Positions 1 through 64,000 of a DNA stretch of 64,000 bases are shown here, one piece after another. The stretch lies in assembly GCF_002865645.1 (NCBI RefSeq), contig NW_020194512.1, positions 372,001 through 436,000 of the forward strand, written 5' to 3'. Made by a program: the position numbers and the translations under genes. The notes below the pieces were generated by a model, which searched no databases, had not been told where the DNA came from, and saw nothing but the letters and a program-made list of their open reading frames with translations. The stretch's first letter is position 1, and every line of letters begins with the position of its first letter. The DNA comes from Hyaloscypha bicolor E. Taxonomy: Eukaryota > Ascomycota > Leotiomycetes > Helotiales > Hyaloscyphaceae.

Positions 1-2830
1 TTATCCGGATAAATCCGGTACTAGATTTCCTTATATTCTATATCTTTAAAACTTAGAGCTATATTCTTTCTTAATAAGAGCTTTATTCTAGGGTCCCGAA
101 ATTTGGAAATAGGCTAATAGTTATAATAAAATAGGGGGGAATAGTAGAAAGAACTTTTAATACTACTAATGGGACAATTAATAATATTACTATAATTATA
201 GTATTTTCTTACTCTAAACTGAATTCTTATAGAGAAATAGCTAAAGAATAGGAGCAAACTAATTATAACTTTATATATTTATATAGTAGAGATTTGAGAC
301 CCCCAAATTATAAAGTCGTTCCGGTATATAGGGTTTTCTACTATATAGGAATAGATATTAGAATACTACTATGAAATTATTTAGCTAATCCCTACTAGCT
401 AATACCTAGCTATTAATTGTCTTTAGTAACGAGATACTGGGACTAGGGCTTCGCTTATACTTTCCGTCTAATTCAAGACAGCTTTAGAGTAGATGAAATA
501 TATAGAATAGATAATATAAGTATTATAACTATAATAGTTAAAGAAGAACTTAGAGATTAGTAATTGAAAAGGTAAATAGGGAAAGATAAAGGAAGAGGGA
601 GTAATAGAATTTACTAGCTAATATTAATAATAAGGACTTAGTATAGTATTGCCCTTTAGCTTTAGGTTAAAAAGATACTAAATAATGAAATAGATATATA
701 GTATAAACTTTATATTACTGGCCCCTCTTATTCTTACCTGAAATTCCTGCCGGTATAAATCTGGCTAGAAAAGTTCTATATTCTCCGTTTTGGCTAAACT
801 AGTAGACTATTTAATAAAGTATTTCTCTATTCTTAATATTATTAAAGGTAGTAGTAAAAGTACTAACTATAGGTAAGAATTCGGCTTTAGTAACTCTTAT
901 TCTTCCTAGAATATCCTTTATTTAATCCTGTATCCGAAAAATAGTCTTAGTAAAGTAGTTTCCTCTCGAGAATTATAGGGTAAGCTCAAAGGATACTAGG
1001 TCTATTTAAATAAAAATTAATTAGAATAATATCGGATTGGAATATTTATAAAAGGTCCTTATTACTTTGGCTATCTAGAGAATAATTACGAAAATATTAG
1101 CTAGGATTAAATTGCCTTTTTTAGTCCGTTTCCAAAACTTATTCCAGCTAATTACTTGAATTATACCCAAGTAGTATCTTATTTTATATAATTTTTATTT
1201 CTCAAGAATATAAGACAGTTTAAGGAATAATAGATCTATTATCTTGAGCTCTATCTGACCGGATTTGTTTTCCTTTCCTTACTTTCCTCTTCTGGTCTAG
1301 CTTACTCTTCAGATTCCTCGGGAATTATTAAAAGAGTTTATTCCTCTTTATAGCCTCCCTTTCTATTTCCGGCCGTAATAGTATTCTTGAAAACAGATAT
1401 AAAGGTTAGGGCTATTATAAGATTATAGTATTTTATTATACTTTTCTAGAATATTTTTAACTAATCCTATATAAGTACCGGGTTCTTAAAAAGTTATAAT
1501 AATTTTTAGTAAATAATATAAATTCCCCCAACCTGGAGCTTTATATTCGTAAATAGTTATAATAGTTCTCTATTAACTTATATATTAAGGGAATAATATA
1601 TTACTAATTACTATTAGACCTCTTTATTACTAAAAGCAGCCTTTAAAGAATTTATAAATATAGAAGCAGCTTGGGAATCCTGGACTATAATAGTAGTTAT
1701 ATAGCTATAAAGTTCCTTACTTATTATATTAGTATTATAGAAAAGAGGTAGTAAGGCCGGCTTATTAGTTAATATATTATTATTAGATTCTGGACTAAAT
1801 TAAAAGATCTCAGTAGTATTATCTTAATTAAGGAAGCTCTAGTTAAGATTCGGACTAGTATATAGAAGCGAGACCGATCTATAATTCAATAGCTTATTAT
1901 TACTATAAGAAGTCGAGTCTACTTTTACTAGGATATATGAAATAGTAAAATTAGAAAATGGAATACTATATTATATAACTAGTTTATAGTCTAATATCTT
2001 AGTATTATTAGAGGTTTCTTCTAGCTACTAGAAGATATAAGGAAAAAGAATAATAAACCAAAATATCTTAAGGAAGCTCATGGTATTTATAAGTATTATA
2101 AAGTTACGGAATATAAATAGCTTATTAACCCTAGTACTTTTATAAATATTTTATAGTATATCTAGCTAACTATAATATAAGGATATAATATTCTTAATAA
2201 GAATTACTTTACTATCTAGTTAATAGACTTTATTCTTTTATTTTACTGAGAATAAGCCAGTATTAATAGAATTTTCGGTATTTAGTTCTTTATATCTAAT
2301 ACTTACTATAAATTATTTATATATAATATATGAAAATTTATCTTGGATTCTAATATTTAGAATTATCCGAAATTCCCTATATTTAATAAGATTTATTACC
2401 TCTTTCTTGGTATCTTTATTACTTTTATAGAGCCTTACTATATATTAGAGTAAAGTAAGGATTAGCTTCTTACTAATATTATATAGTAAAGTATTATTTC
2501 CTATTTCTGAATCTATAAAATCTATAATCTAATAGAAATCAGATTAGATAGTCTTATTTTGAATAAAAGAGATAATTCTATTCTGACTTTACTTAAGATA
2601 TATATCTTAGAATATTCTTATAAAGGTCCGTATTACTCTATCTTTATTTTTATATCTTGATATTATTAAGGTAATAGATTATAATATTATTCCGGATTAT
2701 ATAAGTTGGTAGTACTACTATAGTTTATTAATTATAGAATATTATATTTAATAATTTAATTATATATTCTCTTATAAGTCAGGCTATAACCGGATATAAA
2801 TTACTACCTCAAGAATTCCAGGTGGAAATT
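1..2830. other. RIP-degraded AT-rich repeat block
   Basis: Almost continuous AT-rich sequence dominated by TA dinucleotides, with no open frame of useful length on either strand. It looks like transposon DNA destroyed by RIP. I could not assign a family. A short tag at 327-357 (gggttttctactatataggaat) recurs near 12549 and 15211, so part of this block belongs to a dispersed repeat family. No terminal repeats or target duplications were found. Confidence 0.6.
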
Positions 2831-3835
2831 AGAGTAACCTATCAGGGCCCAGATTTGGAGATTTTCTCAAAGAACGGAGGCGTAAAATAGAGGCTAAGTA
2901 TTAGAGGTCTGCCAGAAGTGGCTCTCTTATGGTGTCACGTGACACACCGCACAAAATGGCTTCAAAAGCAACGCTTGAGTTAAGGGATTAGTTACATAAT
3001 ATGATACAGTCGCTTGCAAAATTGGCTTCGCACCCTTTCGCTTAAAAAAATTGTGAGCACTGACCACCTCATCTATTTTTGGTGCTGACACCGTACTTCG
3101 TACAGGGATCTTTAAATGTTAATCAGTATTTAACTGCATATAGCAAGAAAGGCTGGAATCAAGACAGGTGATTGGTCAGACTACCCTGAGATTCTAGCTA
3201 GTTCGCCGATAAAACCCCTGTAAACAGGTGACAATTAACATTTATTCGGGCTGTAGGGAGTACCCCATTTGTCATCCCGTGTACTACTTCGTACGTACGG
3301 AAGTACGTAGTACTCTGCAGCACCTCTGTTAAAGGCTGCTACTACCCCCCCCCCCCCCGGCGCAAAGCTAAGGTCACGTTACAGGTAGTACAATTGATAC
3401 CCAGCCACGTAGCCTGGATCCAACCTTCATCCCAACTTAACAAAATAACTTTGCATACAGACTTTGCGACAAATACTGTATTTATTAAGAATAACCTGCT
3501 GAAGTTCTCGAAATCTGATCTGACTGATGCGTCTTCTAGAACGCAATGGAGCTTGCCAGCTCAAGTGCGCTGGCAAAGTGTAGCCACGTGCAATTGCCTA
3601 CAGAGACACATTCTTGCTACCAAGGCAATTATCTGGGGTCTAATATTAAATCTATCAATTCTTCACCTATAGTACTAATTTTTATCGAATTTAAAGAAGG
3701 TCGAACTTTTGATGGGGTAGCACGTGGGCCACGTGGCAGCAGAATCTGAAACACACGTGACTGTGGAAATGGGACACCTCGTTTACGAGTGGCCGGCGTC
3801 GCGCTCCGCATTTCGCGCGACGCCAAGCCTCCTAT
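2831..3835. other. Mixed-composition intergenic segment with palindromes and a C14 run
   Basis: Base composition returns to normal here, downstream of the NLR pseudogene. Visible structures are a perfect 14-bp palindrome at 2932-2945 (GTGTCACGTGACAC), an imperfect palindrome built on GTAC/TACG steps at about 3281-3313, a run of 14 C at 3345-3358 and several CACGTG boxes near 3720-3760. Short open frames occur on both strands, but none resembles a known protein and they overlap each other, so I do not call a gene. Confidence 0.4.
3795..3824. terminator. GC-rich perfect hairpin at the 3' side of the NLR pseudogene
   Basis: GGCGTCGCGC (3795-3804) and GCGCGACGCC (3815-3824) form a perfect 10-bp stem with a 10-nt loop. 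It lies just past the 3' end of the minus-strand ankyrin reading frame. A fungal gene does not use such a hairpin as a classical terminator, so the functional label is only positional; it may be a repeat scar. Confidence 0.25.
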
Positions 3836-5046
3836 ATGGATCGGGACATAGAAGCTTTAATGCTTTGTCTGGTACATGACAGTGGCTCTTTTCCCCGGCG
3901 AACCGCCTCATCCCGGGACAGCTTCATTCCTCATGAAGATTTCCAAACTCCTCGACCACCTCTGCGAATCGAAAACACTCCAATGACGCTTTTTCCGAGC
4001 CTGTTCAGCTGCGTATTGCAATGGTGTCTTCCCAGAAAAGTCTCTATTATTAGAGCGAAGCTTTGTTTTATCGAAAAGAAATGCTAGGGCTGTCTCTGTA
4101 AGGGAACCCTCAAGTGCAGTATAATATATGAGTAACCTCTCCTTTATATCCAGTATTTCTATATCCACGCCGAAATCTATTAAACCTCTAAAACTGCGAT
4201 ATTCATTTTCGAGCGACTGGCCAATAAATATGCAAGAGCCAATCCTTGGTTATTTATGGTCAAGCCATCTGACCCGCTCTGTAGTAATAGTCGACAAATG
4301 CCATTATTAATATAGAACCGTGAGTTGATTAGATAGGAAGCTAGTGGCGAATTTCCGTTAATATCTCTGTCCTTAATATTAACTCCCTTATCTAAAAGCA
4401 ACCGGACTTTCTTAATATTAGTACCATAAGTCAATATATAATATAATGTATTTCTTCCCATTTTGTCTCTTAATATAGATATATTGAGACTATTAGTATC
4501 GGATATTTCAAGAATATGTAATAATATCTCCGTGTTTCTACTTGTTATGGTATAGTAGAATGCGTTTAGCCTATCTTGATTAATATATAATATGTTAGTA
4601 CCGTAACTGAGAAGTACTTGCACAGATGCGGAGTCGCTACGTTAATAGGCAAGGTATAGTAGACATTATTTTTTCGAGTTCTAAGCAGAAACTTCGGTAC
4701 CTTTTTCGATTAATATACTAACTATAATAGTACATTTTGGCTCTCTATACGGAATATGATATAGTACTAATGCTCCTTTATTATCTTGTATCTTGAGATT
4801 AACTTTTGGATAATGAAGTAATATATTGACTACGGTAATTCGCTTTATAATAATATTGGTATATGTTTTATTAGTATTGTTATCTTTAGGGTTAATAAAA
4901 TCTAGCAAAACTTTAACTCTCTAGTGGTCTTGTTTCTAATCGTTATTATAATTTGTCCCGTATATATTCTTATATAGTATAAGATAGAGAGGTATTTCTC
5001 TATAATAAGAGACGGCATTTGGGTCTATACCATAATTAAGGAAGAA

Positions 5047-6510
5047 CTATACTATTTGGCAATCTCTAATTAATGCTGCATAATATAAAGGCGTAAGTTC
5101 TCGAGTATAGTACCGATCGATACTTAGTATTTCATGTCTACCGTGCGGCTCATATATTGTCCTGCCCCCATAATTCTTTACTATCCATGCCTTTCTATAG
5201 ATGGCAATATTTATTGGCACCCTATTTTGGATAAGTAATTCTGTAATATCCTGTCGATTAAATCTAACCGTATAATATAACGGTGTTATATTATTAATAT
5301 CTACTAAATTTGTTGGCGCACCGAGCATTAGAAGCTTCTTTACGATATCAGGTATGTAATTCATATTAATAATCGCATAGTATAAAAGACCCTTTAGCCG
5401 AATATTAATAGTTGTGGGGCTGGCGCCGTATCGTAGCAAGGAATGGATTGTTTCTATTTGGGCTTCTGCGATCGCATATGACAGAGGGGTCCGGCCACCG
5501 TTATCTTTCGAATCCAGGTTAATACGGCTTGTCGCCATTAGGAGCTTAACCACAGTCTGATGTCTCCCTTCAGCTACGTAAGACAGTGGCGTCCGGACAT
5601 ATTTCGCGTCTTTGAAATCAGGAACTACTCTGCCAGTATCGAGCAGCAGTTTGACGACGGCGTCGTGACCGTACATCGCAGCCAATACCAGCGGTGTCTC
5701 GGAGTCATTATCTTCAGGGTCCGGGTCGACACTGTCCTGGGCAAGAAGTAACTGGACGACCGCTGCGTATCCGAACATTGCAGCTCTGGACAGTGGCGTT
5801 CGGCTGAAATTATCTCTTGAGTCTGGGTTAACGCCATCCATAGTAAGAAGGAGCTTGACGGCGGATTCGTATCCGTTTCCTGTAGCATGCGACAACGGAG
5901 TTTGGCCTGAAATGTTCTTTGAGTCGAGGTCAGCAATGCCCTGGGCAGAGAGAAGTGCGATAATGGCCTTATGCCCACTTCTTACCGCCTATGACAGCGG
6001 TATTCGAAGGTCAGAATCTTTGAGGTCTAACTTATGACCACGTATAAGTAACTTTTTTATAGCGTCCTCGAGTCCAAGGTATGCTGCTAAATGAGATCCT
6101 GTTATATATCTTAGAAATTCTTGGCTGTAATTGGCATGTGATGGGTACTGCTTGGTAGCCATAAGCGCTTGAATAGAGGCTTCCACCTTTGAGTCGCTCT
6201 CGAGAAATTCCATTATCATTTGACTTGTTAAAGGAGCCTTGCGAGCATGGTGCCCCCAATTTCGTACCGCATAGTCATAAATTGCATTATCCCGTAGTCG
6301 TGCCTCAAACTCTTCATCCGTAGGACAAAGGCCGCTTTTAAAAGTATCGAATAAGAGATAGGTAACGCAAGTGTTCGCGATGTCCGTCTCTGCATCAGGG
6401 AACCAACGTTTTTGCGTTAGCTCGAAGTATTCCTGCATTGTGTAATGGACTAATCGAATAATCCCACTCTCCTCATCGATTGTAACTAACCCCAGGCATA
6501 CAGAGACCAT
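5047..6510 (-). pseudogene. Best-preserved ankyrin section of the NLR remnant
   Basis: Two long open stretches (6510-5989 and 5895-5047 plus the sequence between them) are separated by one in-frame stop at about 5987, after RIPLS. At least six ankyrin units are visible, each with TPLS/TPLx at the first helix and VVKLLL or similar at the second, spaced about 34-36 residues (for example TPLSRAAMFGYAAVVQLLLA). The section is less AT-shifted than the N-terminal half, so RIP either spread unevenly or hit only the part shared with other copies. Confidence 0.85.
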
Positions 6511-7454
6511 GTCTCCGATTTCCGGGAGATTATTGTTATCGAGTTTTGCCTTACCAACTTCTACTGCAATAGCGTGTTGAAGTTCTCTTATAGTAAGCGG
6601 CCTCTTTGCGCAGGTGATCCATGAAAGTACATTCTTGGCTAGTAGCTGGAAGCCTGCCTGCTACCCATTGATTCTTTCCATTGCTTGCTCGTATGCCGAA
6701 GATAGAACTTCAAGCTTCTTGTCCTCGCTAGCTCCTGTAGATTTCTTCTGGAACTGCTTTAACGAACTCTTTATAGCCTTTGGTATTGTTTTGTCTCCAA
6801 GCGAGTCCAGATAGAGCTGTACTAAGAGAAACCTTAGGTCGCATTAGTAAAGTTACCTCGTATAGAGAGCTAGCAAGAAACCTATATTCCCTTAACGGCC
6901 TGTACAATTTGTATTATGATTTCCTCTTATAGCTCTGGTTTTCTCAAGACAAATATTGGGAGCTATAATATACGGCTATTCAAATATCTCCCTATATCTT
7001 CGTTGCTAGTAAGGATTTCAAGTGAAAGATATCCCTTAAATAACTCCTTAATATCTGGGATTGGTTACGAGATCGCAAAGAGTTTTGCTCCAGTCTTGGC
7101 TTGGAGGTTAAAGATATTCGATAGGAATATTAACCGGTATTCATTAGATAATTAGTATTCGTCTAGTATATTAATAACAATATAAACCCTTGAATAATAG
7201 GTAATAACTGAACTTAAAGTCTTCGAAATCTCGTCGAGTAAGGATTATATTCGTTTGTCTTGGTATTAGTTATATAAAGTCTTTATACTATCCGGTACGG
7301 AGGCTTGCTCCTGGATGAACTGCTTTAGGAGGCTTGCTAGCAAGTTATTGATCTTCTGCTCGTCTTTATACCGGAAGTTGTAGTATATATATATAATACT
7401 AATACCTGGATCTACTTGGTATTTGGAATAGAGATAATCGACTATAATTAATAT

Positions 7455-7487
7455 GAGGATCGTCTTCTCTGCTCCGGGAATTCCTGG
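7455..7487 (-). other. Mutated Walker A motif of the NACHT domain
   Basis: The minus strand reads PGIPGAEKTIL, followed by a hydrophobic stretch and YLYSKYQVD. Fungal NACHT proteins have GIPGAGKT at this point. The change of the second P-loop glycine to glutamate (codon GAG) is one G-to-A transition from GGG, as RIP would produce. It should abolish nucleotide binding, in addition to the stops elsewhere in the gene. Confidence 0.8.
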
Positions 7488-8899
7488 ACAGAATAATATT
7501 TGCTCGTCCGTTTCTAACTATATATGGAACTTTGGTGAGTCTAGAAGCCACTGGCCGGTTCCTGGTTATCGACTCTTGAAGTAATTACTGTATTAAGGGC
7601 TATAGTTAATCTGGGTAAGCCAGTCTGTAATAGTTCGATATTCTTGACTGGCTGCTTTCCGTTAATTGGTTACTTTCACATGTATAGTATTAGTAATAAA
7701 TTTAATAATAAAGCTATATAAGTTATTTGAGCAAATATTAATAACTCAATAATAAGATCGAGGAAATCCAGGTGCGGTACAGGCCTGGTATTCCGATATT
7801 CGTCCTCAAATATAATTTTCCTTTAATCTAGTGAATCGTATATAGAGCTCCTTATTATTATCTATACCCTTAACTTTCTGCTCTCGACCATTAACAGGGC
7901 TAATAATACTCAACTCACTAATCTTAAAAGCATTCTTATATAGGTCTTTAATATTGCTTCGTACTAGCTTGAAGTTGTCTTAATCCCCGAGGATTGACCC
8001 GAATTTATATACTCTACTATAGTCTGCATTCAACTTTATAACGTTCTTGCGGTCGCCAGGTATACCAAATCGTATACTCTCCGCTAGTACGATCTAATAT
8101 ATAATTCTGATTAGTGAATATATCAAGTTTATTATAACCCTCAACTTACGTTATCGAATGCCTCCCAAAATAAGATAATATCGTACTTTAACAACTGGTG
8201 CCTCTAATATTCTTATATAATCTCTGAGAATATGCTTCCGTTCTTGAGTGTCTCTAATACGTTATTGCCTTTCTGAAATCCTATGGCCGTTATAATCTTC
8301 GCTATTATACTCCCCAGGCTCGCTAGTATCTAGTCTCCCCTATAGTATAGTATAGCAAAGAATGCTAGCCCTGTTATAGTATCTTTAATCGGTATATATT
8401 TTGGATTATTTTATATATTAATTAATGCCTGCTTAATTAGCAGCCCGCCCATACTATATCCCAGAAGCAGAATTGGTCTTGACTCTATATAGTCTCTCTC
8501 TATTCTTATCGACTCGAGGAATTCGTTTGCTTTGCCTATAAATATATCTTTATCCTTCCCATAGACCGCCGTAGAGTTATATTTGTAGAGGAAGATATAT
8601 ATCTCGGGGATATATTGAGGGAGGTTATTGCGGAGCCAGAGGTATCCTTGGGGACCGGAAGGTTTGTACTATGTATCCCAGGTGTGGTTGCGGTTGTTCT
8701 TGCTTCGGGGATTCAGGCGGTAAATAGCGATAATGCTAGATATTATTAGTATGGTCGGGTGAAAATAATTATAGTATACTCGACTCTTGCTATACTGCTT
8801 ACTGTACTCTCGGTATTCGGGTATGGGTATAACTGCCTCAGAGGCTATATAGCTTACGATATTAGTCAGGGATGAGTATAGAGTCCATAGACTAACCAT

Positions 8900-9620
8900 C
8901 TTGGTATCGTTTTAGCGAATGCTTTGCGGTACACCGGAGATAGCTTGGAATTGATCAAACCGGCGATTAAAGGTTATGTGGCCTAGAGTATTGCGGACGT
9001 CTGCTGTGAAGGAGGATGAGATTGAATGGCAGAGCCTCGTACAGGTGCGGCGTTAAAGGTAGCGAAGTGACTTGTACTGTATCGAAACCAAGCCTTTTCG
9101 AGACATTAAGCATAAGCTTGAAGTTGAAATAGGGGAGGGAACACTGAAGGAAGAAGATCGCCGACCTCAAGTCGACAAACCATGTTGCCTGCGATTCAGC
9201 CGCACGAGGCTGCTTTGACGCCTTACGTAAATCGTGATGCCAAGAAGGTCTGTGCGCCAACAAAAGTACAGTCACGTGTAATAGGATCTGGCGAGTGTAA
9301 AGGCGTGCTATCCCTTCGTCTGGCAAGAAATGGTCCGTACTAGCGGCCGCATCATGCGGATAGCCTGATTGGAGGAGATGGTTGTATTCTTACTTAATAA
9401 GGGATATTCGTGTGCGGCCGCTAGTACGGACCATTTCTTGCCAGACGAAGGGATATGCTACGGCGCCAGCACCAAATATGGATGACGTGGTCTGTGCTCA
9501 CAATTTTTTCTGGCGAAAGGGGACGAAGCCGATTTTGCAAGTGACTGTAGCATTTCTAAGGTCTTACCCGATGTATAGTTCCAATACCCACCCCACTGTA
9601 CACAGCGGCCTATAGAACTT
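8900..9620. other. Normal-composition segment with unclear open frames
   Basis: Base composition is normal. A 119-codon frame on the minus strand (9326-8967) and a 77-codon frame on the plus strand (9382-9615) both start in or next to an inverted repeat. Neither protein resembles a family I recognise. The segment lies directly upstream of the NLR remnant and might hold its promoter or an unrelated insertion. Confidence 0.3.
9309..9455. repeat. 43-bp perfect inverted repeat
   Basis: The arm at 9309-9351 (starting tatcccttcgtctggc, ending gcggccgca) is the exact reverse complement of 9413-9455. The spacer is 61 bp. Such long perfect arms can be a young fold-back element or a local inverted duplication. 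No flanking target duplication was found. Confidence 0.9.
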
Positions 9621-12245
9621 TGCGGCTCCCGGTACCTTGAAAATATTATATAGGTACTCGAGCTGCAGGTTTAGTAGAGTAACTCTTCTGCAATTTATTA
9701 ATTAGTACAAGCCTATATATCAGAAAGTTTTATTAACTATTCTAACTCTCTGGCTTTCCTTTTCCATCTCTAAATACTAACTCTAGATAAAACTCAAGCT
9801 CAAAGAGGTAAACCTTCATTTCCAAGAGATCTTATCGTAACTTTCGAGTCTCTTTACTTGCCTTTTGGCCAATATATACTATATTATAATTAGTATAATA
9901 AATTAATAAACTCGCCAGTTTACTTAAAACTATAATACTACCTGGTACCATTTTAATAGTTAAATAGATCTCTTTTTCTATATCAAGTCTTATATTAATT
10001 AGTTATAGCTCGAGAATCTAAATTGAATTAGAATACAAATAAGATTAGAGATATCCCTACCTATACTATATAATAATAACCTATAAAGATATGAATCTAT
10101 TATATTCTTATAGACTATATTATTATTAGTCTCCCAGAAGAGATATATATAATAGTAGCTAGTTCTTTATATATAATATTCTTCTAAAGCCTAATAAATA
10201 TATAGTAATATTCTAGTAATTCCGATCCCGCTAGTAAAGAATAAGACTATACTATAAGTTCTAAGTTGGATTTCTTTACTATAAGGACTATTAACTAAGG
10301 CGAGTATCTCTAGGGTTTCTTTACTTGCAAGTAGTACCGTAAACCCTTCTCTCCCCCTAATTATTAGGCGGATAACTATATTACTATTAATAAACTTATA
10401 TAATAAGAGGTAAAAAGGGTATTACTATATATAAGAACTCTAATTCAGGTATAGTATACAGATTTTAATATACTAGCCGGCCTTGAAATCCTAAAGCCTT
10501 AGGAGTATAATAGATATAATTATAATCTTACTATCTCTTTCTACTATTACTCATATAAGCTTGCTTCTAATCCTCAGATTCCGGTATATAATTCTAAAGA
10601 GCTAAAAATACTATATAATTATTAAGATACCGGAAATACCTAATAAATATATTATAGGAATTGTATTTCATTTTCTTATTCTTATATAGATCCAAACTAT
10701 TACTATAATTACTACTACTAAGAACTAATAAGTAACTATAAAGACCTTATAATAATAACTAATAGAAATAGTAAATATTAATAAGAATATAATAATAATT
10801 ATTGAGAATACCTGTAGTACTAGTTAGATTATAGTTATAATAAGAGAGGCAAAATAGACTATTTAAGTTATTATCTAAGAAATAATATCTGCCTTTTCTA
10901 TTTTTAAAATAATAGTAATAACTAAATATACTAGAGCCTTAATAATTGAGATACTAGCTATCTAATAATAAATACAATTATAATCTAATAATAAAAGGCT
11001 ACTACTTTTATATAAAGAGTTTATATAATATTCAAATAATAGAAATATAAAGTTTATAGTTAATACTAGCCCAGATTAATATATAAGTATCTATATACTA
11101 TAAATATTAATAGTAATACAAATTGTATTTACTATTAAGATAGTAAGTATTAAGAATATTTCTAAGAATATTATTTTTTTAGAAATAGATATATATTTAT
11201 AAAGGCTATATTAATATTTCTATATTAGGCTAGAGATATATTTTATAGCCTATATAATTATCGGGAGCCCAATAAGAGTACCCGAGAAAACTATATACTA
11301 TTAAGTAAAGTCTATTTTTCTTTAATCTCTCAGAAATCCTTTAAAAATAGAAATAAAAATAATTATAATATTAATTAAATATTAATAATAAGAGTAAATT
11401 ACTTCTATTACTATTCCGAACTATATTAGTTCTGGAATAAATATAGATATAGAAGTAGTTAATAGTTCAAATCTATAAAATTAGAAATATAATTATAATA
11501 GCTATTTAAGATTACTATATAGTATATATAAATAATTATTTATCTTCTATAATTCTCAGATTTCTTCTTTCTTAAAATAGAAAGGCTATAGAATTTACTA
11601 GTAATAAATATAATATATATTTTATTATTTTAGTTAATAAGAACCGGTTTTTGGAAATAAAAAGAGTAGAAAGAAAAAGGAAAAGGAGATTTATATATAT
11701 ATTTCTATTATATCTATAACCTATAATTACTATAGATAGGGAATTATTATAATAAGAGAATATTATACTACTATAATATATATCTAAAACTTTTCTACTA
11801 TTTAATAAGGAAGTAATAGAATAAATAGTTAAGTATAAAGGAAAGTAGTTTAAATAAAGTAGAGGAATTAACTTAAGAAGATATCTATAAGAGGTTCTTA
11901 ATTCTTTATTACTTTAATTAATATATTAAAATATTCCGTCTTTAAAATAAGAAATATATTCTAAAGTTTTAGATCTAATTCGAATATAAGATTATATCCT
12001 ATAACTGATTTATATTATAATTATAAAATTAATTTTTTTAAAAAACTAATAATTTAGTTCTAGAGAAAGAATTAATACTATAAAAATAGAAATAAACTTC
12101 CAAATAACTTAATATCTATTCCTATATATTAAAAAAACTAGTATACTAAAAAATTAGATAAATTTCAAAATTCACAAATTACTATATTAATAGAAATAGT
12201 ATAATAAATCTATTACTAACTTTAAATATAAAAACTTTTTATAGT
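9621..12245. other. RIP-degraded AT-rich block
   Basis: Very AT-rich, TA-dominated sequence without usable frames. It is presumably dead transposon DNA. I could not recognise a transposase or reverse transcriptase on either strand and saw no terminal repeats. Confidence 0.55.
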
Positions 12246-12475
12246 AGTATAATGGGAATTTTACCCCTATTAGTCACGTGGTTCTATTATGTGACCTCCG
12301 GACTTCCGTATAGTCCGTAGTCCGCTTATATTACCCCTCTCTCTTTCTTAGTTCTTAGAAATCAATTAACCTTCACTCTCTAATTTCACACCTCACTCGT
12401 ATACTGTAATCCCATACTGTGGAAGCCTATTCTTTACTTCTATATTACTCTGTATTTTATATCCCTATTATAGTA
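12246..12475. repeat. Insertion of about 230 bp of normal composition inside a RIP-degraded repeat
   Basis: The sequence on both sides (from about 12130 to 12245 and from 12477) aligns with 15030-15242, but the later copy lacks this segment. So 12246-12475 looks like an insertion. It is less AT-rich, contains CACGTG and a CT-rich stretch, and its ends (TATAATGGG and CCTATTATA) are roughly inverted, as in an LTR or short element. I could not define an exact target duplication. Confidence 0.45.
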
Positions 12476-12476
12476 A

Positions 12477-12578
12477 TTGGTTTAAAGAAGATATTATAGA
12501 GAAAAATCCGTAATACTTGTAATTTTATTAGTTATTTTTAGTATACCGGGTTTTTTACTATATAGGAATAGATATTAG
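12477..12578. repeat. Dispersed repeat copy 1
   Basis: This stretch contains TTTAAAGAAGATATTATAG, AATCCGTAAT and CGGGTTTT followed by GGAATAGATATTAGAG. It matches 15137-15242 in the same orientation, and the last 30 bases also match 327-357. Its differences from the other copies are mainly transitions. It may be the end of an LTR plus leader of a retroelement; that is a guess. Confidence 0.6.
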
Positions 12579-15136
12579 AGTTATTATAGCTATATCTATT
12601 ATATATCTACTACCTATATCTCTAAAGAGTTCTATTTTCTTTAGATCTATCTCTAGAAAGCTATAATCTCTAAAGAGCTATATTTGCTTTAGTATAATTA
12701 CTATAGAACTACTTATTCTTTAGTATAATTATTCCGGAGCTATAGCCTCTATAGAACTATAATTTCTTTAATATAATCTCTATAGACTTTTTGTCTTTAG
12801 AAAGCTATATAATATAATTTCTAAGAAGTTATTTCTTACTTAAACCGGTTCTAGCTATCCCGATTTTAAAGGAGCTAATTCTTATCCCTGAGAGGTAACT
12901 ACCTAATAGGAAGCATTTCTGGTATTTAATTATTAAGTTAATTATAGTTATCTATTAAGAAGCTATATCTAGTACCTTAGTTTATAATAGCTATATTTAG
13001 TTATATATTATTTTAGTTATATATATATATTATTCAGGAGAAAATTCCTGGAAGTATAGGATTAATAGAAGGCTATAGGCTTCTAGTAGAAAATTTATAG
13101 GAGATTATAGGCTACTAGGAGAAAATTCATAGAAGTATATAGTTTATGGGAGGCTATAGGCTTCTAATAGAAAATTTATAGGAGTATATAGCTCTTAGAA
13201 ATACTAGTTTAATAAGAGCCGGAAAAAAGAATAACTAAATAATTATTAGATATATAGCTAAAAAGAATTCCAAACTTTTAATCTATTAATTTCAATAATT
13301 CTTGGGATATTACTAGTTAACTATATTTTGTATTTTAAAAAGAATATTTGAGATTTTAATAAGTTTACTAAATACTTCATTTCTACTTTTAGGCTTTTAT
13401 ATCTATTTACCTTAGTATTTTGGGCTATATATAATTACTAGGGCTATTATTTGGTATTATTATAGTATTAAAAGAAATTCGGTTATATATATAAATAAGA
13501 ATAGAGTATTTCTATTAAGTTTTATAAATAAGTTATATTTATATTATCTTTTTAGCTTATTCTAATAATACTAACTAATCCTTTCATACTTTTTTATAGT
13601 TTCTAATAAATACTCTTATTATATATAAATCCGATATTTCTCTATTATCTTCTTTATATACTATATTCCCAAAAGTACTAGCTTCCTCTATAAGTAATTA
13701 TTTAGTCTCTATATAACTATTTTATTAGATATCTCGAATAAGTTAGATATAGCTTAATAAGATTTAAGGTATTATAGTTTAAGATACTTATTACTACTTT
13801 AGCTACCTCTCTATTTATAGCTATTTAGTCTAAGAAAAAAATCTTTCTTTTCTTATATACTTAATATTAACTTTATAAATATAGAAAAAGTATTTCTGGA
13901 TAAACTATATAATTAACTATATATTATATATACTATATTTACTATTTAAGGTTAGTAAAGAACTTTACTAAAGAGACTTTATTATAATTCGAGAATAAAG
14001 ATTACTATTAGCTTATAAATATAGCTAGTATAATTCTATAAAATATATTATAAAAAAGTTTTTAATCTATAGATATTAGAGATTCTAGTAGAACTATATA
14101 GACTAGTACTAATAGTAAAGGTATTTTTTAAGTAAAAAATAAAGTTTGCCTTCTTATAAAGTTACTTATTAATAAAAAGAAGCTATTTAAATCTTTTCCT
14201 ATATCTTAGTTTTCTATTACTATTATAATTCCAGATATATTTAACTAGTAAACTATATATTTTAATATTATAAGATGAAATAAGAATTATAGAATAGAAA
14301 ATATTACATAACTCAATTAGAAGTAAGAAGAAAGTAGCTATACTATACTATAAATTAAAGAGATTATATTATTATTATATCTGAGATTTATAAGTTTTCT
14401 AATAAATATAATTTACTAATTTAAAATAATAGATCTATATAAAATAAGGAACTATAAATAGAGGTATAAAACTTCAGATACTAGTTCCTTTTCCGGATAT
14501 TAAGATTAAGTAAGGGGCGTTTCCTAATCCTCTAGTATAAATATATAGCTATTTTTAAGAACTAGTACCTTTAGAAATTACTACCTATAGAAATGAGTTA
14601 TTAATACTAGATTCGATATAATAGTATATATATCTGTTTTCGTCTATTAAAGACTTGAATAATATCTTATTTTTACTACTTATAATTATTATCTCTAATA
14701 ACTATAGGCTTAGTAAAAATACTAGAAATTTTAGTATTAATACTATATTACTAAATTTATACGAAAATTTAGGAGCCTCTAGCCTATAAATTTAGGAATA
14801 TTAAAAAATTAGTAATAAGTTTATTAGAATTATAAAACTTATAAAATTATAATTTTAATAAATATTAATATTTTTATTAAAGATTTAACTTAGTTATTTT
14901 ATATATTTATTTAAACCAAATTATTAGTATTCTTAATACTTATAAATTATTAATTTTTAAGTTATATAAAATAATAGTAAATAAGAATAATTAAATAATA
15001 ATTAAAATAATATCTGTTCCTAAATAATAAAAAACCTAGTATACCGGAAAATTAAACAAATTTCAATATTTATAAGTTACTATATAAATAGAACTTATAT
15101 AATAAGCCTATTACTAACTTCAAATATAATTTTTTT
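12579..15136. other. RIP-degraded interval between two dispersed repeat copies
   Basis: AT-rich sequence lying between the two copies at 12477-12578 and 15137-15242, so it may be the inside of one degraded element of about 2.7 kb. There are no useful frames. Short CTATAG-rich repeats run from about 12590 to 12800. Confidence 0.45.
13041..13202. repeat. Two-copy 81-bp tandem repeat
   Basis: Units start at 13041 and 13122 with AAAATTC and share GGCTATAGGCTTCTA (13071 and 13152). The copies differ by scattered transitions, so the duplication happened before or during RIP. Confidence 0.6.
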
Positions 15137-15242
15137 TTATAATTAGTTTAAAGAGGATATTATAGTAAAAAATCCGTAATTCTTATAATCTTATTAGTTA
15201 TTTCCGGTTTACCGGGTTTTCTACTATTTAGAAACAGATATT
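15137..15242. repeat. Dispersed repeat copy 2
   Basis: Second copy of the repeat at 12477-12578, extending upstream to about 15030, where it matches 12130-12245. It ends in CGGGTTTTCTACTATTTAG. It is the copy without the 230-bp insertion. Confidence 0.6.
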
Positions 15243-18200
15243 ATAGGGCAAGTATAAATATATATTAATACTGGTATTTTTACTAAACTTACTAATAAGA
15301 ATATAGGAAGTTATATTAAATAAATATAAACTAATAGAAAATAATATTAGTAAACAAGTTCATTTAACTAAGTTATTTAATATATATATAGTTAAAAAGT
15401 AAACTACTAGTATTTCTTAAGATTCCCTAATTAATAACTTTATTAACTTATTATTTCTATAAATAATAAATATTACTGGCCAGAAAGCCTTATAGAATTA
15501 GAAGAAGGCTTATAAAATAATTAAAAAGATATTCAAGTATTAGATATAGCTAGGTAAATAATATATAGTACTAATTAGCCGATTTGGATTAGGTATCCTA
15601 GTTATTTTATCTAAAGATATAACTAATAATAAGTAAATAATATATTCTTTTATAATTATAGGTATTTCTATTAATTATAGTATTAGCTAATATTAAATAG
15701 CTCTAGTCTAGTAAACCTAATAAAACTCTAATTTAAAGAATTACTAGAAGTTATAGAAACTTCTTATTTATTCTTTAAAAATTAGTTATATATACTTTTA
15801 TTAAATATCCTTCCCGATTTAATTAAATATAAGTACTTCCTAAATCTTTAACTATTACTATAGATATAATAACAGATTTTATTTTATAATTTAGTAAATA
15901 TTAAATTAATATAAAATAAAAGAAGAATTATAAGATAAAATATTTAACCCGTTCCGAGAAATAATTAATTAAGGTATTTAATATTATTATTAATTAAACC
16001 CAAGGTAATTAAGCTTTCCAAAGATCTATTATATATAGAGAATAAGATATATAATATATAAAAGCGAGAATAATATAAAGAAAAAGTAAAACTTTTAAAT
16101 CTCTGGCTTATTTAAGAATAATTACTAGTATCTTATAATAGAAATACTATAAGTATTCAAATAAAATATTTATCTTCTCGTCTGTAATTATTATTAGTAT
16201 TCTCTTAATAGCTTTAATTAAAATATTATTCTTTAATCCAAAATCGAGTATTATATAAATATTAGAAATAGTAATTAGATATTCTTATTCTATAAAGCTA
16301 GAAATAGTTCTTTTAATCTAAAGGTTTAGAAAATACAAAAATTATATTACTTCCCTATTAAACCTTTCTATTATCTATTTAAATAATAACCTATATACCC
16401 TTATAAAATGGATATCTAAAATAGGTAATTTGTATTAGTACTTTCTTATAAGAATTAGAACTGGATTAAATAATATTAAGATTAATATTCGAACTGGGTT
16501 AAAAGAATTTATAATATAAAGGAACTTATTATATAAGAATAATTCTTAAAGGATATTAGTTATAAGAATTATATAATAGTAATAGAGTCTACTAATAGTC
16601 GGAGTTCTATTAGATATCTTAGAATACTAGTTATAAGTATTAGATATCCCGATTTTTTAGTCTCGAATATCTTTATTTTTAAAAGCTATTTTATACTAAT
16701 TTATTTCTTCTAGATATTTAATCCAAGTATCTATAAATATTAGTATTATTTTATAAAATAGTACTATTATTAAGTATAATAGATAAAGAAAGTCTAGTAT
16801 AAAATCTAAAGAAGTAAATAAATAATACTATAAGACTTTAAAAAAGATATAAATACTATAAAGCCATATTCTAGTTAGTATATTATATTTTAATATAAGC
16901 TATTATAGAACTGGATCTATAGACAAATATTATAATACGAATAGGAAATCGTAGTATTTATATAAAAGGATATAGTAGAGAATAATTAAAGTTTACTATT
17001 ACTAACTATTAAGCTTTACTTAAGTAAATGAGGCTAGTAGCCTCTAATTTACTTTAATATACTTGGCCTCAACTATTATAAGTCTAGTATAAATGCTTTT
17101 TACTTTAGTAGCTAATAGTTCTAGTAATATAGGTCTGATTTCGGGTTATAAAATTATATTATATAAATTATCTTTTATAACTTCCGGTATTACTTTAGGG
17201 GAACTAGATAGATCTCGAATTAGAGTTTGGAAATAGAACTTTATATTATTAGAACTTTAAATTCGGGTTACTAAAGTACTATTAGTTTTTATATATAAAG
17301 CAGATAAATCTTAGATAGAGAGATTCAGGTATTTACCTAGTTTATCTAGTTATATTATTTATAAGCCCGAATTAGTTTAATTTATAATAGAATAATAAAG
17401 CTAAACTATTAATAGTATTAAGATATAATATTATTTAAGTATTTGAATATTATTTGAATATTTGAATATTATTTAAGTATTTGAATATTATTTAAGTATT
17501 TGAATATTATTTAAGTATTTGAATATTATTTGAGTATTTGAATATTATTTAAGTATTTGAATATTGAATTGGATTCGGATATAACTAGTATTAAGGTATA
17601 GTAATTAGTATAGATTATAGTAGATTTTAAATATAGGAACTATTAGAAGTCTAAAGTTAAGAACTTGGAATTTAAACTAAAGAGTAGACTAGAAATAGTA
17701 AATTCTTGTATTAGATATAGAACTGGGAGAAGGATTAAAGTAGATCAAATTTTACTATATAAAATTGAGATAGAGATTTAAAATATTAGCCCGGGGGAGG
17801 GGGAAGTGAGTACGGTCACGTGATAATACAGCCAAAACTGGTAGCAAAAGCTGAAATAGCTAAAGAAGTCAGAAATAGCTATTGAATTATACTTCTTTAA
17901 ATAATATTATAGAGAGGCCTATAGTAATTAGTAAAAGTATTATATTTTAGAAATAATATTCTTTTATTTCCTAATAATAGTTTAAAATTATAATTCCTAA
18001 ACTTCAAAACCTTAGCTAATAGTACTATTTATATAAGAGGCTAAACTATTAGGTAACTATAGAATAATAATAAACGAGTTTATATAGTAAAATAGTTATA
18101 TGGATATAGAGAACCAAATACTATTTTAAGCTTATAGAAATAAAAAATTCAAATCTATAAAAAATAAATCCATTTATTCTAAGAAAATATAAACTATTAT

Positions 18201-21200
18201 AAGTAGTAATAAGAATTAAAATACTTATTTGAGACTAGAAAAGAAGTAATTATCTCTAATTATAAAAGATATTATTATTTCATTTTATTATTTATATAAA
18301 ACTCTAATCTTAGATAGCCTTTTATACTTCTTCTTAGAAAAAGATTATATCTTAAATACTGGCCTATTATATTTCTTTACCTTAGAAGGAGATTATATTA
18401 GTAAAGTCGGTCTACTATATTTCTTTAATAGTTTAGTAAATAAATAGTAATAATTAAAAGTATACTAATAGTATCTAATAATACTAGCTTGTAATATTTT
18501 AGTATTACCCGAGAACTATTTATACTTAAGAGACTTAAGAGGCTCTTAGAAGTATTATTTAATCTTATAGCCTATTAGATATACTATCTTATATAAAATA
18601 TCGAGAATTATTTATTTTATAAATATAATAAGAAATCTAGTTTATCCGAAAACTTATTTTATATAAGTGGGGTTCTTATAATAAGCTACTTCTTTAATAG
18701 CCTCCTATACTAATATAAAGGCTATAATTCATATATTAAGATTATATATTTTATTAAAGGAAGACTTCTATTCTAAACTTATTAAAATTCATTTTTTAGA
18801 ATCTAAAAATAATAGAATTGAATTCCTGAACCTATAATATTAATTCTTATTATTCTAAACGGACTCCAGGTTATTATTATAATTACTATTATAACTATTT
18901 AAATTGTGATTTTCCTGGCTATTATCTAGCCTATCTTTCTTAAGAATAGTAGGTTTATCTATATATTATTAGATTTATATCCGGTAAAATATAACTAGTA
19001 ACTTGCCTTTATTACCCAGACTATTACTTAATATTAACTATATAGAACCGGTAAGATTATTACTTATATTGAGAATAAAGTTATGGGAATTCTGGTAATT
19101 ATATAAATTCAGGTACCCTATTAAGGCCTCTTTATATATACTATAATCTAGGGATTCGGTAATTAGTAGATTATTATTTACTTTATTACTTTTATTAAAG
19201 CTATAGTTATTTTCTATTATTTCTCTAAATATTAGACTAATTCATTTTATTATATAATTAGTAGCTATATCTGGAACTCTATATATATTATTTTCTAATC
19301 CCAAATAATTCTTTTTATTAGGAACTAGAACTAAAGATTTGAAATAGTCGAAAGATATAGCTATATCTCTAATATTATATAATAATAGTTCCTAGATCCA
19401 AGAACTAGTTATATTAACTATTCTAATATTACTATATAATAGAACCGGGTAAGTTCCTGGAAGTAATTAATTCTAGTAATAGGAAATACTTAATTAGTTA
19501 GAATTCATTTTAATACTAGCTATTATAGAAGAATTCAAATATAATAGAGAATAAACTTTAGGAATACTAGTTTTTAAATAGTATACTAAAGGAACTTTAT
19601 ATATAACCTGAGAGTATAATTTTATAAGAAATAGAACTAGTTTCATATAATAGAATTTCTTCTATTTACTATTTATAACTACTATTCTATTATTACAGAC
19701 CAAAATAGGAACTGAACTAAACTGCCTAGTATATAAATCCCCAATTCTCTATTTTTTCCAAGTTCCAAGAATATATATATTTACTAGAACTAATAAGTTT
19801 ATTAATCTAGTAGTAATTAGTATTATAAGATTTTTAATACTAATTATTAATTCCTTCTTTTTATTATTTCCTGGATTCTATCCTATTCTATAAAGCTAAA
19901 CTTATATAATTTAGTAATAGGCTATATAATATAGGCTTTCCCTACTTCTCTGGCTATTTCTTTTATCCTACTATTTTAAAGAATTATCTCTATTAGGAGA
20001 TATAATCTGAGTATTAATATATATTCTATAACCTTAAACCCAAAAATATCTTATATCTAGTCTATCCCATATATATTTCTCCTTTATTATTTTTTTTACA
20101 AGAATTCCTTAGTAATATTTTGCCTTATATTAACTCGAATATAATTACAGGATATTATATCTATTCCTGTATTATATAAGAGTTATATTAATACTTTCTA
20201 TTATATCTGCCTAGAATCCAAAAAAGAACCGGATAGTATTATATCCGAGGTTATATAATATATTCTCTTTATAATTTCTAATACCTTCTTTCTAGCTTCT
20301 TTTAGCTATATCGAGAATCGAGAAATAGTACTATAATTAATAAATTCTTCTATATAGCTGAGATTAAATTATAGCCGGAATATAATCCCGAATAATATAA
20401 TCCTTTATCCTAGGAAGTACTATTAATTAGCTCTTAACTTGAAGTAATACTAATAGTATAATATCCGGATTAAAATAAGTATATAATATTCCTTTTTATA
20501 AAGTACTAGCTATTCTTCTACTAATTCCTGGTTTATATATAAGATAAATCTCGACCTAATATATTATATAGAGCTAATAATAATACTAGAAACTATAGCT
20601 TATAGAAAAACTCATTACTAGTTTCCGGATTATACTATTACTATAGTATAGTAAGATAGAACGGATTCCTGCTATTCTGAACTATTTTTCTTATTAGTCT
20701 TATTTTATAAATATATATCTTAAATAAATATACCTTACTCTTATAATCTCTGGCTAATAAATAGAGATAGTAGTAAATATATAAAGGTTAAACTAAAACT
20801 AATAATATTTGGGACTAGAATATAGAGAATAGCTATATCCGAATTAATAATATAATTTAAAGAAAGATAATTAGAAGGATACTAAAGATATGCCTTCTAG
20901 ATTAAAGAACTCGAAATAAGTATTAAATTATTCTTAACTAGTATTATTATAGGTAATATAGCTATTATAAAAGAGGTAAGATAATTATAGGAGTTATAAG
21001 TATATAAATAAGGCCGAATAGCAGATTAGATAAGTTAGAAGAGAATAATAATAGAGAGAGGGCAAAGTAGTTAGGATAAAGAGATATTTATATTATAGTA
21101 GAAACTATAGCCAAAGCCATATTAGTACTACTTGCCCCTATTTAGGTATACTTGGTTAGCTACCTAAATAAAGTAGTTATACTTATTTATTAGAATAGAG

Positions 21201-22029
21201 GAAGAATTGAGTAATACTAGTTTTAAGGTAAGTATAATAGATATATTATTAAATTATATTTAATATAGAATATATATTATTAGTAATTCTAATATTTCGA
21301 GACCTATTCTTATATAGACTAAAGTATTCTCTATTCTAGAATACTTAAATAATATTAGTTTGAGGCTTATATTTTATTATTCTTAATATAAAGAAATACT
21401 TATTAAAGTTTTAGAACCAGATAATTTTACTATATTTATTTCTAAAAATAATTATACTAGAAAATACTTATTAAGACTATTCTATAAATATTTCTATTCT
21501 AATATATATTATTTTATATCTTTATATAATATAGTTTATTATTTTAAATATTATTCAAAAATAAAGAAAGATTATAAATATAAGTATTCGAGACCTTATA
21601 GAGATCTATATAAGCCAAAATACCAAGTTATATTATTTAATATCTTTTTATTATATAGATATATTACTAGATAGCTAAGATATTATAAGATATAAATATT
21701 AGAAGAGATTTGTTATTTAATCTAGATAAAACAAATTATATAATATTATAAATATAAATTCCGAGTCTATTATTATAAACTATTTTTAGATATTAATTAC
21801 TCTTATTTAGTAACCTATAAAATAGTACTAACTTATAAATATAATTATATATATATTTATAAAGATTATAATACTAGAATTAATAATATAATTATTAAAA
21901 AAATATATAAAGTTTATAATACCTAATATAAAAAACTATATATAACTTATAATTATAGCTATAAAGTTCTATACTATAATAATATATCTTATCTTCTTTA
22001 TATAGAACCCTGTAAAATTAGCTATATAG
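15243..22029. other. RIP-degraded AT-rich block
   Basis: Nearly 7 kb of TA-rich sequence with no frame worth calling. A short less-degraded piece at about 17790-17880 has a G-run and CACGTG. Between about 16400 and 17100 the minus strand faintly resembles a retroviral integrase (a DFI-like and an IFID-like string), but this is too weak to call. It is most likely several overlapping dead transposons. Confidence 0.5.
17429..17567. repeat. 19-bp minisatellite, about seven copies
   Basis: Tandem units of aagtatttgaatattattt, with a few changes of AAGTA to GAGTA or GAATA. The repeat is uninterrupted and has no unique spacers, so it is not a CRISPR array. Confidence 0.9.
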
Positions 22030-22031
22030 TA

Positions 22032-22480
22032 GAACCTCGATATAATAATATTAATTTTAGTGCCTTTTTCTAATAATCCACCGAGGTATTATTAAATTAA
22101 GGATCACGTATATATATAATAAATAAGGAAGGACCTCCGTAGCACTCGTTAATTAGCTTCTATCATGCCTCCGTCTCTTTTTGGGCTATTTAGGGGCTAG
22201 AGAACGAGTAGTAAGATTAAGGAGCTGTGATTTAGTAAGATTAATAGCCTAAGAGATTATACTACTAGTGCCAGAGGGCCCTGAAGTATTAATAAATTGC
22301 TCCTTCTCTTAATAAATTAGAATAATATACTACTAAAAATTAAAGGTTGGGACCGAAAAACCTTATAATAATCATAATACCAAGAATATTATAAGCCTAA
22401 GGCTAAAAAAGTGCGGGACCTTAAGGCCATATTATATTACTAAGAATATTGCTATATTAGGGATCGTTATATCGAGGTTC
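22032..22480. mobile_element. 449-bp MITE-like element with TA target duplication
   Basis: The ends are inverted: GAACCTCGATATAA at 22032 and its complement ending at 22480, each flanked by TA (22030-22031 and 22481-22482). The similarity continues imperfectly for about 20 more bases. TA duplication and this size fit a Tc1/mariner/pogo-type non-autonomous element. The inside has clearly more normal composition than the surrounding RIP-degraded DNA. No coding frame was recognised. Confidence 0.75.
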
Positions 22481-22482
22481 TA

Positions 22483-23083
22483 TTATAATTATTTGAAATA
22501 TAGTAAACTATATTATAAGCCTTATATATTATATATTAAGAATTATTCTTAGTTTTATTTATACTATAAATAATCCTTATTATTATATATAATATCCTAT
22601 AAACTACTACTATATTTAGAATACTATATAAAGATATTAGCTTATAAATATTAATATTTATTTATTTATAGAGAGATTTATCTAGGTATTATATATTATT
22701 AGACTTATATATATTTAATAATTAAAAAAATAATTATTAATTTTATTTTATTATTTATTTTCGAAAAGATTAATCTTAATAAAAATTCTTATATTATACT
22801 ATCCTATAGATATATTCTTATTTTAGAAAGTATAAAAAGATATATAAATATATTAGATTTCTATATTATAAATAATAAAGAATTAATTATAGACCTAAAA
22901 AATAGTACTAAACTATTTTCTATTTCTGGAATAAAAAGCTACCTAACTTGCTATAGCCCTTTATAAAACCTTAATTACTATAGTTATATTATTTATTAAG
23001 TATTAATTAATAAGGTAATAAAGAAGTTTATTATCTGAATTAATATAGAATTTATTTCTCTAGTTACTAAAATGCAAATAATT
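22483..23083. other. RIP-degraded AT-rich interval
   Basis: About 600 bp of TA-rich sequence between the MITE-like element and the hAT element. Nothing recognisable. Confidence 0.5.
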
Positions 23084-23091
23084 GAAATAAA

Positions 23092-26000
23092 CAGGCAGGT
23101 CAATAAGCCAGTCAGTCAGCCATTAGCTCAGGTTTTTTAACAGCTAATTAGCTTATATAAAGTGGGTTAGCTGACTTACTTAGCTAATTCGGCTAATTAG
23201 CTGCTGATTAGTTGAAGATATAAATCTCAGAAAATTATATTTAAACTAGCTTCAAAATAATAGTATCCCCAAACGTTTCCATTATAATTACCCCCCTCCT
23301 CTGCCAGTTTTTTAAGTATTCGTAATGCCATAAGCTCTTTCCTAATAGTCTAGAACTCTCAGAAGTAGTTAGTTTCGTATAAGACGAAAATACTCGCTTG
23401 TACTCAGAGCTTATAGCTGGAATACTAAGAAAATTATATGCTATTTTAGTAAGATGAGACCATTTAGACTCCCGTGCTTTCCAGTACTCTATAACTCCCA
23501 AAAGATTAGTAGGGGGTTTAGCTAAATATAGGTAAAACTCGTCTTTTGTATAAGTAGGCCTCTTAGGACGTAATAAATTAGAAGGCACTATCTGATTTAG
23601 TATATTCTCTAGGTAAGATATCGTTTTTTCAGGCTCTGGGAACTGATTCGTTCGACCTAAAATACTATTATCCCTATACTATTTCTCCCAAAGCTTACAT
23701 TTCTTCGTCTTTGCCAAATTAAAAGTATACGCTTTCCCTAGTAATATCTAGTATTAATTAAATCAAGTAAACTTAAACCGAGAATATAAGACTATTAAAG
23801 CTATTTATACAAGAGAGTAATCTGTCTTCTTATACTATAATATTATAGTATTTTAAGCTAAAGTAATTAAGCTTTAAATACCGGGATATTTATTAAAATC
23901 TCTAGCTTTTGCCTTTTTTTCAAGCTTCTCAAAATAACTAAAAAGGAACTCAAAGACAGAAAATACCTCCTATAAAGTACTATATAAAGCCTTTCATACT
24001 TCGTCTTTTAGATTATAATTACCTTCCAAGTTCTTAGTTAATCAGAAAAGAGATTCAAGCTAATCTCTAATAATCTCAAAAGCCCTCTATTTAGCTATAG
24101 TAATATAGTCTTCTAAATAGATCTCTTAATTATCAGAATTATTAGAATCTCTCAAATTATTAGTATAGATATTTAGGGCCTTTTTAAGTTTAAGGGCTTT
24201 TCTAATTATCTAATATATTGAATTCTAATATATTCCCCTATCTAAAACAAGCTTCTATTACTTGCTTAAAGCGATTCCGGTATTAGTATTAATTTATAAC
24301 TTAGTAAAGATATCTATCCGCTTTCCTAAATTTATAATATATACTACCAAGTTATATAGCTTCCTAAGCTTTTCCCGCTATCTCTAAAGCTTTTAACGCT
24401 CTCCTGTACCTGCTTCCTTAAAGTCTTCTTTCTAGCTTGACTCGTCTTATCCAAATAAATAGGCTTCTATAATAAAGTTAAGAATATATCTTATATAGTA
24501 TAGTCTTTTCTAAATTAGATTAAAATCCATTTATTAGCTAAGCTCCTATAATATTATATTATTATTTTGGGTATTATTAAGTACAAAATAGCCCAAATTA
24601 TCTTTATTAATACCAAAATGTTAAAATAATAGCAAGATTACTATAGCTTAATCTAATAAAAGAAGTTAGTTATATAATCTCGGAAGGAAATTAAGGTCTG
24701 GCCAAAGCTCTCCTATTAGCTAGAAACGCTCGGGAACGCCCGAATCACGCTATACTACTTTTGTAAATTATTAATACTACTATATAAAAATCTATTTATA
24801 GTAATAGTAAAAATCCAGACTTACTAATACTACGTTTCCTATAATTAGGGAGCTCTAGTAACCTAATTAGGCGTATTACATTCTCTCCTTTATAATTTAC
24901 TATATATATAATAATACCCAAAATACTAATTTTCTTATACTTTAAGCCCTAGCTATTAAAAGTATAATATATTCGTAATTTTACTATTTTAATCTCTTCT
25001 TTAATTTCTGGCTTAAAATAATAAAATATCTCATTAATCCAGAACTTTATTATATTATAGGAAGATAATAGAGTATTTATAGCTTGCATATTAGCAATTT
25101 TGAAGGCATATTTTAGTCAGGGAGAAGCTATTTTATAAGACTTAATATTATTTATTATAATCTATTTAATAAATATATTTATAAATTCCTACTAACAGAA
25201 CGGGATTGCCTGCTTATAGCCTCTATTAACCGGCCCTGAAGCTTATAGGCCATTATTTCCATACTATGCTCTCTATATATCTCCTTAGTAATCAAGAAAG
25301 TAATAGGTAAGGAGATAATTTTTAGTATTTTTGAGAAAGTTACTATTATAATACCATTCTCGGCTTCTGGAAAATTCGGGATTATAGTAGCCTAAAAAAC
25401 TAATAAGTATATAATTACTATATAATAATAAAAAGTCATATAAAACTTATATACCTATATAGTAGGCTTATCTTTTTTACTTATATTAGTAAGAGTATAA
25501 CCAAGCTACCAAACCCATACTATTCTCTTCCGCTTAGTAGTACCTGTAATAATATGTTTTTTCAGAAGCCGTATAATTATAACTGCGTAATCATTATATA
25601 AAGGCTCTTCTGAAGTATATGGAGAGTAATTAGGGCGTTAATCTTCGGGGGAAGGCTTGTAAGGGTTATAGTTTTGATTATAAGTTAGTACCGGCTAATT
25701 ATACCGATCTCGTATGTCCTTCCTTTGCTCCCTAGGCGTACTGCCCATTATCTGGCTAAATACATTCGGAAGATTTGATAATGATTCAGAAGGTCTAATT
25801 AAGAGATTACAAGAGACTCGACTAGTAGGGGTGGATGCGGTATTCATTTTGATATTGATTAAGGAATTAAATACCAAGTATACGAGCTAAGGAGATTTTC
25901 AAGGCTAGAAGGCCTAGTAATTAAGGCTATAATTACCTAATTATCCTACTAATCCTCCCAAAAACTCCAATTATTATATATTTAAATGACTCCAAAATCG

Positions 26001-26149
26001 CAAAATTAGTATGACTTAGCTAATCAGCCGCTTTTAAGCTAGTAGATTTTTAGCTGACTGACTGATATAAAAATTAAAGCCTAACTAAATAGCTTAATAA
26101 ACTAGCTTATAAGCTAGCTAATAAGCCGGCTGGCTTATTAACCAGCCTG
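23092..26149 (-). mobile_element. hAT transposon with intact ends (family B)
   Basis: The ends are imperfect inverted repeats: CAGGCAGGTCAATAAGCCAG from 23092, and at the other end the complement of a strand reading CAGGCTGGTTAATAAGCCAG, finishing at 26149. Both sides are flanked by the perfect 8-bp duplication GAAATAAA (23084-23091 and 26150-26157), which is diagnostic of hAT insertion. GGCTA/TTAGCTAA-type motifs are frequent near both ends, as expected for transposase-binding subterminal repeats. The 3058-bp length is right for an autonomous hAT, but the gene inside is broken by stops. Confidence 0.92.
23241..25847 (-). pseudogene. hAT transposase remnant (family B)
   Basis: The reading direction is minus. 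The N-terminus begins at about 25847 (MNTASTPTSRVSC) and leads into a weak BED-finger-like stretch with WVW and LGYTLTNISKKDKPTI near 25450-25520. The clearest part is the C-terminal dimerisation domain at 23588-23241, with VIEYWKARESKWSHL and FLSIPAISSEYKRVFSS. Between them the frame is broken by many TAG/TAA codons and AT drift, as RIP produces. It is therefore not a functional transposase. Confidence 0.85.
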
Positions 26150-26157
26150 GAAATAAA

Positions 26158-26774
26158 GCTTTATAAAACTACTAGAGGTAGCTAAAAGGCTTCTAATAAG
26201 ATATTACCAGAAACTTCTTTATTAGGACCTCTTTAATTAAAAAAGAATTATAATTACTAAATCTCTCAGATTAAAATACTTATATAAAAAAAGAACTAAT
26301 ATAAAATAATTATTAGGCTTTAAAGAAAGATTAAGAAATTTCTATAATAGGCTAATAAGAAAGAATAACTCTTTAGCTATATTTATAACCTTATTTAAGA
26401 TACTAGTAGATATTATAAAATTAATATTAATTTATATTCTAAAGTCGATATTTTTTAGGTATATAACCGACTTCTAATTATAGTACTACTTATTAGATAT
26501 AACTATACTATTCTCCTGACTTTCCTTAATAATTAGAAAGGCAAAACTAGTATTTAGGTTAATTTAAATATTAATAGAAAGAAATACAAAAAATTAATAA
26601 TAGAATTTTACTTAAGAAATTAACTAGGAAATTATATTAAGGGCCTCTTATACTAGATACGGTTTCTTGCTCTCGAGCAGAGCCTTATAGAGCCTGAATT
26701 AGAGCTTATATAGCTCTTGGATAAGGCTAGGGAATATCTTTAGCTTATATATAAAATATATAATAAATATCCCG
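26158..26774. other. RIP-degraded interval between two hAT insertions
   Basis: AT-rich DNA into which the 550-bp hAT derivative inserted. A less degraded stretch at about 26640-26730 carries CTCGAGCAGAGCC-like sequence. The same unknown repeat presumably continues after 27340. No gene was recognised. Confidence 0.45.
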
Positions 26775-26782
26775 GCCAAATA

Positions 26783-27332
26783 TAATATATTAAATAAATA
26801 GAATAAAATAGAATAATAGCTATTACTTATATTCTATTTAAGTATAAATCCCGTTACTTATATTTTATTTATATATTACTTAAGTTATTTATAAATATTT
26901 ATAAATAACTTGAATAATACACGTGATTATTATATGTAATGGGGCTAGCCTAGTCAGGTAAGGCTTCCGGGGGGGCCGCACCTAGTACTACTTTACTACC
27001 TAATTAGGTAATAGTAATACTTAGTAAGTAAATTGAACCTTAGTAATACTTCAAGTTTATTATTAAAGAAAATTAGTATTTAAGAACCCTTATATAAGCC
27101 TGCTTAATAAGTATCTTAGTTCTTTTTTTAAAATTAAAATATATATTAATTTATAATAATCCCGTGACTTACACGCGACTATTTATAGTTATTCATATTA
27201 TTTATATTATTTATAAATAATTATTCTATTTTACTCAAGTTTTTTAAGCTATTCGTTATTTATATTTTATTTAAGTTATTTATAAATATTTATAAATAAC
27301 TTAAATAACTTGAATAATCCTTTAATATACTA
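26783..27332. mobile_element. 550-bp deletion derivative of hAT family A
   Basis: The left end TAATATATTAAATAAA is the fully RIP-shifted form of CAGTGTGTCAAATGAG at 41061. The right end CCTTTAATATACTA matches CCTTTGACATACTA ending at 52650. The 8-bp duplication GCCAAATA is perfect (26775-26782 and 27333-27340). Subterminal palindromes (for example ACTTAAGTTATTTATAA) and the block CTAGCC...ACCTAATTAGGTA near 26950-27020 also match the larger element at 41250-41320. It lacks any transposase and must have been moved by the larger relative. Confidence 0.9.
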
Positions 27333-27340
27333 GCCAAATA

Positions 27341-28290
27341 GCAGGTATAAGAAACAAAGTTAAGAATATTAAGAAGATATTATATAATTCAATATTCTAT
27401 ATACTAGTAAGTAATAAGGAAAAAGCAGCTATATATATAGCTATAGTATATAACTTTAAAGGTACTAGGTATTAGTATTACTATAAGAATAACTACCTAT
27501 TTATAATTAGAGAATATAGTATACCGATAGAAACCTCTCAATATCTATAGTATAGTTCTCCGGTTAGTAGTTATAATTATTAGGCTATTAGTAATATCAG
27601 ACCTATAACGGACTTAGAATATTAATTCGGCAGAGTCAGAATTTGATATTAGAGACATGGAGTTTAATAAGAAGAGTAATAGGAATAATAAAGACGAATA
27701 CGGGAATGTTATCGAGACTAGAAGTTTATTACTTGGATATTGCACATTATTTATTTAATAGAGGCAATTGGCGTTAGAGATTTTTTTGCTCGATATATAT
27801 AGTCAATAGCCCCCCTAATATCGGACCCTTTAATAACTTATTATTGTACTTGACCTAGCAAAAAGAACGTTGAGAGAACCGTAAATTCAATGGCCTATAA
27901 CCCTTCCTTACTAGTCTCTCGTACTCGAAGACTCGTAATAAATACCCGCCAAATACGTATATTTAGCCTCCAGGTTACTTCCTGGGTCTCAAACGGTGTG
28001 CCCACCCTTGAGGCTTTGCAGCCTCGACTAATATTGACTTCTTGGGTGATAGGTGGTTGCGAGGGGCTATAGAGTTCCGCTTGTACGTCAAACGACTTGG
28101 CTCTGTAAACATGCCATGTTAGACTGGTTTATAAGCGATTCTTCGACTTGCTCGCTTCGTTGCGGGTACCTTTCGTTATTCTCTCTTCTTATCTACCAGA
28201 GCTTCTGCAAGTATTAATGCGGATCGTTTGGATCGGTTACTACTGCCAACTTTTTGGTCTCGGGTAGTACTCTTTACGATTCTCGTACGG
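27341..28290. other. Moderately degraded interval with broken minus-strand coding signal
   Basis: Composition rises towards normal from about 27650. A 60-codon plus frame (27890-28072) exists. The minus strand reads as a continuous-looking protein broken by a few TAG/TAA codons (for example KVPATKRASRRIAYKP near 28150-28100). I see this as the downstream part of the degraded minus-strand gene called next. I do not recognise the protein. Confidence 0.35.
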
Positions 28291-28760
28291 CGGGGCTTCT
28301 GAAGATAGGAGCGTAATTGCGACAATTCCATGCTCTCCGTACGAGTATTAGTTTGCTTATCTATAGTTATAGCTTCAAGAAACGCCTCGGCGAGTCTTTA
28401 TATCCTAAGATTATATGCCTTCATTTAACGATTATACTCCTAAGGATCCTTGTTAATAAGCTTCCTTATTACATCCACTTTCTCCTTATTAATTCTTTTG
28501 TATTCCTTCTCTTTATCTCGTGCAATCTGTATAGCCTTACGGCGAGCTATTATGTCTTTATACTAATCCTTCCCCATAGAGCCCTGACCCTATCCTCGCC
28601 ACTCGTCTATATCATCTGGTACCGTCGCCCCCTCTTCATTATGGTTATTACTGAATTCGCTACTATCCGGTGGCTAGTAATACCTGGGAGAGGGCTCATA
28701 TTTATAATATTTGGGAAGGTACAGCCAGCCAGTCCCCTGTAAGCAGCCCGTACTTGGCTA
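28291..28760 (-). pseudogene. Degraded gene with charged, probably helical segment
   Basis: On the minus strand, about 28590-28310 reads as a lysine/arginine/glutamate-rich helical protein (DIIARRKAIQIARDKEKEYK followed by RINKEKVDVIRKLINK). It is interrupted by stops where CAG would be expected (after NKDP, after EYNR, after NLRI). This pattern of CAG turned to TAG/TAA is typical of RIP. The plus-strand frame of 141 codons over the same bases (28317-28742) is hydrophobic only because it is the complement of this. I do not recognise the family; a transposon-encoded protein is possible. Confidence 0.45.
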
Positions 28761-29029
28761 AGAATCCTATAGCTATATTTAGTATATGGAGCCCATTTGA
28801 GCCCTCTGGTGGATGGAAAAAGTGCGATCAGCGGCTAAATTCAGCCACTACCTAAACCCAACCAAAGCCGTATCTAATAGGCTAGATGGGAGTCAATAAC
28901 AAATCCCGGTGCGGAGGCCCAAAAAGGATCCTGGATTTGAGAATAAGATATTGGAAGTAAAATATTTCCAGAGGACACCCGCGCTTGTGGGGTAGAATGA
29001 ATGTAGGGGACATATGTTGAAATCCAATA

Positions 29030-29340
29030 CGCGTATACTTCCGCCGTATTATTTAACCCTATTTCGCAATACTTTATTCCTCTACTTGTTTATATAAGTA
29101 TATATAAAGCTTAAATTAAGTTTATAAAAGTCTTTTAATAAATAATTATAAATTAAATAATTAATATTTATACTTTAATTAGCTAGTTAGTTATATAATA
29201 TTCTTATAATTATAAACTTTAAGAAAACCTTAAGTAAAATAATACTTCTTATCTTATTAATTATATTATACTAATTGAACTTAGTAACTCTATATAAGGC
29301 CTACTTATAGAGTAGTCCCCTGGCCAGAGAGAACTGATAT
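29030..29340. other. AT-rich spacer upstream of the normal-composition island
   Basis: About 300 bp of TA-rich, RIP-like sequence, ending abruptly just before the stop codon of the RelA/SpoT-domain gene. No gene recognised. Confidence 0.5.
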
Positions 29341-29360
29341 AGTCGCCTTGAATATACTAT

Positions 29361-30385
29361 CTAGCGACTGTGTGACTCTTCCATGTCTAGTGTTTGTAGC
29401 GAGTAGTTATGAGGTTCCTGCCTTCGTGGCGTAAAGCCCCAAAAGTCATCTTCCCATGATTTCCGTACCTGCAACGTCTTCTTGAGCATTGATTTCTCTT
29501 CGTCTACCATTGCCCTAATATTGGGCGTATTGACCAACAAATGACGAATTTTGTCAACAATCATCTCTGACATCCGCATCAACCCAAAGATTTCCTCAAG
29601 AGATCTACTTTCTGCATCACTAGGCTCCCAGAGACTTGGGCTTCTGGTACCGTGTCCCAGGCGATCGTAATCAAAGGATATGTCTTCCGCCTCACTATGG
29701 AGCTTCTCGTATGTCTGGTGATAGAGACTATCGTAAAAGTACATGAACGTAGACATGACTTGGATCTCAAATCGTAATTCTGGGGGTCTGCTCATTGAGG
29801 ATTCAGGGTCGCGCGATCTTACCGCAAAATGGAGTGCGGTGTAAACAGGAAAGCCACTGGTGCTGCCCACTGGGTTCGAACGCGACATTGGATGTTGTTT
29901 GGTATCCAGGACGTCAAATGTCTGGGTAATTAATTTTTTGACCATCTTGAAGTCATTTTCACTACGCCATGCCAGGATAATTCTTGCGCCAACTAGATCC
30001 TTGATATCCGCGAAGATAGAAGCGTTATCTGTGTAGGGTCTATGCACAGGCGTGTCAGCTTTCATCTAGCAAAGATCGACGATGATGAGAGCGTGTAGTC
30101 GAGTTGGTTATTTCAAACAGACGATTATATTTAGTAGAGACTAATCAGTTCGTCTTGTGTGAGAGTTTCAATTATGAATCATTCTATAACTCACTTTGTC
30201 TTCGCCCTGTGATTCAACTTCCTCTCCAGTGACTCTGCCGTTTTAGTTCGACATTCCCAGAAATATTTGATGTTATCATGCGGCTTAAGCATGCCATCAC
30301 ATTCTCTCCTCAACTCTTCGCCGAGACGGTCGTAATATGGCTTGTCTCCCTCGAAGCCACGCACGAATCGCGTGATCAGATCCAT
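29361..30385 (-). CDS. Stand-alone RelA/SpoT-domain protein (possible nucleotide pyrophosphotransferase)
   Basis: I read two exons: 30385-30195 and 30039-29361, joined across a 155-bp intron with GTGAGT donor and GTGCATAG acceptor. The join keeps the frame and gives 289 residues. The synthetase fold motifs are all present: RTKTAESLERK (46-56, ATP-binding R/K/S/K), DLVGARI (78-84, metal-binding D and the following R), YTALH (130-134, guanine-stacking Y) and FEIQV (154-158, catalytic E). After the domain comes a helical region to about residue 260 and a short polar tail. Bacterial relatives transfer pyrophosphate from ATP to GDP/GTP or, in toxic small versions, to other acceptors; related domains occur in fungi alone or in front of receptor-like proteins. 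Product and substrate here are unknown. Base composition is normal and there is no sign of RIP. The gene is divergent from the CorA-like gene. Downstream of the ATG the frame is open throughout, so I regard it as intact. Confidence 0.85.
30040..30194 (-). other. Predicted intron of the RelA/SpoT-domain gene
   Basis: On the minus strand it starts GTGAGTTATAG after ACA AA and ends GTGCATAG before ACCCTACACAG. Without removal the first exon stops after one more codon. A second acceptor at 30066 (TTTGCTAG) would put a TGA directly after the junction, so the acceptor at 30040 is preferred. Confidence 0.75.
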
Positions 30386-30774
30386 CCCTAGGAGCTGTCA
30401 ACGCGAATGAACTGACTATTTTCTAAGTGTCTAGTACTTAGGGCGACTCAACAGAAAAGTTCCGTTAAAGCTCACCAACTTTGACAGACTCAAGTTATCG
30501 ATGAAGCAAAGTTTTAAAAGGGTGTAGCTGCAATTAGAAATCGTGCTGTATAGGTGCTAGCGAGGCCGGAGAGGTGACGAGGTCAAGCTAAAGAGCGTCT
30601 AAGAATGTAGTAGGAAGTCTTATAGAGAACATGCAGTGTGGACAATCATATCTCTGCGTATGCCACACCTGGTGAGAAATGTGCGGTACAGAACTGACGC
30701 CTAGAAAAAGTGACGAGAAGAAAAGGTGAACAAGCGAGTTGTGGCGTTAAATTGTGGGACTTTGCTGAGAAGGC
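30386..30774. promoter_or_regulatory. Upstream region of the RelA/SpoT-domain gene
   Basis: About 390 bp of normal composition between the start codon and an inverted-repeat element. It should contain the promoter of the minus-strand gene. No clear TATA box or known fungal motif was identified. Confidence 0.3.
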
Positions 30775-30990
30775 ATCACCCACCAACCGCCCACACCCCC
30801 TTCCCGCTCAACTTGGATTTTGGATACCTTAACGCGCTAAATTCGAAATATTAATACAATATTCGCAATATTTCGAGTATTCTCTATAATCTGGAAAGTT
30901 TTTAGAATTTTCTAAAGACTTTGAAAAATCGAGAAAATTTTGGTGGGGTAGGCGTGGGCGGGAAGGGGGTTTGGGCGGTTGGTGGGTGAT
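30775..30990. repeat. Inverted-repeat element with 33-bp GC-rich arms
   Basis: The arm at 30775-30807 (ATCACCCACCAACCGCCC, then a C-rich part) and the arm at 30958-30990 are reverse complements with one mismatch. The 150-bp inside is AT-rich with several short repeats of GAAAATT/TTTTC type. The size (216 bp) and long arms fit a small MITE, but I found no clear target duplication. It lies between the two divergent intact genes. Confidence 0.7.
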
Positions 30991-31861
30991 CCCTTCTATA
31001 TGCACACGTGAACTGGCTAGAACTATGCACACGCACAGGCCACCACCTCCAAATTCGAGGTGTCTGTAGGTGTCACGACTCAATCGAACCTTAAATACTT
31101 CTAAAAGTGAAGCTGTTAATGTTGTTTCTATATGACCGACTAATATCCTACGCTCTTAATCTCTACCCAGCTCGCCCTCGCTATCCATTCCTCTATATCA
31201 TCATTCTCATCATCGCTGTCTCTTAAGGCGTGGATTTTTTGCGACTCTAAAGCCCTCAAGCCGTACCTCAGGTCTTATTTAGGCAACTGTGATGGTCAAG
31301 TTTCTCCTCTCAGCTGAGAGTTGGTGTTCGGGTAGGCAATGGATGCCAGGAATTGTGTCTGGTAAGGAGCCTCCGGTACTCACCTAAGACACGCAGCCTG
31401 ATCTTTCGGTGAGCGGAATAGGAAATGATGGTGGTGGCTGTGAATTTGACTCCCTGCTCGTGTGCGATGATTGCAGCCAGTCATACATCGAATAGGAAGT
31501 ACGCAGAGGCAGCACTCAGTTCTGATTCGCAAGTATGCAATCACTTCCAGCCGCAATAAGCAATAAAGAGAAAACTCTGCACCGCTTTACATATGCATGA
31601 TGCTGAAAGCGATCCATGACAGCGGTCAATTTAAGGTCCGGACCAGTAGAGTTGCTAGTAGTCCTCAGTCTATTTTAGGACCTCATTCCATATATGTAAC
31701 ATTTCAGGCGGCTTGTGCAGCCTATCTCTCACCGGCGGGAGCCACCACCCCTGAGTTCGCGTCTCAGAGCCGCTGCGTGGCCCCGGTGTGCTTGCTATAA
31801 CCATAGTTCAGGAGCCAAATTCAAAACCCCTTGGTAAGCCTCATACACATCTAGCATAACC
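30991..31861. promoter_or_regulatory. Upstream region of the CorA-like gene
   Basis: About 870 bp of normal composition before the CorA-like start codon. Short frames on both strands do not look like proteins. The immediate leader is CATCTAGCATAACCATGG, with a favourable A at -3 and G at +4 for translation initiation. No core promoter motif can be named with confidence. Confidence 0.35.
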
Positions 31862-33697
31862 ATGGATCATACTACTACTGATAGTACTATTACTTATGCC
31901 CAATGGGTCTCTGAGCAAACCAAACGAATTCCTAGCCTGTCAACCGTAGCCGACTTTTTCGAGCGTGATTCCAGTCGGTCTGCCCCAAATAATTGTCAGA
32001 TAGTATGCCATCTGGCTTTCTCTGATCCCAAAGGCAAGGGTCCAGTCCCTCTGGGGCGCCCACTGAATGCAGCAAATCTTCAAACCTTCCTGACAACACC
32101 TGGGAATTTCGTGAACCCTAGACCCGACGGCACCGTCGCAGGAAGGATATTAACCATCGAAGATCCGTCCAAAGATGTTGTAGAGATCCTTGGACGTACG
32201 CTAAATATCGATCCATCGTTTTTCGGAGGGCACATTGAAACAGCCCGCGTGGACATTGAGAGATCAAGGACATCTATGGCCACTTTACCCTCAAATGCAG
32301 CGAAACAGGACTTCGTCAATATCACTTATCAAAAGGCGCTGGTATTTCCTGAGTCAGGTCCTGACAAACCACCAGTGCGATACACCGGAACACTCCTTCG
32401 CTCCACGAACGTCCCGCGGAAACTGGCGATACTCCCTAGGAATAAGGAGAGTTTTATCGGTCTCGTGAAGCATTGCTGCTCGGTTCTGAAAATCAAGAGT
32501 AAGACTAAGAATGGGCCTTGGCTTGGTAAGAAGACATGCAGTTGTGAAGATAGGATGTATGTAAGCTGATCAGTCACAGCCATAGTGCTTGTTGATGCTG
32601 CGATTGAGCCGACGGAAAAATATCTCGACGGAATCACTGGGTGGGATTTGACATCACACCCATTCCAAGGCGGGTTTGCCGACTACGATGATACCCCTCG
32701 GTATACCACAAGTACCTCCAACAATCCATCCATCAATTTGAATCGAAACTCGATGCTCGATGCAGTCAGCCTGTACTGGGAAAAAGGATACCCCCCGGCG
32801 TTCAATACAGCCGATCCGACTTTACTTTCGTTATGTTACCATCCACTGAAGATTGTAGCCTCCGAGTGGATGACGTATCTCGAGGTCATGTTTCACGCCA
32901 TTAAGAAATATGAATATTCGCCGGATAAACTTAAAGGGAAGGATTCCATCGAAAAGGAGGTCCAAAAAATGCATGGCGACCTCAAGAGTGTTCAAGCATG
33001 GTGCCGTCGCAGCGAACAATCATACGCCAAGGTCAAAGCTGTGGTTGAATTCCTGGAGTCTCACAACCACACAGCTACTGTTCCAGATAAAGACGAGCCA
33101 GCAAGCAGCTCAGCAAGCAGCTCAACCGGCAAGTCATCGGCCGCACCAGATTCGGAAATCAAATCAGCACTTCTAATGGACTTTCAATACATCGCTGGTA
33201 AAATAGCGGTGTACGGACGCACGCTCGAGAATTCTGTGACAATCGTCACTTCGCTGATTCAGATAGCTGATAACAGACTCTCTTTTGCGGAGACACTGAA
33301 CGTCAACCGTTTGACAAATATTGCCTTGATATTCGTACCGCTGTCATACGTCTCAGGTCTGTTTGCTATGTCTGATAAGGTAGCGCCTAGTCGCGAGGTT
33401 ATTTGGGTTTATATCACTGTGGCGTTACCGATCTTGTTGATTGTGCTCTTTCTTTCACAGAAATCGAAGTTGGCTAAGTGGTTTGATGAGAAGTTTCCTA
33501 AATCTTCAAAATGGCTTGCTGAGTTGCCTGGGAAGTTCACTAAGTTTCCTAGAAAGTTTACTGAGTTGTCTAAAAAATTCTCTGGTTGGCGTAAGAAGTG
33601 TCGACGCAGACCGACTGGTGAAGAAAATCCGGCAGTCTCTGATGCAACTTCTACACCAACTATCAACCAAAAGCAAGTTGATACCGCTGTACCCTAG
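31862..33697 (+). CDS. Fungal CorA-like membrane protein
   Basis: There are two exons, 31862-32525 and 32580-33697. The 54-bp intron has donor GTAAGA, a branch-like GCTGATC and acceptor CACAG. The junction restores WLAIVLVDAAIEP in frame, giving 593 residues. The large N-terminal part is soluble. Two membrane helices lie near residues 466-485 (IALIFVPLSYVSGLFAM) and 496-514 (IWVYITVALPILLIVLFL), the arrangement of the CorA Mg2+ channel superfamily. The GMN selectivity loop expected after the first helix is missing; the sequence there is GLFAMSD. A serine/alanine-rich low-complexity stretch sits at about 393-410, and a basic tail follows the second helix. Many fungi carry such divergent CorA-like proteins with unproven transport function. 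There is no RIP signature and no frame damage. The closest intact neighbour is the divergent RelA/SpoT-domain gene. Confidence 0.88.
32526..32579 (+). other. Intron of the CorA-like gene
   Basis: 54 bp, starting GTAAGAAGAC after TGGCTTG and ending TCAGTCACAG before CCATAGTG. It contains a branch-site-like GCTGATC about 16 bases before the acceptor. The phase-1 junction keeps the reading frame; a second GTAAGC at 32561 would not. Confidence 0.85.
33480..33600 (+). repeat. Degenerate in-gene repeat coding for a KF-rich tail
   Basis: Within the last exon of the CorA-like gene, the tail has recurring KF units after the second membrane helix (KWFDEKFPKSSKW, GKFTKFPRKF, KKFSGW). At the DNA level, AAGTT(T/C)(A/C)CTRAGTT-like units recur. 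The tail would be a cytoplasmic, positively charged amphipathic segment. Such a repeat can vary in length between strains. Confidence 0.6.
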
Positions 33698-34133
33698 GTA
33701 GAACAGAAATTAATGTAAAGAAAAAGAGAAACTTGTGCTTCTGCTTCGTGCTCTTTTAAGATTCTCACACTTGTCAAGCTCGAGAAATAGAAGTAGATGT
33801 ATTCTCCGCCAGTTATCTATAAATATCGCACGTCGGGCATATCTTCCCGATATCTGTCTAATGCTGTTCCCACCACTACCTCTGATCAGCAAGGCTTACT
33901 TTATTCTTTCGTCCTCTCAATCGTGGCTCATTGGCCTTTTGGCCAGCTACCTCCAAGTCTACAGTAGGCTGCGCAACTGACAACCAACACATTCTAGCGC
34001 GACCTGTGTTCGCATCAGCACTATATTGGCGATGGCTGGATGTGTCGGGTTTCTGGTCTTGCTCGTGGATGGCTTTGGATATCTATCCTGGAGGTATTGA
34101 TGACAATAACTTCGATGGCTTCTGCTTCTTTGT
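33698..34133. other. Spacer between CorA-like gene and ankyrin remnant
   Basis: About 435 bp of normal composition. Short overlapping frames occur on both strands, and none is recognised. It probably holds the 3' end of the CorA-like transcript. Confidence 0.4.
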
Positions 34134-34950
34134 TTGAGGTTTGGCAGAATCACTCACCGGAGGTCACTCATGGTTGCCATCCCCAGGACTCTTATTGACA
34201 CACGGAGTGCACCGGAGCTACTAGCAGGAGCACCGTTCATCTTAATTGCAGTTGACAATGACGGTTTTCTGGAGCTACCCGGAATGCCACTGGATATGGA
34301 CTGGGATAGGCAAAGGATCAGACATCGACCGAGCTTGAAGTACTTGGAAGCCTTACTGCCGCATGGAGCAGATCCCTGCGAAGAGTATGGAGGCTCAACA
34401 GCTTGGAACCATGTCATAGACAGGTTTTCGGAAATTCTGCATGACCCCGAAGTCCTCGAAGCCTGTCAAGGTTCCCCAATTTGGCAGTCAGTGAGTAGCT
34501 GGACGTCGCCCAGATCTTCATTAATAACGGGGCAGGTACTTCTTTGCTTCACAGCAAGACGGCGCACTTAGTGCATAATTTTGCGAGACGATTTGGACGA
34601 GATTATAGGGAATCAGTCGAGCTAGAACGTCTGTGTCAAATTTTAGAAGTCGGTTATGAAAATCTGGAGATTTCGGATGACAGTGAAGATGAGAGCAAGG
34701 ATGAGAGTGTGGACGCATCCCAAGACACCGGTTATCATCAGCACAGCCGAAAGAGGAAATGGACAGACTAGATAGATTACGACTCAAAGCACTGGGGAGT
34801 CCGCTGACAAGGGCAGCAACTCCAGCAACGAAGACGACGAGTATGCAGACGAAGAGCAAGAGTATCCGGGTCAAGACAAGGCCGACCGCAAGAGAAATTT
34901 GGCGGCTTGGCTCACTGACCTGGTTGGCCTGGTTGCTTCTTAGCCGTATA
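34134..34950 (+). pseudogene. Ankyrin-type C-terminal gene fragment
   Basis: The plus strand carries an ankyrin-like unit (LKYLEALLPHGADPCEEYGG, then STAWNHVIDRF) in the frame from 34134. After a frame change near 34495 come QLDVAQIFINNGAGTSLLHS and LVHNFARRFGRDYRESVELE. Then an acidic serine-rich tail (SDDSEDESKDESVD) ends in a stop at 34771. A third frame continues with EDDEYADEEQEYPGQD up to about 34950. No start of a larger gene is visible upstream. It resembles the C-terminal end of fungal ankyrin or NLR-type proteins that lost their front half. An unrecognised intron could explain one of the two frame changes. Confidence 0.55.
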
Positions 34951-35061
34951 ATGACAGCAATTCAATACAGCCTCGCAGAAGTCAAGGGGTCGTCATCCAC
35001 TATAGCACGATTACTTCAGGTAATCAAACTATGCAAGACGGCGTTACTAGAGACAGGCTAA

Positions 35062-35413
35062 GCTCAGAGCTCGGCGGCATCCTTTACTTCGAGATAGAAG
35101 CGGCGGGACTAATAAATAGTTTTAGTTATCTTATTATCCGAGGTATTTATAACTATATAGATTCATGTAAGAATAAGACGTAGTAGCCTTATATAGCTGC
35201 AATAGTAGCTGTATATATAATGGCGTTCTTATTAGTTATATTTATAAATAAAGTAGCTAGGATATATATTATAGATAAAGCTATTAATAAAGTATAGTAA
35301 TACTAATTTATTATATCTTAACTCTAGAAAATAAAGATAGAAGTTTATTAATAGAAATCTACTATATAGAAATATAATATACTATATAAATTAAGCTTGT
35401 ATCCATACTACTA
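35062..35413. other. RIP-degraded AT-rich interval
   Basis: AT-rich from about 35105 onwards, marking the right edge of the normal-composition island. No gene recognised. Confidence 0.5.
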
Positions 35414-35857
35414 GCTAGGCCAAAAGACTATAGTATTCGTAACCAAGTCGCAAATACGCTTAATACTATATATATGCTAGTACTGCACGTCACGTGCTCT
35501 ATAGTTCACGTGCTGCTTATTATAAGAAATCCCTATCCCCTTCTTTTACTTTATAATAAGTAACCGAGTCTCTTATTACTATTATTAGTTTAATAAGTTA
35601 GTAAGTACTTTTAAGGATAATATACTTTCCTTTTTTACTTTTATTTATTATTAAAAGACTATTTAATCTTTTAAATATAATATAATAAGAGATAAAATAT
35701 TATTTATATTATAAATATAAATTAGGTAAACCTATATTAAAACTATAACGTGTGTCTGGCATATATATATGGCAATCACGTGACTGTACTCTAGCCATTT
35801 AACCGTAATCAGGCATGTTCACCTTACGGGGTGAATACTATAGTCTTTTGGCCCAGC
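35414..35857. repeat. 444-bp element with 25-bp inverted ends
   Basis: GCTAGGCCAAAAGACTATAG at 35414 (arm to 35438) is matched in inverse orientation at 35833-35857, with one G/A difference. The inside holds CACGTG motifs and AT-rich DNA. No target duplication was found, so it may be a MITE or a fold-back remnant. Confidence 0.65.
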
Positions 35858-35975
35858 GGGCTATAGTGCGAGCCTAATTCTTATACGTTACAAGAACTAT
35901 AGAATTCAGGGCTCCGAGTACTTTAAATAATTTATTAAAGTTAGTGTATTTCCCTTAGTATATTAATACGAGAGG

Positions 35976-36189
35976 TGTAACGGCGCTGGCTGGGGGCCAA
36001 AGGGGGGTGGCTATCACATGACTGGTTTCACCTAGCTAGCCGGCGTTTCAGTGGTTTTAGCTAGTATTTCCCTCCTTTTATCCCCTTTCCTTCTCTCTCT
36101 CCTTCTTCTCCTTAGCTTAGTATTCTCAATATATGGGATTTTCCTGGATCTTTGAGCCTTTATACCATTGCCTTGATCCCGCCGTTACA
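35976..36189. mobile_element. Solo LTR, 214 bp, with 5-bp target duplication
   Basis: It begins TGTAACGGCG and ends CCGCCGTTACA, so TG/CA ends with a 10-base inverted terminus. It is flanked by AGAGG at 35971-35975 and 36190-36194. The inside has a CT-rich stretch (CTCTCTCTCCTTCTTCTCC) and little RIP damage. With no partner nearby, it is best explained as a solo LTR left by recombination. A relative lies at 50326-50570. Confidence 0.88.
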
Positions 36190-36194
36190 AGAGG

Positions 36195-38160
36195 TTAATT
36201 AATGGACTAATTTCGAAGTAAGGAGCCTAATTACTTAATTACTTATTTATTTAAGCGAACTCCGGTTTATAAATATGAAGTCGAATACAAGTGAATTTTT
36301 AAAATATTATAATATAATAAAAACCTCATCTCTAATTAGCTTATAATCAGGCCTTCTATAAGACGAATAAATAAATAAATTATAATAGTTTTTTATATAG
36401 TAAATTAAAATTAAAGGAAAGCTAGATTTTTTGGTATTCCTCTACTTTAGGTTAGTCTGGCCCTCAATTGACACCCCTAATTGCTACCGGGGGGGGGGCT
36501 CGTTTCACAATTTCTCTTTATTCCTATTCCAAACATTTCGGTAAAGCTGCGGAAAACCAGATATAACCATACCCTCGGTTATCTTCCCACAATTTTGAAA
36601 ACCCGAAACCGAATTTCTATTATATTTATTCTCCGGTAGCGGATCTGACATGGCAAAAAACGATGCGGTCCGATCGATGGTAGGAATACCCGGCCCGGCC
36701 CAGGATTTGAAGTATATACTAAAGGCAAAGTATTATATATATAGTAGCAGGGATCGTACCCGAGTTACTGGGTCAGTAACTCGGCAGTAGCAAGTAAACT
36801 AGTGACTACTTTAAGTCTAACTTTAAAAGAGGATAGGAGAAATACGAGTTTGGAAAGAGAGGTTTTGAGATTTCAAGTTCTAGTAGTTTATAACTTAAAA
36901 TCTTCTATAGTAGGGAAAAGAGTTTCAGTATGGGAGTTCTTGTAAAATTGATAAGGGAATTTGCTGGCACTAGCTAGGCAAAGGTACTAGTAAGGCTAAA
37001 AAACAAAAGTGGATTTGTGAAACGTGGGGTACTATAACTACTATTACTTGTTTCCATATTCCAATTACTATTATTTACGACTGGTGTAGTAGACATGCCT
37101 TGGGCAACTAAAGGTATAATCGAGTATAATATTAAAACCGGAGTGGTATATTCTTCCAATAATTAGCTATAATATATTAAATCTCCTGATATAATATATA
37201 AGATTACCGGCTTCTTGTTCTTTCCCTTTACTCAAATCTAGTTTTCCCAAAGCTGCTATAGTATCTTCGTAGATACTAGTTATATAATTAGGGGTAGTAA
37301 TAGGGGATACGCTAAAAGCGGCTTAATTCGGCTCGTTATATATTGCATTATAGGTTAGGGTATAGCATAGAGTTTCTAAACTTCTAAAGTTTTGGTAATC
37401 CGAAGCTACTATATATTTGTTTGTTTCCGGTACCTCGTAATTATAATTATACTTATAATTTTTGTAGAAACGTTAAAACGCTCCCTAAAGCAGAAGAAAG
37501 AAGCAAAATACTTTTCTATATTTATCCAAATAATAGCGATAATAATAACCTCTATCCTCCTTCTATTCCCACCCACTTTACTATATAGGAATATACTTGT
37601 TCTTGCATTCCTTGTACTTGTCCTTGGAATGCTTCTTCTTTTTAGAGTATCTTGAAGATATGGGAATAATACGCAAAAGTCAGATATATACTTCCTTCCA
37701 AAAGATTGTACCCGTACTCCTTATATCCGTATATTATTATGCGGCTCTTTGTTTTAGTATAAAATGTTGCTTTCTCCCACAAATTTAATACCCTGGTGGA
37801 TATTATATACTTGGATTAAACGGCGCAATTTTGGGATCTGGGGTTATATAGTATGGGAATTTGCATTAAACGATTGGTCGAAGCAGCGGGTCACCCCAGA
37901 GTCACCTTACTCGTTACTTCTTGCGGCGGGTGCAGGGGTTTTCGGAGGGTGTCGTGAAGCAACCCTTTCCAGCGCCGCCCTGTTGCCTTGAAAAGCAATT
38001 TCAGAGCACTGCCCAGTCCGGGAGAGGCGTTATTGCCATACGTTGTACAGAACACATTCTGAGATATATTTAAAAAGACCTCACCCATCGTCAGACAATG
38101 TGAAAAATCAACATCAGGCCGTCTGCCCTCTGATGTGTCTGCCAGACCGAAGCCTTCAAC
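36195..38160. other. Mixed AT-rich segment without recognisable gene
   Basis: Features are a run of ten G at 36489-36498 and a short inverted repeat, GAGTTACTG/CAGTAACTC, near 36770-36790. Overlapping open frames occur on both strands between 36970 and 37990; the longest plus frames are hydrophobic because of AT bias, and none matches a family I know. The stretch near 37890-38100 is of normal composition and leads into the Myb/SANT-like gene. Confidence 0.35.
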
Positions 38161-39457
38161 TCACCCCGACCTCCGGCGCTTCTTTGTATTCTTGGACGTC
38201 TCCGAACGAGGCTTTAACTTGGTACTGTAATGTACTTGCAATGTCCCCTTGCTCCTCTCCGGGAAGCGTTCTGAAATCTCATCCCACGATAAACCGTCTC
38301 CTTTTAGTTGCAGTAGAAGTTCATCGTCTTCGGACGAAAATCGCGAATTCCTGACGGGTCTGCTTATAGCTTGCTCTTGAACAGACAATCGTTCCGAGTC
38401 TCTCCTGTCACTACTGCTAGAGACGCTCCTGGCAATGCCTCGTCTCTGGGATGTTCCCCTAGGTTTTGGTAGTAGGTCTTGAGAAAATGTGAGACAGTAT
38501 ACGACTTTCGATTCGATAGTTTTTAGTATCAAGTATCCACGGATAGGAATCTCTTCGCTCTCCTGGATACTGCCAGAGGCGCTGAGGGAATGAGTGGAAG
38601 TAGTTTCTATATCGTTATATCCTGTATCCTTCGCCCGCCTGGCCCGTTTCCGAAAATATGGTCGGTCTCGTATCTCAGAGGCAGCGGTGTTGCTCATATC
38701 GCTATAATCTTCGTCGTTATTATCGGCACCTCCATCATCAACCATTTCCTGGTCAATGTCGCGGATCTCTCGTTCCTGGCCCGGAGCCGCGAGTAGAGCG
38801 ACGGACTTGGGATCTTCGAGGTCGGTGGATCCGAGTGAGGCAGAAACGGTGCTAGCTATGCTAGCTAGTCCGGTGGGAGCTGGCGTACGGGATCACTTTC
38901 TGCGGACATCTCTAGTGGCGCCTCGTCGGCGGAGCTACTTTGGCAAGTGGTCGATTTCCTAGACCGACTGGTGGAGAGACGTCGCTGCTGGGCCCGGCTG
39001 TGGGGATTGAGTATTGTCAGGCTGGTCATCCCACAGCTTAGACATATTGCCGTCGAAGGTTGGAATGCCGCCGGAAACAGCGGACAACTTTGATCTCTTC
39101 GTAGAGTGGGTGTCGTCACCGCCCTCATCGCGTTCCTCAGTGGAGACGCTACACTCCCCATCCTCCAACTCCTTGGTAACATCGAGATTGACGTAGCTCG
39201 TGCATCCCTGCGTCATGTCGGTGTTTACCCGCAGTTTGCTGGCTCGGTGTGTGGCGGATTTATGGCCAAGGGAGGCCGATCCGGGACGATTAGCGGAGAG
39301 CCGAAGCTGGGCGTCATTGACTACGTCGTCGTTGCTCGTATTGCCGTCGTCTGGGTGGTCGGCGGCAAGACCACCACTTTCCTGACGGGTCTGCTCATAG
39401 CCCGTTCTTGCACAGGTAATCGTTCCGAGTCTCTCCTGTCACTGCTGCTAGAGACGC
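38161..39457 (-). pseudogene. Myb/SANT-like nuclear protein gene, frame-broken
   Basis: The 3' part (38745-38161, minus) is open and ends with a Myb/SANT-like helix-turn-helix, RNSRFSSEDDELLLQLKGDG then LSWDEISERFPERSKGTLQV, followed by a basic KNTKKRRRSG end. That arrangement suits a DNA-binding nuclear protein. Upstream coding signal continues in other frames: TDMTQGCTSYVNLDVTKELE and following acidic/polar sequence (39216-38959), then SSADEAPLEMSAESDPVRQL (about 38940-38865), then a stop cluster in CTAGCTAGCATAGCTAGC (38850-38868). At least two frame changes are needed, so I call it broken, though an unseen short intron could remove one. A 78-bp piece is present twice (38349-38426 and 39380-39457). 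Confidence 0.6.
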
Positions 39458-39463
39458 CCAGCT

Positions 39464-41060
39464 TCATCTTTCTTTATGGCTAGGCCTAAAAGAAACGTGC
39501 CTGCGCAAGACTATGCCAATATCGAAAGGCCCCAATTCAACCCAATTCTCCTCTAAATTCCGTATCTTATTATCCTTCCTCGCGGTCACATATATTGTAA
39601 GAACATATCCCAATACAGGCAGTGGCAGGCTAGCAACCCCAAGGTATGCCAGATTATGGTTTTTTTGGCCAAACCTCCGGCAATACCAATAGCACATAAC
39701 GCAGCGACAAGGAAAAAGACTGAGATTTCCCAGGATATTTTGAAACCTTCTTCGACATAAATTCCCCATCCTTTCAAGGGTGCACGATGCGTTTCCAAGA
39801 GTTCGAACTTCCTATTGACCTTTTTTGGCGTACTGTCAAATGCCCAATGTGGAATACACACATTTTTTGTTGTCCACCGCTGGCTGGAATAGTAGATGCT
39901 CCTCGAAAGCGCTCTCGTAAGATCCGAATTGTACACAGATACCAAGGGCGTGATTTATTGCCAGTTATCTGACTTTCGACCTCCACCAGGGACATAGAAT
40001 GGCCATTCCACCAGTGATCCATTAACATTTCAGACATAATTTCTGGGCCTTCTGGTTTCGGGACACTTGGAGAGTTGTAGCTCCATATTTGAGGTACTTG
40101 AGTTGGTGGTGGCCACTCCCATTCGTGGATCACTCCTTTCTCAGTCTCATGACTTCGGAACTGATATCTGTCAGGACACAACATAGATGATACGAGGCGG
40201 TAGACTTACATGGACAATGCGTATCTTTGTGACTGCTCTTAAACGTAGCTTCAGCAGCCATGGAGGTCTCTTCTGCTCATACTTTCTTCTCAGAGCATGA
40301 AACAGCTCTTTGTCTGTCAATCTTCTGGGAAGTTCCATGTGGGAAATAGACACAGTTGTTTTCTGGGCTGTACAGAGAAGCATCCAGCCACCTGTGAACA
40401 TATGGGGGACTGGTCTTCGAATAACCGATGGCGAGCTCGAGCTCCCAAGACTACTTGCTGTGCGACTTACTTGGACGAAGTAAATGCCTTTCAACCTTGT
40501 GAATACTGTTATTCTCCTCTCGCGCGCTTTGAGATACCTTTTCTTTATCTCCCTGAATAGCTGCTGATCGCAATTGATGGTTTTGGCCGGTGCACTTTTG
40601 GGATCTATCATAACAGGGTCCATATGAGAGAGGGGGGGGTTCCATGTGGATACAGAGGTGGAGAAATCTAACTTTGTCCTTGACCTCCTTAATCGGCTCT
40701 CCATCAGTGGATTCAAGTCCCACCTGGGAAATATCTTGGGTGTCATCCTGTCCACCTTGGCTCGAATTACGTGCAGCGGCACTCAAGTTCATACCTGCTT
40801 GTAAATTGCCTGGTGCACTTCGGGTTAATTCTCGATGATTTCCGGCATATCTTCTATGCCTACTCAAAGCTATGCTCTTCAATATTGAAAGTAACGTGCT
40901 TATCCCGCTTTCACGCCACGTGACAATTTCTGCCTTAATACCACTTGAGATCATTCGATCTGCAATAGTCTTGACAACTCTGCGTTCCGAGATAAAATCA
41001 TCATGAGACTGGCGACCGCAATGACAAGTCCATCGGATCCTAGAAACGTGTGGTGGCAAC
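39464..41060 (-). pseudogene. 3' half of the ankyrin/CxCG/membrane host gene, split by hAT
   Basis: Directly next to the hAT left end, the minus strand reads LPPHVSRIRWTCHCGRQSHD, with a CxCG motif followed by a DDF. It continues through a region seen in other fungal proteins (GGWMLLCTAQ, LTDKELFHALRRKYEQKRPP), then PDRYQFRSHETEKG, then GWGIYVEEGFKISW and two membrane segments (ISVFFLVAALCAIGIAGG and YLGVASLPLPVLGYVLTIYV). The frame changes at about 40500, 40190, 39850 and 39650, so the half is itself decayed. Homologous fungal proteins, as I remember them, are uncharacterised. Its 5' half lies 11.6 kb away at 52651-53614. Confidence 0.75.
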
Positions 41061-42010
41061 CAGTGTGTCAAATGAGTAGAGTAGAGTAGAGTAGTGGGTG
41101 CTACTCATACTCCACTCAACCAATTAGTACGCTACTTATACTCTACTCAATACTCAATGAGTAGGTACTTAAGTAACTTAAGTAGTCAGTCACGTGATCA
41201 CACACGTGATCGGAAAATTGTCGGACCGTGTGTGGCGTGGATTTAAGGTTAAGGCTAGCCTAATTAGGAGGGTGCTTTACCTAATTAGGTAGTACTATAC
41301 TTGCTAAGTGAGCCGAAGCTATAAGAACTTACTCGATTTTCCATATTACTTCTCTATATTATTAATTTAATTATTACTAATAATATACTTATAAATTAAG
41401 TTAAATTAGAAATTAGTACTATAGAGCTAAGAGAATATTTATAATTAATAGAATAGTAAGAAATATACTAGAAAATAAGAACTTTCTATAAAAAAGAGTA
41501 AATCTCCTTGATTTTCTACTCTTACTATACTTCAGAAATATATAATAAATTAACTATATACTCTATTAAAAAATATTCTATTATATATTTACTCTTCTAT
41601 ATTAATTATATCTAATAATATCCCAATTATCTCAATATATATTTAATATTTAATAAAATCAGGCCGATTTTACTTTAGAGCCTTTAAATAAGTAACCTTC
41701 TTTCTTTAAGTTTCAATACTTATTAAAGATCTTAGATTCTCCTAAGTCTAATCCCAAAGATCTCTCGGGCTATTAAACCATTACTATTTATTACTTATAT
41801 TAAGGATATATATAAGTTATATAAATCTTAATTTAATAATATTAAAACTAATAATTTAATAATAAAAAGTAATATAATTAAAGAGTTTATAAACCTACTA
41901 GTAATTATAATATATACTTTCGAAACTCATATAAAAATATTAATTTAAAGCTCTTAAAAGAAGAAATAGACCCTAGTAAGTTATTTATTTTTAAAAAGAT
42001 TTAATAATAT

Positions 42011-42308
42011 TATAAGGTATTTATTAGTAGGTAATAAGATAATAGAATAAATTAGTATATTATAAAACTATAGTATTAAATTCAGTATAGAACTAATCTC
42101 TATCTCTCTTATAAGGTCCAGGAAAGCCCCCTCTAAATAGGAGGCCCTAATAACATATATATAATTAGTAATTTATAAGCCTAATATATATAATATAAGT
42201 AGTAGTTAGTTATAGTATTAAAGGGCCGCCGATCTCCCTAATTAATATTCGTAATATCCGAGGTTTGTTATATGCTTTTAAGTTACATATAACCCTATAT
42301 ATATTATA
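42011..42308 (-). repeat. 3' LTR of the nested Gypsy element
   Basis: 298 bp. It matches 49525-49822 over its full length. The ends are tataagg and attata here; the other copy keeps TTACA, so the ancestral ends were TGTAA/TTACA. Purine-rich AAAGGGAAG lies on the coding strand just upstream (about 42318-42326) and may be the polypurine tract. Confidence 0.92.
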
Positions 42309-45300
42309 ACTATACTTCCCTTTATAGATCTTATTCCCAAGATCTATTAATTTATTCTAGTAAATATTTAATTAATTATTTATTTAATTAAGATAAACTT
42401 CTAGTATCTTGGGAGGTGGTTTTACTAATATAATCTGGATAATAGATATAAAAATTATCTAATTAGATTAGGACTAAGTAAGTAAGAAAAAAGGGTAATT
42501 ATATCCCAGATATAGGAACTAGCTAATAATTGCAATTTCGTTTGGGATCTGAGTATTTTAATTAGCTTAATCCAAAGTACTAAAATACTATTCTATAAAA
42601 TTAATACTACCTATTAGATCTCGTATTAGAATAATCTAAATAGCTATATAGAAAGAATTTAATAAATATTTATATAAGAAACTTATATAAATATTTCTGA
42701 GATCCTAAAGATTATTTATAGGCTCCTGGAAGTATATATTAATTAGTTATACTAAATTCTAATTAGGACTAGTACAAAAACTAGTAATTAATCTAGATAG
42801 TTCTCTATTTTTATAAAAGAACCTCTTTATATTACTATATACTCTTTTCCTTTCTAATAACTATATATATAATAACTTTTCTTATTATTACTTTCTAATC
42901 TCTTTTTCTGCCCTTTTCCAAGTCTTCTTTAATTACCTTTAATTAATTCTATAATATTTTCTTCTGGTTTTATTATTTACTAATATAATAATAAATATAA
43001 AAGTAACTTTACTATTTTCTTTCCTATTACTAGTAAATACTTGAAATATTTCAAGTATTTATTTATTAATTCCTTTATCTTATATATTATAATACCTAGT
43101 AAGAAAAATTATAACTATTATAATAAGAGTTCTAAATCTTATATATTAGTAAGTTCTTTAGTTTTAATATCTATTAAAGCTAATATAATTTCAGATTCCT
43201 TATTACTTATTAGAGGCTTATTAGTTCTAGGAAGATACTATTATAATCTTTAAGAAATTTCTTGAAATATATTCTAAATAGTATTATACTAATAAGAATA
43301 ATACTATTAATTGGGTTTTTAAAAACTAAAAGAATACTAATAAGCTTCGAAATTCTTCTTCCCGTTTTAATAAGGCAAAGAATAATATTATTTAAATTAG
43401 TATTCCAAAGATAAGTTCTTTCTAATATATTTAGATATTTACTAATTTCTTAAAGAAATACTATAAAGTCTATTTTTAAGATATTAATTTTATTACTAAG
43501 ATTATTATTAAGATTACTAAATAGTTTATTACTAGTATTTCAAGTACTAATAATATAATACTTATAGCTATTTAGAACCTGATTTTAGAAGTTCGGGCTT
43601 TTTATAAGATATATATAATAGTTATAAGTTCTTTATTTACTTCTTTTAATATCCTTAATACTAATATTATTATAGTATAACTATATTTTATTAAAAGATA
43701 AATAGATTCCGGAAAGTATTAACTAATTCTTTACTAAGTCCTAAATAGAACCGGTATTTAATATTCTTATTTTAGGAATTAGGAATTTATAAGAATTAGA
43801 GTTTATTTATTTAAGATATCTATAACTAATTTACTTATAATAAATCTTTCTTAATCCTAAACCTTTTTTTAATAATTTAAATATAATTCTTATAAGCCTT
43901 AATAAAACTCTAGAAAACCTTTATAAGTAAAAAAAATCCTAGAAAAAGAATATTTCTATTATTATTCCGGGCCTTTTTTAGCTATTTAGGTTCTTTCTTT
44001 CTTTTAAATAGTCTTTTTCTTAGTAATTCAGAATTCTTTTTAATCTTAAGAAATTATTAAAAGATAGTTTCGGATTCTAAACTATAGTTTTAGTTATATA
44101 ATTTCAGAAGTTTCTTGGAATTTTTAAGATTAGAAAAAATAGATAATTAGATATTATAATTTTTAGGCCAGGCTTTCTATTTAATTAAATATTATTATTC
44201 TTTACTTCTATTATTTTATTAGTAATTAATAATAGCTTCTATTTCCTATTCTTATTCTTTATTATTATTTACTAATTCCGGAAGTTCTCTAAAGAAATAT
44301 AAATATAACTCTTAATTCTTTTTTATTATATATTTTTTAAAGAAGAAAATATAGAAAGTTAAATATAAATAATTATATATATTTAGTAATTTTAATTTAT
44401 ATATTAAATTACTAATATATTTAAGAATCCTAAATAGACCTATAAATTTTAGTTTAAGTTTTCCTATCTTAAGCTTAATATTTTTTATTAATAGTATTAT
44501 CCAGATTTCTTTAGAATAGTATTTAGTTAACTAGTATTTATTATAATAGGTTTCCTAGTTATTTTATATATAATATTATAAATCCTTAAGCTTTTTCTAT
44601 TTTATTTTAAGGGTTTCTAGTCTCTTATATATAGCTAATACCTTTCCTATAATTCTATTTTCAGGATTCTATAGAAGCTAAAAATAGTATTTATAATATA
44701 TATAGAAAGATATATTCTATAAAACCTAATATTTTAAGTTATTATATATAAATTCTATAAAAAACAATTTCTTAAACTAGTTATTTTTTTGAATATTATA
44801 ATAATATCTTAGATAGTATTCTAGAATCTAATTTTGTCTTTCTATTTAATTATCTATTTAAGAATAGTAAGTTATATTTAAATACTATTTATATATTAAA
44901 TAGAAATAGAAAATAAACTAAAACTAGCTAATAAATACTATTTCTTAATTAGAAATAATTCTATTAGGGAAACTAAAGATTAAAAAAATATATTCCTATA
45001 TAATCTTAGTAAATTCTAGAGAATTAATAGTCTTATAATATATAATATATCTTATTATTTTAGAATACCAGTTAATAATTATAAAAATTATATTAAAATC
45101 GGGACTTTCTATCGGGTTCTTATATAGTAATAGACCTATAATAAAATTTATAGAAATCTCACTTTAGGATCTCTTAAACTATAATAAACTATTAAATAAA
45201 CTATATAGTAAATGCCTCTTTATCTTAATTCTTTAGTAAATATTATATTCTTAATAATAATTATAAATATTTCCTTCTATATTCTTCTAATATTAAGATT

Positions 45301-46479
45301 TTCTAAGAAGCTCGAGAGTTTTCTCTATTTTATAGTATTTAATTATTAAGTTATTATAATAAAGCTTTATAACTTCTTAATATAAAGCGGAATTATTAGG
45401 TATAATAATTCTAGAATAGTATCTAAATAAGCCCGAATTATTTTTCCAGATTTCTTTTCCTTTAGTATTTTTCTTACTAAACCTCTATTTTATAATATTC
45501 TAATATCGAGAATTATTTCTCTAAATTACCTAAATAATATCCAGAAGGGATTCAAATAAAGGAGCTAGTACTATAGCTCTTTTAGTAGCTATATATATCT
45601 ATATATAGGGAATTAGATATTTATAACTATTTAATTCAAAAACTCGAGAAACTAAAAAGTCTTTAGTTCTATTAAGTAATATAATTATAAATACCCCTAT
45701 TACTTTAGCTATAGTAATAGAGCTTTTAAAATATTTCCTTATATCTTATTTCTTAACTAATTCTATAATTAAAAGATCTATAAGATAATCTATTTATTTA
45801 TTTTATAATAAATATTTCTCTTTAGCTATTATAGATATAATAAATATTAAATAATACTTATTTTAAAGAGGGAACTTTTTAGATATTTATAAGGACCTCT
45901 AAATTATAATTATAAAAGCTTCTTTTAATTTATTTTAAAAGATTAAAAGCCAAGTTATATTAATAGGATCTTTTTTATAATTAAGTCTTTTACTAGGTTT
46001 ATTTACTAGATTTGAGGCGCCTCTATAATAAATAATATTAAAATTATATATTATAAGATATATTACCTAATATATTTAATAGCTTTCTAGATACTTTATT
46101 TCTATAAAATATTAGAGATTATTATAGTCTATAATAACCTCGATTATAAACCTGGATTTTTTAAGGTAATAGTACTAATACTTAAAGGCTTTAATAATTA
46201 TAAATAGCTTTCTATTATAGGTACTATAGTTATATTTAGTTCCAAAGAGTTTCCGGAACCAGAATATTACTAGATACTAGTATTTTTTCGGGCTATTACT
46301 AGAATTAACTTATTATAAAATAGTACTAGTAATTACGAATTTTAATATATTAGTTTTAATATAAATCTTCTTAGAAGAATTAAAATAAACCAGAATAGAT
46401 ATTATAATAAAAGCTTTTAGCTACTTTATTTATCTATATAAAGGAACCGGATTTCCGGCCCTTTTCTATTTCTTTTAAA

Positions 46480-47160
46480 AGATCTATTAAGCCTATAGTT
46501 ATCTGAGAGTAATAGTAAATAAACCTATAATAGAAATTAGTAAATCCAAGAAATACTTAAATATTATAAAATAATTCTGGTTCTAGCTATTTAATAATAT
46601 TATAAACCCGTTTAGAATCTATATAAATACCTTCTATTCTAATAAGAAAGCCTAAAAATTCGATTTCTTTAATATTAAACTTATATTTATTAAGTTTATA
46701 AAACAGGTTATTTTTATATAATCTAGTAAATACCTAGTAAATATAATTATAATATTTACTTTTATTTCGGAAATAAATAAGGATATTATCTAAATAAATA
46801 ACTATAAAATAATTCAGGAGTTCTATAAGTATAATATTAATATATATTTGAAATATAACTAGTATATTAGCTAGCCTAAAAAATATTATAAGATATTTAA
46901 AATAGCTATAATAGGTCCTAAAAGCCGTTTTCTATTTATATTCTTTATAAATTCTTACTTAATAATATATATCTTTAAGATCTAGCTTTATAAAAATCTT
47001 GGTTTCTTAAAGCTAATTAAGGGTCTTATTAATAAGAGGAAATAAATACCAATTCTTAATTATAACTTAATTAAATCTATAATAATTAATATAAAAGTAT
47101 AGTTTTCTATTCTTCTTAGGAATAAAAAAGATAGGTATTTTTACTAGACTTTTATTAGAC
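46480..47160 (-). pseudogene. Gypsy reverse transcriptase remnant
   Basis: The minus strand reads, with stops, PKKNRKLYFYINYYRFN, IKLDLKDIYY, IVIYLDNILIYFRNK (active-site D-D degraded to D-N, one G-to-A transition) and FLGFLIRIEGIYIDSKRV followed by VFLGFTNFYYRFI. This is the standard order of a Metaviridae reverse transcriptase. It is inactive. Confidence 0.88.
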
Positions 47161-49505
47161 CTTATTTAATATTTATAAAGTATATCCTATAAATATAGAT
47201 ATAATACTTCTAGTTAGGTCTCTAATAGATTATATAAAGGCCTATACGAGACCGTACTATTTGTATTAATAGAGTATTTAATACTACTAAGATTAGGAAG
47301 TTCCAAAGCTTTATTAGAGTTAAAAACCTCTAAGAAGTCTTTATATTTATTATTTAGAAGATAGATAGATATCTCTAAAGCCCCTTTCCGGAGGGTATTA
47401 ATTTACTATATTAAAAACTCCTATTTAGTATTACTAGAACTATATAATAAAGTAGAAACCTAGTAACTATTATAAATATATAAAGCCTATTATCTAGGGC
47501 AGTTATATTTACTTTTAGTTAAGAATAAGACTTGAAATACTAGTTTAAGATACCGGTTAAGCTTCTTACTAAACTCTTTTAATATTAGGATTTTAATATT
47601 ATTAGGCTATATAAGTATATATACTTATTATTTCTTAATATAGTCTATATATTATATAAGAATTACTTTATAGAATTTTATACCAAAAATAAGACTATAA
47701 GAGCCAATATTCTTATACTTATAGAACCGGAACTTAAAAGAATATATTTTACTATAATTATCTATAATAAATACCTTAAGATTATAAGTTTAATAGACCT
47801 TAAATCTATTTCTATAAAAGGTTATAAACTCTTAATTATATTTAGTTAAGGTAATAAAGTTCCGGCTTTAAATCCAATTATTATTAAGGAAATTATAATC
47901 TAATCCAATATTATTAAATCCTCTATATATCTCTAAGATATCTATTTCTAACTATATTAATCTTATATAAATAGTTATATAAAGTAATATACCTTTTTTA
48001 TTATAGCTAAAATTATTAATATTCAAGATTTGGCGTTTTCTTTTCTTTATTTCTTAGGAAAGTCTTCTCTAGAATACTTTTCTATAATAATAATATTAAT
48101 CTACTTCTATAAATACCTTAACTTTTCTATAGTTTTAGCCTTATTAGAGTTCTATTAAATTCATTTAATATATTTGAAATACTTTATATTTTCTAAGAAG
48201 TATTCTTTTTATTTATAAGTTTAATAAACTATACCTAAAATAGAACTAGTATTTTATTAAGGCCTTAAAAAAGCCGAAATACTATCTAAGGGTTTCTTAT
48301 ATAATTTTCAGAACTTATTCTTTCTTTTTTAATAGTTTTATAAATTAGAATTTACTAAATCAGAGTTCTTGGAAGTAAAATTACCCTTACTAGATTCTTC
48401 TGCCTTTACTTTCCTTAATTTGGAGTAAATAATATATTCTACTTTCTGAGTTTTCTTAAGCTACTCGGAAATAAATACTGCCTTATTTCCTAAGAGAATA
48501 AATATAAGTATCTAATAAGTCTTATAGTTAGATAAAATAGTATTAAGAGTCCGGATCCGGTTCTTTTTAGGATATAGGTCCTAGTTAACTTCGAAACTAA
48601 TTATCTAAATATATAATTCGGTAATTATCTTACTATTCTTCTAATAAAGATCTCAGAGCTCCTTAAAAGCATTTTATTAGTAGATTTGAGGTATTTAAAG
48701 TATATTAGCTAAATAGGCCTTAAATTACTTCTAATAGACCTTATATAATAGTAAACTTTACTTTATTATAGCCTCCTAAGTATTATAAGGTTCGTCCCTA
48801 AAGGTACTTATAATAGAGTTAATTCTAAAAAAGTATCTATTATAAGTCTAAGATTAGGTCCTAAAAACCGCTTTCTAGAAAGATATAAATATTTTCTATT
48901 TTTTAAGAGATTTTCTATAATATAAGTCAGGTATCCGGATCTTAAAAAGCTTCTTTTAGTCTAAATATATTTTCAGGATATTATATAATAGCTCCTAATA
49001 AATAGTATCGAGACTATTCTTAAAGCTTATTATATTAGGAAAGAAAGTGAATTCTAATTCCATTTCAGGAAGTTCCCTAATAGGAATTACTAAAGAAGAT
49101 AAAATAGATTTATAAATAGAATTTTTATAAGATATAATAAACTATAAGATATTCCTAAGGGTACCCTTATATTACTCTAATTATAGGATATATTAGTTAA
49201 TTATATCTACTAATTCTTGCTTTTATTAGAGTACTTTAATATTAGTATATAATCTCTATTCTATAGTTTAAGTAATAGTAATTTAAATATTAATTTCGGT
49301 ATCTTAATTATTACCAGAATTATTTCTATTATTATTACTGGCTTTCTGAGGCTCCTAAGGAGCCCTATTAAAAGTATTAGACAAGCCTTTACTATTACTT
49401 ATATTGGGATTAATCTAGTTAATTTCCTCTATAGGAATAGCTCCGGTAAGAGATTATATATTTTACAGATTTCGAAATATAATTATTTATTAAACTACCT
49501 CCTTT

Positions 49506-49524
49506 AAAGATAGAGAGATTAGTT
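49506..49524 (-). promoter_or_regulatory. Putative self-priming primer-binding site of the Gypsy element
   Basis: Directly after the 5' LTR the coding strand reads AACTAATCTCT (49524-49514). Inside the LTR the coding strand holds AGAGATTAGTT (49616-49606), its exact 11-base complement. No tRNA-like TGG site is seen. In Tf1/sushi elements the first 11 bases of the RNA fold back onto the binding site and prime synthesis; this geometry fits, with the RNA start at 49616 and a TATTTA-type box about 33 bases upstream. Confidence 0.6.
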
Positions 49525-49822
49525 TATAAGGTATTTATTAGTAGGTAATAAGATAATAGAATAAATTAGTATATTATAAAACTATAGTATTAAATTTAGT
49601 ATAGAACTAATCTCTATCTCTCTTATAAGGTCCAGGAAAGCCCCCTCTAAATAGGAGGCCCTAATAATATATATATAATTAGTAATTTATAAGCCTAATA
49701 TATATAATATAAGTAGTAATTAGTTATAGTATTAAAGGGCCGCCGATCTCTCTAATTAATACCTGTAATATCCGAGGTTTATTATATGCCTTTAAGTTAT
49801 ATATAACTCTATATATATTACA
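49525..49822 (-). repeat. 5' LTR of the nested Gypsy element
   Basis: 298 bp partner of 42011-42308. On the coding (minus) strand there is a TATTTAG box about 33 bases upstream of position 49616, the start I infer for the transcript from the self-priming arrangement described for the primer-binding site. Confidence 0.92.
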
Positions 49823-49879
49823 AATATATTAATTTCTAATTTTAGGAACTTTAGAAGACTCAAGTTAATAAACTATAAT

Positions 49880-52392
49880 TAATGTCTTTAATAGAGGTTC
49901 TAGTAATCCTATAAAGGAATTTAATATTAATTATTTTGAGAGAGTATTATTAGCTTTTATTATAGCTAATAATATTTCTTTTTAAGCTATTACTATTTCG
50001 AGTTTTAAAAAGCTATTAAATTATTTATATTAGTAAGTTTTTATTAAAATTAAGGGTTTTTATATTAAACTAATATATATATATATAGTAAAATACTATT
50101 TTTATATTTAAAGGTTCTTATAAATAAACTTACTTTAATTTATAATAATAATATTATTATAAAAAAAGAAGATTTATCTAAAAATATAACTTCTTAAGGA
50201 ATGTTCTCTTTAATTCCAGATACTTAGATAACTATAAATTCAGACGCTTACCTTAGAATTATATTATAAGTTAATAAGTTATTAATTAATAATTTTTAAA
50301 ACTTAGCTAATTTATTTTTAGGTATTATAACGGCAGGAATAAAGTAATAGAATAATACTTAAAGATTAATAATTTCTAATGTCCTATAGAATCTAAAGCT
50401 AAGGAGAGAAGAAGTGAGGTATAGTAGTGGATAAGTAGGTATAGCCAAGACTACTAAAACGCCGAGCTTTGGAAGCGAGCTTGGTTTGAACTATAGCTTG
50501 AAACCTTAGCTAAAACTAATCCCTTAGCTGAAACTATATCTGTATTAATTATATAATACTAGCCGTTACAGGCATTTTATAAATAAAGATTTTAAATTAA
50601 AATCTTATTTATTAGCTATAAAAGATTTATTAGATATATATTCTAGGGTATATATGAATTCGGTTTTAATAGAAGCTTTAAAATAATATAATATTAAATA
50701 TAATATTACTAAATAAGTAACTTTAATTTATTTTTATAAATAATTACTAATATATTTTATTTAGTATTACTCAAGATAATAATAGCTTAAATAATAGCTT
50801 ATTATAAGCTTTTATAAAGTATTATAATAAGGAAGGCATTAAATTTCAAGGAGATATTCCTTATATAGCTTATATATTAAATCTAGTAATTCAAGATATT
50901 TTAAAAGCTCTTATTAAGAATAATTATAATATCTCTTATTCTACGAATTTATATAAGTAAGAAATAGAAGAACTCGAAAATAGAGAAAAAGAAGAAGAAA
51001 TAGAATAAGTAATAAGTAAGTTTCTTATATAATTTATAAGAGATTTATTAATAAATTATAGATTTATTAATTTAGAGAAAGATTAGAAAGACTATTATAG
51101 GCCTTAAATATAACCAAGAAAACCGGAGATTATTAGAAGCTTAAATTAAAGCTTTTAATATAGAAAATGCTCGATTTCCTTAACTTAGTAAGTAATTAAT
51201 TAATACTAATTATTTATAGATTAAAAAACCTAATAGTCTTTAACTTATTATATATTAAAAGACTTTTTATATATATATAAAGCTATTAGGGTAGTTATTA
51301 ATAGCTCGAAATCTAAAGCTTTTAAAAACAAAAGTTTAGTTTTAACTAATATTGAAATTATTTATTTAAATAATATTTTAAATATAATTTCAATATTTAT
51401 TAAAGCTACTACTAAGCTATAAGCCGAAAAATATCCTACTATATATTATATTATACCTGAAGTATATAAAATATATAATAAACTTAAAAACTTTAAAAAG
51501 GAATTTAAAATAAGTTTATTTTTTAATTTTTTTTAATTATATTATTAATAAATATTATACTAATTTTTATTAGGACAAAACCTTCGAAAATGCTATTAAT
51601 AAGGATATAGCTAAGCTTAGAAAATATTATCCTAAAATAGGTATTTTAGATAATAAAAGTAAAGCTTTATATTTAGCTCTTATTCTCAATTCTCGAATTA
51701 AAAGAGAAGAACTAGCCGGAATTAGCTTAGATTCCGGTATAATAGCCGATATATATAATAGGCTTAAAACAGATTATAATATATAAGTATATACTTTTAT
51801 TTAATTTTTAAATAAATTACTAACTTTTAATTTTTAGTTATAAATATAATTATTTACTAGCTAATCCTTCCTCTAATAATACTAGTAGTAAGGATAGCGA
51901 AAGAGACAAAGATAAAATGGATATTTATATAAGTAATAATAAGGATAAAATAGAGAATGAATTAATTACTTATTTAGAAAAAAAGAAAATAGATAAAAAG
52001 TAAGTAAAATTTACTTTTAAATTTATTCAAGAAATACTTATTATTCCTTTATTATTTCTTTATTATTATTTTATATATAAGTACTAACTTAAGTAAAGAC
52101 TAGGCCCCTTAAGTATTAGAAGTCAAATAAAGCTAGATTTCCTATTTTAGCTTTAATAGCTAGAAAATACTTAGGAATTCTAGCTTCTTTGACTTCTAGT
52201 AAGAGATTCTTTTCTCAAGGGAACCTTATTATATCTAAACTAAGGAATAGACTTAATAAGGAAACCTTTGAGAAGATTATATGCCTTAAGAACTAGGGGT
52301 TATTTAAAGACAAGGAAGAGAAAGCAGAATACAAATTTATTAAAAGGATTTTAAGCGAGGAAAATCAGTTTTATATTAAAGAGAAGGCTTAG
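49880..52392 (+). pseudogene. hAT transposase remnant (family A)
   Basis: It reads on the plus strand with many stops. The N-terminal domain strings FNINYFERVLLAFIIANN are seen at about 49920-49980, before the solo LTR. The C-terminal dimerisation domain is well preserved at about 52130-52390: YWKSNKARFPILALIARKYL, then GILASLTSSKRFFSQGNLII, then SKLRNRLNKETFEKIICLKN, ending at the stop at 52390-52392. Upstream parts lie on the other side of the Gypsy insertion (41300-42010). Stops mostly sit where TGG or CAG would be expected. Confidence 0.85.
50326..50570. mobile_element. Solo LTR, 245 bp, inside the hAT transposase
   Basis: It begins TATAACGGCAGG (from TGTAACGGC) and ends CTAGCCGTTACA. 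The flanks are GGTAT (50321-50325) and GGCAT (50571-50575), a 5-bp duplication with one C-to-T change. It has the same end type as the solo LTR at 35976-36189. It interrupts the N-terminal part of the hAT coding region. Confidence 0.85.
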
Positions 52393-52650
52393 AATTAAGA
52401 ATCAAGTTAATATATATAGTACCTTAGTATAGATCTCCTTAAATATATTAATAGTTATTTATTATTTATTAAATAAAGTTAATTTTTATTCTTACACGTG
52501 ATTTTCACGTGATGAGTAATTAAACTACTTAAGTAGTCTACTCTACTCTACTTAAGCTTAGTCATAGAGGGGCTACTTATACTTTACTCAATACTCAATG
52601 AGTATCTACTTAAGTAACTTAAGTAGTTTGAGTATTCCTTTGACATACTA

Positions 52651-53614
52651 GTAGCAACTCTGAAGATAGGAATAATAATCGTATACTTTGAAATACATAT
52701 ACTAAAGAATTTCTGAGGCTAGAGATAATTGAAGAATTCCTAAGGATAGATCTTGCATCTGAAACAGAGACGTTAGTTAATAGAGTACTATTATTAAACG
52801 AAGGACCTGGTGGCTTCTTGACGACAATATCGTTTGAGCTAAGTGGCAATTCGCTGCTTAGGATCACAAGCAACTTAACTACTGATTCGTATCCGGCTTT
52901 AGTGGCCAGGTGCAACGGGGTCTTGCCGTTATTATTAGCCAAATTGACTGACTCTGCAGCTCCTTTTTTTAAGAGCAACTTGACTATTAATTCGTGTCCA
53001 GCTTCAGTAGCCAGGTGCAATGGGGTCTTGCCATCATTATTAGCTGAGTTGACTTTCCCACTCTCATTATTCCCAGCTACTGCCTTATCAGGAGCCGTCC
53101 GCCTATCCTTGTCTTGCGCCTGGATATTTGCCCCGCGGTCAAGGAGCTCTCGAATAGCTTCGGGCGAGTCTGATTATACTACTACGTGTAGTAAAGTTTG
53201 TCCTTCTAGGAGATAAATATTAATCAGACATCTGTATTCCAAGGTTTTGTTGAATTCGTTCTAGTCTCCAGTCAGTATATGTTTTCTTAGATCCGATTGG
53301 AGTATATGATAATCTTCTAGCACCTCCTTTAAGAATGCCCCAAGTTCTTTACCAATCTATTACTTTGCCTTTTCTAATAGCGACTTTCCTCCAGCGTCGT
53401 GTTTCATTATACTTGTACCATTAAAGCCCAGAAGCCTTATTACCGGTTTCTACTGTCTCCAAATAGCCAAATGCAAAGGCGTATCTCCATACTCATTTGT
53501 TTTATTGACATTTTCACTAACTTCGAGTAAGCGCTCTATGCGTTCGACATCTCCCTCCTTTGCGGCAATATGTAACCTTCGCTGTTCGTCGAAACGTATG
53601 TTTGCGGGAGGCAT
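52651..53614 (-). pseudogene. 5' half of the split ankyrin host gene
   Basis: It starts MPPANIRFDEQRRLHIAAKE at 53614 on the minus strand. At least four ankyrin units follow (GDTPLHLAIW, QTLLHVVV, GKTPLHLATEAGHELIVKLL, GKTPLHLATKAGYESVVKLL). Then comes a serine/asparagine-rich linker ending LLFLSSEL right at the hAT insertion. In-frame stops occur at about 53447, 53370, 53264 and 53178; the composition is otherwise normal, so damage is light compared with the transposons. The frame at the breakpoint continues without shift into LPPHVSRIRWTCHCG at 41060. Confidence 0.8.
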
Positions 53615-54633
53615 TATTTGAAGTGGATTCGGACTCTCTGTATGATTAGGATGCAGTATTGGGTGATTGTTGGCGTATAACTTACGGCTGCTAAGCTAGG
53701 CTTGATGTATGAACGGGAATAACGCTCTAGGAAGCAGGCTGAGGTTATTTGTAACTGCTATTGACTTGGATTTTTCTCGAACCGAATTAGACTGCGTGCT
53801 TTTAGCTACTAATGTATCTCATTACATCTTTGACCAAATGAAAGAGGTAACTTAAAAAGATAACAGCAAACACGGCTAGACCTCGGAGCGGGACACATCG
53901 GAGAAACCTACCCTTGTACTGCCCACGGAGATTAAACGAGTTCGGCAACACACTCACAATACCCGCTCCATTGAGCACCGTACTCAACACGTCTAACCGA
54001 AACTACCAAGCGATACTCACGACGGAACCACTCGACACCGCCAATATCGTCGACGTCCCTACCGACTTATCCACTCCCTTCGACTACCTGACGAACAGCG
54101 ACACCGACGCGGGACAACACCGACCTGTGCAGCGCCCGTCAGTGGGCATAGTACTGCAAGGATACCGCATGCCCCAAGTACTGGAGCGCCTGGTCCTGCA
54201 TCTGTACGAGACGGCTGGTACACCGCGCGAATGTACGGACACACACACGGGTGGGACGTCGCGAGCTGGCGAGGGAGTGGAGAGCCAAGACGGATTAGGA
54301 GAAAAAAGAACCGAAGGAGCCCAAGCCTGCTCTGGGACAGAATGGTATTGCGTCGAGCAACGAGTAGGCTGTGGGGGTATAGAGTTTTCAGACGAGATAT
54401 GCTATCGTCTTGTTCGCGAGATCGTTACGTTTGGTAACAGCGGAATCGAAGGCGGGAATGCCTTCATGCGCGCGAAAGACTACTCGTGGACAATTGGCAG
54501 GAGGTGATTCATTGCTACTTCCCTTCCATTACGCCGAGAATATGACGAAAACTAACTCTAACGATAGTAAGCCTCAAGAGACCCATTCGAACTGAAGAAC
54601 AGAGCAAAGATTTTCAATTCCCCTTGCAGCAAT
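53615..54633. other. Normal-composition region of unclear coding content
   Basis: Upstream of the ankyrin gene. A 197-codon plus frame (53914-54507) and several minus frames overlap it, for example 53990-53802 with a membrane-like GLAVFAVIFLSYLFHLV. Neither set is recognised, and the long plus frame has unusual composition. The promoter of the ankyrin gene should lie in the first few hundred bases. Confidence 0.35.
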
Positions 54634-54897
54634 CTATTCTCCGCAACCTGCGCTTCGATCATTCACTTCTGGCTCTGGCTCTGGCTCTGGCTCTGGCTCT
54701 AACTCTGGCTCGTCTGCCTCCAGCGCAGAACTCTTACGCTTCAGACCACGTTTCCCCTTGCCCTTGATGACCTCCTTCGCAGCACGCGCTGCTCGTGCCA
54801 CCTCGATGTCCTCAAAGCTCATTACCTTCGCCTTCCCTAGTACGACTGACCTGGTTGATCGGCGAACTTTGGCTTCGTTATTCATTCTGGTCAACAT
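54634..54897 (-). pseudogene. C-terminal fragment of a pogo/Fot-like DDE transposase
   Basis: The minus strand reads NNEAKVRRSTRSVVLGKAKV, then MSFEDIEVARAARAAKE, GKGKRGLKRKSSALEADEPE and an EPEPEPEPE run. From memory this is the typical C-terminus of fungal pogo/Fot-type transposases. The catalytic DDE part is missing upstream, so it is a truncated remnant. The EP run is encoded by a tggctc microsatellite at about 54668-54705. Confidence 0.7.
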
Positions 54898-54955
54898 CTG
54901 GAAACTTATTTTTAGATTCGGAGTACTACAACTACGAGTAGATCGGGTTGAAAGA

Positions 54956-55305
54956 CTGCACCTCAGAGTGATTTCGTCTGAAGTATTGTACCTTGATATA
55001 CTGTAAGATGACGTACGCGGTTTATTTATACTTCAAGCCCGAGTACTCTCAGCTGTAGTACTATAACTGAGAGTACGTCAGCTAGCAAGACTGCACCTGA
55101 GAGTACTATAGGATAACGTATACCGTTTATTTATACTTTAAGCCCGAGTACTCTCAGCTGTAGTACTATAACTGAGAGTACGTCAGCTAGCAAGACTGCA
55201 CCTGAGAGTACTATAGGATAACGTATACCGTTTATTTATACTTTAAGCCCGAGTACTCTCAGCTGTAGTACTATAACTGAGAGTACGTCAGCTTGCAAGA
55301 CTGCA
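54956..55305. repeat. 105-bp tandem repeat with internal hairpins
   Basis: CTGCACCT recurs at 54956, 55091, 55196 and 55301. The last two full units (55091-55195 and 55196-55300) are 105 bp and differ at one base; the first, of 135 bp, is diverged in its 5' part. Each unit holds GTACTCTCAG and CTGAGAGTAC as an inverted pair about 15 bases apart. The recent amplification shows no RIP. Confidence 0.9.
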
Positions 55306-55737
55306 CCTCCGGTTTTCTCTATGAACCTTGCTTTTCAGTTACATAGGTAATTAAGATATACTCGGAACAATTATCTTTATACGTAGTGTGATATTCTTGT
55401 TAATCTATACTAATAATTCCGGCGATAGTCTTCTACGGTAGTAGTATAGGCGTCTCTGTCACGCCATGTAACGTCAATAATGGTGGAGTAAGCTCCCTTA
55501 AAGAAGCTGTTCGGCTGGGCGACTTTTCCTTGTTTCTTCTTATGGTTTTCCGTATAGTGGTTCGTTCTCTATGGAACTGCCAGTATATTTTCTCTACAGT
55601 TCTCCAAGGAAGCTATAGTTTTACTCACAGGGTGGTTCGTGGAATCGTTGCACCGCATTTTGTGTGATTTCCAGGTTTGCCCGTCTGGGAGGTCGTGCTT
55701 GAGGGGCCGAATTGGGTCCCAAGGCGCTGGCGCTTGA
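55306..55737. other. Spacer without recognised gene
   Basis: Normal composition; short frames only. Nothing supported. Confidence 0.4.
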
Positions 55738-56106
55738 ACCCTGGCATTGGGAATAGAGCAAGATTTGGCTCCCTGACGCCGGAAGGGAGCAAAAATGGCT
55801 CCCTAACGCTGGCGCATCTATTGCGATGGCGCTTAAGGAACGCCGGCGTTGAAAAGGGAGCAGAAATTGGCTCCCTGACGTTGGCGCATCCGTTTCGCTA
55901 GCGCTTGACGAACGCCGGCGTTGGAAATAGAGCAAAATTCGGCTCCCTAACGCCGGCGCATCCTGCTCTGGACGCTGGGAAGCGCTAGCGAAACGGATGC
56001 GCCAGCCTCAGGCCGAAATATTTTTGACATTCAATAATCTGACCAAGAGGGCCAGAACATCAGCCACAGGGAGCCGAATTTTGCTCCATTCCCAACGACG
56101 GAATCA
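55738..56106. repeat. GC-rich fold-back minisatellite
   Basis: GGCTCCCT recurs at 55767, 55797, 55869 and 55941, the last three at exactly 72-bp spacing, with GACGCCGGCG-type repeats inside each unit. A 24-bp arm at 55883-55906 (GGCGCATCCGTTTCGC...) is perfectly inverted at 55980-56003. An outer pair (about 55745-55774 and 56077-56106, TTGGGAATRGAGCAA...) is inverted with few mismatches. The nested arrangement can fold on itself. CpG-rich and without RIP, it contrasts strongly with its surroundings. Confidence 0.8.
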
Positions 56107-56177
56107 CGTGCATCCTGGTAGGCTCCTAACGTCTATCCCTGCGTGCCGAGACGCACCCTGTAACGAGACAAATCGTA

Positions 56178-56620
56178 ATAGCCGGTTCCCCTCCCACTGC
56201 GCTTCGCTTGTGGTCGGAATAAGCAAGTGTCTCGTTCAAGCAAGTGTCCCAGCGAGATTTTGTATGCGAAAACCCCACCAAATAATTTGTTCGCGAATTT
56301 GGGCGTTTTCGCCTACACTTTTGCGCATAAAAACCCCGCAAAACCATCGCAATTTAGTTATAAATCAACGAATAAACCCATATAAAGACTTAAATTTTTA
56401 TTTTAACTTTCTAGAATTACTTCTTTATATATGTAAATATATTTTAAAAATTATTAGACCGGGTATTAAGGAGGGGGCTGAGTTATTCTTATTTTAAAAC
56501 GATTTTTTAAGGCGAAAATCTGTGGTTTTCCCTACCAAAATCTCGCTGGGACACTTGCTTGAACGAGACACTTGCTTATCCCGACCACAAGCAAAGCGCA
56601 GTGGGAGGGGAACCGGCTAT
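56178..56620. mobile_element. 443-bp MITE with about 80-bp inverted arms and TA duplication
   Basis: Arms start ATAGCCGGTTCCCC at 56178 and are mirrored to 56620, with only a few mismatches up to about 56261/56537. TA flanks both sides (56176-56177 and 56621-56622), as for Tc1/mariner/pogo elements. The inside is AT-rich and non-coding. Open frames in the arms are mirror images and not genes. Confidence 0.88.
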
Positions 56621-56622
56621 TA

Positions 56623-57963
56623 TATCAAAATTTTAATATATTTTTATTTTAGTTACGTTGTATGCCTCTCCGGAACACTCCTAACTTATTTAATTCCGAA
56701 AATTTTAATCGCGTCATCGCTGCCCATCTAAATTATAAAGAGCCTCTTATTATAGTGTAATAGGACCCCTCGACCCACGACACTACCATTAAGCTCTTTT
56801 CGCCTTTTAAACTTATAGAACGATTAGATATAGATCTCCGAGATTTATTACAGTGCTCAAAAGTTATTCTCAGTGTTGTGGCGGCCAGAGTGCGCCATGT
56901 CATACGCCATTGCCACATAGACTGATACCTCCTCCAATCAAGCGATCAAGGATCGTAGTCAGTGGCGGTGTGGTTATAGTAACCTCGGTAAAATTCTAAT
57001 AAAATTTGTGGCTGCTAAACGTGTGGCCGCGACGTTTGTGGCTGTGCGTACCTTGGCAGAAAATTCCTGTCGGGACAAAAAGTGGCCCTGTGCGCAGCCA
57101 ACAAAATCGGCATTTCCCCTTCTTGGGGAAATGCTTCTGCACGACAAGCTTCCCCCTCACCTTTTCATTCCGGCTTTCACTTCTTCTCTTGCGCTCTACG
57201 ACGAAATTGGTGTCCTGTCCAATTAACGTCCATCCCTACGTAACGAGAAACCCACCGTGCCGAGAAAAAATCAGGGTACTTCATCTTTAAATTTCATAAA
57301 ATCTATATATACATAGGCAGCCCCTATATTTTTTGTATTAGTTTTGCTCTACAGCCAATTCTAAACACATTGAGATCTTCCTACGAAGAATTTCTATTGT
57401 AATAATCTTTCCCGAGCTTGATTTGCAGGATGCCTTCGTTTATAGTATAACAGAGTTCCTTCGCTATATCTCTACCACAGTACATTTTTCACTTCTAATA
57501 TTTACAAAAGGGTGTCACCCTAGTTACATACATCCAATACCATACCAGAAATCATTTTCAAGCTTTGTGGCTGTTATGGCATACAGATTCATCTAAACTC
57601 GCCACATGGATTAGTACTTCTAATAAAGTTACTAACCGACTTTAGATTGGTATACTGAAAGCTATACCCTACTATACGAGAGTACCAGCCTACGGCTCGC
57701 ACGAAGCCTTCGTACTATAGTCGCTAATGAAATCGGCTTCCCTTCAAGCTTACTATAAAAGTTTTAGCTCCTGTCTACTAAATAGGAATACCTAGAAGTA
57801 CTATACTAAAAGAGGCTATATACTATAGAAGAGATTATTAGCAAGCGAAAGCTCGTTTTTATAATACAGTTACTACTATACTAGAAAACTTGTTTATTAT
57901 AAATATGTAATTAGATTGGCTAATCTAACTATCTGGATAAGTAATACCAATATTATATAAGAG
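56623..57963. other. Interval without recognised gene
   Basis: Partly normal composition. A short stretch (57226-57260, AACGTCCATCCCTACGTAAC) resembles one at about 56131-56175 next to the MITE, so part of it is repeated. A minus frame of 61 codons (56918-56733) and a plus frame of 94 codons (57006-57290) are not recognised. AT content rises after 57600. Confidence 0.35.
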
Positions 57964-58257
57964 TGTGAGGCTCCTAATATAGCAGGGTGCTACGCAAGTA
58001 GTCAAGGTAAAGGGGTAGAATATAGGGTAAAGTATGGAGTGAAGCGTGGAAGTATAATTAATTCCAAGAACTGGTTCTCAGTAATAAACTAATCGATGCC
58101 CATTTCCAAAGCTCGCATGCCTCCATATATAGAATCTAGTGTTCCGCTGGATGTACGGAAGTACTAGTCCCAATTAGGGAGTGCGATCCCATATAAGTAC
58201 TAGCCTAATTAGGCTACCAAATCCAGCTGAATGCTCGCTGTCAATGTGCGCATCACA
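57964..58257 (-). mobile_element. Solo LTR, 294 bp, with 5-bp target duplication
   Basis: It begins TGTGAGGC and ends GCGCATCACA. AAGAG flanks it at 57959-57963 and 58258-58262. It is a diverged relative, in inverse orientation, of the Gypsy LTR at 62882-63184: shared strings include AAGTAGTCAAGGTAA and CTAATCGATGCCC. Little RIP damage. Confidence 0.88.
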
Positions 58258-58666
58258 AAGAGTAAAGAAATACTTCTACTAGGAGCCAAAAAACTACTCG
58301 ATACTAGAGATACTAATAGCTCCAATTCCAATCCGCTTAATTCCCCAAGATCTAGTAGATTTCTATACTAATAAAGTTTTCTTATTTATTATAATACGAG
58401 AAAGTAATATAAATTAATAGGTTAAACTAATTACTTATTCTTATAAAATACCTTCCAGGAATTCTCAAATATCTAATCTATAATAATAATATAATAGTAA
58501 TCTATAGATACTTCGAAATTAAAGTTTACTATATAAGAAAGTTCTATATTAGTATCTTTAAGCCGTCTCTATAAAATATTAGCCTTAAATAGTCTAGTAA
58601 CAGATACTAAAACATTGTTTTTATCCAATTTCTGAGCCTCACTTTATAGAGTCTGAGAAAGATAAT
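58258..58666. other. AT-rich interval
   Basis: About 400 bp of mostly RIP-like sequence between the solo LTR and the Gypsy 5' LTR. Nothing recognised. Confidence 0.5.
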
Positions 58667-58970
58667 TATAATAAGTATACGTAATAGTATATAGACAGGT
58701 ATTAGATATTATAGATCTAGTTTCCTATTTTGGGTATAGCTTGCAATCGGAATTATATGAATTATATAGGATTTCCTAATTAAGTAAAAGGCTTCGTATA
58801 CCTGGCTAAGTACTAGGGAATATATAAAGAGACGCTCCTAGCTTTGGAAAAGAGTATTAATTAGTCTCTTATTAGAATTAATTCTTGGAATTAGTTATAC
58901 TTATAAGTATTACTCCGTAGCTTACTTACCTTGACTACTTATATATTACCCTACTATTATATATCTTATA
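58667..58970 (+). repeat. 5' LTR of the degraded Gypsy, RIP-shifted
   Basis: 304 bp. Compared with the unmutated LTR at 62882-63184, the first 110 aligned bases differ only by C-to-T and G-to-A, for example TATAATAAGTATAC against TGTGATGGGCACAC. There is one single-base length difference further in. Confidence 0.93.
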
Positions 58971-61900
58971 TTCTAATTAATCTAATTTTCGGGAAGTAGT
59001 TCGTTATAAGATAGTTAAGCTATTAATAGACAAACTATTAATGGCTAGAGTATTAATTAGGAGAAGCGCCTCTACTATTACCGGGGTAACCCAGTCAGGT
59101 ACCCAGGGGAGTACCCAGTTAGCTATTCTAGCTACTGCCTAATTAGAAGAAGGAAATAGAACTCAGATACTCCCAGAACTAGCTAGCAGGATAAAGATAA
59201 TAGAGAAGCTAGCGGCGGCTTATTATTATATTACTAAATTAGAAGTAGAAATATAATAGAGAAAGGATCTAGAGAAGCTAGAAGCTTAGATTTACTATCT
59301 TAAGGATATTTAGATATCTATTATAGAACCTATTATACTACTAGTAGTATATTTAGTTTATAGGGCTTTAAAAACCCGAGAATTACTAACTTATAAAGAG
59401 AAAAGTATTAAGAAAGTCCAGGACTTCTTTTATTAGATAGAACTAAAATAGTATAAAGATAATAGAATTACCTAGGCTATAAATATAGTAAAGGTTATAT
59501 ATTATATTTCCTATTTTAAGAATATAGTCAGGAATATCTAGAAATATAAAAAGTAATTAATAAGTATTAATACTATAAATTAAGAAACCTTTATTAAGTT
59601 TATAAAAAATTCTATTTTAGATCCGGAAAACTATAGTAATAATATTCTTACTAAATTCAAAGATATAAAATAATAGCTAGGTTAGAATATCTAAAGCTTT
59701 ATATTCTATTTAGATAGTCTATTAGATAACTTAGGATATATAGATTTATTATAAGAATAGAATAACTTATTTAATAGCTTAAAATAAGAGATTCGAAATA
59801 AGATTAATTATTAAGGAAATACTTTATAAGAAAGAAAGAAGCTTATTTCTATAGCTATAAGAATTAAGAATAACTTAAATCTATCTATTTAATAAAAATA
59901 TAATAATAAACTAATAAATTAATAAAAGAAAGGAAATTAGAGAAAGAAAAAAAAGATAATAAAGAGAAATAGAAAAGAAATATATTTCTATTATAAGATT
60001 TATATAACCGGAATAATAAAGATATAATAATAAAGTCTAATATAATACTTATATTAGAATCTATAAAACCGGATATAACTTGCTTTATTTACTAGAAAAA
60101 GAATTACTATATTACTATTTATCTAAATCGGGAAAAACTAACTTACTATAATTATAATAAGTCTAGCTATAAGATATATAAATACCCAGAATTAAAAAAG
60201 CCGGGAAATAAGTATATGCTATAATAGTTATATTTATTTATATTATAGAAAATAAAGTTTCTAAACCGAGAATAGTAATTAAGATTACTATTAAAATAAG
60301 AAAAAATAGATAAAGAATTAGAATACTAGTTAACTTAAATATAGAAACTAATTATATAAAGAGGAAATTAGTTTTAGATATAGGTATTTTATTAATATTA
60401 AAGGCAACTTTCTTATTTTTACTAGAAAAAAGAAAGATTTATTTATATAGAAATTATATTTTTGGAATTACTACTAAAAATGTACTAAAGAACTAAAAAG
60501 AAGCTAATATATATTTTATATTATATAATTTTAATCTAAACTATATTAATATAATACTTGGATTTTTATAGTTTTACTAGATTAACTCTCTAATTTCTTT
60601 TAGAAAAGTAATATAAAAATACTAGATTTAATTATAAAAGATTAAAGTTCTAAATACTAGAAAGTTTACTAAAATAATAAAATATAAAATATATATTTTT
60701 CTATTAATTATCTATCTTATAATAAATAGTTAAAAGATTATTACTATTACTATAAACGGGATAGTAATATTTCCTAGAAAGTATTAGAACCTTTTCTAAA
60801 TATTCTTTATAAAGGCTATAGATATATTATCTAACTATTATATAATAGAATATTATATAGATCTAAAACTAGGATCCTAACTATTATATAGTTCTATATA
60901 TACTTTATTAGAAAAGGAACTTAAAGTCTTTTAGAAATATCTTAATACTAGTTTAGAAAGAAATAGATCTATTATTTTACTAATTTAGCTAATACTCTAA
61001 TTATATTTATTTTAAAGAAAGAAAATAGCCTATATTTATATATTAATTACCGGAATCTAAATAGAATTACTATTAAAAACCGAATACTATTATTATTTAT
61101 TAGTAAGATAATAAATAGGCTTTATAAAATAAAAGTATATATAAAACTAGATTTAAAGAATACTTATTATTAATTATAAATCCGGAAAAGTAATAAATAG
61201 AAAATAGTATTTTAAATACTATATTATATTCTTTAGACTTTCTAATATTCTAGTAATATTCCAGGTATATATTAACTATATACTAGTAGGTTTTATAAAT
61301 ATTATTTATATAGTCTATCTAAATAATATTTTAATTTATTTAGAGAATCCAGAATAATATATAATAGTAATCTAATATATATTTAAATAATTATAGTAAT
61401 ATTAGCTTTTTATAAACTTAGTAAAATACGAATTTAATATAGAAAAAATAAAGTTTCTAGGATTTGTAATTAGTTTAGATAATATAGAAATAGAGGCTAG
61501 CCGGATTATAATTATTAGGAAATAGCTAATTCTAAAAAATAATATCTAAAAAATCTAAATATTTCTGAGTTTTACTAACTTTTACTAGAAGTTTATTTAT
61601 AGATATTTCAGAATAATAAAAGAATTAATTAATTTACTAAAAACTAATAGAAAACTACTATATTAGTTTAGCTAAACGGATAAAATAGATAAGGCTTTTA
61701 GGGAACTATAAATTATATTTATAATAATATTAATTCTTTATTATTTTAATTTAGTCTTAAAGATTTATATAGAAATAAATACTTTAGGATTTATAATTAT
61801 AAATATAATTTCCTAGTTCTTTAGTAAGAAAATAGAAGCCAGATAATACTCTATTACTTTCTATTTAAAAAAGATAATTATAATTAAAAACAGGTATAAA

Positions 61901-62881
61901 ATATATAACTCTAAACTTTTAGCTATTATTCTAGTATTCTATACTTAATAGTATTACCTAATATATATCCGGTATACTATTATTATTAAAATAGATTATA
62001 ATAACTTGAAATACTTTATAATTAAAAGAAAACTAAATAGTTAATAAATAAGATAAATAAAAGAACTAATTACTTTTAACTTTATTTTAGAATACTAGCT
62101 AAAATATAGTAATTCTATTAATAAGCTATTAAAGAGGCCAGACTTTATAATAGGTATAAATAAAAATACTTTATTATTTATATTTTATAATAAGCTATAG
62201 AATATAGAATAGAGAACCCTATAAGTAATAATAATAGGATATTATACTATTCTTATAATACTATAATATAAGATTTAGGAAAGAGGAAATAGATATTCTT
62301 TAATTAGTAAGATACTAAAGAATTCCGAAAAGAAAATCTATTTTAGTAATAGAATAATACTAGAAATATTACTATTTAAATCTATTACTAATATAGCTAG
62401 TTATAAATAATATATATTATAAATTCTAGCTATATAGATAACTAGATCCGAAATAGTATATAAGGAAAACAGAAAGATATTACTTAAACTATTATTATAA
62501 TACTAAAGATTTAATCTATTAATATAATACTAGTAATATAAATAGTTCTTAAAAGAAATCTTTATTAGAACTATTAAGATTTGAGAACTTAATATATCTG
62601 GGTTATTAAGATATTAGAATATTATTTATATATTAAATAAACCGGCTTTTAAAAAAGAATTACTATAAACTAATTATAATAATCTTATAAGTAGGTATTT
62701 TAGTACTAGTAAGATACTAGAAATTCTTTAGAGAAAGTACTTCTAGTAAAATATAAGAAAAAATATAAAAGACTATATTAAAACTTATTTTATATATTAA
62801 TAAACTAAAATAAAAAAATATCTATTATATAATATATTTAGTTTATTTCCTCTTTTCTCTAAATTATAATAAGAAATTACT

Positions 62882-63184
62882 TGTGATGGGCACACGTGAT
62901 GGCGCATGGACAGGTGTCAGATGTCGTGGATCTAGTTTCCTATTTTGGGTACAGCTTGCGATCGGAATCGTATGGATCGCATGGGATTTCCTAATTAAGT
63001 AAAGGGCTTCGCATGCCTGGCTAAGCACTAGGGAATATATAGGGAGACGCTCCTAGCTTTGGAAGGGGCATCGATTAGTCTCTTGTTGGAATCAATTCTT
63101 GGAATCAGTTACACTTGCAAGCGTCACTCCGCAGCTTACTTACCTTGACTACTTGTGCATTACCCTGCTATTACGTGCCTTACA
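62882..63184 (+). mobile_element. Unmutated solo LTR inside the Gypsy integrase
   Basis: 303 bp, TGTGATGGG...GCCTTACA, flanked by perfect TTACT (62877-62881 and 63185-63189). The integrase reading continues on both sides. Normal base composition in a sea of RIP-degraded DNA shows it arrived later, or escaped RIP because of its short length. Confidence 0.93.
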
Positions 63185-63532
63185 TTACTATAGACTTTAT
63201 TATAGAATTATTCTCTTTTAGGTTTTATAATAAAATATATAATTCTATACTTATTATTATTAATAGATATATAAAAATAATATAATATATTTTAATTATT
63301 AAAAATATCTTAATTCCTAAATTAATAGAACTATTTATATATTATATTATTAAAAACTTTAGTATATCTATAAATATAACTTTTAATAAAGAATCTGTTT
63401 TTATAAATAAGTTCTAATTAAGTTTATACTTTTATTTAAAGGTTTAATAATAGCTAAATATAGTATTCTATTTATAAACTAATAAATAAATAAAGAATCT
63501 AAACTAAACTCTAGAATAATATTTAAGGTATT

Positions 63533-63835
63533 TATAAAATATATAATAATAAGATAATATATAAGTAATTAAGGTAAGTAAATTATAAAATAATACTTAT
63601 AAGTATAACTAATTTCAAGAATTAATTCTAATAAGAAACTAATTAATATTCTTTTTAAAGCTAGAAATATTTCCTTATATATTCCCTAATATTTAGCCAG
63701 GTATATAAAGCCCTTTACTTAATTAGGAAATCCCATATAATTTATATAATTCTAATTATAAGCTATATCTAAAATAGAAAACTAAATCTATAATATTTAA
63801 TATTTATTTATATATTATTATATATATTTATTATA
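63533..63835 (-). repeat. Inverted, fully RIP-shifted LTR of the same family
   Basis: 303 bp. It aligns without gaps, in the parts I compared, to the reverse complement of 62882-63184, with only transitions (start tataaaatatata for TGTAAGGCACGTA). No matching target duplication was found, so it is probably one LTR of another, inverted copy that continues beyond the end of the window. Confidence 0.85.
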
Positions 63836-64000
63836 TTAATTCTTTTTTTAGGCTCTTATTTCCAAAAAATCTAGAAAAACTATAAATAGCTTTATAAATA
63901 TTTCCCTAAAACTTTCCTAGCTACTAGCTTTCCCTAAAAACTTCCTATAATTATTTTATTATTATATTAGATAATAAAATTAAAAATATAGTTTACTAAT
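63836..64000. other. AT-rich end of the window
   Basis: If the preceding LTR is the 3' LTR of an inverted element, this would be its internal DNA. The minus strand next to the LTR is purine-rich (AAAAAAGAATTAA), compatible with a degraded polypurine tract. Confidence 0.35.

What the first reader, a model, noticed from the sequence alone, without database searches (positions are those of the whole stretch)
39464..53614. One host gene split by a nested transposon, with an in-frame scar-free join
The minus-strand ankyrin frame ending LLFLSSEL at 52651 and the minus-strand frame starting LPPHVSRIRWTCHCG at 41060 are separated by a hAT element with an 8-bp duplication. Collapsing the two copies of GTRGCAAC to one joins both frames without a shift. 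This reveals a host gene architecture (ankyrins, CxCG region, two membrane helices) that ordinary annotation would report as two unrelated fragments 11.6 kb apart. Both halves also carry stops or frame shifts, so decay went on after or before the insertion.
Basis: partly seen in the sequence, partly recalled or inferred. Interest (0 to 1): 0.8.

Follow-up and report, generated by a model that had tools for sequence, protein, structure and literature searches.

The report
Transposon-split fungal ankyrin pseudogene
A fungal ankyrin-repeat gene was cut in two by a jumping gene that was itself later hit by a second one, and uninterrupted matching proteins in relatives show the two halves really belong together; this is a clear case of an ordinary process.

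Summary
Confirmed, with corrections. An 11,590-bp hAT element (41061-52650) with CAGTGTGTCAAA/TAGTATGTCAAA ends and an 8-bp target duplication (GTGGCAAC/GTAGCAAC) lies inside one minus-strand gene. A 7,812-bp LTR retroelement (42011-49822) is nested in it. All ten homologous proteins found run straight across the junction; six carry precomputed Pfam ankyrin matches. The closest, P0008, also shares an unusual downstream tail that the other nine lack, so it is very probably the same locus without the insert. Decay is lopsided. The ankyrin half has five stop codons and an excess of C>T/G>A-type changes; the other half is 97-99% identical to P0008 and has no stop in its first 140 codons. The mismatch between the two target copies is itself such a change. 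Corrections: part of the supposed frame shifting in the left half is probably intron, and the window's tail is not the membrane tail of P0002 and P0009. Kind: a known process, well documented here.

The parts
52659..53614 (-). 5' half of the broken host gene: ATG at 53614, ankyrin repeats, linker ending LFLSSEL; five stop codons
   Evidence: Pfam Ank E 1.8e-32 with stops masked; aligns with P0005 from its first residue and P0003 from its fourth, and with P0001/P0007/P0008 up to the junction
52651..52658 (.). right copy of the 8-bp target duplication, GTAGCAAC
   Evidence: differs from the left copy by one transition, C>T in CpA context on the minus strand
41061..52650 (+). hAT element, 11,590 bp with its insert, 3,773 bp without; ends CAGTGTGTCAAA and TTTGACATACTA
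   Evidence: hAT dimerisation domain
52099..52293 (+). hAT C-terminal dimerisation domain (PF05699), one TAG inside
   Evidence: (C1:424099-424293)
42011..49822 (-). LTR retroelement nested in the hAT; LTRs 42011-42308 and 49525-49822 (298 bp, 12 differences, all transitions); 5-bp duplication AATAT at 42006-42010 and 49823-49827
   Evidence: reverse transcriptase about 46647-47039, RNase H about 46142-46408, Tf2-like SH3 about 44330-44473 (below its cut-off), all on the minus strand
41053..41060 (.). left copy of the 8-bp target duplication, GTGGCAAC
40471..41059 (-). 3' half of the broken host gene: LPPHVSRIRWTCHCG module to GIYFVQ; one frame change in a C run near 40636
   Evidence: 98.6% identity over 140 aa to P0008; 5 homologues of 225 candidates
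39464..40470 (-). downstream tail, of the ten homologues shared only with P0008; holds an LLC...DKELF...IRIVH stretch weakly similar to the preceding module and, in another frame, a hydrophobic end (by eye)
   Evidence: one match each in the own-genome searches, the window itself

Best explanation
A hAT DNA transposon inserted into the coding region of an ankyrin-repeat gene and duplicated 8 bp. A Ty3/gypsy-like LTR retroelement inserted into that hAT. Repeat-induced point mutation (RIP) reached the repeats and spilled over the right-hand border into the ankyrin half, giving stop codons and C>T/G>A-type changes for up to about 1 kb and changing one base of the right target copy; the left half was almost spared. 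Shown: element ends, target duplications, frame-keeping join, continuous homologues, direction of change inferred from codons. Inferred: RIP as the agent, leakage as its route, the order of events, loss of function.
For: Ends and 8-bp duplication. Same end family with 8-bp duplications: of the 22 non-window loci fetched with these ends, 19 pair up at two or fewer mismatches, 17 of them perfectly; one element was fetched twice, so 18 of 21 distinct. Frame-keeping join. Ten of ten homologues continuous at the junction. P0008 shares junction and tail: 53/60 identical on the ankyrin side, 283/290 on the other (Fisher p 0.004); all 7 ankyrin-side changes are C>T/G>A-type, against 4 of 7 on the other side. 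Against P0007, 17 RIP-direction and 3 reverse changes in 160 aa of the ankyrin half, 5 and 3 in 198 aa of the other. Against P0001, 17 and 2 in 159 aa, and 8 and 4 in 197 aa. Four of five stops stand at Q or W in P0003 and P0005. In five comparisons among homologues, linker and module differ at rates that are not significantly unequal (p 0.15 to 1.0). Nested LTR element with its own 5-bp duplication.
Against: The empty site is known from protein only; no DNA of P0008's contig could be fetched. P0008's first seven residues do not match the ankyrin side, so its own upstream part may differ or be broken. Ancestral codons were inferred by minimal change, not seen. One stop (53452, S in P0003 and P0005) is not RIP-type. 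A linker difference of about one in eight also occurs between P0001 and P0008 (7 of 58), so the amount of change alone is not unusual; the contrast with the left half and the direction carry the argument. The left half against P0001 also leans to the RIP direction (8 to 4), against P0004 strongly the other way (9 to 25 over both left pieces). TpA/ApT falls from 1.43 to 1.0 between 52600 and 53400 but is 1.3-1.5 again at 53800-54399, outside the gene. Of the 12 LTR differences only 5 lie in CpA/TpG context. No RIP gene was looked for.
Confidence: 0.9

Rival explanations
1. Two separate genes lie on either side of an unrelated repeat block, and the frame-keeping join is a coincidence.
For: The gap is 11.6 kb of AT-rich DNA; the module also occurs without a Pfam ankyrin match, in P0010, and next to TPR repeats in L037.
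Against: Ten of ten homologues are continuous at the exact join; P0008 shares both sides of the junction; the target duplication sits exactly at the element ends.
Confidence: 0.02
2. The gene was already a decayed pseudogene before the hAT inserted, so the insertion broke nothing.
For: The ankyrin half has five stops, one of them not RIP-like; a frame change also lies in the left half; P0008's own upstream part looks different.
Against: The right target copy carries a change that the left copy lacks, so mutation of that kind went on after insertion; the left half next to the junction has no stop in 140 codons and is 98.6% identical to P0008.
Confidence: 0.15
3. The ankyrin-half changes come from ordinary drift or from RIP of the ankyrin repeats themselves, not from leakage out of the transposon.
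For: Two ankyrin units are 84% identical over 81 nt; stops lie up to 800 bp from the element; P0001 and P0008 differ as much in the linker (7 of 58) as the window and P0008 do (7 of 60).
Against: All 7 changes against P0008 in the non-repeat linker beside the junction are C>T/G>A-type; TpA/ApT is 1.08 over the ankyrin half and 0.66 over the left half.
Confidence: 0.2

Closest known systems
hAT superfamily DNA transposons
   Same: 8-bp target duplication, short inverted ends beginning CAG, PF05699 dimerisation domain
   Different: transposase reading interrupted by stops; carries a nested LTR element; the other paired copies fetched with these ends are 149-946 bp, hence non-autonomous
RIP leakage into single-copy genes next to repeats (Leptosphaeria maculans, Neurospora crassa; PMC2973834, passages seen)
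   Same: C>T/G>A-type changes and stops in single-copy coding sequence beside an AT-rich repeat, over up to about 1 kb; the paper cites at least 930 bp in N. crassa
   Different: one-sided here; nothing marks the gene as an effector; shown from inferred codons, not allele DNA
Fungal ANK/TPR repeat proteins of the NLR kind with highly similar repeats (PMC4986451, passages including part of the abstract seen)
   Same: P0003 has near-identical ankyrin units and repeat number differs among relatives (by eye); the same C-terminal module follows TPR repeats in L037
   Different: no NACHT or NB-ARC domain among the Pfam hits of the window pieces or of P0001, P0002, P0003, P0009 and P0010; membership not claimed
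Aspergillus felis hypothetical protein (P0009, 716 aa)
   Same: ankyrins (Ank_2 E 1.9e-51), CxCG module and a hydrophobic C-terminus (by eye) in one protein
   Different: 42% identity to P0002; uninterrupted; its C-terminus matches P0002's and not the window's tail

Membership tests
hAT transposon | 8-bp target site duplication | tested here: met
   GTGGCAAC/GTAGCAAC, one transition; 17 of 22 non-window loci with these ends have perfect 8-bp copies, 2 more with one or two mismatches
hAT transposon | short terminal inverted repeats | tested here: met
   12 bp, two transitions between the ends
hAT transposon | hAT dimerisation domain PF05699 | tested here: met
   E 1.1e-12 in the genome search, 2.7e-13 with stops masked
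hAT transposon | further transposase domains | tested here: not met
   no other Pfam hit in the three forward frames of 50400-52650; the part left of the LTR element, 49828-50399 and the minus frames were not scanned; the frame is decayed, so this speaks to activity, not origin
Ty3/gypsy LTR retrotransposon | two LTRs with short target duplication | tested here: met
   298-bp LTRs, AATAT on both sides
Ty3/gypsy LTR retrotransposon | order RT, RNase H, integrase | tested here: inconclusive
   RT above cut-off, RNase H one hit above and one below, Tf2-like SH3 below cut-off, in that order on the minus strand; no integrase hit in six frames
RIP-affected DNA | directional C>T/G>A change, raised TpA/ApT | tested here: met
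   TpA/ApT 1.33-1.40 and GC 0.21-0.25 in the elements, 1.08 in the ankyrin half, 0.66 in the left half; 17 against 3 changes versus P0007; but a ratio of 1.3-1.5 also at 53800-54399 in GC-richer DNA
Fungal NLR | central NACHT or NB-ARC domain | tested here: not met
   only ankyrin families in the 5' half, nothing in the 3' pieces

The most novel reading that the evidence does not exclude
The CxCG plus two-helix end is an undescribed membrane-anchoring C-terminal module that fungi attach to ankyrin or TPR arrays, possibly for non-self recognition. The transposon-split copy would then be a null allele still segregating against intact alleles, with RIP spreading out of a nested element on one side only.
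Probability: 0.25. Interest if true: 0.5.

Novelty: new member of a known kind. Interest (0 to 1): 0.3.

Why it matters
It is a compact stack of events: gene, hAT, LTR element, point mutation. The target duplication works as an internal marker of order, because only one of its two copies mutated. Ordinary annotation would lose the gene; the own-genome searches found no other close copy of the module or linker, so this genome has apparently lost it. It also points to a fungal C-terminal module without a Pfam hit that occurs behind both ankyrin and TPR arrays.

Tried and rejected
Pfam on the two left-half pieces gave no family. A protein search with the downstream tail (residues 52-140 of the query) gave none at E <= 1 among 120 candidates; P0008, which has the tail, is 361 aa and falls just under that search's length range. 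The tail's similarity to the preceding module is weak: 13, 14 and 21 of 2000 shuffles reach the score for three modules, 845 of 2000 for P0009's, so I do not claim a domain duplication. The structure model of P0002 has mean pLDDT 40, so no fold search was made. Rfam found nothing in the window. In one search my hAT reading was in the wrong frame and gave no hit; one search corrected this. Full-length comparison of P0001 with the ankyrin half (58.5%) mixes non-corresponding repeats, so only the corresponding part was used for direction counts. Paper searches: no listed title or abstract start described this locus; that covers only this library and these terms.

Full report
The window lies in contig C1 (372001-436000) of an unnamed 82-Mb genome in 76 contigs. 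It is fungal by its homologues; the nearest named relative of the gene is from Rhexocercosporidium (P0002), so a Leotiomycete is likely (placement of that genus recalled) but not shown.

Element. On the + strand GTGGCAAC (41053-41060) is followed by CAGTGTGTCAAA..., and ...TTTGACATACTA (to 52650) is followed by GTAGCAAC (52651-52658). The hAT dimerisation domain is at about 52099-52293 on the + strand. Related ends are abundant: 251 sites match the 26-base end pattern with up to 3 mismatches, none match the reversed control; some of the two-mismatch sites listed have a slightly different end. Of the 22 non-window loci fetched with such ends, 19 pair with an inverted right end and an 8-bp copy at two or fewer mismatches, 17 of them perfectly; L021 and L033 are the same element, so 18 of 21 distinct. 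They are 149-946 bp long, so non-autonomous. The other loci scanned gave no pair: L001-L008 with hAT domains, L009 and L010 with the gene module, and L011 and L023, which are the window's own end; their flanks are short.

Nested element. Two 298-bp LTRs (42011-42308, 49525-49822) start TATAAGG and are flanked by AATAT on both outer sides. They differ at 12 positions, all transitions, 5 of them in CpA/TpG context. Reverse transcriptase, RNase H and a sub-threshold Tf2-like SH3 domain are found on the minus strand with stops masked, so it is Ty3/gypsy-like; no integrase domain was found in six frames. Without this insert and its 5-bp duplication the hAT is 3,773 bp.

Host gene. The minus strand reads ankyrins from an ATG at 53614 down to the right target copy and continues at 41060. 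Either target copy keeps the frame when 45 nt on each side are joined. The left-half search returned 5 proteins among 225 candidates; the P0002 module search returned 8 among 4510, three of them already known: ten distinct proteins in all. All ten are continuous across the junction; being predicted open frames, interrupted copies would be missed. P0001, P0003, P0004, P0005, P0007 and P0009 carry precomputed ankyrin Pfam matches; P0002 has a weak one; P0006 shows one ankyrin-like stretch by eye; P0008 starts after the repeats; P0010 has no Pfam hit. In its own genome the CxCG module has one distant relative (29%, E 1.6e-5), directly downstream of an open frame of TPR repeats (TPR_10 E 4.3e-91). 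The linker and the tail match only the window itself.

The insertion-free allele. P0008 (361 aa on a 16,029-base contig, source jgi) matches the window across the junction and also through the tail VSRTASS...IRIVH, which none of the other nine has. It is therefore very probably the same locus. Only its protein is available here, and its first seven residues do not match the ankyrin side.

One-sided decay. Against P0008 the ankyrin side is 53/60 identical and the other side 138/140 and 145/150 (53/60 against 283/290, Fisher p 0.004). All seven ankyrin-side changes are in the C>T/G>A direction; by eye on the contexts printed, five of the seven would be in CpA/TpG context. On the other side 4 are in that direction, 2 reverse and 1 other. 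Against P0007 the ankyrin half has 17 such, 3 reverse, 1 ambiguous and 3 other changes in 160 aa; the left half has 5, 3, 1 ambiguous and 2 other in 198 aa. Against P0001 it is 17, 2 and 4 other in 159 aa, and 8, 4 and 2 other in 197 aa; against P0006 4, 0 and 2 other in 30 aa, and 9, 8 and 8 other in 198 aa. Against the more distant P0003 and P0005 the excess over the whole ankyrin half is weaker (RIP-direction 34 and 45, reverse 21 and 22, ambiguous not counted), and P0004's short match leans the same way (6 and 3); the left half against P0004 leans the other way (9 and 25 over both pieces). Control: in five comparisons among P0001, P0006, P0007 and P0008 themselves, linker and module do not differ significantly in rate (p 0.15 to 1.0), but P0001 and P0008 differ at 7 of 58 linker positions, as much as the window and P0008 do. 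So the contrast between halves and the direction, not the amount alone, make the case. Of the five stops, two stand at Q and two at W in P0003 and P0005; one stands at S and is not RIP-like. TpA/ApT is 1.33-1.40 in the elements, 1.08 in the ankyrin half and 0.66 in the left half. In 200-base steps it falls from 1.43 to 1.0 between 52600 and 53400, but is 1.3-1.5 again at 53800-54399 beyond the gene, which the leakage idea does not explain by itself. RIP leakage into single-copy neighbours is known: PMC2973834 (passages seen) describes it in L. maculans and cites at least 930 bp in N. crassa.

Order of events. At insertion both target copies were identical (a property of transposon target duplications). 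Homologues read P at this codon, which fits GTTGCCAC (minus strand) as the ancestral form. The right copy now reads GTTGCTAC, a C>T in CpA context. So mutation of this kind went on after insertion, on the same side as the decayed half. Whether some of the damage came before insertion cannot be told without allele DNA. That the LTR element came after the hAT follows from the nesting.

The join is right. The left half is less broken than stated: no stop in 140 codons, one frame change in a C run near 40636 that may be real or an assembly error, and a donor-like GTAAGT after GIYFVQ. P0001, P0003, P0004, P0006, P0007 and P0010 end 7 to 24 residues after GIYFVQ with a VS start, as expected for an intron read by an intron-blind gene caller (my inference). 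The two C-terminal hydrophobic helices of homologues (P0002, P0009; by eye, and helices 404-428 and 437-472 in a low-confidence model) are not in the collinear position here; the window and P0008 have a different tail.

Function. By architecture the intact protein would be an ankyrin-repeat protein with a membrane-anchored C-terminus, perhaps in recognition, as repeat-bearing fungal proteins of the NLR kind are (PMC4986451, passages seen). This is inference only; no NACHT or NB-ARC was found in the pieces, and the structure model was too poor to use. The copy in this window is very probably non-functional as a whole.

Noticed in passing
window 5047-6510 (-): A second ankyrin gene fragment (282 aa, Ank_2 E 2.7e-36) with a neighbouring ORF weakly matching the HetE-N domain (E 0.006, below the cut-off): possibly another NLR-like gene beside AT-rich blocks.
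   Followed up: partly
window 23304-23504 (-): A second hAT dimerisation domain without stops (E 1e-7) in the other AT-rich block of the window.
   Followed up: no
L037:3141-6005 (-): Own-genome open frames with eight TPR_10 stretches followed by the same CxCG module and a hydrophobic C-terminal frame; likely one spliced gene.
   Followed up: partly
window 38348-38426 and 39379-39457: 79-nt direct repeat, 90% identical, 1,031 bp apart, just downstream of the host gene; the first copy lies in an ORF (38161-38745, -) with a Myb-like domain.
   Followed up: no
window 54999-55313: Three tandem copies of a 105-nt unit (89-93% identical to the first) upstream of the host gene, with a high TpA/ApT ratio.
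   Followed up: no
window 53800-54399: TpA/ApT is 1.3-1.5 in DNA of 46-59% GC upstream of the host gene, away from the transposon; not explained.
   Followed up: no
window 29361-30065 (-): ORF of 234 aa with a RelA/SpoT-like match just under the Pfam cut-off (24.9 against 27 bits).
   Followed up: no
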